Source: Synergistales bacterium (GTDB lineage Bacteria; Synergistota; Synergistia; Synergistales; Aminithiophilaceae). From it: a stretch of DNA of 64,000 bases. Position 1 is the first letter of the stretch; each line of letters begins with the position of its first letter. Shown here piece after piece: positions 1-64,000 of this stretch. The position numbers and the translations under genes are program-made. Where the stretch lies: contig JAHDQY010000009.1 in assembly GCA_018433595.1 (NCBI GenBank), positions 1 through 64,000 on the forward strand. The letters are read 5' to 3'. The notes below the pieces were generated by a model. It saw only the letters and a program-made list of their open reading frames with translations. It made no database searches and was not told the origin of the DNA.

Positions 1-1117
1 CCAACAGGGTCAGGACCTCGACCTCGGTCCCGCGGCGGAAGAGGGCCTTTCTGTCCTGCTCGCCGACAGCGGCCCACTTCCGGTTCTTCCAGGAGATGGT
101 GGAATCTCCTGCCATCTTCCGGAAAGATCTTCGGCACAGGATAAGGGCAAGATCCTGTCTGGAGGGAGCAGGCATGAATGCCGCCGTTTCATCCTTTGGC
201 GTGACGGCAAAGAGCCTGTTATGTCTCGATCTGTAGGCTGTCAGGAAGGCATTGGCCTCCTCCAGGGTGGACACCCCTGCCACTCTCAGGTCGACCACCA
301 ATCGGTGCTGGAGCGTCCCCCAGAGCCTCTCTATCCGCCCCTTCGCCTGTGGAGAGAGGGCCTTGATGGGGGAGATGCCCAGGATGTCCAGGGCCTTGCC
401 GAACTGGGTAAGCCCCTCCCTTGCCCCCCTCAGCTCCTCAGCAAGGGTGAGCCTGGCAGGCTTGAGGGAGAAGAAGATCGAGTGGGCATCGGAGTAAATG
501 GACCTGGGGACCCCGTAAGCGAGGACGGTCTCTTCCAGGACGCGGAAATAGCCGTCAAGACACTCCGTACGCTCGAACCGCAGGGCCGTGACGCTGCCGG
601 TGGCATCATCGATGGCGCCGTGAAGGGAGATCATCGAACCGTTCGAGAGCCAGTCGAAGGGAGAGGCGTCCATCTGAAGCATCTGTCCGAAGCGCTCCAT
701 CCGGGTCCTTCTCCTCCGCTTCCTGGCCCCTTGATGGGAGAGGGGGCTTTTCAAGCCCGCCTCCTTCAGGATCCTGGTGATGGTCTTGGAGGAGACAGAG
801 CGCCCCTCTTCGGCCAAAAGCAGCTCCGACATGTGCTTTGCGCTCGCCCCTTTCCACAAGGATCTCGCCCGCTCCGCCACAAGATCCCTGACCGCGCAGG
901 AGACGCAATTGGACGGCTTCCGGCCGGCATTGCCGTGGACCAGCGATGCTGCTCCCGCCTCCCTGAAGCTGGCCTTTATCCTCTGGACCTGCCGCACCGA
1001 CAGGCCCAAAGCGGCTGAAGCCTCCCTGTTGGTCATCCTCCCGCATGTCACCTCTTCAAGAACATGAAGCTTCCGCGCCTGCCTGATGGACAACCTGATG
1101 TCACCCTCGTTCTTCAT
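1..1117 (-). CDS. ISNCY family transposase, 3' end outside the window
   Basis: DDE transposase that cuts and joins the ends of the insertion sequence. Translation from the ATG at 1117 (MKNEGDIRLSIRQARK) stays open to base 1, so about 370 residues are visible and the C-terminus is missing. The N-terminus has a helix-turn-helix (roughly residues 20-55, TNREASAALGLSVRQVQRIK). It is followed by a catalytic core with Asp in LQMDASPFDW, Asp in IYSDAHSIFF, and Glu in KGRIERLWGTLQHRL, the expected D-D-E order. The frame is intact, so the element may be active. The next gene, smpB, runs the opposite way and has its own promoter. Confidence 0.85.
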   Translation of the reverse strand, partial: MKNEGDIRLSIRQARKLHVLEEVTCGRMTNREASAALGLSVRQVQRIKASFREAGAASLVHGNAGRKPSNCVSCAVRDLVAERARSLWKGASAKHMSELLLAEEGRSVSSKTITRILKEAGLKSPLSHQGARKRRRRTRMERFGQMLQMDASPFDWLSNGSMISLHGAIDDATGSVTALRFERTECLDGYFRVLEETVLAYGVPRSIYSDAHSIFFSLKPARLTLAEELRGAREGLTQFGKALDILGISPIKALSPQAKGRIERLWGTLQHRLVVDLRVAGVSTLEEANAFLTAYRSRHNRLFAVTPKDETAAFMPAPSRQDLALILCRRSFRKMAGDSTISWKNRKWAAVGEQDRKALFRRGTEVEVLTLL

Positions 1118-1142
1118 AGAGTCTATTTTCCACCGAGGGGGG

Positions 1143-1186
1143 TGACATTTTCCCTGTCCCCTTAAGGGATGACATTATCCCTGTCC
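1143..1186. repeat. Pair of 17-bp direct repeats at the IS end
   Basis: Copies at 1143-1159 and 1170-1186 match at 16 of 17 positions and are spaced 27 bp start to start. They lie between the transposase start and the smpB promoter and are best read as the subterminal and terminal binding sites of the element. Confidence 0.7.
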
Positions 1187-1210
1187 GGCCACACAAGTCT
1201 TTGACGAATA

Positions 1211-1239
1211 TTGACTTTAAGCCTTCGCCCCGCTATAAT
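1211..1239 (+). promoter_or_regulatory. smpB promoter
   Basis: TTGACT at 1211-1216, a 17-base spacer, and a perfect TATAAT at 1234-1239. Transcription should start near 1246, giving a very short leader before the smpB ribosome-binding site (gggagggg). This is one of the best sigma-70 promoters in the window. Confidence 0.85.
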
Positions 1240-1260
1240 CAGGGCCGGGAGGGGTTCATC

Positions 1261-1725
1261 ATGGCCAACGTGCCCGTCGCCACCAATCGCAAGGCGCGAC
1301 ACGAGTACTTCATTCTCGAGACCTTCGAGGCGGGCATCGCCCTCACCGGAACGGAGATCAAATCGGTCCGGGAGCGCAGGGTCAACCTGAAGGACAGTTT
1401 CGCCCGCTTCGAGGGGGCGGAGCTGTGGCTTCAGAATCTGCATATCTCTCCCTACGACAAGGGAAGCTACTACAACCACGACGAAAAGCGGCCGCGAAAG
1501 CTTCTGCTGCACAAGGGCGAGATCATCCGCCTCATGAGCAAGATCCGTGAAAAGGGTCTGACTCTGATCCCCCTTTCCATGTACCTCAAGGAGGGGCGGT
1601 GGGCCAAGGTGGAACTGGCCCTGGCCAAGGGGAAACAGCAGCACGACAAGCGCGACGCCATCGCCGAGCGGGATGTCAAGAGGGAAATGGCGCGGGCCGT
1701 CAAGGACCGCAACAGAGAACAATAA
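1261..1725 (+). CDS. smpB: SsrA-binding protein SmpB
   Basis: SmpB binds tmRNA, the product of the next gene, and carries it into stalled ribosomes for trans-translation. The 154-residue product has the usual family length. It shows the conserved start ATNRKARHEYFILETFEAGI, the GTEIKSVRERRVNLKDSF segment and the basic C-terminal tail (KGKQQHDKRDAIAERD) that enters the empty mRNA channel. I chose the ATG at 1261 because it follows a strong gggagggg site; the open frame reaches further upstream but would overlap the promoter. ssrA begins 6 bases after the stop, the common smpB-ssrA arrangement, so co-transcription is likely. Confidence 0.97.
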   Translation: MANVPVATNRKARHEYFILETFEAGIALTGTEIKSVRERRVNLKDSFARFEGAELWLQNLHISPYDKGSYYNHDEKRPRKLLLHKGEIIRLMSKIREKGLTLIPLSMYLKEGRWAKVELALAKGKQQHDKRDAIAERDVKREMARAVKDRNREQ

Positions 1726-1731
1726 ACTCAA

Positions 1732-2083
1732 GGGGGCGACAGGTTTCGACGACAGGCTGGAGGGCCCAGAGGAGCGAGCCGAGGTCTCCGCAACCTCGTT
1801 AAACGCGGAACCTTCAAAGTAACTGCCAACGATAACTACGCACTGGCTGCTTAATTAAGCAGCCCGCTGCCGGCGCTTTCACCGTCCGGGTGTCGTCCAG
1901 CGTCACATAGAACGGTTGCTCCGGCCGCTTTCGCTTCCGACGGCCGGCTAAGATCAGGAAGCTGGGGGTGAGGGATCCTGTCCCTGGGAGCCCGATCCCC
2001 GAGATCAAATCAGGGACTACGCTCGTAGTGCTTCTGAGGCCGGCCCCTGGCGGACGGGAGTTCGATTCTCCCCGCCTCCACCA
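1732..2083 (+). ncRNA. ssrA: Transfer-messenger RNA (tmRNA)
   Basis: One-piece tmRNA of 352 nt that rescues stalled ribosomes together with SmpB. The 5' acceptor strand GGGGGCG (1732-1738) pairs with CGCCTCC (2073-2079), and ACCA is encoded at 2080-2083. The T-arm ttcgattctcc is visible near 2061. The mRNA-like reading frame resumes at 1825 and encodes the tag ANDNYALAA followed by TAA (1852-1854). A terminator follows at 2095. The 3' end of tmRNA is a well-known integration target, and a defence island starts just behind it. Confidence 0.97.
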
Positions 2084-2094
2084 GCATACAATCT

Positions 2095-2140
2095 GAAGCC
2101 GTCTGGGTTTATCCATAAACCCAGACGGCTTCTGCTTTTG
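2095..2140 (+). terminator. Rho-independent terminator of ssrA
   Basis: A perfect 16-bp stem (2095-2110 with 2117-2132, six-base loop) is followed by a T-rich stretch (tgcttttgtttt). Confidence 0.85.
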
Positions 2141-2578
2141 TTTTCTTGAGCTTTCCCTATTTGTCGCTTAAAATGCTCATGGTGGACATTAATTCTGCCC
2201 CTACGGCAGGGGAATCCAATTGCTCACCGTCAAGGAGGCTTGTGCGGTAGAGGTGCTGGATAGCTCTGTCTCATCATGAAAAATGGCCCGTTCACTGACC
2301 GAGTGCAGTTATGGGGCGGGTTTTTTCTTTCCGTAGGGGTTTTGGCAACTTGCACCGCTTTCAGGACTTAGGCCCCGTCACCCGAATTACGTCAAAAAGG
2401 TCCTTGATTCCAATGGCTGGTCTCTTGGCGTTTGGATTAGGGCCTTACTTACCGGAGAAACGGTATGATTGTCAACGACAGCCGTCGACGCTTTGACGAT
2501 CGCTAAGCTGCTGCTCAGCCTGGGAGGCAAGAGCAAGGCCCTGTATATAAAGAATGTTTTTGGGAGGGGAATGTAAGC
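2141..2578. other. Intergenic region between ssrA and hsdM
   Basis: No convincing gene. Short open frames here lack family resemblance and good start sites. A stretch near 2219-2275 encodes residues faintly like an excisionase start (LLTVKEA) before a stop, which could be decay of an integration module, but this is weak. A tatataa stretch at 2543-2549 and gggagggga at 2561 precede hsdM; I could not match a -35 box. Confidence 0.4.
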
Positions 2579-4693
2579 ATGGCCCAACTCGAACACATTG
2601 AAGCCATAGAAAAGCGCCTCTGGAGCGCCGCGGACACCCTGCGCGCCAACTCTAACTACGCCAGCAACGAATATTTCCTGCCGGTCATGGGGCTGGTCTT
2701 CCTGCGCCACGCCTACAGCCGTTTTCTCGGCGTCAAGGATGCCATCGAAGCCAACCTGCCCACTCGCGGCGGCAAGCCCCGTCCGTTGACCAAGGAGGAC
2801 TTCTCGCAAAAGAGCGCCATCTTCCTGCAGCCCAAGGCCCAGTTCGATACCCTTGTGGCTCTGCCTGACAGTGCCGACCGGGCCAAGGCGATCATCGATG
2901 CCATGGAATCCATAGAGGCCGACTACGAAAACCTACGCGGCGTGCTTCCCAAAAGCGAGTATCAGGAACTCGACAACGCCGTGCTCGGCCAGCTCCTGCG
3001 CACCCTCAACCCTGAGGAACTCAAGCGGGTCTCCGGGGATGTCTTCGGCCGTATCTACGAATACTTCCTGACCCAGTTCGCCGACCAGAAGGCCCACGAC
3101 GGCGGCGAGTTCTTCACCCCGGTGTCGCTGGTCTCGCTGATCGCCAACGTCATCGAACCGGCGGGCGGCACGGTGCTCGACCCGGCCTGCGGTTCGGGCG
3201 GCATGTTCGTACAGAGCGCCCGGGTGGTCGAGCGGCGTCACGAGAACCCCACCGAGAAGCTCACTTTCTATGGCCTGGAAAAGAACGCCACCACCATCCG
3301 CCTGGCCAAGATGAACCTCGCGGTGCATGGCCTGGAAGGCGACATCCAGAAAGCCATCACCTACTACGAAGACCCCCACGAGCTGCTGCGCAAGGCCGAC
3401 TTTGTCATGGCCAATCCGCCCTTCAACGTAGACGAGATCGATGCCGACAAGGTCACGAGTGATCCTCGCCTGCCTTTCGGCCTGCCCGGCGTCAACAAGA
3501 AGGGCAAGGTCAGCAACGGCAACTACGTCTGGATCAGCTATTTCTACAGCTACCTCAACGAACAGGGCCGGGCCGGGTTCGTCATGTCGTCTCAGGCTTC
3601 CAGCGCCGGGCGCGATGAGGCCAAGGTGCGCCAGAAGCTGGTGGAAACCGGCGACGTGGATATCATGGTCGCCATCCGCTCCAACTTCTTCTACACCCGT
3701 ACCGTCCCCTGTGAGCTTTGGTTCCTCAACCGCGCCAAGCCGGAAGCGCACTGCGACAAGGTGCTGATGATCGACGCCCGCAACATCTATCGCAAGGTGA
3801 CGCGCAAGATCTTCGATTTCTCTCCCGAGCAGGAGCAGAACCTGCTGGCCATCGTCTGGCTCTACCGGGGCGAGATCGGGCGCTATCTCGACCTGGTAGC
3901 GGGCTACTGCCGGCGCATGCTGGCCGAGGGCGCGGCCTGTTTCACGATGAAAGACAACAATGGCGAAACGGTCGAACTGCTGCCCGATTTCATCGGTGCG
4001 CTGGCGACCTTGCGCAGCAGTGTTGAGCCCTTTTTCAAGACCCTGGCCAAGGACGCGCCCCACATTGAACCGCTCAAGGAACTGGATGATGCGATCCTGC
4101 TGTTTAAGGTGGACGTGGAGGCATTTCGGCAGACCCTCAACAATGAGCAGGCGGCATGGGAAAAGCAGGAGAAAACCAACGGCGAATTGAAGAAAGCCCT
4201 GGACCGCCTGGCAACCTTGGCCGAAACAAGCCGCGATTTGGTCAAACAGGCCGACCTGCTCTACAAGCTCGCCTGCCGCTTGATCGAAACCTGCGAAAAT
4301 GAGTGCGACGCCAAGGACAGTGACGCCTGGGCAGGTCGTGCCATCACCCGCAGCCGCAAGGCCGTTGACGAAGCCCGCGCCTTGGTCGTGGAACAGCTCA
4401 AGCAGGTGCGTTACTTCTGGAAACAGGCCCACTGGCTCACCGAACGTTTCCCGCAAGGCCAACTCCGCGATGTGGAAGGGCTGGTCAAGCTGGTGGACCG
4501 GGCCAAGATCGCGGCCAACGACTGGAGCCTCACCCCCGGCCGTTATGTCGGCGTTGCGCCGGAGGAAGAGGACGAGGATTTCGACTTCGAAGAGGCCCTG
4601 CGCGACATCCATGTGGAGCTGGAGGATCTGAACGCCGAGGCCGTGCAACTGGCTGCGACGATCAAAAAGAATTTTGAGGAGTTGGGGGTATGA
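2579..4693 (+). CDS. hsdM: Type I restriction-modification methyltransferase subunit HsdM
   Basis: N6-adenine DNA methyltransferase of a type I restriction-modification enzyme; with HsdS it methylates host sites, and with HsdR it cuts foreign DNA. The 704-residue product carries an N-terminal HsdM helical domain (about 5-140). The N6-MTase domain follows, with the AdoMet motif DPACGSGG at residues 201-208 and the catalytic NPPF at 279-282. A long C-terminal extension (about 430-700) is helical and acidic near its end. The start follows gggagggg. The stop overlaps the hsdS start in an ATGA, so translation is probably coupled. This is the first gene of the array that runs to hsdR at 12477. Confidence 0.96.
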   Translation: MAQLEHIEAIEKRLWSAADTLRANSNYASNEYFLPVMGLVFLRHAYSRFLGVKDAIEANLPTRGGKPRPLTKEDFSQKSAIFLQPKAQFDTLVALPDSADRAKAIIDAMESIEADYENLRGVLPKSEYQELDNAVLGQLLRTLNPEELKRVSGDVFGRIYEYFLTQFADQKAHDGGEFFTPVSLVSLIANVIEPAGGTVLDPACGSGGMFVQSARVVERRHENPTEKLTFYGLEKNATTIRLAKMNLAVHGLEGDIQKAITYYEDPHELLRKADFVMANPPFNVDEIDADKVTSDPRLPFGLPGVNKKGKVSNGNYVWISYFYSYLNEQGRAGFVMSSQASSAGRDEAKVRQKLVETGDVDIMVAIRSNFFYTRTVPCELWFLNRAKPEAHCDKVLMIDARNIYRKVTRKIFDFSPEQEQNLLAIVWLYRGEIGRYLDLVAGYCRRMLAEGAACFTMKDNNGETVELLPDFIGALATLRSSVEPFFKTLAKDAPHIEPLKELDDAILLFKVDVEAFRQTLNNEQAAWEKQEKTNGELKKALDRLATLAETSRDLVKQADLLYKLACRLIETCENECDAKDSDAWAGRAITRSRKAVDEARALVVEQLKQVRYFWKQAHWLTERFPQGQLRDVEGLVKLVDRAKIAANDWSLTPGRYVGVAPEEEDEDFDFEEALRDIHVELEDLNAEAVQLAATIKKNFEELGV

Positions 4694-5805
4694 ACTTAAC
4701 TCCTTATAAATTGGGCGATATCTGTCGAATGAAGTACGGCAAGATGCCCCCCAGCAATGTCGTAGCTGACGAGGGATACCCGATTTTCAGTGGATACAGA
4801 ATTACGGGATGCGCCAAGGAGTACCTGTATGACGAACCGCGCGTCATCGTTGTTGCAAGAGGTGTGGGGGGCACGGGAGACGTCAAAATGTCACCCGAAA
4901 AATCTTGGATTACAAATCTTTCAATCGTACTGGATCACGATGAAGGAATTGTAGATAAAAAGTTTCTACTGTACCGACTCGGCCGTGAACCTCTAAAAGA
5001 AAAACTCAACACTGGGGCTGCACAAGCTCAGATAACCATTGATTCGCTTAGCGCTTACAGCATTACGCTACCACCTGTTGAGGCTCAAAGACGCATTGCC
5101 TGCATCATCACGGCCTACGACGACCTGATCGAGAACAACCGGCGGCGAATTCAGTTGCTGGAGCAGGCGGCGCGGCTGCTTTACAAGGAATGGTTCGTCC
5201 ACCTCCGCTTCCCCGGCCACGAACACACCCAAATCATCGACGGCGTGCCGGAGGGGTGGGAGAAGAAGCCTTTAAGCGAGATCGCCGATATCACGATGGG
5301 ACAAAGCCCCAAGTCCATCTATTACAACAACGATGGAAATGGTTTGCCGTTTCATCAAGGCGTGACCAATTTCGGGGTTCGATTCCCCTCTCATGAGACA
5401 TATTGCACAGTCCAAAGCCGTATCGGAGAACCCAGCGACATACTTTTCAGTGTGAGAGCTCCTGTCGGGCGCATAAACATAACGCCAGATAAAATTGTCA
5501 TTGGCCGAGGGCTTGCGGCGATCCGGTCGAACTGTAATCAACAGAACTATCTTTTTTACGCGCTCAAGAGTCACTTTTTCAAAGAAGACATGATTGGCGG
5601 CGGTGCGATCTTCGCAGCGATAACGAAGAAAGACCTGTATGGTGTAGAGCTTATGCAGCCGACAGATCGGATAGTGGCGATGTTCATGGAGCATGTGCTC
5701 CCGATAGATCTTCAAATCGCGAATCTTCAGCAAACGATCGAGAGGCTCGCCAAAGCCCGCGACCTCCTCCTGCCCAAACTGATGAACGGGGAAGTGGCGG
5801 TATGA
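4690..5805 (+). CDS. hsdS: Type I restriction-modification specificity subunit HsdS
   Basis: Determines which sequence the HsdM/HsdR complex methylates or cuts. The 371-residue product has the typical two-half layout. Target-recognition domain 1 spans about residues 1-130. A central helical spacer follows (ITAYDDLIENNRRRIQLLEQ, about 140-175), then domain 2 (about 185-335), then a distal repeat of the spacer (QTIERLAKARDLLLPKLMNGEV). The duplicated spacer helix is the family's hallmark. Each recognition domain is AT-richer than hsdM, as is common for exchanged recognition modules. Both ends overlap their neighbours by four bases (hsdM before, kwaA after). The cognate sequence cannot be predicted by reading. 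Confidence 0.95.
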   Translation: MNLTPYKLGDICRMKYGKMPPSNVVADEGYPIFSGYRITGCAKEYLYDEPRVIVVARGVGGTGDVKMSPEKSWITNLSIVLDHDEGIVDKKFLLYRLGREPLKEKLNTGAAQAQITIDSLSAYSITLPPVEAQRRIACIITAYDDLIENNRRRIQLLEQAARLLYKEWFVHLRFPGHEHTQIIDGVPEGWEKKPLSEIADITMGQSPKSIYYNNDGNGLPFHQGVTNFGVRFPSHETYCTVQSRIGEPSDILFSVRAPVGRINITPDKIVIGRGLAAIRSNCNQQNYLFYALKSHFFKEDMIGGGAIFAAITKKDLYGVELMQPTDRIVAMFMEHVLPIDLQIANLQQTIERLAKARDLLLPKLMNGEVAV

Positions 5806-6365
5806 AGCCAGTCAAAGAGGGACTCAGACTGGCCCGGTTGATGATGGTGTTGAGTAGTATCTCGCCCTTGTTCATATTATGGGCGGTTCGCGGCAACAGC
5901 CTGATACCCGAGTATTGGTTTCTTGGATTTTGTCTCTTCATGGTTATTGCACCGTCTTTGTATCTTTGGCGGCGTATCGTGATAGCGAGAAAACAAAAAC
6001 AGATTCGCCCCATCGTGGTTGGCAAGGCAGAAGACCATCGAGATCACTTACTGGTTTACCTGTTTGCCATGTTACTGCCCTTTTACAGCCCTGATTTGAG
6101 TGCTTGGCGCGACTTTGCAGCGGTATTGGTGGCGCTAGGCTTTATCGTCTTCCTGTTCTGGCGCCTGAATCTTCACTACATGAACATCCTGTTCGCGGCG
6201 TTTGGCTTTCATGTCTTCACTATCTATCCGAAAACAGACGACAACCCGCTGAGCGGCAAAACCTGTGTTGTTTTGATTACGAAACGCGTCGCTGTGTCTG
6301 GTGGGGAACAAATCGAGGCTTATCGCTTGAGTAATACGGTTTGCTTTGAATTAGGAGGGCAATGA
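5802..6365 (+). CDS. kwaA: KwaA-like membrane protein of a Kiwa anti-phage system
   Basis: Small membrane protein of 187 residues with about four hydrophobic segments (near 13-30, 38-56, 84-100, 104-121) and a possible fifth (near 128-142), then a cytoplasmic tail rich in beta-forming residues. KwaA is the four-helix membrane component of Kiwa, a two-gene phage-defence system, and the next gene encodes a clear KwaB-type protein. I base the KwaA call mainly on this pairing, length and topology, since KwaA diverges quickly. It overlaps hsdS (ATGA at 5802) and kwaB (ATGA at 6362). Base composition is AT-richer than hsdM and hsdR, suggesting the pair was inserted as a cassette. Confidence 0.75.
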   Translation: MKPVKEGLRLARLMMVLSSISPLFILWAVRGNSLIPEYWFLGFCLFMVIAPSLYLWRRIVIARKQKQIRPIVVGKAEDHRDHLLVYLFAMLLPFYSPDLSAWRDFAAVLVALGFIVFLFWRLNLHYMNILFAAFGFHVFTIYPKTDDNPLSGKTCVVLITKRVAVSGGEQIEAYRLSNTVCFELGGQ

Positions 6366-7261
6366 TGGATTTTGATTTGAATGCCATTCAGACGGTGCAG
6401 TTCGGCGTAGGGCGGGACGATGGCGATGAACACGCCTTTCATTGCGTGATGGTGGATGAGGCTGTGCAGATTGCGCTTGGTGAGATGGCCGCAGAAACTT
6501 GGGCGACCATGCGGCAACTGACCAACGATCCGGTCCGCTATGAACCTTCAGAAAAGCACTCCGGCTGCGAACATGTATATCTTCCACTTGATGACGAATT
6601 GGCTGTGCGTATGCGGAATCTGCACCAGGCAGTCAACCTGGATATTGATCAGAACGCTCTTGATGATACAGAGGCAATGTTTTGCTATTTCGCAAAATTC
6701 ACTGACACCCAGGGTCGGAACCTCACCGCACTAAGGCGGTCAACTCAATTCAAGGGCGTGTTGAAAAGCCGCTTGATTTGGCAGAGTGGGGATGCCCTGA
6801 GGATAGTGGGCGATAAAATTTTCAAGTTGGATAATGACTTCGATTTATTGATTGATAGCCAGAGAATCCACATCTTACGTCCAAGTGGCTTCGAATTTGC
6901 TGGAAAACTGCAGGAGGCTATTCTTGCCGCTGTCGTTGGCAATGTTGCAACGCTTCAGGCAGACCTGCCTTTCGTGCAGTTTGGTGGTATTCAGCAGTAC
7001 GCTACCACCCATCTCCGTGCCGCCCGATACCTTGCTTCTATCCGTTCACAGCAGGAAGTCGCCAGGATCGATGGGCAACATCTGATTGATACGTGTAGTG
7101 CAACCGGAGTTGATATTACTATCAACGGGGAAGCGCTTATCGTTAATGAACGAGACATCATGGGGTTTTTGGAGGTGCTTGATCGCCGTCGCTACGAGGT
7201 AAAACTTGTGCCAGATGAACCGGAACAATACCGGGCACCGAGTCGAACACGCCTTCGTTAG
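6362..7261 (+). CDS. kwaB: KwaB-like DUF4868 protein of a Kiwa anti-phage system
   Basis: Cytoplasmic partner of KwaA. The 299-residue product shows the DUF4868 signature: a central block LTALRRSTQFKGVLKSRLI (about residues 121-140), followed by KIFKLDNDFDLLID and the strand IHILRPSGFEFAGKL. These match the KwaB core I know, and the length is typical (about 300). KwaB acts in defence after KwaA senses infection at the membrane and is reported to bind DNA; nothing here suggests a classical nuclease motif. The start at 6362 gives the 4-base overlap with kwaA; a second ATG follows at once (6365). The stop lies 8 bases before the next short frame. Confidence 0.85.
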   Translation: MMDFDLNAIQTVQFGVGRDDGDEHAFHCVMVDEAVQIALGEMAAETWATMRQLTNDPVRYEPSEKHSGCEHVYLPLDDELAVRMRNLHQAVNLDIDQNALDDTEAMFCYFAKFTDTQGRNLTALRRSTQFKGVLKSRLIWQSGDALRIVGDKIFKLDNDFDLLIDSQRIHILRPSGFEFAGKLQEAILAAVVGNVATLQADLPFVQFGGIQQYATTHLRAARYLASIRSQQEVARIDGQHLIDTCSATGVDITINGEALIVNERDIMGFLEVLDRRRYEVKLVPDEPEQYRAPSRTRLR

Positions 7262-7269
7262 GAATCTTT

Positions 7270-7452
7270 ATGAACTTGAAAGAACTCAAAGGCCTCCTTG
7301 CCCTCGGCGAAGGTTTCACCACCGAGTTCAAGTCTTCTGGCACCTCGAATCTCGGCCGGGAGACCTGCACCTTTGTCAATACGGGCGGCATGGATTCATC
7401 AGGTCACGTTGACCCGATAAGTGACCTTTTAGGCATGGAGGCGGCGGCATGA
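7270..7452 (+). pseudogene. N-terminal remnant of an AlbA/Schlafen-type ATP-binding gene
   Basis: Sixty codons. The first 40 or so (KELKGLLALGEGFTTEFKSS, then RETCTFVNTGG) match the start of AlbA_2-domain proteins, the same family as the intact gene at 7796 (compare RDLLAQIALGEDSTRQFKAD). After the FVNTGG block the expected domain stops and unrelated residues lead to a stop. I read it as the start of a second such gene whose body was deleted. The frame still overlaps the next one by ATGA, so it may keep translational coupling alive. Confidence 0.6.
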
Positions 7453-7799
7453 ATAATTCGAAAATTCTTATTTACCAGGCTGCCGACGGCAATATCAAAA
7501 TCGATGTCCGGCTGGAGGATGAGACGGTCTGGCTGACCCAGGACCACATGGCCAGGCTGCTCGGCAAAGCCAGGTCAACCATCAATGAGCATATCAAAAA
7601 CATTTTCGCCGAAGGCGAGCTGGTTGAAGCGGATGTGATGAAGAAATTCGGAATTTCCGAATTTCAGCAAAAAGCTGCTCTGGAGTATGCCAAGTTCCGG
7701 GAGACGCAGCGGCACATCCAGCATGAAGAGAGCCTCAAGGAGCTGGAAGAGGACATCAAAAAGCTGAAACCGCCCCTGGAAAAAGGAGGCAAGTCATGA
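7449..7799 (+). pseudogene. Internally deleted RhuM-family gene
   Basis: RhuM ('virulence protein') family members are about 330 residues and often sit in type I restriction loci. Here only 116 codons remain. The N-terminal DNA-binding-like part is present (IDVRLEDETVWLTQDHMARL to MKKFGISEFQQK, residues about 18-75). It then jumps directly to a C-terminal coiled-coil tail (AALEYAKFRETQRHIQHEES, LKELEEDIKKLKPP). The join keeps the frame, so a short protein may still be made, but the family core is gone. It overlaps the previous remnant and the next gene by 4 bases each. Function is unlikely. Confidence 0.6.
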
Positions 7800-9229
7800 A
7801 CGGCATGAAGACACGAGACCTCCTCGCCCAAATCGCCCTCGGCGAAGACTCCACTCGCCAGTTCAAGGCGGACGTGAAGAATGCCGAATCGCTTGCCTCG
7901 GAGATGGCGGCTTTCGCCAACACCAATGGCGGCACCATCTTTATCGGCGTGGCCGATGATGGTTCGGCGCCGGGACTTTCAGGGCAGGATGTGGCCCGCA
8001 TCAACCAGCTCATCAGCAACGCTGCCAGCCACTTGATCCACAGCCCGCTGGCGGTGCAGACCGAGAACGTTGCCCTGGAAAACGGCCGGATTGTCATCGC
8101 ACTGACCGTGCCCAAGGGGATCGACAAGCCTTACTTCGACAGGAACGGGGTGATCTGGCTCAAGGCCGGGGCCGATAAGCGGCGGGTGAATTCCAAGGAA
8201 GAACTGCGCCGCCTGTTCCAGTTCACCAACCAGTTCCATGCCGACGAGCTGCCCACCAAGGCGGGCATCGACAAGCTGGACAAGCTGCGTTTCCGCGATT
8301 TCCTGCGTGCTGTCTACAAACAGGAGTACCCCGACTCCCCCGATGAGCTGACCCGGCTGCTGCAAAACATGAATCTTGCCACCGACGACGGCAGGCTGAA
8401 CCTGGCTGGGGTGCTGATGTTCGCCGAGCAACCGGAGTGGATCGTGCCGCAGTTCGTGGTCAAAGCGATCCACTACCCCGGCAACAAGATCCACGCCACC
8501 GACTACCTCGACACCGAGGATTTTTCCGGACCGCTGCCGAAACTCTTCGAGGGCGCATTGGCCTTTGTCATGCGCAACCTCCACAAGGTGCAGGCCGGTC
8601 GCGGGGTGAACGCTCCAGGAATGCCGGAGATTCCCGAAGCGGTTTTCGAGGAACTGCTGGTCAACGCCCTGGTGCACCGGGACTACCTGGTCAGCGCCCC
8701 GATCCGTCTGTTTGTTTTCGATAACCGCATCGAGATCATCAGCCCCGGCCATTTACCCAACAACCTGACGGTGGAGAAGATCCGGGCCGGGAACTCCAAC
8801 ATCCGCAATCCCATCCTCGTTTCCTACGTAGCCAAGGGGCTGCTGCCCTATCACGGCCTGGGTTCGGGTATCAAACGGGCGCTGGAAGAGTGGCCGGCCA
8901 TCGACTTAACTGACGACCACGACGGTTGCCTGTTCACGGCAACGGTTCACCGCAAGCCGGTGGAAGAGCTGGATCTGGTGAACATTGCACTGGACGTTTC
9001 GCCAAAAGCCGACACAGCGTCGGGAAAGCGTCGGGAAAGCGTCGGGAAAGCGTCGGGAAAGATCCTGGATGCTTGTCGAAGAAAACCGTCCATTACCATT
9101 CCTGAACTGGCTGAATTGATCGGCATTACCGAGCGATCGGTGCAACGGAACATTCAGAACCTGCAAAGGGATGGATTGTTGCGACGGGTCGGAGGAAGGA
9201 AGGAAGGCCACTGGGAGGCAGTTGAATGA
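7796..9229 (+). CDS. AlbA_2 (Schlafen-like) / HATPase ATP-binding protein with C-terminal winged helix
   Basis: A 477-residue protein of the COG2865 type. The N-terminal AlbA_2/Schlafen-like domain (about 12-125) contains FKADVKNAESLASEMAAFAN and GGTIFIGVADDG. A GHKL-like ATPase part follows, with FEELLVNALVHRDY near residue 283 and GLGSGIKRALEEWP near 356. The end is a winged helix (ITIPELAELIGITERSVQRN, about 425-475). Such genes commonly accompany type I restriction loci; a regulatory role is usually assumed and unproven. Between ATPase and winged helix lie four perfect 11-bp tandem repeats (9017-9060), whose copy number decides whether the last domain is in frame. The stop overlaps the hsdR start (ATGA). 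Confidence 0.85.
   Translation: MNGMKTRDLLAQIALGEDSTRQFKADVKNAESLASEMAAFANTNGGTIFIGVADDGSAPGLSGQDVARINQLISNAASHLIHSPLAVQTENVALENGRIVIALTVPKGIDKPYFDRNGVIWLKAGADKRRVNSKEELRRLFQFTNQFHADELPTKAGIDKLDKLRFRDFLRAVYKQEYPDSPDELTRLLQNMNLATDDGRLNLAGVLMFAEQPEWIVPQFVVKAIHYPGNKIHATDYLDTEDFSGPLPKLFEGALAFVMRNLHKVQAGRGVNAPGMPEIPEAVFEELLVNALVHRDYLVSAPIRLFVFDNRIEIISPGHLPNNLTVEKIRAGNSNIRNPILVSYVAKGLLPYHGLGSGIKRALEEWPAIDLTDDHDGCLFTATVHRKPVEELDLVNIALDVSPKADTASGKRRESVGKASGKILDACRRKPSITIPELAELIGITERSVQRNIQNLQRDGLLRRVGGRKEGHWEAVE
9017..9060 (+). repeat. Four perfect 11-bp tandem repeats in a coding frame
   Basis: The unit gcgtcgggaaa is repeated four times without error inside the ATP-binding gene. Eleven is not a multiple of three, so the units are read in successive frames (ASGKRRESVGKASGK). 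Gaining or losing one unit shifts the frame; by my reading both alternative frames meet a stop within about 20 codons, before the winged helix. Confidence 0.95.
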
Positions 9230-12200
9230 CTCCCACTCTCTATACAGAAGACACTCTCGTCCAACAGACCACCGCCGAGTACCTGGAACAGGAGCTTGGC
9301 TGGGAGTCGGTGTATGCCTACAACAACGAGGATTTCGGGCCGGATAGCCTGCTGGGGCGGGAATCGGATCGCGAGGTGGTGTTGACTCGCACCCTGCGAG
9401 CCAAAATCGAAGAATTGAATCCCGGGTTGCCTGCCACGGCCTATGAAGACGCCCTCCGCCAGATCGTCACGGTCTCCGCTTCACAGACCATGGCCGCCAC
9501 CAATCGCGAGAAGTACTTTCTTGTCAAGGACGGGGTGCAGGTCACCTTTCGCAACGCCAAAGGCGAACGGGAGCGCCGGCGGCTGCGGGTGTTCGACTTC
9601 GATGTTCCTGAGAACAATCATTTCCTCTGCGTGCGAGAGTTGTGGGTGCGCGGCGATCTGTATCGCCGCCGGGCGGACATCGTCGGTTTCGTCAACGGCC
9701 TGCCGCTGTTGTTCATGGAACTGAAGAACGTCAGCCGCGATATCCGAGCCGCCTACGAGCGGAACTTTTTGGACTACAAGGACACCGTCCCGCATCTGTT
9801 TCATCATAACGCTTTGGTCGTGCTGGCCAATGGGGTGGATGCCAAACTCGGCTCGCTCACCAGCCGGTTCGAGCATTTTCACGAGTGGAAACGGTTGGCC
9901 GAGAATCAGCCGGGCGTGGTAGCCATGGAGACGCTGCTCAAGGGGGTCTGCGCGAAAGCCAATTTCCTGGACCTGGTGGAGAACTTCATCGTTTTCGACG
10001 ACTCGGCCGGGAACCCTCGAAAAATCCTGGCCCGCAACCATCAATATCTGGGGGTCAACCGGGCCATCGAAGCGGTCCGCGACCGCAAGCGCAGAAACGG
10101 CAAGCTTGGGGTGTTCTGGCATACCCAGGGGGCGGGCAAGAGCTATTCGATGGTGTTCTTCACCGGAAAGGTGCATCGCAAACTGGGCGGCAATTTCACC
10201 TTTCTGATTCTCACTGACCGTGACGACCTGGACACGCAGATCTACAAGACCTTTGCCGGGTGCGGCGTGGTGGATAACGACCGCGACCCGTGCCGGGCAG
10301 CGAGCGGCGAGCATCTCGCCCAGTTATTGGCCCAGCACAAATCACATGTCTTCTCGCTGATCCAGAAATTCAATCAGACTGTGGTCGAAGGCGAGGCCTA
10401 TTCCCGGCGCGATGATCTCATCGTTATCACCGACGAGGCCCACCGCACCCAGTACGGCACCTTGGCGCTCAACATGCGCAATGCTTTGCCGAACGCCGGC
10501 TATATCGGCTTCACCGGCACACCGCTCTTTAAGGACGACGAAATCACCCGACGAGTGTTCGGCGATTACGTCTCCACCTACGATTTTCAGCGGGCCGTGG
10601 AAGACAAGGCCACGGTGCCGCTCTACTACGATGCGCGTGGTGATAAGCTCGGCGTGGCGGTCGGTGATTTGAACGAGCGGATCGCCGAAAAACTGGAAGA
10701 ACTGGAGACGGGCAATATCGATGTGGAACAGCGCCTGGAGCAGGAGCTCAAGCGCGACTATCACATCATCACGGCCGGGAAACGTCTCGACCAGGTGGCC
10801 CGCGATTTTGTGCAGCACTATTCCACGGCGTGGGAGGCCGGCAAGGCGATGCTGGTCTGCATCGACAAGGTCACCTGCGTCCGCATGCACCAGCTGATCG
10901 AGTGCTATTGGAACGAGAGAATCGGCGAGTTGGAAGCACAGTTGCCCCAAGCCACGGACGAGCAGGACGAACAGTACCGGCGTCGCCAGATCGAGTGGAT
11001 GCGCCAAACGCAGATGGCGGTGGTGGTCAGCGAGGAACAAGGCGAGGTCGAGAAGTTCCGCAAGTGGGAGCTGGACATCACCCCGCACCGCCGCCTGATC
11101 AAGGAGGGCATTGCCCTGTCCGAGGCGATGCGCAAGCAGCCGCAGTTCCAGAACATGCAGCGGTTGTCGCTGGACGATGCCTTCAAGGCCGAGGAGCACC
11201 CCTTCCGCGTCGCTATCGTCTGTGCCATGTGGCTGACGGGTTTTGATGTTCCCAGTCTCTCCACCTTGTACCTGGATAAGCCGCTCAAGGCGCACACGCT
11301 GATGCAGGCCATTGCCAGGGCGAACCGGGTCAACGAGGGCAAGAACAACGGCTTGGTCGTCGATTACTGCGGTATCCTGAAGAACCTGCGCAAGGCGCTG
11401 GCGACCTATGCCGGAACGGGCGATGACGGGCGCAGTGGCGAGGGCGGCGAGACCGAACCGGCCAAACCGGACGAAGAGCTGTTGGCCGATCTTCGTGAAT
11501 CAATTGTCTTTATCCGGGCTTTTCTGGAGGAGCGTAGCGCATCTTTGGATGGAATTATCGGGCAGACCGGATTTGCCCGAAATGCGGCAATTCTCGCAGC
11601 CAAGGAGGCGGCGAACGAAAACGACGAGACGAGAAAACGCTTTGAGGTGATGTGCCGGGCGGCGTTTTCGAAATTCAAAGCCTGCATCACCATTGAAGGC
11701 GTCAATGATTGCCGGGCTGACTTCGACGCCATCAACATCGTCTACAAGAGTCTGCAACTGGACCGTGAGCAGGCGGATATCACCGATATCATCCGCCAAC
11801 TGCATCAGGTGGTCGATGAGGCGATTGAGACACAGACCCAACCGGCTGTTGATGAAGAGTCACCACCGTACGACATCAGCAAGATCGATTTCGACCGGTT
11901 GCGACGGGAGTTCGAGCGCAGCCCGGCCAAACGCACCACCGTGCAGAACCTGAAGACCGTCATCGAGCAACGTTTGCAGCGTCTGCTCCAGCAGAATCCT
12001 TTGCGGACCGATTTCCAAAGGCATTACGAGGAGATCGTCGCCGAGTACAACCGTGAGAAGGATCAGGTGACCATCGAGAAGACCTTTGAAGCGCTTCTGC
12101 AGATCCTGGACGAGATGGGCGATGAGGAGAGCCGCGCCATGCGGGAAGGGCTTGAAGAGGAAACTCTCGCCGTATTCGACCTGCTGAAGAAGCCGGATCT

Positions 12201-12477
12201 GACGTCCGGTGACATCAAACGGATCAAGTCCGTAGCCGTTGATCTGCTCGAAATGCTCAAGGCTGAGAAGCTACGGGTTAATCACTGGCGTGACAAGGAA
12301 TCCACCAAAGATGCGGTCCGCCTGGCGATTCAGGATTTTCTCTGGAGCGAGCAAACCGGGTTGCCGGGAACATATTCCGAGAAGGACGTGTGGGACAAGG
12401 CAGAGGCGGTTTTCGTGCATGTATTCCGGGCGTACCCAACGGTGCCGTCGCCTTATTACGCCAGTATGGCATCGTAG
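9226..12477 (+). CDS. hsdR: Type I restriction enzyme endonuclease/translocase subunit HsdR
   Basis: Motor and nuclease subunit that pulls DNA and cuts it after HsdS/HsdM recognise unmethylated sites. The 1083-residue product has an N-terminal PD-(D/E)xK nuclease (Asp151, Glu165-Lys167 in MELKNV). The SF2 helicase core follows, with Walker A GAGK at 302-305, DEAH at 403-406 and motif GFTGTPLF soon after. A motif VI region (LMQAIARANRVNEG) and a helical C-terminal domain for HsdM binding complete it. All catalytic motifs are present, so it should be active. Its start overlaps the stop of the repeat-bearing ATP-binding gene, so its translation may depend on ribosomes finishing that gene. Confidence 0.96.
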   Translation: MTPTLYTEDTLVQQTTAEYLEQELGWESVYAYNNEDFGPDSLLGRESDREVVLTRTLRAKIEELNPGLPATAYEDALRQIVTVSASQTMAATNREKYFLVKDGVQVTFRNAKGERERRRLRVFDFDVPENNHFLCVRELWVRGDLYRRRADIVGFVNGLPLLFMELKNVSRDIRAAYERNFLDYKDTVPHLFHHNALVVLANGVDAKLGSLTSRFEHFHEWKRLAENQPGVVAMETLLKGVCAKANFLDLVENFIVFDDSAGNPRKILARNHQYLGVNRAIEAVRDRKRRNGKLGVFWHTQGAGKSYSMVFFTGKVHRKLGGNFTFLILTDRDDLDTQIYKTFAGCGVVDNDRDPCRAASGEHLAQLLAQHKSHVFSLIQKFNQTVVEGEAYSRRDDLIVITDEAHRTQYGTLALNMRNALPNAGYIGFTGTPLFKDDEITRRVFGDYVSTYDFQRAVEDKATVPLYYDARGDKLGVAVGDLNERIAEKLEELETGNIDVEQRLEQELKRDYHIITAGKRLDQVARDFVQHYSTAWEAGKAMLVCIDKVTCVRMHQLIECYWNERIGELEAQLPQATDEQDEQYRRRQIEWMRQTQMAVVVSEEQGEVEKFRKWELDITPHRRLIKEGIALSEAMRKQPQFQNMQRLSLDDAFKAEEHPFRVAIVCAMWLTGFDVPSLSTLYLDKPLKAHTLMQAIARANRVNEGKNNGLVVDYCGILKNLRKALATYAGTGDDGRSGEGGETEPAKPDEELLADLRESIVFIRAFLEERSASLDGIIGQTGFARNAAILAAKEAANENDETRKRFEVMCRAAFSKFKACITIEGVNDCRADFDAINIVYKSLQLDREQADITDIIRQLHQVVDEAIETQTQPAVDEESPPYDISKIDFDRLRREFERSPAKRTTVQNLKTVIEQRLQRLLQQNPLRTDFQRHYEEIVAEYNREKDQVTIEKTFEALLQILDEMGDEESRAMREGLEEETLAVFDLLKKPDLTSGDIKRIKSVAVDLLEMLKAEKLRVNHWRDKESTKDAVRLAIQDFLWSEQTGLPGTYSEKDVWDKAEAVFVHVFRAYPTVPSPYYASMAS

Positions 12478-12569
12478 AGAGCGGCAAAGGACAGCATGAA
12501 ATATAGTCACCCTACCGGCTGATCGTCGAGCGGCTCAAGCTCATTTCCTTGGCCCGTGCTACTACGCTG

Positions 12570-12755
12570 ATGACCAGCTTCAGCAGGGGTGACCGGGTCG
12601 GTTTTCAGGCCCCGGACGGCCGAGCGCTGGAAGGCCTAGTGATCCGGCTCAACAAGAAAACGGTCAGCATCGTAACCGAGGACGGCTCTCAGTGGAACGT
12701 TGCACCCGGCCTGCTGCGGCTGATTCGATCAGCGGGAGGTTCCCAAGGGCCATGA
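12570..12755 (+). CDS. Small SH3/KOW-like hypothetical protein
   Basis: A 61-residue protein if started at the ATG at 12570 (MTSFSRGDRVGFQ); a TTG at 12549 is also possible and no start has a clear ribosome-binding site. It reads GDRVGFQAPDGRALEGLVIRL then KKTVSIVTEDGSQWNVAP, an alternating strand pattern like a small SH3 or KOW barrel. I recall similar small ORFs beside metallopeptidase genes behind type I restriction genes. Here the 70 bases between hsdR and this frame hold only a short start-like stretch (MKYSHPT, ATG at 12498), perhaps the relic of such a gene. Function unknown. Its stop overlaps an ATG at 12752 that begins the presumed original jetD frame. Confidence 0.5.
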   Translation: MTSFSRGDRVGFQAPDGRALEGLVIRLNKKTVSIVTEDGSQWNVAPGLLRLIRSAGGSQGP

Positions 12756-12830
12756 CCTGCCACTCTGATGATTTCCCCGAAACAGTCAAGGCGGTCCGAA
12801 GGCAGCTGGCGGGGCCATTGGAGGCCGGCG

Positions 12831-13961
12831 ATGAGTGAGAGCCTTGAACTGGAATTCATGACCGATGATAGCTTGGCCGGTTTCCGTCTGCAGCGATTGG
12901 AGGTCTTTAACTCGCGGGAGCTGAGCGAACGGTTTCCCGAGGTCCGTGATTGGATCGCCCGGATCTCGGCGGCCTCCGGCCCCTACCGGATCGAATGGCG
13001 CACCGTCAACCATCGTGTCCTCGGGGTCAATGAAATCCCCGCGCAGATCTGGATCGACAGCCTGGAAGATGCCTTCCGACTGATCGGCAGGCTCCGGGAG
13101 GCGGAGCGGTTTGCCGCGCTTCTCGCCCTGATCGGCGAGAGCCGGCCCGAATTGACCGCTTGGCTGGCCAGGCGCCCTCTCCGTGCTCTGGAGCTGGCCG
13201 AGGAGTGGCCGCGACTGTTGGCCGTCGTCGCCTGGTGCCTCAACCATCCCCGCTCTGCCGTCTACCTTCGCCAGATCGATCTCCCCGGCGTCCATACCAA
13301 GTTCATCGAGGGACATAAAGCCGTCCTGGCCGAACTGCTCGACCTCGTCCTGCCCAAAGAGGCCATCGATGGGGCCTATGGCGGAGCCTCAGGGTTCTGC
13401 CGCCGCTACGGTTTCCTGGACAAACCGTCACGGGTCCGTTTTCGCGTGCTTGACCCCGCCGTCCGTCTTCTGAGAACAGAGGGAGACCACGATATCACCC
13501 TGACGGAACGTTCCTTCGCCTCCCTTGATCCGCCCCTTTCGACGGTCTTCATCACCGAAAACGAGATCAACTTCCTGGCCTTCCCTGATGTCCCCGAAGG
13601 GATGGTTCTTTTCGGGGCCGGTTACGGTTTTGGCAACCTTGCCGGCGCCGATTGGCTCCATCAAAAGAAACTCCACTATTGGGGAGACATCGACACCCAC
13701 GGCTTTGCCATCCTCAATCAGCTGCGGAGCCTCTTTCCCCACGCTCGTTCTTTTCTTATGGATCAGCAGACCCTTTTGGCCCATCGGTCCCTTTGGGGCA
13801 TGGAGCCGCAGCAGGAGACGGCGGACCTGGCGAGACTCAACGATGAGGAGCGTAACCTGTATGATCAGCTGAGGTGCCACCACTGGGGCGATCGGGTCCG
13901 ACTAGAACAGGAGCGGATCGGCTTTGACTTTTTGCTTGATCAGCTCGGGTTGTCTCGGTGA
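12831..13961 (+). CDS. jetD: Wadjet-type JetD (DUF3322/DUF2220) nuclease subunit, orphan, probable frameshift at the N-terminus
   Basis: JetD is the Toprim-like nuclease that cuts plasmid DNA in Wadjet (JetABCD) systems. From the ATG at 12831, after GGAGG, the product has 376 residues. It contains a DUF3322 region (WRTVNHRVLGVNEIPAQIWI, LAVVAWCLNHPRSAVYLRQI) and a DUF2220/Toprim region (FITENEINFLAF with Glu243; YWGDIDTHGF with Asp286; RLEQERIGFDFLLDQL at the end), all well conserved. JetA, JetB and the SMC-like JetC are absent. Upstream, a second frame beginning with ATG 12752 encodes ETVKAVRRQ, and the jetD frame encodes WRGHWRPAM just before 12831; joined, they resemble the normal JetD start. 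One extra base near 12806 would explain the break. Confidence 0.8.
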   Translation: MSESLELEFMTDDSLAGFRLQRLEVFNSRELSERFPEVRDWIARISAASGPYRIEWRTVNHRVLGVNEIPAQIWIDSLEDAFRLIGRLREAERFAALLALIGESRPELTAWLARRPLRALELAEEWPRLLAVVAWCLNHPRSAVYLRQIDLPGVHTKFIEGHKAVLAELLDLVLPKEAIDGAYGGASGFCRRYGFLDKPSRVRFRVLDPAVRLLRTEGDHDITLTERSFASLDPPLSTVFITENEINFLAFPDVPEGMVLFGAGYGFGNLAGADWLHQKKLHYWGDIDTHGFAILNQLRSLFPHARSFLMDQQTLLAHRSLWGMEPQQETADLARLNDEERNLYDQLRCHHWGDRVRLEQERIGFDFLLDQLGLSR

Positions 13962-13985
13962 GACAGAAGAGGGGAGGCGAGAGTG

Positions 13986-14273
13986 ATGAAAAACCCCGAC
14001 CGGCAAAAGGTGACGAAACTCGATGAGCTTCCCAATATCGGCCCGTCCATCGCGGCCGACCTTGCTTCCATCGGCATCACCCACCCCAGGGAGCTGATCG
14101 GCAGAGACCCGCTGGATCTCTACAGGCAGATCGGTGCCAAAAGAGGACGGTGCCAGGATCCCTGCCTGCTCGATGTCCTCATGGCGGCCGTCCGTTTCAT
14201 GGAAGGCGGAGAACCCCTGTCCTGGTGGTCCTTCACGGGGGAGAGGAAGAGGCTTCTGAACGGGGAACCCTGA
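13986..14273 (+). CDS. Helix-hairpin-helix protein of the Cdd1 / 'mitomycin resistance' type
   Basis: Small 95-residue protein starting at ATG 13986 after gggaggc. It contains a helix-hairpin-helix (LDELPNIGPSIAADLASIGI, about residues 10-30) followed by HPRELIGRDPLDLYRQIGAK and CQDPCLLDVLMAAVRFMEGG, the layout of the Cdd1 family found in mobile regions. The family is presumed to bind DNA without sequence specificity; its role is unknown. It follows jetD by 24 bases on the same strand and is the last intact gene before the IS remnant and terminator that end the island. Confidence 0.75.
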   Translation: MKNPDRQKVTKLDELPNIGPSIAADLASIGITHPRELIGRDPLDLYRQIGAKRGRCQDPCLLDVLMAAVRFMEGGEPLSWWSFTGERKRLLNGEP

Positions 14274-14383
14274 CGGTCCCGGGCCTTTTTGCGCAATCGC
14301 GGCGACGGTGCTTGCCTTGAGCCCTCGGCTTAGAGGAACGGCACAGTGCGCGGAAAGCGCAGAAAGCAAGATACAGCCAACGC

Positions 14384-14432
14384 AGAGGGAGAGCTCCGGA
14401 ATCGTCCGGAGCTCTCCCTCTCATCTGTCGGG
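14384..14432. terminator. Strong stem-loop terminator at the island end
   Basis: Perfect 17-bp inverted repeat (14384-14400 with 14405-14421) around a four-base loop. A T-run (gactttttt) follows about a dozen bases later on the plus strand, so termination is likely but not textbook. Confidence 0.6.
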
Positions 14433-14454
14433 TTGACTTTTTTGGTCTCTTTCC

Positions 14455-14702
14455 CTGATTCCATGTCGTAGAGGTCCTCTTCCGTGATCAAGTCGCTGAG
14501 GTTGAACCAACACTGGAGAAAGTGGATCCGAAAGCATCCGTTCCAACCCAACCGGCGATTGGGATAGAAGGGGGCGATGAGCGCGCAGAGATCCTTCCAG
14601 GGGACGACAGCCTCCATTTCGCCAGAGAAACTTCTCCCGCCGGGTAGGCTTCCTGTATCTCTCGAAGGTCTGGGCATCGGCAAGGGTTTTCTGTCGCTCC
14701 AT
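14455..14702 (-). pseudogene. IS5-family transposase remnant
   Basis: Read leftwards from 14702, one frame gives MERQKTLADAQTFERYRKPT and continues in another frame as MEAVVPWKDLCALIAPFYP, then FRIHFLQCWFNLSD and EEDLYDMES. These are the opening blocks of IS5-type transposases (normally about 330 residues). At least one frameshift is present and the whole DDE core is missing. It marks an old insertion at the right end of the defence island. Confidence 0.7.
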
Positions 14703-14946
14703 TTCGTCTTGCGCCCCTTGAAGAGGGGATGATGATAAAGTTGCTACAGCTCTATTCTGCCGATTACATCATCACTGATGCGACTCCATAAAAGGCGCTT
14801 TTTTCAGAGATTCTCTAAAAGTAAATAGGGCGGGCACCGATCAGGTAGGCCGGGGGAATGAATTTCCCTGGCTTTTTCGAAGACCTTTCCCGGGCCTTCC
14901 CGATCTTGCTTCCGGGAGCGACGAACCGGAGCAAAGGATTGATGTC

Positions 14947-15381
14947 ATGGGCGATCCCTATAAGAATCAGATCTTAAGTAAAAAGATTTATAATGATAAC
15001 AGAGATGTCTGTGGGGCTTTAGTCGTCGTCATGGATGCGATGCTCGAAAACAGGGGGTTGGAGTTGATCGTTCAGCCTTCGCGGGCAGTAACTAAGCATC
15101 AAATTCACGAAATGATCATGATTTACGAAGATGCTGGCCCTTCTGATGTGGTAAATAAAGTTGCCTATGTGGGTTTCTTTGAAGTGGAATCGGGCGGAGT
15201 TATTTTAGTCGGTGACAGCGTGTACATCGACGATCGCTATCTCGGGAAGGTTGCAGGTTTTGATGAAACTCATTATCCAAATCATTTAAATCTTGTGATT
15301 AAATCAACTGAGCGGAAAAGCGGTGTAAATTTGAACCTTAAGCTATCCAACTCGGTAAAATTTATATTTGCCGGCAGTTAG
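14947..15381 (+). CDS. Hypothetical protein, small beta-rich family
   Basis: A 144-residue soluble protein (MGDPYKNQILSKKI start) with no signal peptide or membrane segment. Alternating hydrophobic strands dominate, for instance VVNKVAYVGFFEVESGG and VILVGDSVYIDDRYLGKVAG, then DETHYPNHLNLVIKS. The pattern resembles an uncharacterised domain family I think is DUF6917, but I am not certain. Base composition is noticeably AT-richer than surrounding core genes, pointing to transfer. It stands alone between the IS5 remnant and ilvE. Confidence 0.65.
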   Translation: MGDPYKNQILSKKIYNDNRDVCGALVVVMDAMLENRGLELIVQPSRAVTKHQIHEMIMIYEDAGPSDVVNKVAYVGFFEVESGGVILVGDSVYIDDRYLGKVAGFDETHYPNHLNLVIKSTERKSGVNLNLKLSNSVKFIFAGS

Positions 15382-15885
15382 CTTTTTGTTTGTAAAGCTT
15401 CTTTGGCTTCTGTCGGTTTCCTGCGATCGTGTGGCAATGTTGCAAATCTGAGGTAATCCCATTTTGAATCGGCTGGCCACGAGACGATAGACGGCGATGG
15501 CGCGGCGTGAGGTTTTGTCGCTTCGCGCTTTGGTCGTTGTGTTCTTCCAGAAATAGTTCCGTCGGGCATTTCTCGCTAAGACATCCCGTGACACCGGCTC
15601 AAATTGGCCGGGTACGGAGAGTTTTGCGTTGAGCTTCAGCCCCGTCTGACCGTTACGGAGCCAGGCGATCCCTGCAGGGATCGCCTTTTTATGGCTCCAT
15701 CAACAGAGACGCAGAATGTGGGTCTTGACGTCGTCTCTTTGAAGAATTAAAAAAGACGGCATCAACGCGGCCTTAGCCGCAGCTACGGCCAAAGCCGCGA
15801 AAGGTTTTTTGATGCGGCGCGGGAAGACCGTGTGGCCGGACCGGATATAATAAGACGATCATGTCGCGAAAGGGGACGGGAAGGA
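15382..15885. other. Gene-free region with two strong stem-loops upstream of ilvE
   Basis: No convincing coding frame. A perfect 22-bp palindrome followed by T5 at 15664-15690 looks like a terminator. A second long hairpin at 15759-15815 (gcatcaa and cgcggc pairing with gccgcg and ttgatgc) lies 70 bases before the ilvE start. I looked for T-box features because ilvE encodes an amino-acid enzyme and did not see the conserved T-box bulge sequence. Confidence 0.5.
15664..15690 (+). terminator. Palindromic terminator
   Basis: ggcgatccctg / cagggatcgcc, a fully symmetric 22-base palindrome, followed immediately by five T. It would end a transcript coming from the left, but no gene lies within 280 bases, so it may terminate an unrecognised small RNA. 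Confidence 0.65.
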
Positions 15886-16914
15886 ATGAGCAAGGCCGTG
15901 AATATCGACTGGAAAACGATCGGCTTCAAATACATCAAGACGGACCTGCGCTACGTCTCGAGATGGAAGGACGGCCGATGGGATGCGGGAGAGCTGGTGG
16001 AAGACAACATGCTCCGCATCAGTGAGGGCTCGACGGCGCTCCACTACGGACAGGCATGCTTCGAGGGGCTTAAGGCCTACCGCGCGAAAGAGGGCGGGAT
16101 CCATCTCTTCCGGCCCGATCAGAACGCAAAGCGCATGCAGGAAAGCTGCAGGCGCGTGCTCATGCCCGAGATGCCTGTAGAAAAATTCATCGACGCCTGC
16201 GTTCAGGTCGTCAAGGCGAACCGGCATTACGTGCCCCCGTACGGCACCGGCGCCACCCTCTACCTCAGACCCTTCATGATAGGCGTCGGCGACAACATCG
16301 GTGTGGCGCCGGCCCCGGAATACCTTTTTTGCGTCTTCTGCATCCCCGTGGGTGCCTACTTTAAAGGAGGAATGATCCCCGTCAACTTTACGGTGTCGGA
16401 CCATGACCGGGCGGCTCCTCACGGCACCGGCGCCGTGAAGGTCGGAGGCAACTACGCGAGCAGCCTCCTGCCCCACGGCCTGGCGGCGAAGAGGGGATTT
16501 GCGGATTGCATCTACCTCGACCCCGCAACCCACACCAAAATAGAGGAGGTAGGGGCGGCGAACTTCTTCGGCATCACCGGGAGCAACAGGTTCGTCACTC
16601 CGCAGTCTCCCTCGATACTGCCCAGCATCACCAAATATTCCCTGATGCAGGTGGCCAAAGACTACCTCGGCATGGATGTCGAGGAAAGAGACGTCTATGT
16701 CGATAGGCTGGACGAGTTCACGGAGGCCGGCGCCTGCGGAACGGCCGCCGTCATAACCCCCATAGGCGGGATCGAATATAAGGGGAAACTCCACGTCTTC
16801 TACAGCGAAAAAGAGGTTGGCCCCGTCACCAGAAAGCTCTATGATACCCTCTGCGGAATCCAGCTCGGGGATATCAGGGCGCCCGAAGGTTGGATTTTCG
16901 AGGTGAAGGAATAA
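15886..16914 (+). CDS. ilvE: Branched-chain amino acid aminotransferase
   Basis: PLP enzyme (fold IV) exchanging the amino group between valine, leucine or isoleucine and 2-oxoglutarate; in an amino-acid fermenter it can serve catabolism as well as synthesis. The 342-residue product has the class motif region [16 protein letters not shown], the PLP lysine Lys185 in [12 protein letters not shown], and [14 protein letters not shown] near the start, all as in the long bacterial subfamily. I chose ATG 15886 because gggaaggaatg places a ribosome-binding site directly before it. A clear terminator follows at 17073; the gene appears monocistronic. Confidence 0.93.
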
Positions 16915-17072
16915 AGATCACCTCTCCCGACCCTTCTGAATCTCGGGGCCGCAGCTGGCCGGCAGGCCGTTCCGCCGCCTCCTTCTGGGCTGCGCTGCTC
17001 CGCACGGAGCAGGCACCGTGAGGCATCGGTTCCTTGAGGTCGCCAGCGCCGTCGCCAAGGACTTTTTACGGA

Positions 17073-17108
17073 AGCGTCCCGACCGTTGCGGTCGGGACGC
17101 TTTTTTTG
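17073..17108 (+). terminator. Terminator after ilvE
   Basis: 13-bp perfect stem (agcgtcccgaccg with its complement at 17089-17101), three-base loop and seven T. Confidence 0.9.
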
Positions 17109-17178
17109 TTGTCAATCCGCTGCAGCTTTACCGGCCAGCGGATCGATCAGGCGAATTAGCTATCGAAGCCTTACTTGA

Positions 17179-17187
17179 TGCTATAAT
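17179..17187 (+). promoter_or_regulatory. Extended -10 promoter candidate for aspA
   Basis: tgcTATAAT: a perfect TATAAT at 17182-17187 with the TGn extension. No good -35 box at the usual distance. It lies 100 bases before aspA. Confidence 0.5.
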
Positions 17188-17287
17188 TAGTGAAACTTTT
17201 TGCTCTTATGGTGGCAGGCGATCGGCGAGCTGCGTAAACTGAACTTTATTGGCTAAACGATGGTCATTTTAAACAGGGGGTCGCTAA

Positions 17288-18697
17288 ATGAGTCGTCAGC
17301 GCTTAGAACATGATTTATTAGGCGAACGAGAGGTGCCAAAAGAAGCCTATTATGGCATACAAACGCAACGGGCATTGGAAAATTTCCCGATCACAGGTTA
17401 CCGGCCCCATAAAGAGCTGATATTGGCAATGGCAATGGTCAAAAAGGCCGCTGCCCTTGTCAATATGAAATTAGGTCAGTTAGATCAAAATAAAGCTGAC
17501 GCGATAATCCAGGCTGCGAATGAAATCCTTGAAGGTCAGTATATGGATCAATTTGTGGTGGATGTCATACAGGGCGGAGCTGGGACATCATTTAATATGA
17601 ATGTCAACGAAGTGATAGCTAACAGGGCTATTGAAATTCTTGGGGGTGAAAAAGGAGATTATGATCTGATTTCACCTAACTCTCATGTAAACATGTCCCA
17701 ATCGACTAACGATGCTTTTCCTACGGCTACTCGAATAGCGGTATTGAAATTGGCTAAAATCCTTTTGGATGAGCTGGATCAGTTACATTCAACCTTCATG
17801 GTGAAGTCTGAAGAGTTTGATGATGTCATAAAAATAGGTCGCACTCATCTTCAAGATGCCGTCCCCATTCGTTTAGGGCAGGAATTTGAAGCATATGCAA
17901 GGGCTATCAATAGAGACATAAACAGAATCAAGGTGGCCTTGGAAGCTCTTCACGAAGTAAACATGGGAGCGACTGCCATAGGCACAGGATTAAATGCCAA
18001 AATCGAATACATTGAGTCCGTCATAGAAAACTTAAAGGGAATATCGGGTTTGCCCATCTATGGTAGCAAACATATGGTAGATGCGACCCAGAATGTTGAT
18101 ACCCTTGCGGAATTTTCGGGAAGTTTAAAAATCTTAGGATTAAACTTATCGAAGATAGCCAATGATTTGAGGATGATGGCATCCGGTCCGAGAGCCGGTC
18201 TTTGTGAAATCAACCTCCCTCCGGTGCAACCAGGTTCATCGATCATGCCTGGCAAGGTAAACCCGGTAATGGCTGAAGTGGTCAATCAGGTGGCTTTCCA
18301 GGTCATTGGCAACGACCACACTGTTACTCTTGCAGCAAAAGCCGGTCAGTTCGAACTGAATGTCATGGAGCCGGTTATGGTTTTCAATGTAATACAATCC
18401 GTGGAGATACTTGCGAATGTCGTAGGAGTCTTTAGGAAAAAGTGTATCGTCGGAATAACGGCAAATCGTGACAGATGTCAAGAGATGGTTGACAGAAGCG
18501 TAGGGATAATCACGGCATTGGTTCCCTATATAGGTTATGAAGGCGCGACAAAACTTGCTAAAGAAGTTATCAGCACAAACAGAAGCGTTTCAGAAATACT
18601 TTGTGAAAAAAATATTTTTACCAAAGAAGAAATAAAAACAGCATTATGTCCTAAAAACATGACTGAGCCAAGCTGTTTTGAAATAACTAAGCAGTAG
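17288..18697 (+). CDS. aspA: Aspartate ammonia-lyase
   Basis: Converts L-aspartate to fumarate and ammonia. The 469-residue product is full length for the fumarase/aspartase superfamily. It carries the signature GSSIMPGKVNP at residues 316-326 and conserved blocks GAGTSFNMNVNEV, SQSTNDAFPTA and GRTHLQDAVPI. Aspartase rather than fumarase is favoured by overall style (LEHDLLGEREVPKEAYYGIQ, C-terminal KNIFTKEEI). The gene is strikingly AT-rich (codons ata, aaa, tta frequent) compared with neighbours. The malic-enzyme gene follows on the same strand after 157 bases; together they could feed aspartate carbon to pyruvate if fumarase is encoded elsewhere. Confidence 0.94.
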   Translation: MSRQRLEHDLLGEREVPKEAYYGIQTQRALENFPITGYRPHKELILAMAMVKKAAALVNMKLGQLDQNKADAIIQAANEILEGQYMDQFVVDVIQGGAGTSFNMNVNEVIANRAIEILGGEKGDYDLISPNSHVNMSQSTNDAFPTATRIAVLKLAKILLDELDQLHSTFMVKSEEFDDVIKIGRTHLQDAVPIRLGQEFEAYARAINRDINRIKVALEALHEVNMGATAIGTGLNAKIEYIESVIENLKGISGLPIYGSKHMVDATQNVDTLAEFSGSLKILGLNLSKIANDLRMMASGPRAGLCEINLPPVQPGSSIMPGKVNPVMAEVVNQVAFQVIGNDHTVTLAAKAGQFELNVMEPVMVFNVIQSVEILANVVGVFRKKCIVGITANRDRCQEMVDRSVGIITALVPYIGYEGATKLAKEVISTNRSVSEILCEKNIFTKEEIKTALCPKNMTEPSCFEITKQ

Positions 18698-18854
18698 AAG
18701 TTGTCTAAATAAAGAATTTATCAAGAAAAATTACGAGATAACCTTGCTTTTCAAATTTATAACCTGCTAACTAGTCGAAGCGAAGGGTTAATAGGGCGCT
18801 TTTGTGAATTTGGATTGCCGAAGACGAAAATGGAGACTTGCAGGAGGCTTAATC

Positions 18855-20069
18855 ATGAATATAAAAAGTGATTCCCTAAAACTTCACATAGAAAATCAAG
18901 GTAAGATAGAAGTAATTAGCAAAGTTCCGTTAAAAAATGCCAGGGATCTGAGCCTTGCTTATACGCCTGGCGTTGCGGAGCCGTGCATGGAAATAAGCAG
19001 GGATCCGGATTCTGTATATAAATATACGGCAAAGGGACGAATGGTGGCGGTGGTTACCGACGGATCTGCCGTGCTGGGCTTGGGTAACATCGGAGCAATG
19101 GCCGGAATGCCGGTGATGGAAGGCAAGTCGGTGCTTTTCAAGAATTTTGGCGGCGTCGATGCTTTCCCCATCTGTCTTGACATCCAGGATGTAGATGAAA
19201 TAGTTAAAACCATAAAATACCTGGCTCCAACCTTTGGCGGGATCAATCTGGAAGATATTTCAGCTCCAAGGTGTTTTGAGATTGAGAAAAGGCTGAAGAA
19301 GGAACTTGATATTCCAGTTTTCCATGATGATCAACATGGTACAGCTGTTGTGGTTTTGGCCGCTATCATCAATGCCCTCAAGATGGTTAAAAAAGAGATA
19401 GAAGAGGTCAGGGTTGCCATAAGCGGCGCAGGGGCGGCTGGAGTTGCTATAGCTAAACTGCTTCTTTCGGCTGGGGTTTATGATGTGGTTGTATGTGACA
19501 GTAAAGGAATCATATCAAAAAGTAGGACAGACCTGAACTCCAGTAAGCAGGAATTGGCAGAAATAACGAACAGACATGAGATAAGCGGGAAATTGTCAGA
19601 AGCTTTAAATGGGAGCGACATCTTTATTGGAGTGTCGGGTCCTGGGACGGTTGCAAAAGGCATGATAGAAGCCATGGCAAAAGACTCGATAGTTTTTGCA
19701 ATGGCAAATCCGGTACCTGAAATCTATCCAGATGAAGCAAGGGCGGCTGGGGCGAAAGTAATAGGCACAGGTCGTTCTGATTTTTCAAACCAAATAAATA
19801 ATGTACTTGCCTTTCCTGGTATTTTCCGTGGGGCTTTGGAGGCTAGGGCGTCTGATATAAACGAAGAGATGAAGCTTGCGGCCTCTTATGCAATAGCGTC
19901 ACTTGTAACTGATGAAGAATTATCTCCTGATTATTGTATCCCCGGGGCATTTGATAAAAGAGTGGCAGCGAATGTGGCATGTGAAGTTGCTAAAGCTGCT
20001 ATGAAAACGAATGTGGCAAGAATAGCGATCGATACAGAAAAACTTAAAGAAACTATCATGAAAGAGTGA
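18855..20069 (+). CDS. NAD(P)-dependent malic enzyme
   Basis: Decarboxylates malate to pyruvate with reduction of NAD or NADP. The 404-residue protein matches the short bacterial malic enzymes without the phosphotransacetylase extension. Motifs seen are AYTPGVAEPC near residue 35, VLGLGNIGAMAGMPVMEGK, EDISAPRCFEIE, FHDDQHGTAVV, and a Rossmann region (VAISGAGAAGVAIAKLL). I chose ATG 18855 because of aggaggctt just upstream; a GTG at 18804 in frame would add 17 poorly conserved residues. It shares the AT-rich composition of aspA, so the pair was probably gained together. Confidence 0.92.
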   Translation: MNIKSDSLKLHIENQGKIEVISKVPLKNARDLSLAYTPGVAEPCMEISRDPDSVYKYTAKGRMVAVVTDGSAVLGLGNIGAMAGMPVMEGKSVLFKNFGGVDAFPICLDIQDVDEIVKTIKYLAPTFGGINLEDISAPRCFEIEKRLKKELDIPVFHDDQHGTAVVVLAAIINALKMVKKEIEEVRVAISGAGAAGVAIAKLLLSAGVYDVVVCDSKGIISKSRTDLNSSKQELAEITNRHEISGKLSEALNGSDIFIGVSGPGTVAKGMIEAMAKDSIVFAMANPVPEIYPDEARAAGAKVIGTGRSDFSNQINNVLAFPGIFRGALEARASDINEEMKLAASYAIASLVTDEELSPDYCIPGAFDKRVAANVACEVAKAAMKTNVARIAIDTEKLKETIMKE

Positions 20070-20260
20070 AAACTAAACAAAATATTAGTTTGTCCGGTAA
20101 AAGACATAAAGCCTTTCGAATCTGCTGGGCTCCCGGGACGCCGGAGCTCTCTTTGTTGATGAAGTGTGAGGCGTTTGCAGGCATGAGGCTGTTTCCCGTT
20201 TGGTGATGCTGATGATGCTCCCAGAGCGGCGCATGATGTCGCGTCTAGGAAGGGGGCGCC

Positions 20261-20587
20261 ATGCTTGGCCTTCCACCGGAAACGATCTTCTGCAAGGGGT
20301 GCCGGAGTGACCAGAAGGCACCTCTCTGTCCTGAAACTTGTGCCACCTTTGCCTGCTCCGTGAGCAAGGGGGTGGATTTTTGCTTTGCCTGTGGAGAATT
20401 CCCTTGCTCGAAGTTCAACCCGGCGGCGGACAGGGCCGATAAGCTTCCCCACAACCTGAAAGTCTACAACCTCTGCCGCATGAAGATGATGGGCCCCGAG
20501 CGGTGGCTCGAAGAGGATGCCTGCCTCGCCTCTTTCAGGTACTACCGGGGGAAAATGGTGATCGGCGAGGGGCCGAAGACCGGCTGA
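20261..20587 (+). CDS. Cysteine-rich DUF3795-like protein
   Basis: A 108-residue protein with cysteines in the pattern CKGC, LCPETCATFAC and FCFACGEFPC, then helical NLKVYNLCRMKMMGPERWLEE. The FC-x-x-CGEFPC block is the hallmark of DUF3795-type proteins, which probably bind metal or an Fe-S cluster; function unknown. An in-frame TAG 13 codons upstream and the gaaggggg site fix the start at 20261. Usual family members begin with another cysteine segment (CGxxC) before this point, so the N-terminus may be shortened. The gene stands alone before the DUF488 gene. Confidence 0.7.
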   Translation: MLGLPPETIFCKGCRSDQKAPLCPETCATFACSVSKGVDFCFACGEFPCSKFNPAADRADKLPHNLKVYNLCRMKMMGPERWLEEDACLASFRYYRGKMVIGEGPKTG

Positions 20588-20645
20588 GAGTGAGGGGCGG
20601 GGCTGGAGGGAACCTCCGTGAACGATCTTGGGAGGTGATGCTGCC

Positions 20646-21011
20646 GTGGCTGAAGCAGTGAGGGATATCCGGATCAAGCGCGTTTACGAGGTTCCCGGCG
20701 ATGACGGTCGGCGGGTTCTTGTCGATCGCCTCTGGCCCCGTGGCCTGAGCAAGGAGCGGATCCACGCTGATCTCTGGCTCAAGGAGGCGGCGCCCAGCTC
20801 CGAGCTGCGCCGCTGGTTTCACCGTGCGCCGGACCAGTGGGAGGAGTTCCGGAGGCGCTATATCGAAGAGCTGAAGGGCAGTCTCGCCGTCGAGACACTT
20901 CTCGATCTGGCCGGCGAGGGGAAGATCACTCTTCTCTATGCCTCCCGCGATGTCGAGCACAACCACGCCCGGGTTTTGAAGGAGTACCTGCTGAGCCAGG
21001 CCGGACGCTGA
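20646..21011 (+). CDS. DUF488 family protein
   Basis: A 121-residue soluble protein of the DUF488/YeaO type: [20 protein letters not shown], then [30 protein letters not shown] and [20 protein letters not shown]. The family is widespread and its activity unknown; a nucleotide or methyl-transfer role has been speculated for relatives. I start it at GTG 20646, six bases after a perfect ggaggtgat. A TTG at 20628 lies in the same frame but has no site. It converges with the DUF523 gene, 21 bases apart, with no obvious terminator. Confidence 0.88.
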
Positions 21012-21032
21012 GTTTCTCTTTTTGCTGCGCCG

Positions 21033-21491
21033 TTAGCCCTTGACGAAGGCCAGCCAGAGCGCTTCCTCCTCTTCCGAGAAGAGCGTGATTCCCGCCTCCC
21101 GGAAGAGCCTGGCCGTCATCCCCTCGCCGGCCAGAAGGGTGCCGTCGAAACGGCCGTTGTAGATGCACCGGACCCCGCAGGAGGGGCTTCTTTCCTTCAG
21201 GACGGCGGCAGGGGTCTTCACCAGCCGGGCCAGTCGGAGCCCCTCCGCCGCGCCTCTCCGGTAGGCTTCGGTCAGATCTTCTCCGCTTCGCGAGAAGATC
21301 CGAGGAAGATCCTCGCCGGGGCAGGCTCTCTGCTCCGCGGCTTCCCGGGGCGTGGGCAGGCCGCCGAGCTGTTCAGGGCAGAAGGGGAGGGCCTTCCCTT
21401 TCGCGACGAGGTTGCGGACCCAGGGGACGCCGCCGCCGCTTCCGTCATAGCGGCAGGCAAGGCCGGCCAGACAGGCGCTGACAAGGATCAA
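21033..21491 (-). CDS. DUF523 family protein
   Basis: A 152-residue protein beginning ILVSACLAGLACRYDG, with LPFCPEQLGGLPTPR and ERSPSCGVRCIYNGRFDG, the three blocks that define DUF523. Conserved cysteines in SPSCG and FCPEQ suggest metal or cluster binding; biochemical role unknown. I prefer the TTG at 21491, about ten bases after aaggtg, because family members begin right at this ILVSACL strand. An in-frame ATG at 21548 would add 19 charged residues with no ribosome-binding site. Confidence 0.85.
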   Translation of the reverse strand: MILVSACLAGLACRYDGSGGGVPWVRNLVAKGKALPFCPEQLGGLPTPREAAEQRACPGEDLPRIFSRSGEDLTEAYRRGAAEGLRLARLVKTPAAVLKERSPSCGVRCIYNGRFDGTLLAGEGMTARLFREAGITLFSEEEEALWLAFVKG

Positions 21492-21730
21492 AGCTTCACC
21501 ACACCTTCCCGGCCTCTTCCGTCTTTTTTCTCGGCAGGCCTCTCCCATGATAGCGCAACAGCCGCGTCCCGAGTACGGGGCGGAGCTTGTCGCCTTGATT
21601 GAAAGCGGCTGCGGGCAGACGTTCCTTCGGGTGATTCTGGGCCGTCAAAGAACTATAATGGTTTCGAAAGGTGAAGACTGGATTTCTAACCGGAGAGAAC
21701 CTGACGGGACAGACGATGGGGGGGTGCGAA

Positions 21731-22519
21731 ATGAACATGAGCGATCTGCTGGGGACTCTGATGCAGTCGGATATGAGCTCCTCGTCCACTCAGCGCCTGC
21801 AGAGGGCTTTGGGCGGCGGCGAAGAAATACGGGACAGCCGGCAGGGAGGTGCCCTGGGGAGCCTTCTGGCCGGTGCGCTGGGCGGTACGGGAGGCGGCGG
21901 AATCGGTGGCATCCTCGGCGAAGTGCTGAACCAGGCCGGTCGGGCGGCGGGGGGAGAGCAGAACCTGGCTCTCGGCGGCTTGGGCGCTCTGGCCGGAGCC
22001 CTTCTTGGCGGCGGACGCCGATCGGTGGGCGGCGCCATGGGTGGAGGCGTGATGGCCCTTCTCGGGGCCATGGCGTTCCAGGCCCTCCGGGCCAAGGGAG
22101 CGTCACGGCAGGTTCCCCTGGGGTTGAGGGCGCCTCAGACGCCTGTCGAGGAGGTCGAGCTGGAGCGTCGGGCCGAGATGATCCTCAAGGCGATGATCAA
22201 CGCAGCCAAGGCCGATGGCAGAATCGATGAAGGGGAGATCGGGCGCATCGTGGGGAGGCTTCAGGAGGAGGGGGCCGACCCGGAGAGCCAGCGCTACGTT
22301 CTCGCCGAGATGCAGCGCCCCCTGGAGACGGAACCCCTCTTTGCCGCAACGAAGGGTGATCCCGAGCTGGCGGCTCAAATTTACGGGGCTTCCCTCATGG
22401 CCATCGAGGTTGATACGGTGGCGGAAAAGGCCTATCTGGAGAAGCTGGGCAGCGGCCTGGGGCTTGCTCCGGAGATGATGCGGCGCATCGAAGAGATGGT
22501 GGGGCTTTCGAAGGGCTGA
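21731..22519 (+). CDS. TerB/DUF533-like protein
   Basis: A 262-residue protein. The first 130 residues are glycine-rich and alanine-rich with short hydrophobic stretches (LGSLLAGALGG, GALAGALLGGGRRSVGGAMG), typical of the membrane-associated half of YebE/DUF533 proteins. The C-terminal half (about 150-262) is an all-helical TerB-like domain with RRAEMILKAMINAAKADGRI and DEGEIGRIVGRLQEEG, an acidic segment that may bind metal. Function is unknown in this family. ATG 21731 follows ggggggtgcgaa; the frame is open further upstream but without a better start. The hydF leader follows. Confidence 0.8.
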   Translation: MNMSDLLGTLMQSDMSSSSTQRLQRALGGGEEIRDSRQGGALGSLLAGALGGTGGGGIGGILGEVLNQAGRAAGGEQNLALGGLGALAGALLGGGRRSVGGAMGGGVMALLGAMAFQALRAKGASRQVPLGLRAPQTPVEEVELERRAEMILKAMINAAKADGRIDEGEIGRIVGRLQEEGADPESQRYVLAEMQRPLETEPLFAATKGDPELAAQIYGASLMAIEVDTVAEKAYLEKLGSGLGLAPEMMRRIEEMVGLSKG

Positions 22520-22749
22520 AAGGCGCAGGTGACATCGGGCCGGTGAAACTCACCGAGGTGCCTGGGCGGGGCGGAGAGTTGTACCCGGACTATGCCGTCG
22601 ATCCGCCAGGCGGTCGGTGTCATCATGATTTTCGGACGGAGGGCTCTTTCAGCTCCCGACAAGAGGAAGCTGTCTGTCGGAACAGTTGTGACGCCTCTCG
22701 CGAGCGATCTCCCTGATCGGGCACCCGAGAGATCTTCAGGAGGAACGAT

Positions 22750-24006
22750 ATGATCGAAAACATGAGCGCTACGCCGATGGCCAGCCGCTTTCATATCGGC
22801 ATCTTCGGCAGGCGCAACGCCGGGAAGTCGTCGCTTATCAACGCTCTGACGGGCCAGGAGATCGCCCTTACCTCCGATGTACCCGGGACCACGACCGATC
22901 CCGTCTACAAGGCCATGGAGCTTCTGCCCATCGGTCCCGTCGTTCTCATCGATACGGGGGGGCTTGACGACGTGGGCGAGCTGGGGCGCAAGCGCGTCGA
23001 GAAGAGCTACGAGGTGCTGAGGCGGTGTCATTTTGCCGTCGTTGTCGTCGACAGCGGGAGCGGCTGGACACCCTTCGAGAGGGATTTCATCGAGGAGCTG
23101 CGTTTCCGCGGGATTCCTACGCTCTGCGTTCTCAACAAGGCCGATCTCGTCGATGCCGGCAGGCGGCAGGAGCTGCTGAAGGAAGGGCCGGCAGGAGTTC
23201 CCGCCGTCTTCGCCGCTGCCCTTTCGGGGGAGGGGATCGTCGAGGTGAAGGCCCGGATCATCGCCGGTGCCGCCGAGAGGGAGCCCGAGCCGCCTCTCAT
23301 CGGCGATCTCGTCAGCCCTGGCGAGATGGTGCTGCTGGTGACGCCCATCGACAAGGCGGCCCCCAAGGGGCGGCTCATTCTCCCGCAGCAGCAGACGATC
23401 CGTGATATTCTCGATCGTGGCGCCATGACCGTGGTGACCCGGGACGACGAGCTCCGTCGGGCGTTAGAGCTGCTTGCCGCGCCTCCGGCTCTGGTCATCA
23501 CCGATTCCCAGGTTTTCCGAAGTGTCGATGTCGAGACGCCCCTCTCGATTCCGCTGACCTCCTTTTCCATCCTCTTCGCCCGCCAGAAAGGAGATCTGGC
23601 CGAGCTGCTCCGAGGTGTCAGGCGCATCGAGCGGCTCCAGCCGGGAGAGACGGTTCTCATCGCCGAGGGCTGCACCCACCACCGCCAGGACGACGATATC
23701 GGCACGGTCAAGATCCCCCGCTGGATCCGGCAGATCACCGGCGAAACGATCCGTTTCGAATGGACGTCGGGGGCCTGTTTTCCCCGGGACCTCTCCCGCT
23801 ACGCCGTCATCGTCCATTGCGGCGGCTGCATGCTCAACCGCCGGGAGATGCAGTACCGCATCGCCAGGGCCCGTGAGGAGGAGGTGGCCATCACGAATTA
23901 CGGCCTTCTAATCGCCTACGTCATGGGGATCCTCGAACGCGCCGTGGCGCCCTTTCCCGAGGCGCTCCGGGTCTGGAAAGAGGCCGTCGCCGGAGGCCGT
24001 GCCTGA
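22750..24006 (+). CDS. hydF: [FeFe]-hydrogenase maturation GTPase HydF
   Basis: Scaffold GTPase on which the diiron part of the hydrogenase H-cluster is assembled with HydE and HydG. The 418-residue product has an Era-like G domain (GRRNAGKSS near residue 20, DVPGTTTDPV, DTGG, NKAD). A dimerisation domain follows, then the cluster-binding end with GCTHHRQDDDIGTVKIPRW and HCGGCMLNRREMQYR, which holds the three conserved cysteines. Full length with all ligands, so it should work. hydE, hydG and a hydrogenase are not in this window. It converges with the cupin gene 3 bases apart. It supports an anaerobic, hydrogen-metabolising lifestyle. Confidence 0.95.
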   Translation: MIENMSATPMASRFHIGIFGRRNAGKSSLINALTGQEIALTSDVPGTTTDPVYKAMELLPIGPVVLIDTGGLDDVGELGRKRVEKSYEVLRRCHFAVVVVDSGSGWTPFERDFIEELRFRGIPTLCVLNKADLVDAGRRQELLKEGPAGVPAVFAAALSGEGIVEVKARIIAGAAEREPEPPLIGDLVSPGEMVLLVTPIDKAAPKGRLILPQQQTIRDILDRGAMTVVTRDDELRRALELLAAPPALVITDSQVFRSVDVETPLSIPLTSFSILFARQKGDLAELLRGVRRIERLQPGETVLIAEGCTHHRQDDDIGTVKIPRWIRQITGETIRFEWTSGACFPRDLSRYAVIVHCGGCMLNRREMQYRIARAREEEVAITNYGLLIAYVMGILERAVAPFPEALRVWKEAVAGGRA

Positions 24007-24009
24007 GGC

Positions 24010-24348
24010 CTAGAGGAGCTTTGCCGTCGCCGATGGCCGCGGCGCCTTGACGACGAGGACCCGGAAGACGGTCTCGCTCTCGTTGTACCAGCAGTGGGGG
24101 ATACCCTTGGGGCTTTCGATGAGGGTGTCTCGGCTGACGGCCTTCCTTTCGTCGCCGATCTCGACGATGCCCGTTCCCTCAAGGACGTAGAAAAAGACGT
24201 CCACGGGGGTGATATGTTTCTTGAGGGCCTCGCCCGGCTCCAGGGTGATGTGGACGGCCTGAGCCTCCTCAGTGTCGTAGAGCTTGCAGACTTTGATGCC
24301 GTGGGGCGTCGGAATTGTTTCGGCTTCGTCGAAGCGGATGCACTTCAT
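24010..24348 (-). CDS. Cupin-domain protein
   Basis: A single-domain cupin of 112 residues (MKCIRFDEAETIPTPHGIKV). The barrel shows EPGEALKKHITPVDVFFYVL, EGTGIVEIGDERKAV and IESPKGIPHCWYNE. Candidate metal ligands are His in KKHIT and His in IPHCW. Substrate unknown; such small cupins bind metal and small molecules or act as isomerases. The start at 24348 follows gaggacgag on the minus strand. It meets hydF tail to tail. Confidence 0.85.
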   Translation of the reverse strand: MKCIRFDEAETIPTPHGIKVCKLYDTEEAQAVHITLEPGEALKKHITPVDVFFYVLEGTGIVEIGDERKAVSRDTLIESPKGIPHCWYNESETVFRVLVVKAPRPSATAKLL

Positions 24349-24544
24349 GATCTCGTCCTCCTTGTCGGTTTCTGATCTCGGGGGGCGTCTTTTTCCCGGC
24401 TTCAGGATCATTCTATCGCGAATTATCGCGAAGATCTCCCGCTGGCCTTGATTCCGACCGAAGAGTCGGAGAGGTGAACGAGAACGTAACGGGCTGATTT
24501 TCATTTTTCTCCATTTTCGGCCTATTGCGTATTAACAGGAATCG

Positions 24545-24573
24545 CTTGTCTTTCTGCTCTTCCGCGAGTACAA
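24545..24573 (+). promoter_or_regulatory. Promoter for short ORF / NSS symporter leader
   Basis: TTGTCT at 24545-24550, 17-base spacer, TACAAT at 24568-24573. Predicted start near 24580, about 30 bases before the short ORF. Confidence 0.65.
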
Positions 24574-24611
24574 TGTTCCGCAATATCGGTTGCGCCCAAG
24601 GAGGGACTGTG

Positions 24612-24707
24612 ATGAAGGGTTTCGACAGGATAGCGGTATCGCTCATGATTAGCCTGCTCGGCCTTATTAGCGCCAGGTCCCTTCCTGGAGCGCTTGCCTG
24701 TCCCTAA
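24612..24707 (+). CDS. 31-residue hydrophobic peptide, possible leader peptide
   Basis: A strong site (aaggaggga) lies seven or eight bases before ATG 24612. The peptide (MKGFDRIAVSLMISLLGLIS, then ARSLPGALACP) looks like a signal or membrane peptide rich in Leu, Ile, Ser and Ala. It has its own promoter and is followed 22 bases after its stop by a textbook terminator, beyond which the sodium symporter gene starts. It could be a leader peptide for attenuation, a small membrane subunit like those known for some NSS transporters (MetS), or an independent small gene. Confidence 0.5.
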   Translation: MKGFDRIAVSLMISLLGLISARSLPGALACP

Positions 24708-24729
24708 CTTTTAGGCAGCTGAGCTTCAG

Positions 24730-24758
24730 GCCGGGATCTTCGGATCCCGGCTTTTTTT
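24730..24758 (+). terminator. Terminator between short ORF and NSS symporter
   Basis: 9-bp GC-rich stem gccgggatc / gatcccggc, loop ttcg, then seven T. It lies between the promoter at 24545 and the symporter start at 24821, so it may act as an attenuator. Confidence 0.85.
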
Positions 24759-24820
24759 TATGGTTCCCTTCCCGCGGAGCGGAGAAGAGAGAGAAAAAAG
24801 ACAGGAGGTCTTTGAGAAGC

Positions 24821-26161
24821 ATGGGACAGAATGACGCACCAAGAGAGCAGTGGGGAAGCCGCATCGGCTTTCTGCTTGCGGCGACGGGATCGGCTGTCGG
24901 GTTGGGGAACATCTGGCGTTTCCCTTACATTACGGGCAAGAACGGGGGGGCGGCCTTCCTTCTGATCTATCTGGCCATCGTCTTTTCCATCGGTGCCTCG
25001 GTCATGCTTGCCGAACTGGTTCTCGGCAGGGCCTCCAAGCGCAACTCCGTCGGAACCTTCCGGGTGCTCAAGGGCGGAGCCTGGCCGATCGTGGGCTGGA
25101 TCGGCCTGATCGTCGCCTTCCTCATCCTTTCCTACTACGCCGTGATCGGCGGCTGGACGATGGCCTACATCGTCAAGTCCTTCACGGGGCTCATGTCGGC
25201 TGATGGAGCCGAGGGGGCCCAGGGGGTTTTTCTTTCCTTCATCGCCAGTCCCTTCCAGGTGATGATCGCCTTTTTCCTTTTCATGCTGACGGTCTTCTGC
25301 ATCGTCTACCGCGGCGTCGGTGACGGCATCGAGCGCTTCGCCAAGGTCCTCATGCCCGGCCTTTTCATCATCCTGCTGATCCTGATGGTCCGGGCCCTGA
25401 CCCTTCCGGGAGCGGCCAAGGGAGTGGCCTTCTATCTCAAGCCCGATTTTTCCAAGGTGACGGGAGCGACCTTCATCGACGCCCTGGGGCAGGCCTTCTA
25501 CTCTCTCTCGCTGGGAATGGGTATCCTCGTGACCTTCGGCAGCTACCTCAACAAGAAGGAGAGCATCCCCAAGTCGGTGGCGACGGTGACCTTTCTGGAC
25601 ACCCTCGTGGCCTTCTTCTCAGGTCTTGTCATCTTCCCCACGGTCTTTGCCTTCGGCGTCGACGCCGGCGCCGGTGCCGGCCTGACCTTCATCACCCTGC
25701 CGGCCGTCTTTTCCCGCATGTGGGGCGGGGCCCTCTGGTCGGCGCTCTTCTTCTCCCTTCTTTTCATCGCCGCCCTCACGTCGGCCGTCTCCCTCTTCGA
25801 GGTTGTCGTCTCCTACTGTATGGACGAGCTTCGGTGGGGCCGCCCCAAGGCCAGCGTCGTCATGGGCCTGGCCGTCTTTCTCATGGGTATCCCTTCGGCC
25901 CTTTCCAACGGGGCCGTCGATATCCGGCTTTTCGGACAGGGCTTTCTGGATGGCCTGGACTGGTTCTGCTCCAATATCCTTCTTACTGTCTGCGGTATCC
26001 TGATCTGCATCTTCGCCGGATGGGTCGTCTGCGACAAGGTCAAATCGGAGGTCACCAACGACGGCCAGGCGCCCTTTTCCCTTCTGGCCCCCTGGCTTTG
26101 GATCCTGCGCGTCGTCGCCCCGGCGGCGATCATCATCATCATCTACTCGGGGCTGAAGTAG
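24821..26161 (+). CDS. Sodium-dependent NSS-family (neurotransmitter:sodium symporter) amino-acid transporter
   Basis: Sodium-coupled importer of amino acids or related compounds in the inner membrane. The 446-residue product starts with the NSS hallmark WGSRIGFLLAATGSAVGLGN followed by IWRFPYITGKNGGAAFL (TM1), which builds the sodium and substrate site. Around 11 to 12 membrane segments follow, ending in WILRVVAPAAIIIIIYSGLK. ATG 24821 follows caggaggtc by 11 bases; a TTG at 24812 is too close to it. The gene lies behind a promoter, short ORF and terminator. A 23-bp bidirectional terminator separates it from prfC. Substrate cannot be told from sequence. Confidence 0.93.
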   Translation: MGQNDAPREQWGSRIGFLLAATGSAVGLGNIWRFPYITGKNGGAAFLLIYLAIVFSIGASVMLAELVLGRASKRNSVGTFRVLKGGAWPIVGWIGLIVAFLILSYYAVIGGWTMAYIVKSFTGLMSADGAEGAQGVFLSFIASPFQVMIAFFLFMLTVFCIVYRGVGDGIERFAKVLMPGLFIILLILMVRALTLPGAAKGVAFYLKPDFSKVTGATFIDALGQAFYSLSLGMGILVTFGSYLNKKESIPKSVATVTFLDTLVAFFSGLVIFPTVFAFGVDAGAGAGLTFITLPAVFSRMWGGALWSALFFSLLFIAALTSAVSLFEVVVSYCMDELRWGRPKASVVMGLAVFLMGIPSALSNGAVDIRLFGQGFLDGLDWFCSNILLTVCGILICIFAGWVVCDKVKSEVTNDGQAPFSLLAPWLWILRVVAPAAIIIIIYSGLK

Positions 26162-26180
26162 CAGATTCCTTCCGGTGCAC

Positions 26181-26230
26181 GATGCACAAGGGGGCTCCGG
26201 CGGATTTCCGCCGGAGCCCCCTTGTGCATC
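26181..26230. terminator. Bidirectional terminator between the NSS gene and prfC
   Basis: Perfect 23-bp inverted repeat (26181-26203 with 26208-26230) with a four-base loop, located exactly between two convergent genes. There is no long T-run; stability alone may suffice. Confidence 0.75.
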
Positions 26231-26238
26231 GGAGCCCT

Positions 26239-27852
26239 TTAGAGGTGTTCGCAGCTGCTTTGGAAGGTGATGTGGGGCCACTTTTTCACCACGTATTTGA
26301 GCTCCCACTCACTGGGAGCCAGGTAGACGAGGTTTTCGTTTCGGTCGAGGGCAAGGTTGCCGCCGTTGTAGCTTTCGAACTCGGCCAGTTTTTTGGGGTC
26401 GTCGCAGCCGACCCAGCGGGCGACGGAGAAGCTGACGGGTTCATATTCGGCCTCGACGCCGTATTCGGCCTCGAGGCGGGCGACGGCGACGTCGAACTGG
26501 AGGACGCCGACGGCGCCGAGGATGTAGCTGTTGTCGCTTGCGGGGCGGAAGAGCTGGATGGCCCCCTCTTCAGAGAGCTGGGTCAGGCCTTTCTGGAGCT
26601 GTTTGGCCTTCAGCGGCGAGAGGAGTCGGACCCTCCGGAAATGCTCCGGGGCGAAGCTGGGGATTCCGGTGAAGCGGAGGGGCTCCTTCTCGGTGAAGGT
26701 GTCGCCGATTTTGATCGTCCCGTGGTTGTGGATGCCGATGATGTCGCCGGGCCAGGCCTCTTCGATGCCCGCCCGATCCTGGGCCATGAAGATGATGGGG
26801 TTGGCGATGGAGATCTCCTTGCCCAGACGGTGGTGGAGGACCTTCATCCCCTTGGTGAAGCGGCCCGAGCAGATTCTCAGGAAGGCCAGACGGTCGCGGT
26901 GGGCCGGATCCATGTTGGCCTGAATCTTGAAGACGAAGCCCGAGAAGGCCTCCTCGCCTGGGTCGACGAGGCGTGTCGTCGTCTCCCGAGGCCTGGGATA
27001 GGGAGCGATCTCGACGAAAGCGTCAAGCATTTCCTTGACGCCGAAGTTGTTGATGGCGCTGCCGAAGAAGAGGGGCGTCTGATTGCCCCGGAGGTAGTGT
27101 CCCCTGTCGAAGGGGTCGGCGGCCCCTTCGAGAAGGGACAGCTCCTCCCGGAGCCGGTGGGCCTGGCTGTCCAGACGGGCATCCAGGAGGGGATCGTCGA
27201 GGTCACCGATGGTGACGACGTCGGTGGGGCGCTGATCCTGGCCGGGGCGGAAGAGGTTGAGCTCCTTGCGGTAGAGGTTGTAGGTCCCCCTGAAGTTCTT
27301 GCCCATGCCGATGGGCCAGGTCAAGGGGGTGCATTCGATCTGGAGCTTCTCCTCGATGTCGGCCATCAGTTCCAGCGGGCCGAGCCCCTCCCGGTCGAGC
27401 TTGTTGATGAAGGTGATGATGGGTGTGTTGCGCATCCGGCAGACTTCCATCAGTTTCAGCGTCTGGGGCTCGACGCCCTTGACACTGTCGATGACCATGA
27501 CGGCACTGTCGACGGCGGTGAGGACGCGATAGGTGTCCTCGGAGAAGTCCTGGTGTCCCGGCGTATCGAGGAGGTTGATCTCGTAGTCGCCGTAGTGGAA
27601 CTTCATCACCGAGCTGGTGACGGAGATGCCCCGCTCCTTCTCGATGTCCATCCAGTCGCTCGTGGCGTGCCGTCCCGCCTTGCGGGCCTTGACGGCGCCG
27701 GCCATCTGGATGGCACCTCCGAAGAGGAGGAGCTTTTCCGTGAGTGTCGTCTTTCCCGCGTCGGGGTGGCTGATGATGCCGAAGGTGCGGCGGCGGCGCA
27801 CCTCTTCATGGAGCCTGCCGGTTTTTTCCGGCGTCTGTGTCGTGGCTGTCAA
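26239..27852 (-). CDS. prfC: Peptide chain release factor 3
   Basis: GTPase that removes RF1 or RF2 from the ribosome after termination. The 537-residue product has G1 in [20 protein letters not shown], switch 2 in [20 protein letters not shown], and NKLD. The RF3-specific middle ([20 protein letters not shown]) and C-terminal domain III ([20 protein letters not shown]) follow. I start it at TTG 27852, preceded by ggggaatcgcc, which gives the usual length (about 530). The frame is open further upstream but would run into the neighbouring CoA-transferase gene. A convergent terminator lies just past the stop. Confidence 0.94.
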
Positions 27853-27934
27853 GGCGATTCCCCTATTCCATATCGATTGAGACAACAAATTATCATTGCG
27901 CGAAGCGTTTGCTTTGTCAACGGATCGACTGTCG

Positions 27935-29284
27935 TCAGTTACCGTCTCTTCGGTTCGACCGCCGCCAGATGCCGGCTCGGCGGGCCGCCTCGATGAGGGG
28001 CTCCCTGAAGTCGGGGTGAGCGACGGCGATGAGCCCCTCGGCCCGCTCCCAGGTGCTGCGTCCGGCCAAGTTGACAATGCCCCATTCGGTGACGATGAAG
28101 TGGGACGTCGTCCGGGGGTCGGTGACGATGGTGCCCGGAGTCAAGTGGGGGACGATGCGGGAGCGGACCTCGCCGCTTTCGGGGGCGGTGAAGGTCGAGG
28201 CCAGGCAGAGGAAGGCCTTACCCCCTCGGGCCCTGAAGGCGCCCTCGACGAAGTCGAGCTGCCCGCCGGTTCCGCTGATGTGGCGAAGGCCCGACGATTC
28301 GGCCGACACCTGGCCGTAGAGGTCGACTTCGAGGCAGCTGTTGACGGCGATCATGCCGTCGTTGGCGGCGATGACGGAGGGGGCGTTGGTGTAGTCGACG
28401 GGGCAGGAGGCCAGTTCGGGGTTGTCGTCGATCCATTCGTAGAGATCTCGGCTTCCGGCAGCGAAGGTCCAGACGCCCTTATTGTGGCCCGTCTCCTTGA
28501 GGCGGTTCGTCAGTTTGCCTGCCCGATGCAGCTCCAGGAAGGCGTCGCAGAGCATCTCCGTATGAATGCCCAGATCGCGGCGGTCCGAAAGGGCCAGCAG
28601 GTGGCCGATGGCGTTGGGAAGGCCGCCGATGCCGAGCTGGAGCGTCGCCCCGTCGGGGATCTCCTCGACGACGCTTGCGGCGATGATCCTGTCGACGTCG
28701 GAGGGGGCCGTCGGGGGGAGCTCGGCCAGGGGCGGATTGTCGCCTTCGACGATGACGTCGACTTCGCTGATGTGAAGGCTTTCGTCAAAGCCGCCCAGGG
28801 CTCGGGGCATGCGGTCGTTGACCTCGACGATGACGAGGGAGGCTTTTTCGCAGATGGTCCGGGATGCGGAGTTGGAGATGGAGAAGTTGAAGTGGCCCCG
28901 GCGGTCCATGGGAGCCACCTGGAGGATAGCCACATCGACGGTGAGCTCTCTGCGATAGTAGAGGGGCATGTTCCGGTAGATCATGGGGAGGTAGTGGCAC
29001 AGTCCCCGGGCGGCGAGTTTCCGTTCGTAGCCGCTGAAGTGCCAGCTGTTGTAGGAGAAGCTCCTGCCTGAGGGGTCGGCCTCGACGGCCAGAAGGGGGC
29101 GGAGGGCCAGTGTGCCCCGGATCTTGACCCCCTCCAGTTCGTGCGCTCTGGCGGCGAGAGCTCTGTCGAGAGCGATAGGCATGTTGAGGGCGAAGCCGTA
29201 ATCGATCCAGTCTCCCGAGCGGACGAGTGCGGCGGCCTCCTGGGCGGTGCGAAGTTTGCGGCGGTATTCTGCGGAATAGGTCAT
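27935..29284 (-). CDS. Acetyl-CoA hydrolase/transferase (Cat1-type CoA-transferase)
   Basis: Moves CoA between acyl-CoA and acetate, or hydrolyses acetyl-CoA; in amino-acid fermenters this step ends acyl-CoA oxidation and yields acetate or another acid. The 449-residue product shows [20 protein letters not shown], the catalytic glutamate in [11 protein letters not shown] (about residue 240), and [15 protein letters not shown] with [20 protein letters not shown]. Together these mark the 4-hydroxybutyrate/butyryl-CoA:acetate transferase family. The acyl substrate cannot be told from motifs alone. It is upstream of prfC on the same strand with an 82-base gap and is divergent from nagB. Confidence 0.92.
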
Positions 29285-29523
29285 GGCTCTCTCCCCGTTC
29301 TTTTAGGAGTTGAGAGCTATTCTACCTCAAGATAGCCCCGGGCCGCTTTCTTCGGGAATTCCGGAGGAGCCGTTCCAGGGGCCTCTTTTTGCTGATAGAC
29401 TGGATCTTGAGTTCGGAGAAGGTCTCTCCTCCTTGCCGTTTCTTTTTGACTGTCTCTTTACGGACTGGCCCCTTTTGTCGCTGCGCTCAGGCTGATTCTA
29501 AAATTAATAGGGAGGATTCCTGA

Positions 29524-30249
29524 ATGAGAATCATCATCGCCGCCGATTATGACCAGATGAGCCGCATGGCCGCTTGCGTCGTGGCCTCCAGGCTGATCTT
29601 GAAGCCCGATCTGACCCTCGGTCTGGCCACGGGAGACACGCCGAAGGGGCTCTACCGGGAGCTTGTCGGGCTCTACCGGAAGGGGGATCTTGATTTTTCC
29701 CGGGCGACGACCTTCAATCTCGACGAGTACTGCGGCCTCGGCCCCTGCGACGACGGCAGCTACCATCGCTTCATGGAGAACCATCTGTGGGATCATGTCA
29801 ACCTTTCCTCTGGAAGACGTCACATTCCCGATGGCAGGGCCTCCGACCCCGCCGGGGAGTGCCGACGCTACGAGAGGCTCATTGCCTCCATCGGCGGCAT
29901 CGATCTTCAGATCCTCGGCCTCGGTCATGACGGCCATATCGGCTTCAACGAGCCTGACACCGTTTTCCGGGAAGAGACGCACGTCACCGAGCTGGCGCCG
30001 TCGACGGTCCGGGCCAACGCCCGCTTCTTCGATTCTCCCGACGAGGTCCCCTGCCGTGCCGTTACCATGGGCGTCGGCACGATCATGAAGGCCCGGGAGG
30101 TGTTTTTTCTCGTCTCCGGACAGGGGAAGGCGGAGATCCTGAAGAAGGTTCTCCGCGGGCCCGTCACGCCCGAGGTGCCTGCATCGATCCTTCAGTATCA
30201 TCGCAATGCGACGGCCTTTGTCGATCGCGAGGCGGCCTCGGCGCTCTAA
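29524..30249 (+). CDS. nagB: Glucosamine-6-phosphate deaminase
   Basis: Converts glucosamine 6-phosphate to fructose 6-phosphate and ammonia, the last step of amino-sugar breakdown. The 241-residue product has LGLATGDTPKGLYRELV (phosphate binding), the catalytic Asp in FNLDEYCGL and GLGHDGHIGFNEP with the ring-opening His. It lacks the C-terminal allosteric extension of the E. coli enzyme (266 residues), as in many short NagB proteins. The ribosome site ggagg is eight bases before the ATG. A candidate promoter (TTGTCG 29475, 18-base spacer, TAAAAT 29499) lies just upstream. No nagA or PTS gene is nearby. Confidence 0.94.
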   Translation: MRIIIAADYDQMSRMAACVVASRLILKPDLTLGLATGDTPKGLYRELVGLYRKGDLDFSRATTFNLDEYCGLGPCDDGSYHRFMENHLWDHVNLSSGRRHIPDGRASDPAGECRRYERLIASIGGIDLQILGLGHDGHIGFNEPDTVFREETHVTELAPSTVRANARFFDSPDEVPCRAVTMGVGTIMKAREVFFLVSGQGKAEILKKVLRGPVTPEVPASILQYHRNATAFVDREAASAL

Positions 30250-30256
30250 GGGAGGC

Positions 30257-30838
30257 TCAGAAGGGCTTTCTGAGGGAGAGGATGAGCCTTCTCAGGAGGT
30301 GGAAGGCTTCGATGGCCATTCCCCGGAGCCCGAGAGGCTTCTGGGGTTCGGCGAGGTCGTCGACGGCGGCTGTGAGAGGGGTAGGGTCGATTTCGGAGAG
30401 GAGCTCCTGACGCAGAAGATGTATCTGGGGTCCGTCGAGGCTTCTCGACCGGGCGAGGAGGGCCGCCCCCCTGCGGATGACTCGCAGCGAGGCGGGGGAG
30501 TGGAAAAGCTCCGATGCCAGGTGCAGAACCGACTCGGCGTCGTCCCGGTCGCGGCGGCGGTAGTGGGCCAGATAGTTTTCGAGGGCTTCCACGGCGTCGC
30601 GGCGGTCTTTGAGTCCGCCCTGTTCGTCTTTGAAAAAGCGATCCTCGGCCATGACACCGCCCATGGAAAGCAGGAAGCGCCTGATGCCGACGGGATCGGG
30701 CGTCACGACGACGCAGCGGCCCAGCTCGTCGGGGGTGTCCTCACGACGGCCGAGATCGCAGGAGAGGACCTCCATCTGGAGGAGGAAGGCCATCACCAGG
30801 TGTCCCGCTTCGTGAAAGGCGACGCGGCGCCGGTCCAT
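30257..30838 (-). CDS. M41-like zinc peptidase domain protein
   Basis: A 193-residue protein starting MDRRRVAFHEAGHLVMAFLL, which contains the zinc-binding HEAGH at residues 9-13 as in the peptidase M41 domain of FtsH. The AAA ATPase module of FtsH is absent, so this is a stand-alone peptidase-like domain. The rest is helical (RDAVEALENYLAHY, DDAESVLHLASELF). I cannot see the third zinc ligand with certainty. Its start lies 7 bases after the stop of the diguanylate cyclase, so the two are probably co-transcribed. A possible N-terminal extension in frame has no supporting site. Confidence 0.65.
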   Translation of the reverse strand: MDRRRVAFHEAGHLVMAFLLQMEVLSCDLGRREDTPDELGRCVVVTPDPVGIRRFLLSMGGVMAEDRFFKDEQGGLKDRRDAVEALENYLAHYRRRDRDDAESVLHLASELFHSPASLRVIRRGAALLARSRSLDGPQIHLLRQELLSEIDPTPLTAAVDDLAEPQKPLGLRGMAIEAFHLLRRLILSLRKPF

Positions 30839-30845
30839 GGGGCGT

Positions 30846-32156
30846 CTACACGACGGTTTCGGCGACGACGCAGTCGCCGCCCCGCCTCTTGGCTTCGTAG
30901 AGGAGTCTGTCCGCCTCGGCCAGCAGGCCCGTGGCGTGAAAATCTCCACGGCAGCAGGCGATGCCGATGCTGAAGGAGGGGGAATGGTCTCCGTCTTCGA
31001 GGGGGCTCTTCTTCACCAGCCGGCAGAGCTTGTCGCCGACGACATGAGCCCCTTCGAGGCCCGTGTCGGGAAGGACGATGAGGAACTCGTCGCCCCCGAA
31101 GCGTCCGACGATGTCGGTATGGCGCACATTCTGCCGGATCAGGACGCTGACGGTTTTGAGGATTCTGTCGCCGGCGAGGTGTCCCTTGGCGTCGTTGACG
31201 GCCTTGAATCGATCCAGGTCGATCATCATGAGGCAGAGCGATCCTCCTTCGGGAAGCCTGCCGATCTCCTCGCGGAGCCGCTCCAGGACGAAGCCGCGGT
31301 TGTAGAGCCGTGTCAGCGGATCGCGGACGGCCCGCTCCCTCAGCGCCTCCTGGGCGCGCACCAGCTCCGACGTCCGGATCTGGACGGTCTCTTCAAGAAG
31401 CTCCTTGTGCCGTGAGAGCGTTCTCATGGCGGAGAGGAGTCTTTTCCTCTGTGAGCGGAGGAGGAAGACCAGGGGAAGGATAAGGACGAGAAGGAAAAGA
31501 CCGATCATCGTGATCGTTCGGGCGTCGTCGTGGGCCAGAGCAGCCAGGTGGTCGGAGCCGATATCGGCGCAGGCCAGGTAGCGCCTTCCCCCCGGCGTTG
31601 TTTCGGCGATGGCGACGGAGCGGAAATTTCCCCACTGGTCCCTGTAGCTGGCGTAGACCGTCTCGCCTTTCTCGTAGGCTCTGCGGAAGGCGTCGGGAAT
31701 ATCGTCGTAGGGGTAATAATACCAGGATTTCCGGCTTCGGCCCTCTTCGCCGGTGACGGTGGGGGCGGCGAAATAAAACCGTCCGCCCTCTTCGACGAGA
31801 GTGTAGGCCCAGATCAGCCCCGCCTCGGCGACGAAGGAGTTGACGGCGCAGCGATTTTTCATCTCCTCTTCGAAGGAGATGGCCCCGGGACCGACGGCCC
31901 GATCATGAAAATCCTCGGTGACCAGGTGCTTCAGGGAGCACGCGGCCAGCCGCAGATAGCGGTCCGTTTCGGCCAGAGTCCTTTCGAGTGATATATTGTA
32001 GATCAGGACGGAAAAGGCCAGGACTCCGGCGAGGTAGAGAGTCAGTGCAAAGAAAGCGAGAGACGTGAAGCGAGGCTGGCGTCGTCTTGGTTTTCCTCGA
32101 TTGGACAAGGGGTGATCCCTCCTCATTTTGTCCGGGGATGACGTTGTCGTCGCCAT
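30846..32156 (-). CDS. Membrane-bound diguanylate cyclase (GGDEF)
   Basis: Makes cyclic di-GMP from two GTP. About 436 residues: an N-terminal membrane helix (FFALTLYLAGVLAFSVLIYN), an extracytoplasmic sensor of about 190 residues, a second helix (ITMIGLFLLVLILPLVFLL), a short coiled linker and a GGDEF domain with the active-site GGDEF intact. The inhibitory I-site is present as RHTD five residues before GGDEF, so product feedback is expected. No EAL domain. Start uncertain: ATG 32156 and ATG 32126 are both possible and neither has a strong ribosome site. It is divergent from the omega-amidase gene and followed closely by the M41-like gene. Confidence 0.93.
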   Translation of the reverse strand: MATTTSSPDKMRRDHPLSNRGKPRRRQPRFTSLAFFALTLYLAGVLAFSVLIYNISLERTLAETDRYLRLAACSLKHLVTEDFHDRAVGPGAISFEEEMKNRCAVNSFVAEAGLIWAYTLVEEGGRFYFAAPTVTGEEGRSRKSWYYYPYDDIPDAFRRAYEKGETVYASYRDQWGNFRSVAIAETTPGGRRYLACADIGSDHLAALAHDDARTITMIGLFLLVLILPLVFLLRSQRKRLLSAMRTLSRHKELLEETVQIRTSELVRAQEALRERAVRDPLTRLYNRGFVLERLREEIGRLPEGGSLCLMMIDLDRFKAVNDAKGHLAGDRILKTVSVLIRQNVRHTDIVGRFGGDEFLIVLPDTGLEGAHVVGDKLCRLVKKSPLEDGDHSPSFSIGIACCRGDFHATGLLAEADRLLYEAKRRGGDCVVAETVV

Positions 32157-32307
32157 CGTCTCAGCCGGGAGCCCTGCTGGGAATGATCGGATGTCCTGTG
32201 AGGTGTCTAATTGAAGAGGGAAGCATTTCGATGGTGGTGGAATTATATCTTGATTGTGTAAAAAATACAACCCCTTGCGGTCCGGTCGGCGACGGGAGGC
32301 AAAAAAG

Positions 32308-33129
32308 GTGGAGAAGGTAAGACGTTTGCGCATCGGTCTCTGTCAGATCGAGGTGAAGCTGGGCGACAGAAGGGAGAACCAGGCCCGCGTCGAATGCTGG
32401 ATGGAGCGCTACTACCGTCCTTCCGATATCCCGACGGCGCTGGTTCTGCCCGAGCTCTGGGACGTGGGCTACGCCCTTGATGCGGCGGAGTCTCTCGCCG
32501 ATCCGGAGGGGAGAGAGGCGGCGACTTTCCTCGGTGGGCTGGCTGAGAGGTACGGTGCCTGGTTCGTCGGCGGCTCCGTCATGGTGAGAGGAAAAAGGGG
32601 GCTCCACAACCGCTCCCAGGTCATCAGTCCCTCCGGAGAGCTTGTCGCCTTCTACGACAAGGTCCATCTCGTCCCTTTCATCACTCCCGAAGAGGGCGTC
32701 TTCCTTCGGGGCGACAGGGCCTGCCTTTTCGATCTCGAGGGGATCCCTGCCGGCTCCATCATCTGCTATGACGCCCGATTTCCCGAGTGGCCCCGCGTCT
32801 ACGCCCTGAGGGGATGCAAGCTCCTTTTCGTGACGAGCCAGTGGGTCCGGTCTCGCATCGGCATGATTCACTCCATGGTCCGGTCGCGGGCGACGGAGAA
32901 CGCCATGTACGTCGTCCTCGTCAACAATTGCGGTCTCTCGGGCGGCATCGACTTCGGGGGGCGCTCCCTCGTCTGCGGACCTGACGGGGAGATCCTCGCC
33001 GAGGCTTCGGGCGAGGCCGACGGCCTCTTCGTCGAGATCGACATGGAGAAGGTCGATGAAGCCCGCGACTTTCTCCGGATCTTCGAAAAGAGGCTGCCCG
33101 GTCTCTACGGGGATCTTTGCAGGGGATAG
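32308..33129 (+). CDS. Carbon-nitrogen hydrolase, omega-amidase-like
   Basis: Nitrilase-superfamily amidase, probably deaminating omega-amides (2-oxoglutaramate, 2-oxosuccinamate) or similar. The 273-residue product has the full catalytic triad: Glu49 in LPELWDVGY, Lys118 in YDKVHLVPF and Cys153 in ICYDARFPEWPR. The family-typical FVTSQWVRSRIGMIHSMVRS and RATENAMYVVLVNNCG follow. GTG 32308 is preferred because gggaggc sits eight bases upstream. The substrate call rests on the ICYDARFPE block and length; other small-amide hydrolases look similar. It is divergent from the diguanylate cyclase gene. Confidence 0.88.
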   Translation: MEKVRRLRIGLCQIEVKLGDRRENQARVECWMERYYRPSDIPTALVLPELWDVGYALDAAESLADPEGREAATFLGGLAERYGAWFVGGSVMVRGKRGLHNRSQVISPSGELVAFYDKVHLVPFITPEEGVFLRGDRACLFDLEGIPAGSIICYDARFPEWPRVYALRGCKLLFVTSQWVRSRIGMIHSMVRSRATENAMYVVLVNNCGLSGGIDFGGRSLVCGPDGEILAEASGEADGLFVEIDMEKVDEARDFLRIFEKRLPGLYGDLCRG

Positions 33130-33268
33130 AAGCCTTTCTCCCGATCGGGGTTCACTTCATCAGGACGGAAGCGACGGCTGAAGCAAAAATCGCCCCGACA
33201 GGGAGCAAAGAGAGGAGATCCGCTTTTCCTGGACGGGGCCGGCTGCGGAGCGCCGGCGTTGCGTCGCT

Positions 33269-33961
33269 TCAGCAGCGATGGAACTGGTAGAGCTTGACGG
33301 GGCGCCCCACTTCGCGGAAGGCGTAATCGATTTTGGCCCGGCCCGTTTCGACGAGATACTCCAGGTAGCGCCTCGCCGTGGAGCGGGAGATGCCGAGGAT
33401 CTCGCCCACTTCCGCAGCAGAGAGGGCCTTGTCCCAGGCCTGGAGCAGGGAGGTGACGTCTCCGATCAGTTTTGCCTGAAGCCCTTTGGGTGAGGTGTGC
33501 TCCAGGGGGAAGAGCGACATGCGAGCCGTTCGGGTGAGCTGATCCAGCTCTTCCTGCTGCCAGGGTTCACGGCGTTCCGTTAACCCCAGGTGATAGGCTC
33601 TGTAGGCGTCCAGGGCCGATTTGAAGCGGCTGTAGGCGAAGGGTTTGATGAGGTAGTCGAAGGCGCCGAGACAGAGGGCGCCGCGGACCGCGTCGGGAGA
33701 GGTGCCGACGGAGAGGACGATGAAGTCGACTCTGGGATGGGAGACGCGGGCCTGGCGGAGACCGTCGAGGACGGAGAATCCGGGCAGGAAGAGGTCGAGA
33801 AGGACGAGATGGAAGATCTGTTCCTTGAGGAGTCCGAAGAGGGCCTCGCCGGAATCCACCTGGGCCTGGAGGCGGAAGCCTCGCTGTTTTTTCAGATAAT
33901 CGCTGTAGAGATCGCGCAGCATGGGATCTTTCTCAGCGATGAGAACCGAAAGGGACTTCAC
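33269..33961 (-). CDS. Response regulator of the CitB/DcuR type, orphan
   Basis: Two-component regulator of 230 residues. The receiver domain (1-120) has the acidic start (LIAEKDPMLRDLY), the phospho-acceptor Asp in LVLLDLFLPGFS, and the switch Lys in YLIKPFAYSRF. The output part is the CitB/DcuR-type winged helix (LSAAEVGEILGISRSTARRY, LEYLVETGRAKIDY, GRPVKLYQFH). Family members usually answer to DcuS/CitA-type sensors of C4-dicarboxylates or citrate and switch on their transport. No histidine kinase gene is adjacent, so partner and targets are unknown. A dicarboxylate link would fit the aspartase and malic enzyme in this genome. Confidence 0.9.
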   Translation of the reverse strand: MKSLSVLIAEKDPMLRDLYSDYLKKQRGFRLQAQVDSGEALFGLLKEQIFHLVLLDLFLPGFSVLDGLRQARVSHPRVDFIVLSVGTSPDAVRGALCLGAFDYLIKPFAYSRFKSALDAYRAYHLGLTERREPWQQEELDQLTRTARMSLFPLEHTSPKGLQAKLIGDVTSLLQAWDKALSAAEVGEILGISRSTARRYLEYLVETGRAKIDYAFREVGRPVKLYQFHRC

Positions 33962-34106
33962 CGGGAATCACCTCTTCCTCGAGAGAGCGCCAAACCGGGG
34001 TCTCCGCAAGGGAGGACTCCACAGATCTTTTCATTATCCGACAGACACGTCACTTCATGATATCAAATGTTGAGGAAATCTCTATGAACCTTCCTGTTTT
34101 GATCGT

Positions 34107-34670
34107 TTATGATCCTTTTTGCTTTTTGAGGCGAACCAGAGCCTCTCGGGCCGGCGTGTATCGGGGGTCGAGAACGAGGGCGGTGGCGTAGTTTTCCTGA
34201 GCTTCGAAGGGAGATCCGTCTTTTTCCATGAGCTTCCCGATCAGGTGAAAAGCTTCCGGCCTGGACGGAGCCGTCGAGACGGCCAGGCTCAAAGAGGAGA
34301 AGGCCTCTTCGTTCCGGCCGGCTTCGAGAAAATTTGCTGCCTCCCGGCAGATGGCGTCATAGCCGCCTTCTCCCAGAAGGCGGCGGATCCGTTCGCGCAG
34401 TTCGGCGGGGGAGAGATCCGAGGGGAGTTCCCTTTCGTTACGGGTCGCGATGCCTCTCGGCAGGAGGCGGGCGACGGGGAGCTGACGCAGCCGGCGGGGG
34501 AGGGACGGCGCCTCCCCCTGGACCAGGATCAGCTCGGTCTCCTCCCGCCCTGCGGGCGTTTCGGAAAAGAGTTCGGCACCCAGGGGATCGAGCCACCGGA
34601 CGAGACGCCGCCCCTCCCTCTCGTCGTCGGCGACGACGAGGATCCGCCGGCGGAGGTCTTGCGATGTCAC
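34107..34670 (-). CDS. Degenerate receiver-like protein with TPR end
   Basis: A 187-residue protein starting at GTG 34670, whose GTGA overlaps the stop of the nuclease gene. Residues 8-90 read RILVVADDEREGRRLVRWLD and onwards like a receiver fold (acidic pair present) but lack a clear phospho-acceptor Asp, since the third strand gives ELILVQGEAPSL instead. Residues 110-187 form two or so tetratricopeptide-like helix pairs (AFHLIGKLMEKDGSPFEAQE, then NYATALVLDPRYTPAREALV). It may be a protein-binding module rather than a signal receiver. It ends the minus-strand series beginning with the nucleotidase and nuclease genes. Confidence 0.6.
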   Translation of the reverse strand: MTSQDLRRRILVVADDEREGRRLVRWLDPLGAELFSETPAGREETELILVQGEAPSLPRRLRQLPVARLLPRGIATRNERELPSDLSPAELRERIRRLLGEGGYDAICREAANFLEAGRNEEAFSSLSLAVSTAPSRPEAFHLIGKLMEKDGSPFEAQENYATALVLDPRYTPAREALVRLKKQKGS

Positions 34671-35530
34671 GGCTGAGGTTCTCCCGTTTTCTTCGAGGGA
34701 GGCCACCGGAAATGGAGCACGATGATGTCGTGATCGGGGTGTTCCCGCCTCTTCGTCGACCGTCGGGCGATGGCCGATTCCGTCTCTTCGAGGCGCCAGC
34801 TGCCATCGGGCATGACGCCGAGGTAGCCGATATGGTCGATGTTGACCTTGAGTCTGTCGTAGGAGTGCCCCGTGGCAAGGCTCAGGACGGGAAAGTCGGT
34901 GCCGATGACCGTTTCGGTGTTGAAATCGCCGAGGACGAAGCGGGGTCCTTTGAGGGAGAGGGCCAGCTCGCTGGTCTTGAGAAGCTGGAGTCCCCGCTTC
35001 GTCTCGCTGTAGAGAAGCTCCTCGGCTGTTCCCCGGGGGTTCTGGCTCTTGAGGTGGACGTTGATGAGCCTGAAGCGGCGTGCCGATTCCCTGTCGAGGA
35101 AGAGGGCCGCCAGGGGCGGCCTGTCGAAAAGCCTGCGGTTTTGTCCCTTCCAGGAGAAGGAGTCCTTTCGGAAGAAGGGCGTCGGGCCCTCGAGAAGCCG
35201 GACCTTCCTGTCGTTCCAGATGAAGGCCAGGTTCTGACGGCTTCCGTTCTCGTGGATGACGTATTTCCACCCCTTCAGTTCCCGCTGGAGGAAGTAGCGC
35301 AGCGAAGCCCCCTCGCCGATCTCCTGGAGGGCCAGGACGTCGGCTCCCGAGATCCGGATCGACCGGGCCAGCTCCTTGAGGTCGCTGTCGACGTAGGCGC
35401 CCTTGCCGGAGACGGTGAAGTATTCGATGTTGAAGGTGCCGATCGAGAGGGCCCACGAGGCGGCGGAGAGTGCGCAAACGAAAATAAGGGCGACCAGTGC
35501 GGAGGCCGCCGCCTTCCGGAGACGTTTCAT
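34667..35530 (-). CDS. Secreted endonuclease/exonuclease/phosphatase family protein
   Basis: A 287-residue EEP-fold hydrolase with an N-terminal signal peptide (KAAASALVALIFVCALSAAS, cleavage near AWA-L). Motifs are SIGTFNIEYF (metal site), ADVLALQEIG, FRLINVHLKSQNPRG, RFVLGDFNTE, and DHDIIVLHF with the catalytic His. All EEP residues appear present. The exported location and the neighbouring exported 5'-nucleotidase suggest scavenging of nucleic acid or nucleotide phosphate outside the cell; which substrate is unknown. It overlaps the following receiver-like gene by four bases. Confidence 0.88.
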   Translation of the reverse strand: MKRLRKAAASALVALIFVCALSAASWALSIGTFNIEYFTVSGKGAYVDSDLKELARSIRISGADVLALQEIGEGASLRYFLQRELKGWKYVIHENGSRQNLAFIWNDRKVRLLEGPTPFFRKDSFSWKGQNRRLFDRPPLAALFLDRESARRFRLINVHLKSQNPRGTAEELLYSETKRGLQLLKTSELALSLKGPRFVLGDFNTETVIGTDFPVLSLATGHSYDRLKVNIDHIGYLGVMPDGSWRLEETESAIARRSTKRREHPDHDIIVLHFRWPPSKKTGEPQP

Positions 35531-35606
35531 GAAGGTCTAAAATCCCCTTTCCCTGCCCGAGGGCGGGCGTTTCTTCTGAAAACCCTTTCGTGGATCCGTA
35601 AGGCCG

Positions 35607-37133
35607 TTATTCCCGGACGATCCTCATTGATTCCGCCGTTCCTTTGAGGGGGCTGTGGCGCCTCACGTAGGCGGCGAAGGCGTCGATGTCCTTGTAGCCT
35701 GTGTCGACGATGCGCCCCTTCCAGGGGAGGAAGACGTCATAGCCATCTCCCCCCTCGGCGAGATAGTTGATCGTGGCCAGGCGGTAGGTCCGGCTCCCAT
35801 CGAGGGGGCTGTCTCCGACGAAAATGTCGGAGGCCTTGCCGCCAGAGAAACGGCAGCGGACTCCCGACAGATGGGGGAAGGCCCCGGCCCCAGGCGGGAT
35901 GGTCACCAGAGCGTCGAGAAGAAGGGTCACCTCGTCGCCGGAGAGGTCGAGCGTCACCAGGTCGTTGCCGAAGGGGAGCACGGCCAGGGCGTCGCGGAGG
36001 CTGATGGGTCCGGTGGCGATGGAGTCGCGGATCCCTCCGCCGTTGATCAGGGCCAGGTCGGCCACCGCCATCTCCCTAAAGGCGTCGGCGATGAGGCGGG
36101 AGAGGTTCGTCTCGCCGGAGCGGACCCGGCTGCGCGCGCCGTCGAGATCCTCGGCGGCGGAGCCGATGACGGCGCCGGTCTTGCGCGAGCCCTGCCACCG
36201 GTAGTAGCGCAGCCTTGATGCCGTATGGGGGTCGCCTGCCGTCGAGGGCTCCAGGGGCAACGCCCGCCAGTTCCAGGCGACGATCTTTCCCTCTTCGACG
36301 GTCAGGTCGAAGCGGCCCAGCCATCGCCCTTCCGAACCGGCCTGGGCGACAAGGGCCGACCCGATCTGCCGGGCCTTGTCGAAAAGGGTGTGGGAGTGGC
36401 CGTCGATGATGATGTCGAGCCCTTCGATGCCCGCTTCGGCCAGTTCCCGCGACCCTGTCCCGTCGGCGCGGGGCAGATCCCAGCCCAGGTGCCCCAGGGC
36501 GATGACGACGTCGGCTTGGGCATCGAGTTCGGGGACGAAGGCGCGGGCTGTTTCGATAACGTCCTCGAATCGTCCCCCTTCGAGATTGAAGGGAGCGGCC
36601 TTGGCCGTCTCCTCCGTCGTCAGCCCCAGGACGGCGACGGTCAGATCGCCGAAGTCGAAGAGGCGATAGGGCTCGAAGGGGCGCCTTCCCCGGCTGTCGA
36701 CGAAGTTGGCCGAGAGGAAGGGGAAGCGGGCGAAGCTCTCCTGGAAGCGGAGAAGCGCTTGGGGATTGTCGAACTCGTGGTTGCCCAGAACCATGGCGTT
36801 GCACCCCATGAGGCGCAGCAGGGCGAGATCGGGCAGGCCGTGCTGAAGGTCCGACTCGGGGACGCCCGTATTGACGTCGCCGCCGTGGAGAAAGAGCACG
36901 TGGCCGCCCTGTCGTGAGACTTCCTCGTCGATCTCCCCGACGAGGCGGGTCAGGACGTCGAAGCCGCCCTTCCCCTTCTCGGCCCAGAGATGGCCGTGGC
37001 TGTCGTTGATGTGAAGCACCGTGAGCTCGGCCGCCTCCGGAGCGAGGGGGCCCGCCAGGACCAGCTGGAGGGAGAGGAGAAGAAGAGGCAGCCTTTTCCA
37101 TGGGACCGCTGAACGCAAGGGATTCGTTTTCAT
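35607..37133 (-). CDS. 5'-nucleotidase / UDP-sugar hydrolase family protein (UshA-like), exported
   Basis: A 508-residue exported metallophosphatase that releases nucleosides from nucleotides. A signal peptide covers about residues 1-34 (LLLLSLQLVLAGPLAPEAAE). The calcineurin-like metal motifs follow: LHINDSHGHLWAE, LHGGDVNTG, VLGNHEFDNP, IALGHLGWD and IDGHSHTLF. The C-terminal 5'-nucleotidase domain has NLSRLIADAF, LINGGGIRDS and YRLATINYLAEGGDGY for nucleotide stacking. Full length. With the BMP importer, gpt and ade elsewhere in the window it forms a sensible purine salvage route. It is 76 bases upstream of the EEP gene on the same strand. Confidence 0.9.
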   Translation of the reverse strand: MKTNPLRSAVPWKRLPLLLLSLQLVLAGPLAPEAAELTVLHINDSHGHLWAEKGKGGFDVLTRLVGEIDEEVSRQGGHVLFLHGGDVNTGVPESDLQHGLPDLALLRLMGCNAMVLGNHEFDNPQALLRFQESFARFPFLSANFVDSRGRRPFEPYRLFDFGDLTVAVLGLTTEETAKAAPFNLEGGRFEDVIETARAFVPELDAQADVVIALGHLGWDLPRADGTGSRELAEAGIEGLDIIIDGHSHTLFDKARQIGSALVAQAGSEGRWLGRFDLTVEEGKIVAWNWRALPLEPSTAGDPHTASRLRYYRWQGSRKTGAVIGSAAEDLDGARSRVRSGETNLSRLIADAFREMAVADLALINGGGIRDSIATGPISLRDALAVLPFGNDLVTLDLSGDEVTLLLDALVTIPPGAGAFPHLSGVRCRFSGGKASDIFVGDSPLDGSRTYRLATINYLAEGGDGYDVFLPWKGRIVDTGYKDIDAFAAYVRRHSPLKGTAESMRIVRE

Positions 37134-37167
37134 CTCTTCAGGACTCCTTTCATGTCGCAGCAGGATT

Positions 37168-38115
37168 TCAGAGCATTCGCTTCCGCCAGAGCCAGAAGGT
37201 GGAGAAAGCGCTCATGGCCAGCGAAATCACGAGAACGAAAAGAAACCCGCGGGAAGATCCGGCCCAGGGTACAGCCACGTTCATCCCCCAGAAACTGGCG
37301 ATGGCCGTCGGCACGGAGATGATGATCGTCACCGAGGCCAGAAATTTCATGACGATATTGAGGTTGTTGGAGATGATCGAGGCGAAGGCGTCCATCATGC
37401 CGCTCAGGACGTTGCTGTACATCTGGACCATCTCGTAGGCCTGGTTGTACTCGATCTGGACGTCTTCGAGAAGATCCTCGTCATCTTCCCTTATTTTGAT
37501 GATGTCGCGCATCTGCCCGTTCTGAAAGAGGCGGAGGATCCGGTCGATGACGACGCGGTTCGATCGGAGGGCGGCGCTGAAATAGGTGAGGCTCTTTTCC
37601 AGGTCGAAGAGCTGGTAGAGCTCCTCGTTCTTCATGGCGTGGCGGAGGTTGTCCTCGATCTGGTTGGAGCGGCGGTTGATCTGACCCAGATAGCGCAGGA
37701 AGGATGTCGCCGTCTTGTAGAGGATCTGCAGCAGAAAGCGCGTCCGCTTGAAGGTGCAGAAGCCGTTCATGGCGACGACGCTCCGGGGCAGGATGTCGTT
37801 GGCCTCGATGGAGACGGTCACGATATGGTCGGCGGTGAGGATGATCCCCAGAGGGACCGTGTCGAAGTCGTACTCGGTGGTGCTTTTCGCGACGTTGATG
37901 ACGATGAGGACAGCCCCTTCGTCGGTCTCGATGTGAGAGGTCTCTTCGGGGTCGAGGGCAGTGGTGATGAAGTCGGCGGGAACGTTCACAAGTCTGGCGA
38001 GGGCGTCGATCTCGTCGCCCGTGGGAGCGACGGCGTTGACCCAGCACCCCGGCTCGAGGGCGGGAAAATCGAGCTGTCGGATGCCGTTTTCCTCCGATCT
38101 GAAGACGGTGATCAT
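37168..38115 (-). CDS. CorA-family divalent cation transporter
   Basis: Pentameric magnesium/cobalt channel-type transporter. The 315-residue product has an N-terminal cytoplasmic alpha/beta domain and a long helix region (SLTYFSAALRSNRVVIDRIL). The two C-terminal membrane helices are present: IVMKFLASVTIIISVPTAIA, ending in the signature GMN (ASFWGMNVAVP, about residue 275), and GFLFVLVISLAMSAFSTFWL, with a basic tail. It is closest to the shorter CorA relatives. ATG 38115 has agaaggggg upstream. A strong promoter lies about 300 bases upstream (38421-38449), leaving an unusually long leader. Confidence 0.9.
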   Translation of the reverse strand: MITVFRSEENGIRQLDFPALEPGCWVNAVAPTGDEIDALARLVNVPADFITTALDPEETSHIETDEGAVLIVINVAKSTTEYDFDTVPLGIILTADHIVTVSIEANDILPRSVVAMNGFCTFKRTRFLLQILYKTATSFLRYLGQINRRSNQIEDNLRHAMKNEELYQLFDLEKSLTYFSAALRSNRVVIDRILRLFQNGQMRDIIKIREDDEDLLEDVQIEYNQAYEMVQMYSNVLSGMMDAFASIISNNLNIVMKFLASVTIIISVPTAIASFWGMNVAVPWAGSSRGFLFVLVISLAMSAFSTFWLWRKRML

Positions 38116-38575
38116 GGGCTTCCCCCTTCTTGCACGGGCCGTCAGCGACAAAGGCGCCCGGAAAAAGGTCTTCCGTCGCCCGCTTCAGGCAGGATATGGG
38201 GACCGTAGAGAGGGATTGGTCGGTATCGCCTCCTCTCCCCGGCCCGGCACGCCGCCGGACCGGAAAAGAAGGCCGACGGCTCAGCGTGTGGCGAAACGTT
38301 GTCGTGGAACAGGTGTGCTGGAACTGTCGCCTTCCATTAAGGATGTCACTCCCTTTGTGTCGTTGGAGTTGTCCTGAAACGTCTCCTTGCGGAGAACCTT
38401 TTTTCGAAGGGGACAGGCCAAGTATAGCTTTTTCACGTGAGGGTGGCAAAAGCGGGAGCGGGAAGGGAGGCATTCCCCCCGCCGTCTTTGCCAGAGAGAG
38501 AAGAGCGTCTATACTTCATGGGAGCCGGTGTTTCCCGCATCCGGCCCTTTGAGGAAAGGAGAAGATATCTGTGCC
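38116..38575. other. corA leader and promoter region
   Basis: Holds the minus-strand corA promoter and a roughly 300-nt leader (38116-38414). A small hairpin (tctcc gcaa ggaga) lies just after the expected transcription start. I looked for the conserved blocks of the Mg-sensing M-box riboswitch and did not find them. No gene seen. Confidence 0.5.
38421..38449 (-). promoter_or_regulatory. corA promoter
   Basis: On the minus strand: TTGCCA (38449-38444), 17-base spacer, TATACT (38426-38421). Start expected near 38414, 300 bases before the corA ATG. Confidence 0.75.
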
Positions 38576-38857
38576 ATGGGAGAAATTTTCGAGGCTGTCA
38601 TGATCTTCTGCTTCGGGCTGGCCTGGCCCGTATCGGTCTACAAATCCTACGTTTCCCGGAGCACGAAGGGCAAAAGCGTCTTTTTCCTCTTCATCGTCCT
38701 CTTCGGCTACGTGGCGGGGATGATCCATGTCGTCATCGACTATGACGGCTTCAGCTATCTGAATGTCCTCTACGGTGTCAACTCGGCGATGATCATCACC
38801 GACGTGCTTCTCTACTTCCGCAACCGGCGCGTCGAGAGGCTGGCAGGGGAGGGATAG
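38576..38857 (+). CDS. PQ-loop / SemiSWEET-like small membrane protein
   Basis: A 93-residue protein with three membrane helices (MIFCFGLAWPVSVYKSYVSR, FFLFIVLFGYVAGMIHVVID, YGVNSAMIITDVLLYFRNRR) and the WP-x-x-VYKS motif in the first helix, the Pro-containing PQ-loop equivalent. This three-helix unit is the half-transporter form (SemiSWEET type) that works as a dimer; sugar is the usual cargo, unproven here. ATG 38576 is the likeliest start although its site (aaggaga) is rather far; a GTG at 38528 is in frame. It lies 89 bases upstream of ade on the same strand. Confidence 0.75.
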   Translation: MGEIFEAVMIFCFGLAWPVSVYKSYVSRSTKGKSVFFLFIVLFGYVAGMIHVVIDYDGFSYLNVLYGVNSAMIITDVLLYFRNRRVERLAGEG

Positions 38858-38946
38858 AGCCCTTCGGCGGCGGTCCGGGGGAAGCGGATCTTTGAAGGGA
38901 GAGGGGGCGGGGAAAGGGCCTCAGGATTTCCGAAGGAGGTGGCATC

Positions 38947-40758
38947 ATGACGGGAGGCAAGGAGCGCTGGGAACGTCGCCCACTCTTTGAGGTGGGCAGA
39001 GAGCTTGTCGCCGTGGCCCAGGGGAGAGAGCCCGCCGATCTCGTCGTCTGCGGCGCGCGGCTTCTCAACGTCAGCACCGGTGAGATCCAGGAGAACATCG
39101 ACGTGGCCGTCAAGGCCGGGAGGATTGCCTACGTCGGTGACGCCGCCCATACCGTCGGCCCTGCCACGGCCATCGTCGAGGCAGACGGGATGGTGTTGGC
39201 GCCCGGTTTCCTCGACGGGCACATCCATGTCGAAAGCAGCATGGTCACCGTCAGGGAGTATGCCCGCATCGTCGTCCCTCACGGCACGACGGGGGTCTTC
39301 ATGGACCCCCACGAGATCGCCAATGTCCTCGGCATGGACGGTGTCCGTCTCATGGTCGACGACGGCCGGGACGTGCCGATGAACGTCTGGGCCACCATGC
39401 CCTCCTGTGTCCCCGCCGTGCCAGGATTTGAAGACGCCGGAGCCGAATTCGGTCCCGCCGAGGTGGCCGAGGCCATGGCCTGGGAAGGAATCGCCGGGCT
39501 GGGCGAGCTGATGAACTTCCCCGGCGTCCTCATGGGAAGCGACCATGCCCACGGCGAGATCGAGGCCACCCTCCGGTCGGGCAAGCCCGTCACCGGTCAT
39601 TACTCCATGCCCGACATCGACCGGAGCCTGAACGCCTACATCGCCTCCGGCGTCAGCTCCTGTCACGAGTCGACCCGCAAGGAGGACGCCTTGGCCCGGA
39701 TGCGGCTGGGTATGTACGCCATGATGCGCGAGGGCTCGGCCTGGCACGACGTGAAGGAGACGATCCGCAGCGTCACCGAAAGCCGCATCGATACGCGCTT
39801 TGCCGTCCTCGTCAGTGACGACGCCCACCCCGACACGCTTCTCTCCCTGGGGCACCTCGACCACATCGTCCGCCGGGCCATCGAGGAGGGTGTCGACCCG
39901 ATCCGGGCGATCCAGATGGTGACGATTAACACGGCCCAGTGCTTCGGCAAGGCCGACGAGATCGGCAGCATCGCGCCGGGCAAGTTCGCCGACATGGTCC
40001 TCCTGTCCGATCTCTCCCGCGTCACCGTCGACCGGGTGATCTACAACGGAACGGTCGTCGCCGAGAAGGGCGAGATGGCCGTCCCCATCGCGCCGTCGGC
40101 GATCCCCGACTTCGCCAAGAATTCCGTCCGCCTGGCCCGCCCCGTCACGACCGAGGATCTGCGCATCGCCGCCCCCGAAGGGGCCGTCTCTGTCACGGCC
40201 CGGGTCATGGAGGTCATTGAGGCTCACGTCGGGACCTACGCGCGCCAGATCGAGCTTCCCGTCGCCGACGGCCAAGTCCCCGCCTCGATCGCCAAGGATG
40301 TGGCCAAGATCGCCGTCTTCGAGCGCCACAAGGCAACGGGGACGCGGGGGCTGGGATTTGTCACCGGTTTCGGCCTCAGGGGAGGGGCCGTCGCCTCGAC
40401 GGTGGCCCACGACGCCCACAACCTCATGGTCGTCGGCACGAACGACGCCGACATGATCGTCGCCGCCAACGCCCTCGCCGAGGCCGGTGGCGGCATGATC
40501 GCCGTCCGCGACGGCAAGATTCTGGCTCTCCTCCCCCTGCCCGTGGCGGGCCTGATGAGCGAGGAGCCGGCCTCGACGGTGGCGGCTTCCGTCGAGGCTC
40601 TCGACCGGGCCTGGAAGGAGCTGGGCTGTCAGCTCCATTCCCCCTTCATGACCATGGCCCTGCTGCCCTTGGCCTGCCTGCCCGAGCTGCGTCTCACCAA
40701 CAGGGGGCTCGTCGACACGGTGGCCTTCCGCTTCACCGAGATCTTTGTCCAGCCTTAG
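38947..40758 (+). CDS. ade: Adenine deaminase
   Basis: Amidohydrolase-superfamily enzyme turning adenine into hypoxanthine and ammonia. The 603-residue product is full length for bacterial Ade: PGFLDGHIHVESSM (metal-binding HxH), GTTGVFMDPHEIANVLG, GHYSMPDI, SSCHES and FAVLVSDDAHPDTLLSLGHL. The C-terminal domain has HKATGTRGLGFVTGFGLRGG and ends with RLTNRGLVDT. The start is just after gaaggaggtggcatc. In this genome it fits with gpt and the nucleoside importer. Its stop overlaps the stop of the sulfur-carrier-like gene on the other strand. Confidence 0.96.
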   Translation: MTGGKERWERRPLFEVGRELVAVAQGREPADLVVCGARLLNVSTGEIQENIDVAVKAGRIAYVGDAAHTVGPATAIVEADGMVLAPGFLDGHIHVESSMVTVREYARIVVPHGTTGVFMDPHEIANVLGMDGVRLMVDDGRDVPMNVWATMPSCVPAVPGFEDAGAEFGPAEVAEAMAWEGIAGLGELMNFPGVLMGSDHAHGEIEATLRSGKPVTGHYSMPDIDRSLNAYIASGVSSCHESTRKEDALARMRLGMYAMMREGSAWHDVKETIRSVTESRIDTRFAVLVSDDAHPDTLLSLGHLDHIVRRAIEEGVDPIRAIQMVTINTAQCFGKADEIGSIAPGKFADMVLLSDLSRVTVDRVIYNGTVVAEKGEMAVPIAPSAIPDFAKNSVRLARPVTTEDLRIAAPEGAVSVTARVMEVIEAHVGTYARQIELPVADGQVPASIAKDVAKIAVFERHKATGTRGLGFVTGFGLRGGAVASTVAHDAHNLMVVGTNDADMIVAANALAEAGGGMIAVRDGKILALLPLPVAGLMSEEPASTVAASVEALDRAWKELGCQLHSPFMTMALLPLACLPELRLTNRGLVDTVAFRFTEIFVQP

Positions 40759-40988
40759 CCTCCGGCAAGAAGGGGGTAGAGGAAAAGCTTCTCCGGGCCG
40801 TCGATGATGATGCCCAGGGGGAAGTAATCACCGTCAAGGACCACCAGGACCTCGGTCTCGTCGAAGCCGAGGTCCTTCATGATGGCTGCGGCCGTCGTCG
40901 GTTCCTGAAGGCTCATTGCCTCCGGCAGGGGCCCGGAGGTCAAGACGGCGACGGAAGGGTGGCAGCGGAATCGGACTACGAGATACAC
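40755..40988 (-). CDS. ThiS/MoaD-like sulfur-carrier protein
   Basis: A 77-residue protein of beta-grasp type ending in the di-glycine tail (FLYPLLAGG) that is adenylated and thiocarboxylated in ThiS and MoaD proteins. Before it come SLQEPTTAAAIMKDLGFDET, VLVVLDGDYFPLG and IDGPEKLFLYP. The GTG start at 40988 follows ggggaaggaac. No activating enzyme (ThiF/MoeB) or thiamine/molybdopterin gene is close by. Whether it serves thiamine, Mo/W cofactor or another thiolation is open. Confidence 0.72.
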   Translation of the reverse strand: MYLVVRFRCHPSVAVLTSGPLPEAMSLQEPTTAAAIMKDLGFDETEVLVVLDGDYFPLGIIIDGPEKLFLYPLLAGG

Positions 40989-41043
40989 CGTTCCTTCCCC
41001 CTGCAGCCGCGGCGTTTCCGAAAGCTCCCGTTAGCGTTCCGAC

Positions 41044-42228
41044 CTAAGGATTCTCCGTGGGAATCTCTCCCGCCATCAGAAGGGCCTGCTTGGCGACGAC
41101 GGGACCGATCAGCTCATAGATCACGGTGGAGCCGAGGATGATGTTCCTCAGGGCGATTCCCATGCCGGGGAGGGATTTTTCCGCCAGAAGGGAGAGTCCG
41201 ATGGCGACGCCCGCCTGCGGTACAAGAGTCAGGCCCAGGTACTTCTGAACGGCCGCCGGTGCCTTGGTGCATCTTGCTCCGACATAGGAGCCCAGAAGCT
41301 TCCCGATCACCCTGAAAACAACGTAGCCGATGCCGATCCATCCCACTTTCTGAAGAACCGAAAGCTTCAGGTCCGCTCCGGAGAGGGTGAAAAAGCCGAC
41401 GAAAATCGGCGGAGTGACGCGGTCCACGATGGAGAGAACCCGGTCTCGGTGATAGACGAGGTTCGATACGGTGGCGCCTACGGCCATGGCAGAAAGAAGC
41501 GTCGAAACATCCAGGGCGGAAGCGAGTCCGATCGTCAGGAAGATGCAGGCGATGGAGAAGGAAAGAAGCGAGTCCTGCCCCTTGAGCCTTCCAGAGATGA
41601 TGGAAAGCCCGAGGCCCACACAGAATCCCAGGCCGACGGCGATGAGGATCTCCAGCAGGAGGGTGCCCGCTACCCGAAGAAGCGAAAGTTCTCCCCCGCC
41701 CGCCAGGGAGAGCGACTGGGCGATCCCGACGGCGATGCCGAAAGCCATGATCGCTACGGCGTCGTCCATGGCCACGACGGGGAGGAGAGTGTCGACGACG
41801 ATTCCCCTGGCGTTGTACTGCCTGATCACCATGATCGTCGCGGCGGGTGCCGTAGCTGCGGCGATCGATCCCAGCACGAGGCTGAAGGCCAGGGGCTGTC
41901 GGAAGACCAGAATCATGGCGGCGGTGACGGCCAGCGCCGCCCCCAAGGCTTCAGCAAGGGTGATCAGGAGAATGGAAGGGCCCAGCTTTTTCAGATGTTT
42001 GAAATTGAACTCGCTGCCGATGCTGTAGGCGATAAAGCCTAATGCGGCCTCTGAAATGATGTTGAAGGAAGAGACGGCTTCTTGCGGGATAAAGCCCAGA
42101 AAAGAGGGTCCTATGGCGACCCCTGCCAGGATGTAGCCTGTTACGTTGGGCAGCCGGAACCTTCTTGCCACCCTCGCCATGAGTATGCCGGCAAAAAGGA
42201 CGACAGCGATATAATAAAGAGAATGCAC
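41044..42228 (-). CDS. Cation:proton antiporter (CPA2/Kef-NapA type)
   Basis: Inner-membrane Na+/H+ or K+/H+ exchanger of 394 residues with about 12 or 13 membrane segments. N-terminal blocks ARRFRLPNVTGYILAGVAIG and the middle PVVAMDDAVAIMAFGIAVGI, with the conserved acidic Asp-Asp pair of the NapA-type exchange site, place it in CPA2. There is no C-terminal RCK/TrkA-N domain. The gene for a small PII-like protein lies 52 bases upstream on the same strand, suggesting that partner supplies regulation instead. Confidence 0.9.
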   Translation of the reverse strand: MHSLYYIAVVLFAGILMARVARRFRLPNVTGYILAGVAIGPSFLGFIPQEAVSSFNIISEAALGFIAYSIGSEFNFKHLKKLGPSILLITLAEALGAALAVTAAMILVFRQPLAFSLVLGSIAAATAPAATIMVIRQYNARGIVVDTLLPVVAMDDAVAIMAFGIAVGIAQSLSLAGGGELSLLRVAGTLLLEILIAVGLGFCVGLGLSIISGRLKGQDSLLSFSIACIFLTIGLASALDVSTLLSAMAVGATVSNLVYHRDRVLSIVDRVTPPIFVGFFTLSGADLKLSVLQKVGWIGIGYVVFRVIGKLLGSYVGARCTKAPAAVQKYLGLTLVPQAGVAIGLSLLAEKSLPGMGIALRNIILGSTVIYELIGPVVAKQALLMAGEIPTENP

Positions 42229-42280
42229 CTTTTATCTACTCCTTTGGCAACGTGGTCGTTTGATGTTTCATGTGAATGTG

Positions 42281-42625
42281 TTAATGTCCCAAGGAAATTC
42301 CTTCCACATGGCTGACTGGAAGAGTAAAAAGAATTCCCGCGTTAGGCTTTGAAAGGTCTCCCAGTACTTTTTTTACACTGTTTATGGCAGGTTGGACCTG
42401 ATTATCTCCCAAAACAACAAAAATAGTTTTATTAAAAGGGTGTTGGTCGTTGATGAGCATCCGTAGCGATCCGAAGATCGGTATTTTGTCGATATCATCG
42501 TGCAGGACCCGAGCCATTCCCTGAGTGTCGATGACTGTCGCTCCACGAATCCCGATGTCGATCATTTCTTTAAACAGGGTTTCTACTTTCTCTGCTTCGT
42601 TGGTGACAACAACCAGTAACTGCAT
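42281..42625 (-). CDS. PII-like small regulatory protein
   Basis: A 114-residue protein with ferredoxin-like alternation (MQLLVVVTNEAEKVETLFKE, IGIRGATVIDTQGMARVLHD, FNKTIFVVLGDNQVQPAINS, GILFTLPVSHVEGI). This is the style of PII-like proteins, which bind nucleotides and control membrane partners. The GlnB T-loop tyrosine motif is absent. ATG 42625 follows aaaggagag. The only downstream gene is the antiporter, so it probably senses a nucleotide or ion-related signal for that transporter; this is inference. Confidence 0.65.
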   Translation of the reverse strand: MQLLVVVTNEAEKVETLFKEMIDIGIRGATVIDTQGMARVLHDDIDKIPIFGSLRMLINDQHPFNKTIFVVLGDNQVQPAINSVKKVLGDLSKPNAGILFTLPVSHVEGISLGH

Positions 42626-43165
42626 CGTGCACTCTCCTTTTTTGTGATGGGATGCGCTCCGTAACATGAGCGTGTCAAAATTTTTAACTCTTATATATTA
42701 TGGCATATCGGCGGCGTTTAGGCATCGGAATTGGCATGTATAAATGCCTTACGGTCTCAAAAAAGGCACTGAGGTCCTGACGAAATTTTGCCAGATGCGA
42801 TTTGTTGTACAAGCCCAAGTTCGATAAAACCAGTCTTGTTAAAATATTCTTGTCGGAAGATCTGATGTTTCTTCGCGTTCAGCCTGTCCTTTGGAGAAAG
42901 ACGGGGAATTTTTCGTGGCGACGGTATCCTCCTATCTCTGACGGCTGTTCCCATAACGGGTGACGCCGATGAAACCGTCAGCCACGTCGTGGCAACGAGG
43001 GGGAGCCTCTCGTCGCTCTCTCGGCTGCGGTTCCTTGGTGAAAAGATGAGGCTTTTTCGAAAGATTCCTGTCGAATGCCTGATAGAATACTTTGATGGCG
43101 GCAAGAGGTTTCTGACGGGGACAGCGGACGCAGCTTGCAGGACAGGAAAGGAGCCTTTCGGCTGG
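42626..43165. other. Region between PII-like and TetM-like genes, no clear gene
   Basis: AT-rich near 42668-42710 (candidate minus-strand promoter area, cataatat). A minus-strand open frame at 42757-42954 (ends ELGLVQQIASGKISSGPQCL) has natural codon use but no ribosome site or family match. It may be a decayed gene end. The open frame upstream of the TetM-like start is not supported as coding. Confidence 0.4.
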
Positions 43166-45133
43166 ATGAATCAGACCAGGGAAATCAGGAACATCGGCAT
43201 TTTCGCCCACGTCGACGCTGGCAAGACGACCCTCACGGAGCGGCTCCTCTTCGCCGGCGGGGCCATCCGTACCTTGGGCAGTGTCGACGAGGGGACGGCC
43301 AGCACCGACGGCCTCGACGTGGAGCGGGAAAGGGGTATCTCGGTCCGCGCCGCCCTTGCCTCTCTTGCGTGGAAGGGGACGACGATCAACCTCGTCGACA
43401 CGCCGGGCCACGTCGATTTCTCCGCCGAAGTGGAGCGTTGCCTTCAGCCTCTCGACGGAGCCGTGCTGGTCCTCTCGGCCGTCGAGGGCGTCCAGGCCCA
43501 GACGGAGGTGCTCTGGCAGGCCCTTCGGGAGAGGGGCCTGCCGACGGTTTTTTTCATCAACAAGATCGACCGCATAGGGGCTGATCCCAAGCGGGTCGTC
43601 GGCGACATCAGGCGGTTCCTCACGCCTCAGGCCGTACCGCTTCAGACGGTGGGCGGAGCCGGGACGGATAGCCCCGCGATCCTCTCCGCTTGGGTCGAAG
43701 GCGGGGCCGACTTGGCCGAGGATGTGCTGGAACAGCTGGCCGACGCCGACGAGACGCTCCTTGAGCGCTATCTCGACGGCGAGGAGATTCCCCTTGATGA
43801 GCAGGACGGAAAACTCGTCGCGCTCGCCAGAAGGGGTGCCGTCTTTCCCGTCCTCTTCGGGGCTGCCCTCGACGGTATCGGTGTGGAGGAGGTGTTGGAA
43901 GGCATCATCCGCTATCTGCCGCCGGCCGGCGGCAGCGCGGAAAACCCCCTTTCAGCGCTCGTCTTCAAGGTTGCCCACGACCCTGCCTTCGGTCGCGTCT
44001 GTTTCGCCCGCCTCTTCGGGGGACGCCTGGCCACGCGGGACGTCGTGCGCAACGCCGCTCGGGTCCTTGACGAGAAGGTGACGCTTCTTCGAAAGGCCCG
44101 GGGCTGCCGTTTTGACGACGCCGATTCCTGCTGCGCCGGCGACATGGTCCTCCTCTCGGGTCTCAACGACACGAAAGCAGGCGATATCCTGGGCGATCCT
44201 TCGGCTGTCCCCCGGCCCGTCAGGCTGCTGGAGCCGCTCTTTCGGGCCCGCATCGTCCCCGCCGAGCCCGATCGTCTGCCCGCGCTGCTTGAGGCCCTGC
44301 GCATCCTCGATGAGGAGGACCCCTTCCTCGATTTTCGCTACGATCCGGAGCGCAAAGAGCTGCATGTCCGCATCGTGGGTCTCATGCAGACTCAGATTCT
44401 CGAGAGCCTTCTGCGCAGCCGTTTTGGCCTGACTGTCACCTTCGAACAGCCGGCGACGATCTACCGCGAGACCCCCCTCGACGTTGCCGAGGGGACCGTG
44501 GAATACACCCTTCCCAAGCCCTGCTGGGCCGTCATGACCTTCCGCGTCGAACCGGGAGCGAGGGGATCGGGCATCTCCTTTCGTTCCGAGGTCAGCACCG
44601 ACGACATCCATGTCAAGTACCAGCGCGAAGTGGAGCGCGCCCTTCCGGCGGCTCTTGAGCAGGGCCTTTATGGCTGGGAGGTGACCGATCTCAAGATCAC
44701 CCTCGTCTCAGGCGAGGATCACGAAATCCACTCCCGCCCGTCCGATTTTCTCATCGCCACACCCATGGGCATCATGGATGCTCTCGAGAAGGCCGGCACC
44801 CGCCTCCTCGAACCCATCCTGGGCTTTTCTCTCACGGCCCCTGAAGAGATCGGGACCCGCGTCCTAGGCGATCTGGTGCGGATGCGGGCCGAAATCGAAA
44901 GTCCCGTCATCGCCGGAGGCCAGTTCCAGGTGAAGGGGACCGTGCCCGCCGCCGACTCCATGGAGTACCCCGTTCTGCTCGGGACCCGCTCCGGCGGCAG
45001 AGCCCGGATGGTCACGCGCTTTTGCGGCTACCGTGAGTGCCCCGACGACTTCCGGGCCGAAACGCCCCGTCACGGCATCGATCCCCGGGACCGGTCGAAG
45101 TACATTCTGGCGGCGAGAAAGGCTCTGAGTTGA
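43166..45133 (+). CDS. TetM/EF-G-like translational GTPase (ribosomal-protection family)
   Basis: A 655-residue translation factor. The G domain starts at once ([41 protein letters not shown]). EF-G-like domains II to V follow, including LFGAALDGIGVEEVLEGIIR and QREVERALPAALEQGLYGWE. This is the tetracycline ribosomal-protection subgroup by length and layout. However, the domain IV tip that displaces tetracycline in TetM (YSPVSTPADF) reads HSRPSDF here, shorter and without the Pro-Val pair. Resistance is therefore not assured, and it may be a housekeeping paralogue. ATG 43166 sits just before the conserved RNIGI strand. Confidence 0.88.
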   Translation: MNQTREIRNIGIFAHVDAGKTTLTERLLFAGGAIRTLGSVDEGTASTDGLDVERERGISVRAALASLAWKGTTINLVDTPGHVDFSAEVERCLQPLDGAVLVLSAVEGVQAQTEVLWQALRERGLPTVFFINKIDRIGADPKRVVGDIRRFLTPQAVPLQTVGGAGTDSPAILSAWVEGGADLAEDVLEQLADADETLLERYLDGEEIPLDEQDGKLVALARRGAVFPVLFGAALDGIGVEEVLEGIIRYLPPAGGSAENPLSALVFKVAHDPAFGRVCFARLFGGRLATRDVVRNAARVLDEKVTLLRKARGCRFDDADSCCAGDMVLLSGLNDTKAGDILGDPSAVPRPVRLLEPLFRARIVPAEPDRLPALLEALRILDEEDPFLDFRYDPERKELHVRIVGLMQTQILESLLRSRFGLTVTFEQPATIYRETPLDVAEGTVEYTLPKPCWAVMTFRVEPGARGSGISFRSEVSTDDIHVKYQREVERALPAALEQGLYGWEVTDLKITLVSGEDHEIHSRPSDFLIATPMGIMDALEKAGTRLLEPILGFSLTAPEEIGTRVLGDLVRMRAEIESPVIAGGQFQVKGTVPAADSMEYPVLLGTRSGGRARMVTRFCGYRECPDDFRAETPRHGIDPRDRSKYILAARKALS

Positions 45134-45446
45134 AAACGTCACAAGGGCGGTGCCGCGGAGGCCTCCTGTCAGGACAAAAGATCTCCGCGGCGGTGTCTTC
45201 AGCAAAGGGGTCTTTCCATTTATCGGCGATGAAATTCCGGGTTGAGCGGATTCGTGGCGTGCTCTTGTCGGAGCCTTCTGTGCTATACTTTCACGGAAAT
45301 TTACTCTGAGCGATGAGGGGCTGTTGTCTTATGACGCCGCTTTGTGCAATGGATCTTGCTTCAGGTCGGGAGGCACGTGCCTGACCTGATCGCATCGGCG
45401 CCTCCCAAAAGTTGAGGTTGAAAACTAACTTTTGGAGGTCAGCCCA
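45134..45446. other. rsgA leader region
   Basis: No gene. A TATACT box at 45287-45292 could start a leader of about 150 nt, which holds two hairpins. Hairpin 1 is at 45361-45389 (tcaggtc/gacctga with inner aggcac/gtgcct). Hairpin 2 is at 45401-45438 and covers the rsgA ribosome-binding site. Confidence 0.6.
45401..45438 (+). promoter_or_regulatory. Stem-loop that sequesters the rsgA ribosome-binding site
   Basis: cctcccaaaagtt (45401-45413) pairs with aacttttggagg (45427-45438) over 12 base pairs with one bulged C. The 3' arm contains the ggagg site of rsgA (45434-45438), nine bases before its TTG start. Another hairpin lies directly upstream. This arrangement would keep the site closed unless something opens it. 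Confidence 0.7.
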
Positions 45447-46529
45447 TTGGACGAAAAAGAGAATTTTGGTTTCAGCGAGAGCTTCCTCGCTGAGTCTTCT
45501 TGTGCTGATTTTTCTGTGGGGCGCGTGGCGTCGCAGTCGAAGGGGCTCTATCGGGTCATCACCGAGAGGGGCGAGGTCACGGCGGAGGTGTCGGGAAAAT
45601 TCCGCTTTGCCGTGAAGCGTCTCGCCGACTATCCGGCCGTGGGCGATTTTGTCCTCGTCGATCGAGACGGTGATGATGGCGGTCACGCGATCATCCACCG
45701 CCTTCTGCCTCGGAAAAGCGCCTTCATCCGGAAGGCGGCAGGTACGGCCGAAGAGGAGCAGGTGGTGGCCGCCAACGTCGACACCGTCTTTATCTGCGTG
45801 TCGCTCAACAGTGACTGCAACCTCCGAAGAATCGAGCGCTATCTCAGTGTGGCCTGGAGCAGCGGGGCCCTGCCGGTCATTGTCCTCACCAAATCGGACC
45901 TCTGCGACGATCTTCCCGAGAAGCTGGCCCAAATTGAAAGGGTTGCCATCGGCGTCGATATTGTCGTCACCTCGAGCCAGACCGACGACGGGTGGCAGGC
46001 CGTCCGGGCCTATCTTGACTGGGGCCGGACGGTGGCCTTCATCGGTTCCTCCGGCGTCGGCAAGTCGACGCTGATCAACCGGCTCATCGGCCGCGACCTT
46101 CTGGCGACAGGGGAAATCCGAGCAGGAGACGGCAGGGGGAGGCACACGACGACGCGGCGGGAACTGATCGCCCTTCCGGAGGGCGGCGTCGTCATCGACA
46201 CGCCTGGCATGAGGGAGCTCGGCCTTGACAGTGCCGATCTTGCCCGGACCTTTGCCGATATCGACGACCTGGCGGCGCGGTGCCGCTTCCGCGACTGCAC
46301 CCATGACGGGGAGCCCGGCTGCGCCGTGGAAGAGGCCATCCGCGACGGGCTCCTTGAGCCTGAAAGGCTGGCCAGCTACCGCAAGCTCAAGAAGGAGGCC
46401 CGCTACGAGGGGCTCAACTCGCGGCAGATCGAAGCGGAAAAGATCACGGCCATGTTCGGCCCCCTGGGCGGCATCAAAAATGCCCGTCGATTGGCCAAGG
46501 AGAAAAACAGAAGACGTCACGGCTACTGA
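45447..46529 (+). CDS. rsgA: Small ribosomal subunit biogenesis GTPase RsgA
   Basis: Late 30S maturation GTPase with circularly permuted G motifs. The 360-residue product has an N-terminal OB fold (about 25-100), then G4 (VLTKSDL), G1 (GSSGVGKSTLINRL, about residue 200), G3 (DTPGMRELGL), and a C-terminal zinc site (CRFRDCTHDGEPGC). All motifs are intact. The TTG at 45447 is the best start: ggagg precedes it by nine bases, and the protein then has normal length. That ribosome site lies within a 12-bp stem, so translation may be regulated. Confidence 0.95.
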   Translation: MDEKENFGFSESFLAESSCADFSVGRVASQSKGLYRVITERGEVTAEVSGKFRFAVKRLADYPAVGDFVLVDRDGDDGGHAIIHRLLPRKSAFIRKAAGTAEEEQVVAANVDTVFICVSLNSDCNLRRIERYLSVAWSSGALPVIVLTKSDLCDDLPEKLAQIERVAIGVDIVVTSSQTDDGWQAVRAYLDWGRTVAFIGSSGVGKSTLINRLIGRDLLATGEIRAGDGRGRHTTTRRELIALPEGGVVIDTPGMRELGLDSADLARTFADIDDLAARCRFRDCTHDGEPGCAVEEAIRDGLLEPERLASYRKLKKEARYEGLNSRQIEAEKITAMFGPLGGIKNARRLAKEKNRRRHGY

Positions 46530-46593
46530 GCGTGACCGTCTGTTCAGCGCTTCGGTCTCTCTTCCAGGGGACCCGAATGCGGGAAGAGGTGAC

Positions 46594-46626
46594 GGGGCAG
46601 ACCTCTTTGCAGAAGAGGCCTGCCCC
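46594..46626 (+). other. Stem-loop downstream of rsgA
   Basis: ggggcag-a-cctctt pairs with aagagg-c-ctgcccc around a five-base loop, one mismatch. No T-run follows, so an intrinsic terminator is doubtful. Confidence 0.4.
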
Positions 46627-46752
46627 TTGCATCAGGCTTGGCGGGGAGAGCCGGAGGGAGCCTCTTTCCCTCTCCGGCCTCGGTGGGGGTAGTCCGCAAA
46701 TCCGGCCCCCAGCCGGGACAGGGGCGGCTCCAGAGGAAAGGTGAGGAACGGA

Positions 46753-47402
46753 ATGACTCACGATTGCCTGGCCGCCCTCAAGGACGGGTGCCATCCTTTT
46801 CTTCGCTGGCAGTTCGCCTTGAAGGGATGCTGGGAGGAGGCCCTCCACCTCCATCCCCGATAGCCGAAGTTGAAGGAACGCCTCCGGAGCTGGCTTGAAG
46901 GGGCTCCCGACGATGTGGCGGCTGAGCTTTTCTTCTCCGGCGGCGCAGGTGAGCTCTTTCTGGGCTTTCGCTTTCCTCCCCGGAAAGAGACACAGCTGTT
47001 CCTGGCCGAGGCCCTTATCGTCCTTGATCTGGGCGTCGGTTCTGCTGAGGATTCCCTCGGCAGAACCGACGCCGCTCTGAGGGCCATCTCCGGTCTGGAG
47101 AGGCTCTTTCTCGGCGAACCGGCCTTTATGGGGAGATCGGCGTTGTCAACGGCTGGAAGAGCTTCGGGCCCGTTCGCTTCTGGGAGGGAGGGGCTCTCTC
47201 GCCTCTGGAGGCCCTCCGCCTGGCCCTGCAAAGGGGAGGAGGAGACCTTGACGGCCCCTTTCCTCTTCCTCTGGTCCTGGAATGGGCCTTCTCCTTCCCC
47301 GTACCCCACTGGGTCGGATTGCCCGTCTCGTCGCCGACAGCCGACGGCTACCGCCTCGACGGCCTCCTGGCCCAGGAGGCCATGGCTTCCCTATTGCGGT
47401 GA
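46753..47402 (+). pseudogene. Decayed hypothetical gene (nonsense codon and frameshift)
   Basis: An ATG at 46753 behind gaggaacgg opens a frame (MTHDCLAALKDGCHPFLRWQ) that meets TAG at 46861. The same frame then continues (KERLRSWLEGAPDDVAAELF, ELFLGFRFPPRKETQLFLAE) to about 47120. There the sense shifts to another frame (YGEIGVVNGWKSFGPVRFWE, LEWAFSFPVPHWVGLPVS) and ends at TGA 47400-47402. Joined, it would make about 215 residues of a soluble protein I do not recognise. A near-perfect 16-bp stem-loop lies inside at 47035-47070. Sequencing indels are an alternative explanation. Confidence 0.5.
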
Positions 47403-47491
47403 TTTCCGGCGGCTTTGCTTCAGCGCCTTCGTCGGTGCCCCTTTGATAGGGGCCCTGTTCCTTTGGGCGGGTTCATTGAGGGTGAGATAGG

Positions 47492-47708
47492 ATGAAAAGT
47501 AGAGGAAAGAACAGAAGAGAATGCCGATTTCATCGACAAGGCTATTGCCGTTTCGGGGGCGAGCCTGCTTTTCGACTCTTGTCGCGAATTGCTTCAAACG
47601 ATTGTCTCAAAAGGTCCTTACGTGGGTTACCGCTTGCCGACGGTGCGGTTTGTGCCCGCAGAGCAGGAGGAACCTAACTGCCAGGAGAACGCGAGGACGA
47701 AGGATTAA
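47492..47708 (+). pseudogene. Short frameshifted ORF
   Basis: ATG 47492 with gggtgagatagg upstream gives MKSRGKNRREC. Skipping one A in the aaaa at 47495-47498 gives instead VEERTEENADFIDKAIAVSG, then ASLLFDSCRELLQTIVSKGP, YVGYRLPTVRFVPAEQEE and a stop at 47706-47708. The second frame reads like a real protein end with helices and natural codons. So either a small gene of about 71 codons lost its frame or the base count here is wrong. No family recognised. A terminator follows 17 bases later. Confidence 0.4.
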
Positions 47709-47725
47709 GCCTGAAGAAAAAAAGA

Positions 47726-47760
47726 GGGCAGCTTCATGGAGAAAGCTGTCCGCTTTTTTG
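47726..47760 (+). terminator. Terminator
   Basis: 9-bp stem gggcagctt / aagctgtcc with an eight-base loop and six T, behind the short ORF at 47492. Confidence 0.75.
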
Positions 47761-47768
47761 CATACAAC

Positions 47769-47845
<77 letters not shown>

Positions 47846-47941
47846 ACTTGACGGCGCTTATACTACCACGCGGGACAGGGGAGCGCAACGGTTTCAGCGC
47901 TTTTCGAGAGGAGTCGCCGCCGGATGATTTCCCGGTTGCGG

Positions 47942-48430
47942 CTAATGCCGGCTCTGGACAATGGGCTCGATGAACTGGACTTCCGAGTCCCAGGGGAAGA
48001 GGATCCAGGTGTCCTGGCTGACTTCGGTGATGAAGGTGTCGATAAGGGGACGTCCGTCCGGCTTGGCGTAGACGGTGGCGAAATGGGCCTCAGGAAGCAT
48101 CTCGCGAACGAGTTTCGCCGTTTTGCCCGTGTCGACGAGGTCGTCGATGATGAGCCAGTCCTTGCCGCCTCCTTCAAGTTTTTTGAGGACTGCAAGCTCG
48201 CCCTGCTCGCGGATGGTGTAGCTGGAGACGCAGACTGTGTCGACGTAGTGGATGTCCAGCTCCCTGGCGATGATCGCTGCGGGGACCAGGCCGCCCCGGA
48301 CGACGGCGATGATCCGCTCCCAGGTCTTGCCCAGGTCAAGGAGGCGCCAGGAGAGGGCGCGGCTGTCCCGGTGGAGCTGGTCCCACGAGACGGGGTAGGT
48401 TCTGTGATAGCGGTCGCTTTTTTTTGACAT
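47942..48430 (-). CDS. gpt: Xanthine/guanine phosphoribosyltransferase
   Basis: Salvages guanine and xanthine (perhaps hypoxanthine) to nucleotides using PRPP. The 162-residue product has the PRPP loop [14 protein letters not shown] (about residues 92-105), the strand [16 protein letters not shown], and the C-terminal base pocket [11 protein letters not shown], all in Gpt order. It is divergent from the nucleoside-importer binding-protein gene (172 bases between), which strengthens the purine role of both. The site aaggagagaag precedes the ATG. tRNA-Arg lies 96 bases downstream on the same strand. Confidence 0.93.
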
Positions 48431-48513
48431 GTCCTTCTCTCCTTAAAGGGGGTGCCGGTATGAAGGGGCTGGGAAAGCCCGGCCCGATGGGGTCATTATA
48501 ATCGACTTCTTCA

Positions 48514-48542
48514 TTGACTTTTAGCCCTTTTCCCGATAGATT
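48514..48542 (+). promoter_or_regulatory. Promoter of the BMP importer operon
   Basis: TTGACT (48514-48519), 17-base spacer, TAGATT (48537-48542); start near 48550, 53 bases before the binding-protein ATG. I saw no purine-riboswitch core in the short leader. Confidence 0.6.
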
Positions 48543-48602
48543 GTCCGTAAATGATCGATCGGCCCTGAGGGGCATCCATTTTTGAAAGGGGCGGGAGGAA
48601 GG

Positions 48603-49688
48603 ATGAGAAAGGGAGTTCTGTTGGTGCTCGCTGCAGCTCTGGCGGCCTGTTTCGCCGGTTCGGCGTTGGCTTTCGAGGCCATCGCGCCGGAGGATCTGAA
48701 GGTCGGCTGGGTGTATATCGGTCCTGTCGGCGACGGCGGGTGGACCTACATGCACGACCAGGGGAGGCTCGCCATGGAGGAGGCCTACCCGGGCGTCACG
48801 TCGAGCATCGTCGAATCCGTTCCTGAAGGCCCCGATTCGGTCCGCGTCATGGAGACCTTCATCCGCAACGGAGCCAAGCTGATTTTCGCCACCTCCTTCG
48901 GCTACATGGACTTCGTCCAGGAAGTGGCCAAAAAGCATCCCGATGTCATGTTCCTCCACTGCTCGGGTTTCAAGCGGGCGGAGAACGTCGGGACCTATTT
49001 CGGCCGCATGTACCAGGCCCGCTACCTCTCGGGGCTCGTCGCCGGCAGCATGTCCAAGAGCAACGTCATCGGCTTCGTGGCGGCTCATCCCATCCCCGAG
49101 GTCATCCGCGGCATCAACGCCTTCACCCTCGGCGCCCGCAAGGCCAACCCGAACGTGAAGGTCAAGGTCGTCTGGCTCTTCTCCTGGTTTGATCCCGGCA
49201 AGGAGAAGGAGGCCGCCAAGGCCCTCATTGATGCCGGTTCCGACGTGATCGCCATGCACGCCGATACGGGGTCGGCTCCCCAGGCCGCCGAAGAGGCCGG
49301 CGTCTACGTCGTCGGCTACAACAATGACATGTCCAAGTACGCTCCCACGAAGCACCTGACCGCTCCCGTCTGGAACTGGGGAGCCTACTACAAGCACATC
49401 GTCGGCCAGGTGACGACAGGGACCTGGAAGGCCGATGACATCTGGTGGGGCCTCAAGGACGGTTTCGTCGATCTCGCTCCCTTCGGCGCCGATGTGCCCC
49501 AGGAGGTCCGCGACCTTGTGGCCGCCGAACGGGCACGCATCATCGACGGGAGCTGGGACGTTTTCTCCGGCCCCGTCAGGAACCAGAAGGGCGAGGTCGT
49601 CGTGCCCGAGGGCACCGTCATGACCGACGGGGAGATGCTTTCCATGAACTGGTTCGTCGAGGGCGTCGAAGGCGAGATTCCCCAATAG
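48603..49688 (+). CDS. BMP/PnrA-family substrate-binding lipoprotein-like protein (nucleoside ABC importer)
   Basis: Extracytoplasmic binding protein of a BMP-type ABC importer, a family whose members bind purine nucleosides. The 361-residue product has a signal peptide (GVLLVLAAALAACFAGSALA). The mature PnrA-like fold shows KVGWVYIGPVGDGGWTYMHD, LIFATSFGYMDFVQEVAKKH, VIGFVAAHPIPEVIRGINAF and GSDVIAMHADTGSAPQAAEE. A Cys at about residue 16 sits in LAACFAG, so lipidation is possible but the spacing is not ideal. Start: ATG 48603 right after gggaggaagg. A terminator separates it from the ATPase gene, as is common where the binding protein is needed in excess. Confidence 0.92.
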   Translation: MRKGVLLVLAAALAACFAGSALAFEAIAPEDLKVGWVYIGPVGDGGWTYMHDQGRLAMEEAYPGVTSSIVESVPEGPDSVRVMETFIRNGAKLIFATSFGYMDFVQEVAKKHPDVMFLHCSGFKRAENVGTYFGRMYQARYLSGLVAGSMSKSNVIGFVAAHPIPEVIRGINAFTLGARKANPNVKVKVVWLFSWFDPGKEKEAAKALIDAGSDVIAMHADTGSAPQAAEEAGVYVVGYNNDMSKYAPTKHLTAPVWNWGAYYKHIVGQVTTGTWKADDIWWGLKDGFVDLAPFGADVPQEVRDLVAAERARIIDGSWDVFSGPVRNQKGEVVVPEGTVMTDGEMLSMNWFVEGVEGEIPQ

Positions 49689-49730
49689 ACCTCTTAATAA
49701 CCTGTCGGCTTGAAGGTTCAGCAACCGACC

Positions 49731-49763
49731 GAGGCGCCGGATCTTTCGGCGCCTCGTTTTTTT
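49731..49763 (+). terminator. Terminator between binding protein and ABC ATPase genes
   Basis: gaggcgccg pairs with cggcgcctc around a seven-base loop, followed by seven or eight T. Probably lets only part of the transcripts continue into the transporter genes. Confidence 0.85.
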
Positions 49764-49868
49764 CTTGGGCGATCGGGGTGATTTCCCTTTGGGGGGGACG
49801 CCCTTTTCATCTAAAATGGTCCCGTCGGAGCTGGAGTGAGGCTCCGTCGAGAGGATGGTGCGCCGACA

Positions 49869-51407
49869 ATGACAACAGCCTCTCCCCTCGTCGATCTGAG
49901 GGGAATCACCAAGACTTTTCTGGGAGTCGCCGCCAACGACAGTGTCGATTTCGACGTTCGTGCCGGCGAGGTCCACGCCCTGCTCGGCGAAAACGGAGCG
50001 GGCAAAAGCACCCTGATGAACGTGCTCTGCGGCCTCTACCGTCCCGACGAGGGCCGGATCTTCCTTTCGGGAGAGGAGGTCCACTTCCGAACCCCCCGGG
50101 ATGCCATCGCCGCCGGCATCGACATGGTGCACCAGCATTTCATGCTCATCCCCGTTCAGACCGTCTGGGAGAACATGATCCTGGGCCAGGAGGATTTCGG
50201 CTTCATCCTTTCCAAGAGCGCCATCTGCCGCCGCATCGACGAGCTGGCAGGACAGTACGGCCTCCACGTCGATCCCGAGGCCCCCGTCTGGCAGCTCTCC
50301 ATCGGCGAGCAGCAGCGGGTGGCCATCCTGCGCATGCTCTTCCGCGAGGCCCGGGTTCTCGTCCTCGACGAGCCGACGGCGGTTCTGACGCCTCAGGAGG
50401 CGCGCCAGCTCTTCTCCACTCTCAGACGGATGCGGGAGGAGGGGCATGGGGTCATTTTCATTTCCCACAAGCTCGACGAGGTGGCCGAGATATCCGACAG
50501 GGTGACCATCCTTCGCAAGGGGAGGAAGGTCGGTACGGTGAAAACGTCCGGCGTCGGGCCCGAGGAGCTGGCGGAGATGATGATCGGCAGCCGGGTCGTC
50601 CCGGCGGTGAACAAGCGGGCGGGAGGGGCGGGGGAAGCCGTCTTCCAGGCCCGGAATATCTCGGTTCTCAACGACAAGGATCTCCAGGCCCTTCACGGCC
50701 TCTCTCTGGAGCTGCGCCGGGGAGAAATCCTGGGCCTCGCCGGCGTCGACGGGAACGGGCAGACGGAGCTCTGCGAGGCTCTCGTCGGCCTGAGGCCTCT
50801 TGTGGAGGGCTCCCTTGCCTTCGACGGGCGGGAGATGACCGGGGCGCCGGTCCGGGATTTCCTCTCCCGGGATGTCCGCTACATCCCTGCCGACAGGCGC
50901 GGGACGGGACTGGTGCCGACGATGAATCTCCGGGAGAATTACGCCCTCCGCCACTACTGGCGTGACGCCTTCCGCAAGGGCCCCTTCATGAACTGGGAGG
51001 CCATCGCCGGCCAGACGGGGCGGATCGTCGAGCGCTTCGATGTGGTGACTCCCTCCCTCGGCGTTCCGGTGCGGATGCTCTCGGGGGGCAATCTCCAGAA
51101 GCTGATGCTGGCCCGGGAGCTGGACGGCGATCCTCGGGTCGTCATCGCCATGCAGCCCACCTGGGGGCTTGACGTGGGGGCCACGGCCTTCGTCAGGGAG
51201 CGCCTTCTCGACGTCCGGGAGAAGGGTGCGGCCATCCTTCTCGTTTCGGAGGATCTCGAAGAGCTTCTGGCCCTCAGCGACAGGCTGGCGGTCATTCATA
51301 AGGGGCGGATCATGGGGCTTCTCGACGATCCCCGCCTCGCCACGGAAGAGATGCTGGGTCTGATGATGGCCGGCAAACCTCTCGCATCTTTCGGGGAAGG
51401 AGCCTGA
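49869..51407 (+). CDS. ABC importer ATPase with two nucleotide-binding domains (BMP/nucleoside type)
   Basis: Fused double ATPase of 512 residues that powers the importer. Domain 1 has Walker A GENGAGKST (near residue 40), signature QLSIGEQQRVAILR and VLVLDEPTAVLTPQE. Domain 2 has the degenerate Walker A GVDGNGQTE lacking the usual Lys-Thr, signature MLSGGNLQKLMLAREL, and VIAMQPTWGLDVGA in place of a full Walker B. This unequal pair is normal for the RbsA/YufO group. ATG 49869 fits the usual N-terminus; a GTG at 49836 with ggag upstream is an alternative. The first permease starts 4 bases after the stop. Confidence 0.93.
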   Translation: MTTASPLVDLRGITKTFLGVAANDSVDFDVRAGEVHALLGENGAGKSTLMNVLCGLYRPDEGRIFLSGEEVHFRTPRDAIAAGIDMVHQHFMLIPVQTVWENMILGQEDFGFILSKSAICRRIDELAGQYGLHVDPEAPVWQLSIGEQQRVAILRMLFREARVLVLDEPTAVLTPQEARQLFSTLRRMREEGHGVIFISHKLDEVAEISDRVTILRKGRKVGTVKTSGVGPEELAEMMIGSRVVPAVNKRAGGAGEAVFQARNISVLNDKDLQALHGLSLELRRGEILGLAGVDGNGQTELCEALVGLRPLVEGSLAFDGREMTGAPVRDFLSRDVRYIPADRRGTGLVPTMNLRENYALRHYWRDAFRKGPFMNWEAIAGQTGRIVERFDVVTPSLGVPVRMLSGGNLQKLMLARELDGDPRVVIAMQPTWGLDVGATAFVRERLLDVREKGAAILLVSEDLEELLALSDRLAVIHKGRIMGLLDDPRLATEEMLGLMMAGKPLASFGEGA

Positions 51408-51411
51408 GACG

Positions 51412-52482
51412 ATGAGGATCCGGATCGAAAAGCGCTTTGACTCTCCCCGATGGATGGATTGGGGGCTCCCCCTGATTGCCCTTCTCCTGGCTTTCGGGGC
51501 CGGCGCCCTTCTGCTGGCGGCTCTGGGCGTCTCCCCTCTGAAGGCTTACGCCGAGATGATCCGAGGGGCTCTGGGCGATGGCTACGGCCTCAGCGAGACC
51601 GTCGTCAAGGCCATACCTCTCGCGCTCTGCGGCCAGGCCGTGGCCCTGGCCTTCACCATGCTGGTCTGGAATATCGGGGCCGAGGGGCAGCTCGTGGTCG
51701 GCGCGCTGGCGGCGACGGCGGCCGTCCGCTTCCTCCCTTCGGAGAATTTTCTCGTCATGGTGACGCTCATGACAGCCGCGTCGGCCCTGGCCGGAGGGCT
51801 CTGGGGAGCCCTCGCCGGATGGCTCAAGGCGAAGTGGTCCGTCAATGAGATCATCACGACGCTGATGATGAACTACATTGCCATTCTGGGGCTCGAATAT
51901 CTTGTCTACGGCCCCTGGCGGGACCCGACGAGTCTCGGCTTTCCTCTGACTCCGATCTTTCATGAGGTGGCCCGGCTGCCCCAGTTCTTCGGGACCCGCA
52001 TCCATGCCGGCCTTTTTCTGGCCCTTCTGACGGCCCTTCTCCTCCGGGTCGTCCTCCGCTGGTCCCGCTGGGGCTACGAGATCCGCGTCATCGGCCAGAA
52101 CGCCAGAGCGGCCGCCTATGCCGGCATGGCGACGTCCCGCCACATCGTGCTGGTCCTCTTCATCTCCGGCGCCGTTGCGGGCCTGGCCGGGATGGGTGAG
52201 GTCGCCGGTCTTCAGGGGCGGCTTCAGCCGGGTTTTTCCGTCGGCTACGGCTTCACTGCCATCATTGTCGCCTGGCTGGCACGGCTCAACCCCTTCGCGA
52301 TTCTCGCCGTCTCCTTCCTGATGGGTGCCCTCCTCGTCGGCGGCGACACCCTTCAGGTCGTCATGCGCCTCCCCCTGTCGAGCGTCCAGGTCCTCCAGGG
52401 GCTGATCCTGTTTTTCGTCCTCGGCGGGGAGTTCTTCCGCAACTACCGCCTTCATTTCCTCAAAAGGGAGGGTGACGCCTGA
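51412..52482 (+). CDS. ABC importer permease (BMP/nucleoside type), first subunit
   Basis: Inner-membrane permease of 356 residues with about nine or ten helices; YufP/NupP-like. Typical blocks are LVWNIGAEGQLVVGALAATA, WSVNEIITTLMMNYIAILGL and YEIRVIGQNARAAAYAGM, with GLAGMGEVAGLQGRL. It pairs with the following permease to form the translocation path. Start at 51412 just after the ATPase stop; its TGATG end overlaps the next gene by one base, so translation is coupled. Confidence 0.93.
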   Translation: MRIRIEKRFDSPRWMDWGLPLIALLLAFGAGALLLAALGVSPLKAYAEMIRGALGDGYGLSETVVKAIPLALCGQAVALAFTMLVWNIGAEGQLVVGALAATAAVRFLPSENFLVMVTLMTAASALAGGLWGALAGWLKAKWSVNEIITTLMMNYIAILGLEYLVYGPWRDPTSLGFPLTPIFHEVARLPQFFGTRIHAGLFLALLTALLLRVVLRWSRWGYEIRVIGQNARAAAYAGMATSRHIVLVLFISGAVAGLAGMGEVAGLQGRLQPGFSVGYGFTAIIVAWLARLNPFAILAVSFLMGALLVGGDTLQVVMRLPLSSVQVLQGLILFFVLGGEFFRNYRLHFLKREGDA

Positions 52483-53411
52483 TGGATCTCCTCGTTCCCA
52501 TTCTCGCCGCGGCCGTTCGCAGCGGAACGCCCATCCTCTATGCCACGCTGGGGGAGATCATCACCGAAAAGTCGGGAGTCATGAACCTCGGCATCGAAGG
52601 CGTCATGCTTGTCGGGGCCCTGACCGGCTTCGGCGTCACCTACCACAGCGCCTCGCCCTGGCTGGGGCTGGCGGTGGCCTTCGGCGTCGGCGCGGCCCTC
52701 TGCGCGATTCACGCCTTCCTCTGCGTGACCCTGGGCGTCAATCAGGTCGTCTGCGGCCTGGCCCTGACCATGTTCGGCACGGGAGCCAGCTCCCTTGTCG
52801 GCCGAAGCCTCGTCGGCGAGACGATCGAGGGGATGCGGGCCTTCCCCCTTCCGGGACTGTCGGAAATCCCTCTTCTCGGCCCCGTCCTTTTCAACCAGGA
52901 CGCCATGGTCTACCTCTCCTTCGGCCTCGTCTTCCTCCTCTGGTTCTTCCTCCTTCACACCCGACCGGGGCTCAAGCTCCGGGCCGTCGGAGAGAGCCCC
53001 ATCGCGGCGGCTGCCGCGGGTATCTCCGTCCCGACCGTCCGCTGGATGGCCACCCTTTTCGGAGGAGGTCTGGCGGCGCTGGGAGGGGCCTACCTTTCCG
53101 TCGTCAACAGCCATATGTGGGTCGAGCAGATGACCTCCGGCCGGGGGTGGATCGCCGTGGCCCTCGTCATTTTCGGCATCTGGCATCCCCTGCGGTCAGC
53201 CCTCGGCGCCTACCTCTTCGGGGGGGTCGGCGCCCTTCAGCTTCGGGTCCAGGCGGCGGGGACGAGCATCCCGGCTCCGCTGCTTCTCATGCTGCCCTAC
53301 GTCCTGACCGTCGTCGTCCTCACTGGTATTTCCATCCGCAAGGGGAAGGGGATCCTCCTCGGAGCCCCGGCGGCTTTGGGCCTTCCTTTCCACCGGGAGG
53401 ATCGGGATTAG
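52482..53411 (+). CDS. ABC importer permease (BMP/nucleoside type), second subunit
   Basis: Second permease, 309 residues, YufQ/NupQ-like: SGTPILYATLGEIITEKSGV then MNLGIEGVMLVGALTGFGVT, GVNQVVCGLALTMFGTGASS and KLRAVGESPIAAAAAGISVP, with MWVEQMTSGRGWIAVALVIF. Its shorter length and the TEKSG-x-MNLGIEG block define the second subunit. Last gene of the importer operon; a long perfect stem-loop (53438-53484) ends it and the convergent panF. Confidence 0.93.
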   Translation: MDLLVPILAAAVRSGTPILYATLGEIITEKSGVMNLGIEGVMLVGALTGFGVTYHSASPWLGLAVAFGVGAALCAIHAFLCVTLGVNQVVCGLALTMFGTGASSLVGRSLVGETIEGMRAFPLPGLSEIPLLGPVLFNQDAMVYLSFGLVFLLWFFLLHTRPGLKLRAVGESPIAAAAAGISVPTVRWMATLFGGGLAALGGAYLSVVNSHMWVEQMTSGRGWIAVALVIFGIWHPLRSALGAYLFGGVGALQLRVQAAGTSIPAPLLLMLPYVLTVVVLTGISIRKGKGILLGAPAALGLPFHREDRD

Positions 53412-53437
53412 CGGCAGGGCGAAAAAGCGTCGGGAAC

Positions 53438-53484
53438 ATAACGCATGAGGAGCCCTCTCTTAGAGAGGGCTCCTCATGCGTTAT
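53438..53484. terminator. Bidirectional terminator between the importer operon and panF
   Basis: 21-bp perfect inverted repeat (53438-53458 with 53464-53484) with a five-base loop in the gap between convergent genes. Confidence 0.8.
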
Positions 53485-53491
53485 GGATGGT

Positions 53492-54967
53492 TCAATCTTC
53501 CCAGAAGGGGGCCAGCGTCGCCTCGTCGGGGGCTTTCGTGGCGAGGCTGACGGTGACGAATGCGGCCAGGGCGATGGCGAGGGTGGGAACGATGACGTGC
53601 ATGCCCAGGAATTTCTTGACGTGGACGGTAAGGAGGAAAAAGGCGGTCACGCCGGCGACCATTGAGGCCAGGGCTCCGGCGCTGTTGGCCCGGCGCCAGT
53701 AGAGGCCAAGGACGAGGGGCCAGAGGAAGGCCGCCTCAAGGCCGCCGAAGGCGAAGAGATTGATCCAGACGATGAGCGAGGGCGGTTTCAGCGAGGCTCC
53801 GAAGACGATGAGTCCCAGGAGGGCTGTCGTGGCGAATCCGGCTCGGCGGAGTTTTTCCTCTCTCGGGGCGGGAAGGGGTTCGCCGGGACCGCCGTAGCGG
53901 ACGAAGAGGTCCTTCACCAGCGTCGCCGATGCGAGGATGAGCTGGGAGTCGACGGTGGACATGATTGCCGCCAGCGGTCCCGCCAGGAAGACTCCGGCCC
54001 AGAGGGGGGGGAGGACGTGGAGCGTCAGCTCGGGCATGATCCTGTCGCCGACGGTGAGGCCCGGCAGGACGGCGCGGCCGAAGACTCCGCAGAGGTGCAT
54101 GCCCAGCATGAGAAAGCCCATGACGAAGGTGCCGATGAAGATGGCCTGGTGCATGGAGCGGGCGTCGCGGTATCCCATGCAGCGTACCGCCGTGTGGGGG
54201 AGGCCGATGACGGCGAAGCAGACGAGGACCCAGAAGGAGAGGATGTAGGGCTTTGCGATGAAGTTTCCGGGTCCGAAAGGGGTCAGCAGGGCCGGATCGG
54301 TCCGGTAAAGGGTCTCCATGATGGGGCCGACGCCGCCGCCGGCCCGGATCGTCCCCCAGAGGATGGCCACGGTGCCGATCATCATGACGAAGCCCTGGAC
54401 CGTGTCGGTGAGGGCCACGGCCCGAAAGCCGCCGACGGTGGTGTAGAGGACGACGGAGAGGGCAAACAGGATCAGCCCCAGATGATAGTCGAGGCCGGTG
54501 AGGCTCTCGAAAAGTCGGGCGCCTCCGATGAACTGGGCCACCATGGCGGCGATGAAGAAGAGGACCAGCGAGAGGGAACCGCAGAAGACGACGGCCTTGC
54601 TACGGTAGCGGGCCCAGAGGAAATCGTTGATGTTGACGGCGCCGATGCGGCGGCCGATGATGGCGAAGCGCTTCCCCAGAACTCCCAGGGTCAGCCAGGC
54701 TGTGGGGACCTGGGTTACGGCCAGAAGGACCCAGCCGAGTCCCATCGTGTAGGCGACACCGGGGCCGCCGATGAAGCTGCTGGCGCTGGTGTAGGTGGCG
54801 ACCAGCGTCATGGCCAGAACGAGGCCCCCCATGGTCCGGCCGCCGATGAAATACTCTTCCATGAAATTGGATGACCGTGCCAGCCCGCGGCTGCTCCATA
54901 AGGCCAGGGCGTACATGAGGGCCAGATAGAAGGCGACGGGGATGAGGAGGGTCATGTCGACCTTCAT
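53492..54967 (-). CDS. panF: Sodium/pantothenate symporter
   Basis: Solute:sodium symporter of 491 residues with about 13 membrane helices. The SSS blocks are EEYFIGGRTMGGLVLAMTLV, YTSASSFIGGPGVAYTMGLG, GGFRAVALTDTVQGFVMMIG and GPLAAIMSTVDSQLILASAT. PanF is favoured over other SSS carriers because a YhdT-like gene lies directly upstream and overlaps it (ATGA at 54964-54967), the known yhdT-panF pairing. The substrate remains inferred. It ends at a bidirectional terminator. Confidence 0.9.
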   Translation of the reverse strand: MKVDMTLLIPVAFYLALMYALALWSSRGLARSSNFMEEYFIGGRTMGGLVLAMTLVATYTSASSFIGGPGVAYTMGLGWVLLAVTQVPTAWLTLGVLGKRFAIIGRRIGAVNINDFLWARYRSKAVVFCGSLSLVLFFIAAMVAQFIGGARLFESLTGLDYHLGLILFALSVVLYTTVGGFRAVALTDTVQGFVMMIGTVAILWGTIRAGGGVGPIMETLYRTDPALLTPFGPGNFIAKPYILSFWVLVCFAVIGLPHTAVRCMGYRDARSMHQAIFIGTFVMGFLMLGMHLCGVFGRAVLPGLTVGDRIMPELTLHVLPPLWAGVFLAGPLAAIMSTVDSQLILASATLVKDLFVRYGGPGEPLPAPREEKLRRAGFATTALLGLIVFGASLKPPSLIVWINLFAFGGLEAAFLWPLVLGLYWRRANSAGALASMVAGVTAFFLLTVHVKKFLGMHVIVPTLAIALAAFVTVSLATKAPDEATLAPFWED

Positions 54968-55245
54968 TTCCCCGTCGCCCTTTCGCTGTCGAGGGGCATG
55001 TCTTTGAAGAGGAAACGAACCATGGCGGCTGCGAGGAAAGAGAAGAGCAGGAAGCCGACGATGGAGCTCATGAAAAACCAGGCCGGGAATCCCAGAATGT
55101 AGCGGTAGGATTCCACCGGCCCCGAGCCGAGGCCGTAGGCGGTCAGGTACCACCAGGCGAAGTTGAGCAGGGCCAGGATCAGGGCGTAGAGGGCCTCTCT
55201 GTCGGCCTGACGGAAGCGGCCACGCCCTCTCGAATCTGGAGCCAT
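54964..55245 (-). CDS. yhdT: YhdT-family membrane protein
   Basis: A 93-residue protein with two membrane helices (YALILALLNFAWWYLTAYGL and WFFMSSIVGFLLFSFLAAAM) linked by GSGPVESYRYILGFPA, the DUF997/YhdT pattern. It is usually encoded with PanF and is thought to assist it; mechanism unknown. ATG 55245 follows aaggagag. The four-base overlap with panF predicts coupled translation. Confidence 0.88.
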   Translation of the reverse strand: MAPDSRGRGRFRQADREALYALILALLNFAWWYLTAYGLGSGPVESYRYILGFPAWFFMSSIVGFLLFSFLAAAMVRFLFKDMPLDSERATGK

Positions 55246-55282
55246 GAACGATCTCTCCTTTTTCTTTTGTGAACCCTCTTTT

Positions 55283-57226
55283 TCAGAGGGGCTTGGCCTC
55301 GACGGCCTCAAGGCGTTCCATCAGCGACTCCCACCGGGGGAGGTGGGATTCGATGGCCTTGCGCGTCTCGTCGAGGGCAATCATGAGCTTGCCGACGCGC
55401 TCCGAATCGGCGAGGACGGACGGGTCGCAGAGGGTCTCTTCGATGCGGTTCTTCTCCGCCTCCATGTCGTCGATGAGGGCTTCGAGGGGCTTCAGTTCAG
55501 CAAGGACCTCCTGCCGTCTCCGGTAAAGCTCGTTCCGCCTCCGGGCCTCGTCGCGCTTGCGCTCTCGCTCGGTCTGAACGGACCTGGCCGGCGCCTCTCC
55601 CGAAGGAGGAGCCTCCGCTCCCTCCAGTTCGAGGAGGGCCTTGCGCCGTTCAATGAAGTAGGAGTAGTTGCCGTGATAGTCGTGGACCTTTCCCCGGCGG
55701 ATCTCGATGATCCTCACGGCCAGGTCGTCGAGGAAGTGTCGGTCGTGGGAGACGATGACGAGGGTCCCGTCGTAGGCCATGAGGGCCTGCTGGAAAATCT
55801 CCTTCGTCGCCATGTCGAGATGGTTCGTCGGCTCATCGAGGATGAGGAAGTTAGAGGGTCGGAGGAGGACCTTGAGAAGCCCGAGGCGTGACTTCTCCCC
55901 TCCGGAGAGCACCGATACGGGCTTGTGGATGTCGTCGCCGGAGAAGAGGAAGGCTCCGAGCAGGCTGCGCCGCTCCCTCTCGGAGAGTTCCGATCCGGTG
56001 CTTGTCACCTCCTGCCAGATTGTGTTGCGGTAGTCGAGATTGCGGCTGCTCTCCTGGGAAAAGAAGGCAGGAAGGACGTTGAGGCCCCGGTGCATCGTCC
56101 CTTCCGTCGGCTCCTCTTCGAAGGCGAGTAGCCGGGAAAGGGTCGATTTGCCGGCGCCGTTGACGCCGACGAGGGCCACCTTTTCGCCCCGGTGGATGGT
56201 GAAGGAGACGTCGCCGAAAACCTGATGGGTCCCGTAGCTTTTGGAGACCGCCGAGAGGCGGACGACGTCGAATCCGCTCCGGAGACAGGGGGGGAAGCGG
56301 AGGACCGCCGCCGCCGCCTCTCCATCCAGGGTGATCCGCTCCACCTTTTCGAGCTGTCTGATCCGGCTCTGGACCTGGCTTGCCTTGGTCGCCTTATAGC
56401 GGAAGCGTTCGATGAACTGCTCCGTCTTCTGAATCTCCGTCTCCTGGCGGCGGGCCTGTTTTTCCAGGGTCTCCTTTCTTCGGGCGCTCTCGTCGAGGTA
56501 GTAGGAGTAGTTCCCCCGGTAGAGGGTGATCCGGCCCAGGGAGAGCTCGGCCGTCTCGAAGGTCATCTTGTCGAGAAAGCGCCGGTCGTGGGAGATGACG
56601 ACGAGGGTTCCCCGGTAGTCCCTGAGGTAGCCTTCGAGCCACTCCATGCTCTCCGTGTCAAGATGGTTCGTCGGCTCGTCGAGAAGCATCGTCTTAGGCT
56701 CGGCCAGAAGGATCGAAGCCAGCAGAAGCCGCATTTTCCAGCCGCCGGAAAAGGCGTCGCAGGGTTGGGAGAGCGCATCGGGACCAAAACCGAGGCCAGA
56801 AAGGACCTTGGCGGCCCTAGCCTCGAAGGAGAAGCCGTCGCGGCTCCGAAAGAGGGCGCTGACGTGGTCGTAGCGGCTCAGCAGGGAGGCGTCCTCGCCG
56901 GACGAGTCGGCGATGAGGGTCTCCAGGCGGCGAAGCTCCCGTTCCAGCGAGGCGATGCCCGCCTGTTCCTTGAGAAAATCGGAGACGATCGCAACTCCCA
57001 GTTCGGCCAAGTCCTGAGGGAGGTAGCCGATTTCCTCGCGGGGAGGGACTTCCACGGTGCCGCCGTCGAGGAAGGTCTCGCCGGCGAGGACGCGCAGCAG
57101 CGTCGTCTTGCCGGCTCCGTTGCGGCCGACGATACCCACCCTTCCGCCGTCGGGGACGGCGAAACCGAGGTCCTTGAAGAGGATCCTCTCTCCAAAACGC
57201 AATTGTCCTTCGGCGATGCGGATCAT
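55283..57226 (-). CDS. ABC-F family ATPase
   Basis: Soluble double-ATPase of 647 residues that acts on ribosomes rather than transport. Two ATPase domains carry Walker A GRNGAGKTT and GVNGAGKST, signatures FSGGWKMRLLLASI and LSGGEKSRLGLLKV, and two LLDEPTNHLD / ILDEPTNHLD Walker B boxes. They are joined by the ABC-F linker (YYLDESARRKETLEKQARRQ onwards). A C-terminal coiled coil is present (about 560-640). Length and tail fit the Uup/YdiF-like subgroup; antibiotic protection is possible but not implied. The nitroreductase gene lies 52 bases upstream on the same strand. Confidence 0.93.
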   Translation of the reverse strand: MIRIAEGQLRFGERILFKDLGFAVPDGGRVGIVGRNGAGKTTLLRVLAGETFLDGGTVEVPPREEIGYLPQDLAELGVAIVSDFLKEQAGIASLERELRRLETLIADSSGEDASLLSRYDHVSALFRSRDGFSFEARAAKVLSGLGFGPDALSQPCDAFSGGWKMRLLLASILLAEPKTMLLDEPTNHLDTESMEWLEGYLRDYRGTLVVISHDRRFLDKMTFETAELSLGRITLYRGNYSYYLDESARRKETLEKQARRQETEIQKTEQFIERFRYKATKASQVQSRIRQLEKVERITLDGEAAAAVLRFPPCLRSGFDVVRLSAVSKSYGTHQVFGDVSFTIHRGEKVALVGVNGAGKSTLSRLLAFEEEPTEGTMHRGLNVLPAFFSQESSRNLDYRNTIWQEVTSTGSELSERERRSLLGAFLFSGDDIHKPVSVLSGGEKSRLGLLKVLLRPSNFLILDEPTNHLDMATKEIFQQALMAYDGTLVIVSHDRHFLDDLAVRIIEIRRGKVHDYHGNYSYFIERRKALLELEGAEAPPSGEAPARSVQTERERKRDEARRRNELYRRRQEVLAELKPLEALIDDMEAEKNRIEETLCDPSVLADSERVGKLMIALDETRKAIESHLPRWESLMERLEAVEAKPL

Positions 57227-57278
57227 CGGGGCACCTGTCGGTTTTCCGGCCCGGTTTCGCTTCTTCTTCGCAGGGTGA

Positions 57279-57788
57279 TCACTGCCAGCCGTTTCTGTGG
57301 ATCCGCGTCTCGTCGTATCTCTGGGAGGGGCCTTTCTCCTCGGCGCCGTAGCCGACGGCGACGAGGGAGAAGGGGACGATGCCTTCGGGGATCCGGAGCA
57401 TCCGTCTCATGGCCTTCATCAGTCGCTCCTTGGGGTAGATGCCCATCCAGACCGTGGCGAGTCCCAGAAGGACTGCCTCGATGAGGATGTTCTCCGTCGC
57501 CGCGGCGCAATCCTGAGGGAAAAAGTCCGGCGACGACAGCCCCTCCTGATGGGCGCAGACGAGGATGGCCAAGGGGGCCTCCCGAAGCATCTTCGAGTAG
57601 GGGTGGACGTCGGGAATGGCGTCGAGGATGGCCCGGTCATCAATGACGATGAACTCCCAGGGCTGCTGATTGTGGGCCGAAGGGGCGCTCATGGCCGCCT
57701 TGAGAAGGGTGGCGATCTTTTCTGCGGGAACCGGATTCGGCCTGTAGCGCCTGATGCTTCTTCGGGCAAAAACGGGATCGATGGACAT
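57279..57788 (-). CDS. Nitroreductase-family flavoprotein
   Basis: FMN-dependent oxidoreductase of 169 residues: FARRSIRRYRPNPVPAEKIA (FMN-phosphate contacts), AMSAPSAHNQQPWEFIVIDD, ENILIEAVLLGLATVWMGIY and VPFSLVAVGYGAEEK. The native substrate is not predictable; nitro compounds, quinones or flavins are usual. Short form of the family. Start 57788 follows aaggaggtacgcc. Confidence 0.9.
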   Translation of the reverse strand: MSIDPVFARRSIRRYRPNPVPAEKIATLLKAAMSAPSAHNQQPWEFIVIDDRAILDAIPDVHPYSKMLREAPLAILVCAHQEGLSSPDFFPQDCAAATENILIEAVLLGLATVWMGIYPKERLMKAMRRMLRIPEGIVPFSLVAVGYGAEEKGPSQRYDETRIHRNGWQ

Positions 57789-57815
57789 GGCGTACCTCCT
57801 TATGACAGACTGGCG

Positions 57816-58292
57816 TTACTGGATCCGGACAAGGGGGCCGACGGCGGCCCCCGTCGCTCTCAGGAGATCCTGCGGCGCGACCATGATCTGAAGCCCCCGC
57901 TGCCCTGCGCTGACGGAAATGAAGGGGAAGGAGAGGCTGCTCTCGTCGATGAAAAGGCGGTAGCTCTTCTTGGCCGCCAGGGGGGAGACGCCGCCCCGGA
58001 TGTAGCCTGTAAGGGGCTGGACCTCCTTGAGGTGGACCATTTCGACCTTCTTGAACCCTGCAAGGGCGGCCAAGGCCTTCAGATCCAGCTCTCCCGATCC
58101 GGGAATGCAGGCCATGACGACTTCGCGGCCGTCACCGCGGGCGACGAGAGTTTTGAAAACCTGTCTCAGAGGGAGACCGACCGCCTGAGCGACATGTTCG
58201 GCGCCGAGATGCTCCTCGTCGAAGGCGTATTCGCCCAGTCGGTAGGGGATGTTGAGACGGTCCAGCAGGCGCGCGGCGTTGGTTTTTTTCAA
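57816..58292 (-). CDS. YbaK/EbsC-type aminoacyl-tRNA deacylase
   Basis: Trans-editing enzyme that clears mischarged tRNA, typically Cys-tRNA(Pro). The 158-residue product has TNAARLLDRLNIPYRLGEYA, QVFKTLVARGDGREVVMACI, and KKVEMVHLKEVQPLTGYIRG with SPLAAKKSYRLFIDES; the conserved Lys in FKTL and Gly-Gly region match YbaK. TTG 58292 is chosen because ggaggtga lies seven bases upstream. An extended -10 element (TGgTATAGA on the minus strand, plus-strand 58323-58328) lies before it. Divergent from speD. Confidence 0.88.
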   Translation of the reverse strand: MKKTNAARLLDRLNIPYRLGEYAFDEEHLGAEHVAQAVGLPLRQVFKTLVARGDGREVVMACIPGSGELDLKALAALAGFKKVEMVHLKEVQPLTGYIRGGVSPLAAKKSYRLFIDESSLSFPFISVSAGQRGLQIMVAPQDLLRATGAAVGPLVRIQ

Positions 58293-58486
58293 GATGTCAC
58301 CTCCTCGCGTTGCATCGATCATTCTATACCAGAATGACCTTATAGGCAGAGTTGCTTCATCTTCTTTATCTTTATTCTTTCCGGAAGTATAGGCAATTTT
58401 TTTACCTTGCTGTAGAATAAACGCCCGAGACCGGCTAGCCGGGCTCAAGGTCTTCCACTTTTATGGAAGGTGGGGGTGATCGAGGG

Positions 58487-59302
58487 ATGGAAATAAGACC
58501 CATCGAGAAGCTCAATCTCTACGGTTTTAACAACCTCACCAAGACCCTGAGTTTCAACATGTACGACATCTGCTACGCCCGGACGCGCGACGAGAGCCAG
58601 GCCTACATCGATTACGTTGACGAGGAGTACAACGCTGATCGGCTGACTCGCATCCTCACCGATGTCTCCAACATCATCGGAGCCAACATTCTCAACATCG
58701 CCAAGCAGGATTACGAGCCTCAGGGAGCGAGCGTGGCCTTCCTCATCTCCGAGGAACCTCTCGGCTGCGGTGTCCGGGACTGCTCCGGCCAGGAGTCTCC
58801 CGGCCCTCTGCCCGACAGCGTCGTGGCCCATCTGGACAAGAGCCACATCACTGTCCACACCTACCCCGAGATTCATCCTGATCAGGGGATCAGCACCTTC
58901 CGGGCCGATGTCGACGTTTCGACCTGCGGCAAGATCTCTCCGCTCAAGGCTCTCAACTACCTCCTTCACGCCTTTAACCCCGACATTGCCGTCGTCGATT
59001 ACCGGGTGAGGGGATTCACTCGGGACGTCAGCGGGAGGAAGGTCTTCATCGACCATGAGATCAGCTCGATCCAAAACTACATCGCCTCGGACATGCGCGA
59101 CCTCTACCAGATGATCGACGTCAACGTCTACCAGGAAAACATCTTCCACACCAAAATGATCCTCCGCGAGTTCGACCTCGACAACTACCTCTTCGACACG
59201 ACGGAGCAGATGCTTCTGCCGGGCGAACGCAAGAAGATCCGCAACCGCATCAAGAAGGAGATGCAGGAAATCTTCTCCGGCATGAACATCTCCCATGTCT
59301 GA
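58487..59302 (+). CDS. speD: S-adenosylmethionine decarboxylase proenzyme (E. coli type)
   Basis: Pyruvoyl enzyme giving the aminopropyl donor for spermidine. The 271-residue length matches the long bacterial class, not the 130-residue Thermotoga type. Self-cleavage should occur at Lys118-Ser119 in [13 protein letters not shown], with Ser119 becoming the pyruvoyl group. Further blocks are [40 protein letters not shown] and [15 protein letters not shown]-like [17 protein letters not shown] 58487 follows ggtgggggtgatcgaggg. No speE is adjacent. It overlaps tadA by eight bases. Confidence 0.95.
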
Positions 59303-59795
59303 TGCCGTGGCTTCGGGCATCCCGGATTTTTCCGATGACGACCGCTTCTTCATGACCCTGGCACTCGACGAAGCGAGGGCCGCCCTTGCTTCAGGAGATA
59401 TCCCCGTCGGAGCCGTCGTCATTCATGAGGGCGAGGTCATTGGCAGAGGGCACAACGCCAGAGAGGCTTTGGGTGACCCGACGGCCCACGCCGAGATGAT
59501 GGCCCTGACCCGGGCCGCCGAAACTCTCGGCCGGTGGCGTCTTTCAGGATGCACTCTCTACGTGACCCTCGAGCCCTGTCCCATGTGCGCCGGAGCCGTT
59601 CTCCAGTGTCGTCTCTCCCGGCTCGTCTTCGGGGCCTTCGACCCCCGGGCCGGTTGCTGCGGCTCCCTTTACGACCTTCTCTCGGATCGCCGCTTCCCCG
59701 TAAGGGTTGCTGGCTGCGGGGGGCTTCTGGCTGAAGAGGCCTCACGGCTTCTCAGCGATTTCTTTCTCTCCCGAAGGGGGCGGCCCGGCAGCTGA
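59295..59795 (+). CDS. tadA: tRNA-specific adenosine deaminase
   Basis: Converts A34 to inosine in tRNA-Arg(ACG). The 166-residue product has the zinc site: His65-Ala-Glu67 in AHAEMMAL and Cys95/Cys98 in [10 protein letters not shown], plus [18 protein letters not shown] and [20 protein letters not shown]. It begins 15 or so residues earlier than E. coli TadA but the start overlapping speD looks sound. A tRNA-Ser gene follows 57 bases after the stop. Confidence 0.95.
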
Positions 59796-59852
59796 GGCCG
59801 CCCCCTGGCGCTCTGCTGCAAGCTGTGCTAGAATCGTCCACGTCCTTGCTGT

Positions 59853-59943
59853 GGAGGAGTGGCCGAGCGGTCGAAGGCGCTTGACTCGAAATCAAGTGAG
59901 GGACTTTGTTCCTCCGTGGGTTCAAATCCCACCTCCTCCGCCA
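59853..59943 (+). tRNA. tRNA-Ser (anticodon CGA)
   Basis: Class II tRNA with a long variable arm. Acceptor GGAGGAG (59853-59859) pairs with CTCCTCC (59933-59939); G discriminator and encoded CCA follow. The anticodon loop CTCGAAA between CTTGA and TCAAG gives CGA. T-arm GGGTTCAAATCCC. Confidence 0.96.
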
Positions 59944-60096
59944 TGAAGCTCATCAGCCGCTGTGGCCCCCTCCGGGTCCAGCGGCTTTCTTCCGTTGAAC
60001 CATAGGTGGCATTTCCACATCGTTGTTCGGCCACACAACAGCTGACCGTCCTCTTGCGGGGCCCGTCAAAAGATGCTAGAATCCAGCATGTTCTGC

Positions 60097-60184
60097 GGAG
60101 GGGTGGCCGAGGGGTCGAAGGCGGGCGCTTGGAGAGCGTCTGAACGGAGACGTTCCGTGGGTTCGAATCCCACCTCCTCCGCCA
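60097..60184 (+). tRNA. tRNA-Ser (anticodon GGA)
   Basis: Class II tRNA with long variable arm (TGAACGGAGACGTTCC region). Acceptor GGAGGGG (60097-60103) pairs with CTCCTCC (60174-60180) using one G-T pair; G discriminator and CCA at 60182-60184. Anticodon loop TTGGAGA gives GGA. A T8 run follows directly and may terminate it. Confidence 0.96.
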
Positions 60185-60212
60185 TTTTTTTTGACTCGAA
60201 CAAAACGGTTTT

Positions 60213-60324
60213 CTGCTGGAGGCCCAGTCCCGTGCGGCGAAAGCCCCCGAACTCCGCCAGGCCCGGAAGGGAGCAACGGTAGGGGATTCTTTCGGGTGCC
60301 ACGGGGCCGCTGGGCCTCCAGCAG
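60213..60324 (+). ncRNA. ffs: Signal recognition particle RNA, small bacterial (4.5S) type
   Basis: Hairpin RNA that binds Ffh for membrane targeting. The conserved apical part is present (ccaggcccggaagggagcaa with the ggaa tetraloop, 60258-60277). The base is a 15-bp stem, ctgctggaggcccag pairing with ctgggcctccagcag (60213-60227 with 60310-60324). The stem extends outwards (aaaacggtttt / aaaaccgtttt, 60202-60335) and ends in a T-run, so the RNA and its terminator share a stem. Confidence 0.95.
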
Positions 60325-60338
60325 AAAACCGTTTTTTA
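60325..60338 (+). terminator. Terminator of SRP RNA
   Basis: The outer strand aaaaccgttttttat completes a stem with 60202-60212 and runs into six T; part of the SRP RNA fold. Confidence 0.7.
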
Positions 60339-60353
60339 TCGGGGGGATGTCCC

Positions 60354-60800
60354 GTGGAAGAGCGTTTCGTCAAGGGGGTTCTGGCTCCGGAGCCGTCGGA
60401 TCGGCTTCTCGCGGCGCCGGTCTTTTCCGTCGACGTGGAGATCTTCGAGAAGGGAATCCTCCGGCGCCCCACCTACCGTTTCTCACGGCTCTGGATCGAC
60501 GGGCTTACGGGGAGGGAGCTTCCTCTCTCACAGGAACCGGAGCCGGACGAGGGGTTTCGGGAGGTCCAGTCCATCCCGCCGAAACTGACGGTTCAGCAGG
60601 TTCTCCTGGCAGCCGGAAACAGCCGCTGCGGTGCACCCGAGGGGTGGAGAGGCTGGGGGCGCTACGTCTCCGTCCACGTCCGGAAGGAATCGCTTGTCCT
60701 GAACTGGAGACTGCTTCTCCTGAGGGACGGCAGGATATTCGACGATCTGACGGGTGACGAACACGAGCTGGGACTCCTGGCGTCCTTCTTCGGAGCTTGA
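60354..60800 (+). CDS. Hypothetical protein
   Basis: A 148-residue soluble protein that I do not recognise. GTG 60354 follows ggggggatgtccc. It begins EERFVKGVLAPEPSDRLLAA, then strands FSVDVEIFEKGILRRPTYRF, SRLWIDGLTGRELPLS, and a C-terminal WGRYVSVHVRKESLVLNW with LLLLRDGRIFDDLTGDEHEL. No signal peptide, membrane segment or cysteine motif. Codon use matches core genes, so it is probably a resident lineage-specific gene. It lies between SRP RNA and a convergent repressor gene. Confidence 0.7.
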   Translation: MEERFVKGVLAPEPSDRLLAAPVFSVDVEIFEKGILRRPTYRFSRLWIDGLTGRELPLSQEPEPDEGFREVQSIPPKLTVQQVLLAAGNSRCGAPEGWRGWGRYVSVHVRKESLVLNWRLLLLRDGRIFDDLTGDEHELGLLASFFGA

Positions 60801-60856
60801 CGGGCAGGGCTGATTTGCCGTCTCCGATCATTGCTTGCATGAGCGGGTTCCATCGG

Positions 60857-61192
60857 TCAGTCTTCGTGTCCGTCCGAGGACTCCGGGGTGCCTGAGGGGA
60901 TGGGGGCGATGTCGATAAGGGTGCTGATGAGGCTTTCCATCTCGCTCAGATCGGTCTTTCCCTCTTCGGCGAGGCACTTTCTCACGTAGTTTTTGAGGAT
61001 TTCGATGCAGGCTTGCTGCATGGCCTTCCGGGCTGCCGACAGCTGGACCAGGATGGAATGGCAGGGCTTGTCCTCGATGATCATGCGCTGAATGCCGCGT
61101 AGCTGGCCCTCGACCCTCTTGAGCCGGTTCAACATGGCCTTGCGCTCCGGTGAGAGGTGATCCAGCTCTTTGATAAGCGACTTTTTGGGCAC
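60857..61192 (-). CDS. CsoR/RcnR/CstR-family transcriptional repressor, His-less (CstR-like)
   Basis: All-helical DUF156 repressor of 111 residues (ERKAMLNRLKRVEGQLRGIQ near the start). In copper-sensing CsoR the ligands are Cys, His and Cys spaced 25 and 4 residues. Here the equivalent positions are Cys44, Tyr69 and Cys73, so the His is lost while both Cys remain. That Cys-Cys pattern, 29 residues apart, is the one used by persulfide-sensing CstR. Another Cys (62) is extra. No sulfur or copper gene follows; it converges with the hypothetical gene. A palindrome-like element upstream (61220-61244) may be its operator. Confidence 0.85.
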   Translation of the reverse strand: MPKKSLIKELDHLSPERKAMLNRLKRVEGQLRGIQRMIIEDKPCHSILVQLSAARKAMQQACIEILKNYVRKCLAEEGKTDLSEMESLISTLIDIAPIPSGTPESSDGHED

Positions 61193-61219
61193 GGTGCAGC
61201 CTCCTTATCCGATTGAGTT

Positions 61220-61244
61220 AGAGTATACGAATACGGGGTATATA
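61220..61244. promoter_or_regulatory. Candidate operator of the CsoR/CstR-like repressor
   Basis: gtatac (61221-61226) and gtatatac (61236-61243) flank a cgggg block just upstream of the repressor start and of the rpsB promoter. AT-rich arms around a G/C tract are the usual style of CsoR-family operators. Overlap with the minus-strand -10 (tatact at about 61225-61220) would suit autoregulation. Confidence 0.45.
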
Positions 61245-61259
61245 CTAACGGTCCGAGTG

Positions 61260-61289
61260 TTGATGGTCAAGCTTCGGCTGTGATATACT
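61260..61289 (+). promoter_or_regulatory. rpsB operon promoter
   Basis: TTGATG (61260-61265), 18-base spacer, TATACT (61284-61289) with an extended -10 TG at 61281. It gives a leader of about 100 nt before rpsB, which contains inverted segments (cctcccttcgggagg, 61336-61350). Confidence 0.65.
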
Positions 61290-61398
61290 TCCCGTTGGCC
61301 CTTATCACACACACGTCCCGATGCTTTCGGCGTTGCCTCCCTTCGGGAGGATCCGGGAGCAGAGGAAGGGCGTGGAGGGGAAAACAAAAGGAGGAGAC

Positions 61399-62238
61399 AT
61401 GATGGGAATCGTAACGATGAAGCAGCTCCTGGAGTGCGGCGTTCACTTCGGACATCAGACGAGGCGCTGGAACCCGAAGATGAAGCCTTACATCTTCACG
61501 GAGCGGAACGGTGTCTACATTGTCGATCTTCAGAAGACCGTCAAAGGCCTGGAGAAGGCCTATGACTTCCTGCGCGAGGTCTCCAAGGGCGGTGGGACGG
61601 TGCTCTTCGTTGGCACCAAGCGCCAGGCTCAGGAAACGATCCGTGAAGAGGCCCTTCGCGCAGGCATGCACTACATCAACCAGCGCTGGCTGGGTGGGCT
61701 GATGACTAATTTCCCCACCATTCGCAAGCGGGTCAGCCGCATGGTGGAGCTCCAGAAGATGGAAGAGGATGGATCCTACGAGAAGATGCCCAAGAAGGAA
61801 GTTGTCCAGCTCCGCAAGATGCGGGAAAAGCTGGAGAAATACCTTCTCGGCATTCGCGATATGAAGGATACGCCCGATGCCGTCTTCGTCATCGACCCCC
61901 GCCGGGAGGAGATCGCCATCCGCGAGGCCCGCAAGCTGGGCATTCCTGTCATTGCCATCGTCGATACCAACTGCGACCCTGAGATCATCGACTTCCCCAT
62001 CCCCGGAAATGACGACGCCATCCGTGCCATCAAGCTGATGACGAAGCTCATGGCTGATGCCATCGTCGAGGGCCGCCAGGGTGCCGATGGCGATGTCGCC
62101 TCTGATGCCGAGGGGGGCGAAGAGGAAGAGGGCGTTGAGATCGAGATTCGGGAGAAACTTCACGAAACCTACGGAGAGGTTGGCGAGAAGCTCGTCAAGG
62201 AAGTCATCGAAGAGCACAAAGGCTGGAAGGAGGCCTAG
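61399..62238 (+). CDS. rpsB: 30S ribosomal protein S2
   Basis: S2 of 279 residues, including the signature region ([70 protein letters not shown]-like [20 protein letters not shown]). The last 50 residues are an acidic and charged extension ([17 protein letters not shown]) beyond the usual 230-residue core. aaaaggaggagac precedes the ATG; a second ATG follows at 61402. First gene of the conserved rpsB-tsf-pyrH-frr cluster; tsf follows after 4 bases. Confidence 0.97.
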
Positions 62239-62242
62239 ATTT

Positions 62243-62836
62243 ATGGCTGTCGACATGGAAGCGGTAAAAGAACTCAGATCGATGAGCGGCGCCGGCGTCC
62301 TTGACTGCAAGAAGGCTCTTGCCGAGAGCAGTGGAGATGTACAGAAGGCCGCCGATCTTCTTCGCGAAAAGGGGCTTGCCAAGGCGGCGAAGAAGACGGA
62401 GCGTACGGCTTCCCAGGGCATGATCTTCAGCTACATCCACACCAATGGCAAGATCGGAACCTTGGTCGAGCTCAATTGCGAGACCGACTTCGTCGCCCGC
62501 ACCGACGAATTCCAGGCTCTGGGGCATGAGATCGCCATGCATGTCGCCGCTTCGGCTCCTCTGTTCCTCGTGCCCGAGGATGTCCCTGCCGACGTCATCG
62601 AGAAAGAGAAAGAGATCTTCAAGGCTCAGGCCCTGGAAGAGGGCAAGCCGGCCCACATCATCGAGAAGATCGCCGAAGGCCGGGCCAAGAAGTACTACGA
62701 AGAGAACTGCCTTCTTGAGCAGCCCTACATCCGTGACCAGGACAAGAAGATTCGCGACCTGGTCATGGAGGGAATCGCCAAGCTCGGAGAGAACCTCGTT
62801 ATCCGACGTTTTTCCCGGTTTTCCATAGGAGAATAA
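62243..62836 (+). CDS. tsf: Elongation factor Ts
   Basis: Exchange factor for EF-Tu. The 197-residue product is the short form (as in Thermus) with the N-terminal UBA-like part (VKELRSMSGAGVLDCKKALA, ESSGDVQKAADLLREKG), the core (VELNCETDFVARTDEFQALG) and a C-terminal QPYIRDQDKKIRDLVMEGIA. One dimerisation subdomain of the E. coli protein is absent, a normal variant. Its ribosome site lies within the end of rpsB, so the two are coupled. A terminator follows. Confidence 0.96.
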   Translation: MAVDMEAVKELRSMSGAGVLDCKKALAESSGDVQKAADLLREKGLAKAAKKTERTASQGMIFSYIHTNGKIGTLVELNCETDFVARTDEFQALGHEIAMHVAASAPLFLVPEDVPADVIEKEKEIFKAQALEEGKPAHIIEKIAEGRAKKYYEENCLLEQPYIRDQDKKIRDLVMEGIAKLGENLVIRRFSRFSIGE

Positions 62837-62845
62837 CCCTTTCCG

Positions 62846-62878
62846 AAAGGGGCGAGGCGAAAGCCCCGCCCCTTTTTT
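62846..62878 (+). terminator. Terminator after tsf
   Basis: aaaggggcg-a-ggc pairs with gcc-c-cgcccctttt around gaaa, followed by T6. Lies between tsf and pyrH, so read-through or an internal promoter must serve pyrH-frr. Confidence 0.8.
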
Positions 62879-62928
62879 AATCAGCTTTCCTGTTCGTGCC
62901 TACCTTCTCTGCCAGGAGGTTTTATCTC

Positions 62929-63642
62929 ATGGGGCCTTATAAACGTGTACTTCTCAAACTCTCCGGTGAAATCCTCGCCGGCGAAGCCGGTTTCGGCCTC
63001 GATCTCGAGGCGGTGCAGAAGATTGCCCGTAACATTGCGGAGGTAGCCGGAGCCGGCCTCAAGATTGCCCTTGTCGTCGGCGGGGGCAACATCTTCCGAG
63101 GCATTCAGGCTGTGGATAAGGGATTCGACAGGGCTCAGGCCGATAATATGGGAATGCTGGCGACGGTCATCAATGCTCTGGCCCTTCAGGACGCCCTGGA
63201 GCGACTAGGCGTCGCTACGCGGGTTCAAACGGCCATCGAGATGCGGGAGCTTGCCGAGCCCTTCATTCGCCGCAAGGCTCTGAGTCACCTGGAAAAGGGA
63301 CGTGTCGTGATTTTTGCCGCGGGAACGGGTTCCCCCTACTTCTCGACCGATACGGCTGCGGCTCTTCGTGCGGCTGAAATCGGCGCCGACTGCGTCCTGA
63401 AGGGGACCAAGGTTGACGGTATCTACGACAAGGACCCCGTCAAGCACCCCGAGGCGAAGCGTTACGCGAACCTCACCTACCTCGATGCCCTCCAGCGGCA
63501 GCTCAAGGTGATGGATGCTGCGGCATTCTCTCTCTGCATGGAGAACGGAATCCCCATCGTCGTCTTCAATATCAACGGCGAGGGTAACCTGAAGAAACTC
63601 CTCGTCGATGGACAAAACGTCGGAACTCTCGTAACCTCTTAA
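62929..63642 (+). CDS. pyrH: UMP kinase
   Basis: Phosphorylates UMP to UDP. The 237-residue hexameric kinase of the amino-acid-kinase fold shows [80 protein letters not shown] and [20 protein letters not shown]. The site ccaggaggttttatctc precedes ATG 62929. Usual position between tsf and frr. Confidence 0.97.
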
Positions 63643-63661
63643 GGGAAAGGAGTGAAGAGCG

Positions 63662-64000
63662 ATGCCGATGGATGAAATGGCCAAACTGAAGCAGCAGATG
63701 GAAAAGACCGTCGAACACCTCAAAAGCGAGTATCTTGGCATTCGCACCGGCCGGGCCCACCCTGCTCTGGTTGAGGAGATCAAAGTGGACTACTATGGCT
63801 CGCAGACTCCCATCAAACAGATGGGGAGCGTTACTGTCCCCGATCCTCGCCAGCTGCTGATAACCCCTTGGGATAAAACAGCCCTCAAGGCGATCGAAAA
63901 GGGGATTCTGGCCTCATCTCTCGGTGTTACGCCCGTTGTCGACGGCGAGGTGATCCGTCTGACCTTGCCGGAACTGACGCGGCAGCGTCGCATCGACCTG
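63662..64000 (+). CDS. frr: Ribosome recycling factor, 3' end outside the window
   Basis: With EF-G splits the terminated ribosome. The first 113 residues are present: MDEMAKLKQQMEKTVEHLKS, YLGIRTGRAHPALVEEIKVD, YYGSQTPIKQMGSVTVPDPR, LLITPWDKTALKAIEKGI and RLTLPELTRQRRIDL, all standard Frr blocks covering the first long helix and domain II. The frame is open to the last base. ATG 63662 follows aaaggagtgaagagcg, 19 bases after pyrH. Confidence 0.96.
   Translation, partial: MPMDEMAKLKQQMEKTVEHLKSEYLGIRTGRAHPALVEEIKVDYYGSQTPIKQMGSVTVPDPRQLLITPWDKTALKAIEKGILASSLGVTPVVDGEVIRLTLPELTRQRRIDL

Follow-up and report, generated by a model that had tools for sequence, protein, structure and literature searches.

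The gene rsgA of a Synergistales bacterium is preceded by a leader that quite probably acts as a leader-peptide translational attenuator, induced by a stalled ribosome and probably sensing ribosome-targeting inhibitors. This leader lies in a 64,000-nucleotide stretch of DNA that was analysed as a whole (assembly GCA_018433595.1, contig JAHDQY010000009.1, positions 1 to 64,000 of the forward strand) and that is referred to here as the window. The parts of this reading carry different weights: comparative sequence and folding models make it very probable that the switch is operated by stalling, and gene content together with the literature somewhat favours an inducer of the antibiotic type. The sensor appears to be the translation of a conserved leader peptide, judging from its core, its codon pattern and a fixed 16-nt spacing. 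The features concerned are as follows, the promoter element and both Shine-Dalgarno (SD) sequences being assigned by sequence.

42989 to 45133, plus strand: gene for an EF-G/Tet(M)-like GTPase of the ribosomal-protection type (NF012153), start codon uncertain; context, outside the switch.
45281 to 45289, plus strand: extended -10 promoter element TGC-TATACT, with its hexamer at 45284-45289.
45315 to 45320, plus strand: SD of the leader uORF, GAGGGG; an SD-like purine run is kept in the aligned leaders.
45331 to 45384, plus strand: leader-peptide uORF of 17 aa, MTPLCAMDLASGREARA, from ATG 45331 to TGA 45384; start, core and frame are conserved.
45352 to 45360, plus strand: core codons D8-L9-A10 ([DE]-[IST]-[VA] family), where the ribosome is predicted to stall with its P site on D8.
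45362 to 45367, plus strand: segment 1, CAGGTC, the 5′ arm of hairpin 1, under the predicted stalled ribosome (mask 45340-45367).
45362 to 45388, plus strand: hairpin 1, CAGGTCGGG/CCTGACCTG, from folding.
45368 to 45388, plus strand: segment 2, comprising GGGAGGC (45368-45374) and the 3′ arm of hairpin 1, CCTGACCTG (45380-45388); it covaries with segment 3.
45400 to 45406, plus strand: segment 3, GCCTCCC, whose partner is segment 2 (on) or the SD (off); both helices covary.
45401 to 45438, plus strand: SD-sequestering stem-loop 3:4, CCTCCCAAAAGTT (45401-45413) with AACTTTTGGAGG (45427-45438), from folding and covariation.
45434 to 45438, plus strand: segment 4, the rsgA SD GGAGG.
45447 to 46529, plus strand: rsgA-like GTPase gene with a C-terminal extension, TTG start at 45447-45449, 360 aa (TIGR00157, PF03193).

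The leader can adopt either of two arrangements. GGGAGGC in segment 2 is complementary to GCCTCCC in segment 3, the strand that otherwise hides the rsgA SD, and helices 2:3 and 3:4 are therefore mutually exclusive; hairpin 1 (1:2) together with 3:4 gives the closed layout, and 2:3 the open one. A reading of this DNA made earlier from the sequence alone had described a 12-bp stem over the rsgA SD, and this is present (12 pairs with one bulged C), as is the hairpin that it placed ahead of the stem, most of which lies inside a uORF absent from that reading. The folding energy of the 93-nt segment is -40 kcal/mol, that of its shuffles -27.3 on average (z -3.7), none of 200 dinucleotide shuffles being as good, and the 164-nt leader has a z of -2.5 against shuffles. 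The stretch GTGCTATACTTTC also occurs 5′ of the uORF in the genus relatives L002-L004, and transcription is expected to start near 45296.

From comparative sequence and folding, we propose that during normal uORF translation ribosomes would cover or pass GGGAGG in segment 2, so that CCTCCC in segment 3 would pair with the SD in segment 4 and rsgA would be off. A ribosome stalled at the core codon [DE], with that codon in the P site or adjacent to it, would have its front edge just before GGGAGG and, in the window's genus and in leaders of RNHCP genes (see below), would break hairpin 1:2; the freed GGGAGG could then pair with CCTCCC, exposing the SD and allowing translation of rsgA. Gene content and the literature suggest that the most probable cause of the stall would be a ribosome-targeting inhibitor that acts together with the core of the nascent peptide, and that an accessory RsgA, the RNHCP protein and a GNAT enzyme would form a small group of genes responding to inhibitors.

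The peptide core, x-[DE]-[IST]-[VA], is conserved and its third codon positions are free. Among 70 leaders, core position 0 is D in 31, E in 21 and K in 12, and the core is not strict, with K, A, S, Q, T or R at this position in some leaders. Position +1 is I, T, S, L or V, serine being encoded there by both AGT and TCN codons. All 70 leaders have V (44) or A (26) at position +2, where all eight GTN and GCN codons occur and the entropies at codon positions 1 to 3 are 0, 0.95 and 1.89 bits; the parse used to find leaders demanded V or A at this position, and what is informative is the spacing, which does not vary, and the freedom of the third position, not the V/A. Shuffling the codon columns seldom gives amino-acid entropies as low as those of positions 0 (0/500) and +1 (2/500). 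Downstream of the core the frame may shift and the peptide may end, and in many leaders of RNHCP and GNAT genes the stop codon follows the core by about two codons or less (for example, after MKKNNTLEIVG and MINKLFMDIAV). To our knowledge, [DE]-[IST]-[VA] equals no arrest motif.

The distance from the start Met to the core is variable, from 12 to 36 nt. From the core to GGGAGG it is 16 nt in 56 of the 63 non-redundant leaders and 17 nt in five, a sharpness for which the parse (12-20 nt permitted, with a mild preference for 16) is insufficient alone where GGGAGG is unique. In toeprinting, the front of a ribosome typically lies 16 nt from its P-site codon, so GGGAGG would lie at the front edge when the core codon occupies the P site. 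An amino-acid or tRNA-charging attenuator, in which the ribosome would stall at hungry core codons, would have identical geometry, but the core residues vary (D/E/K/Q, then I/T/S/L/V, then V/A) with none repeated and the target genes are non-biosynthetic, and we consider this reading very improbable.

Among 35 leaders of rsgA (Synergistota, Bacillota and Fusobacteriota) both helices covary. The score is 0.217 for helix 2:3, against 0.116 in shuffles (0/500) with slid controls at or below 0.116, and 0.192 for helix 3:4, against 0.119 (0/500) with slid controls at or below 0.144; among related sequences such shuffles overstate significance, and the slid controls retain the relatedness. A separate covariation count agrees, and the Peptoclostridium leader has a compensated core pair, GGGAGA/TCTCCC. 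The earlier reading had proposed covariation and conservation of the stem among relatives as its check, and since both helices covary and the leader is kept, its view that a regulator-like, conserved structure covers the rsgA ribosome-binding site is supported.

Its suggestions of how the structure is operated are not supported. A ligand riboswitch, an RNA thermometer or a ribosomal-protein leader acting on the SD stem would agree with the strong sequestering stem, but what is conserved is the codons of the uORF and the pair of competing helices, an aptamer-like loop or junction is conserved nowhere in the leader, and the leader is common to unrelated genes. The coding signature would also be left unexplained, whereas the peptide core, codon pattern and 16-nt spacing point to translation; we therefore give these modes of operation hardly any weight. 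A search of the leader against Rfam found nothing above the gathering threshold, and no riboswitch family matched even at E 10, the only matches being two chance ones to snoRNA/miRNA families, in agreement with the earlier remark that the leader fits no known riboswitch class.

Folding with a ribosome mask placed on the uORF agrees with a stall at the core. In RNHCP leaders, opening of the SD costs 2.2 kcal/mol with the core in the P site and 8.0 kcal/mol two codons later; the values are 2.9 (core in P site) versus 8.6 kcal/mol for the Synergistota rsgA leaders and 2.1 (core in P site) versus 6.9 kcal/mol for the Bacillota/Fusobacteriota leaders. In all three groups the opening energy is lowest when the P site is on the core codon, and one to two codons further on the SD closes sharply, the best stall codon shifting by about one codon as the assumed ribosome front edge goes from +12 to +17. 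For the window leader, a ribosome on D8 gives 6.2 kcal/mol against 9.5-11.5 kcal/mol elsewhere, and this is the only minimum. The minimum-energy fold of the full-length window leader leaves the SD closed even with a stalled ribosome, the 3:4 stem being strong, and helix 2:3 prevails only if the transcript ends at 45410; switching there would thus have to be at least partly kinetic, as for ermC.

Ribosome-free folding bears on the possibility that the uORF monitors initiation or slow elongation with no specific drug involved. When few ribosomes occupied the uORF, helix 2:3 would form and RsgA would be made, boosting 30S maturation in a homeostatic feedback, and RsgA is indeed a 30S maturation factor (PMC10475562). 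The ribosome-free SD is fairly open in the Bacillota/Fusobacteriota leaders and several Synergistota rsgA leaders (mean 2.4 kcal/mol; 0.6-1.4 kcal/mol in L006, L007 and L009), and in those open leaders a ribosome that passes or terminates closes it, both of which fit such a feedback. However, sensing of translation capacity requires neither a conserved core in the peptide nor its fixed spacing of 16 nt, and leaves the GNAT enzymes unexplained, and the ribosome-free RNA is closed in the window leader and in RNHCP leaders, the SD of the latter costing 8.1 kcal/mol to open and opening only within a narrow interval around the core. We regard this explanation as unlikely.

The stall-operated attenuator that we favour has the composition of the ermC type: a short uORF in the same transcript, predicted to be translated, with conserved start, SD, frame and codon pattern; a target SD sequestered in the off state by helix 3:4, which folds and covaries; an alternative helix releasing it, 2:3, which also covaries and has segment 3 in common with 3:4; and a conserved predicted stall site at the ribosome-edge distance (16 nt, with the energy minimum at the core). 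In ermC and ermA likewise, a stall codon of a translated short uORF lies one ribosome edge 5′ of the switching segment, 1:2 plus 3:4 is the off state and 2:3 the on state, and the SD of the next gene is in segment 4. The leaders described here differ in that many of them are without hairpin 1:2, that their targets are rsgA, RNHCP and GNAT genes and not Erm, and that the core [DE]-[IST]-[VA] is none of the Erm/ARE arrest motifs IFVI, IAVV and RLR (the last from PMC6310831).

RsgA homologues were gathered from the window's order and phylum and from GTDB genomes. The uORF-bearing leader stands before rsgA in the four genus genomes and in most of the remaining Synergistota with a close homologue. 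It occurs as well in Bacillota, and plasmids of Peptoclostridium and Cetobacterium (Fusobacteriota) carry it too; phyla are named here by record title. A leader model built on primary sequence (R1) and scanned across 188 genomes also matches genus g3, which has no rsgA and in which the leader precedes a gene for a 140-aa RNHCP-domain (PF12647) protein. Genes for rsgA (38 genomes) and RNHCP (34 genomes) never occur together in one Synergistota genome, an exclusion that does not amount to independent statistics as the RNHCP genomes are mostly of one genus. The R1 matches in G027 fall inside the EF-Tu coding sequence, and weak matches at L194, L196, L198 and L199 are without uORF or switch; these were rejected as chance.

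A structural covariance model (R2), trained on rsgA leaders alone with the RNHCP and GNAT leaders outside the training set, was run on 400 Bacilli genomes, 391 Clostridia genomes and 38 records that contain this type of rsgA homologue, and matched in five of the Bacilli and 29 of the Clostridia genomes. All 69 of its Bacillota/Fusobacteriota loci lie directly 5′ of rsgA (46), RNHCP (10) or a GNAT acetyltransferase gene (13), and none precedes any other gene type. The restriction of the leader to three kinds of gene in three phyla suggests that it serves as an alarm for stress that blocks ribosomes, for instance from antibiotics.

RNHCP and rsgA form overlapping operons, and the leader drives the RNHCP-rsgA pair in Acetobacterium, Fusibacter and L269; L138 is the leader of an RNHCP gene adjoining rsgA, and in L257 rsgA is followed by GNAT. 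A Vibrio coralliilyticus plasmid (L107 2468-3899) has overlapping RNHCP and rsgA genes in an operon that lacks the leader, which indicates that the functional link between them reaches far past the switch-bearing phyla. The predicted RNHCP fold (pLDDT 71) had no match in the PDB with E <0.1, its sequence gave only zinc-finger noise against PDB sequences, and no functional study of RNHCP was found in the open-access literature searched. A Streptomyces plasmid (L200 3494-4327) carries a tandem pair of RNHCP genes followed by a gene for an FBP-domain protein.

The RsgA of the window scores 163.6 bits against TIGR00157 and passes the curated cut-off of 100, and its genome has a single rsgA copy. 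Genes of this type are patchy in the phylum (38/188 genomes), and a purely housekeeping role was rejected for this reason; the same patchiness, and the presence of the leader before two unrelated gene families, weakens the link to (p)ppGpp control of a housekeeping RsgA that had been drawn earlier. Nearly all leader-bearing RsgA proteins (window 45450-46529; loci L108-L187) have the C-terminal extension YEGLNSRQIE.EKI..MFG..GG.K.A, which the alignments of most homologues without the leader do not include. The Tet(M)-like gene lies directly upstream of the rsgA leader and adjoins rsgA in four genomes of the genus; its product scores 594.5 bits against NF012153, below the 775 cut-off.

The list of targets, the Tet(M)-like neighbour and the activation of the Streptomyces RsgA paralogue SCO6149 by WblC/WhiB7 under tetracycline (PMC7157823) together point to ribosome-targeting inhibitors as the trigger. 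The output of RsgA could be protection, rescue or shut-down, the last because RsgA can inactivate ribosomes (PMC10475562). The switch might thus raise RsgA so as to dampen translation under stress or phage attack, as an inducible ribosome inactivation or hibernation; overproduced E. coli RsgA does lower ribosome activity and inhibit T4 (PMC10475562), and this proposal concerns the output only and is compatible with the switch mechanism. The association with GNAT and Tet(M)-like genes better fits rescue or resistance, however, and we think inactivation improbable.

Several known systems resemble the proposed attenuator in part. The closest precedent for a GTPase paralogue under leader-peptide control appears to be Listeria hflXr (lmo0762)/rli80, a ribosome-associated GTPase paralogue behind a leader-peptide attenuator that is induced by lincomycin and erythromycin (PMC6310831), although it uses transcriptional attenuation, an RLR peptide and another GTPase family. 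For translational control by several drug classes the closest precedent is seemingly toiL of E. coli topAI-yjhQP, a uORF with an SD-occluding hairpin that is induced by several classes of ribosome-targeting antibiotics (PMC12121999); a stall anywhere in that uORF opens one hairpin, whereas the rsgA leader has one predicted stall position, fixed at the core, and its two helices compete. The WblC/WhiB7 regulon, activated by translation-targeting antibiotics, includes the RsgA paralogue SCO6149, TetM and GNAT enzymes (Eis), and wblC is itself uORF-controlled (PMC7157823), but there a transcription factor integrates the signal and here every gene has its own leader.

The mechanism class is already known; provisionally, the family of leaders, with its core and its set of target genes, appears to be undescribed, since it was not found in the open-access literature searched. 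Nothing relevant on rsgA with a leader peptide was found there beyond the WblC paper, and the uORF4u paper has no RsgA case. We put at about even strength the broader proposal that an undescribed, portable attenuator class marks a hitherto overlooked ribosome-stress regulon (accessory RsgA, RNHCP and GNAT) in at least three phyla, with accessory RsgA and RNHCP as new factors of ribosome protection or rescue; a specific natural ribosome inhibitor, perhaps new, would then be sensed through [DE]-[IST]-[VA]. If so, an accessory RsgA, an RNHCP zinc protein and an Eis-like GNAT, which are not filed as resistance genes, would answer one ribosome insult, RNHCP would gain its first functional context, and an assembly GTPase would join the ribosome GTPases used against inhibitors (TetM and HflXr). 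The leader itself would be a ready reporter for finding the inducer.

Two leaders depart from the usual arrangement. At L188 992-1115 (G183:C34) a leader-like uORF, MRRSLMAEIVIGGEVRTY and a stop codon, with switch elements is followed by a gap and a SAM methyltransferase gene with its own SD; the original target may have been lost, or the methyltransferase may be a fourth target. In an Acetobacterium rsgA leader (L135 2179-2540) there is an insertion between the switch and the rsgA SD. Elsewhere in the window, the tmRNA and small SRP RNA genes (1732-2083 and 60221-60319) are ordinary.
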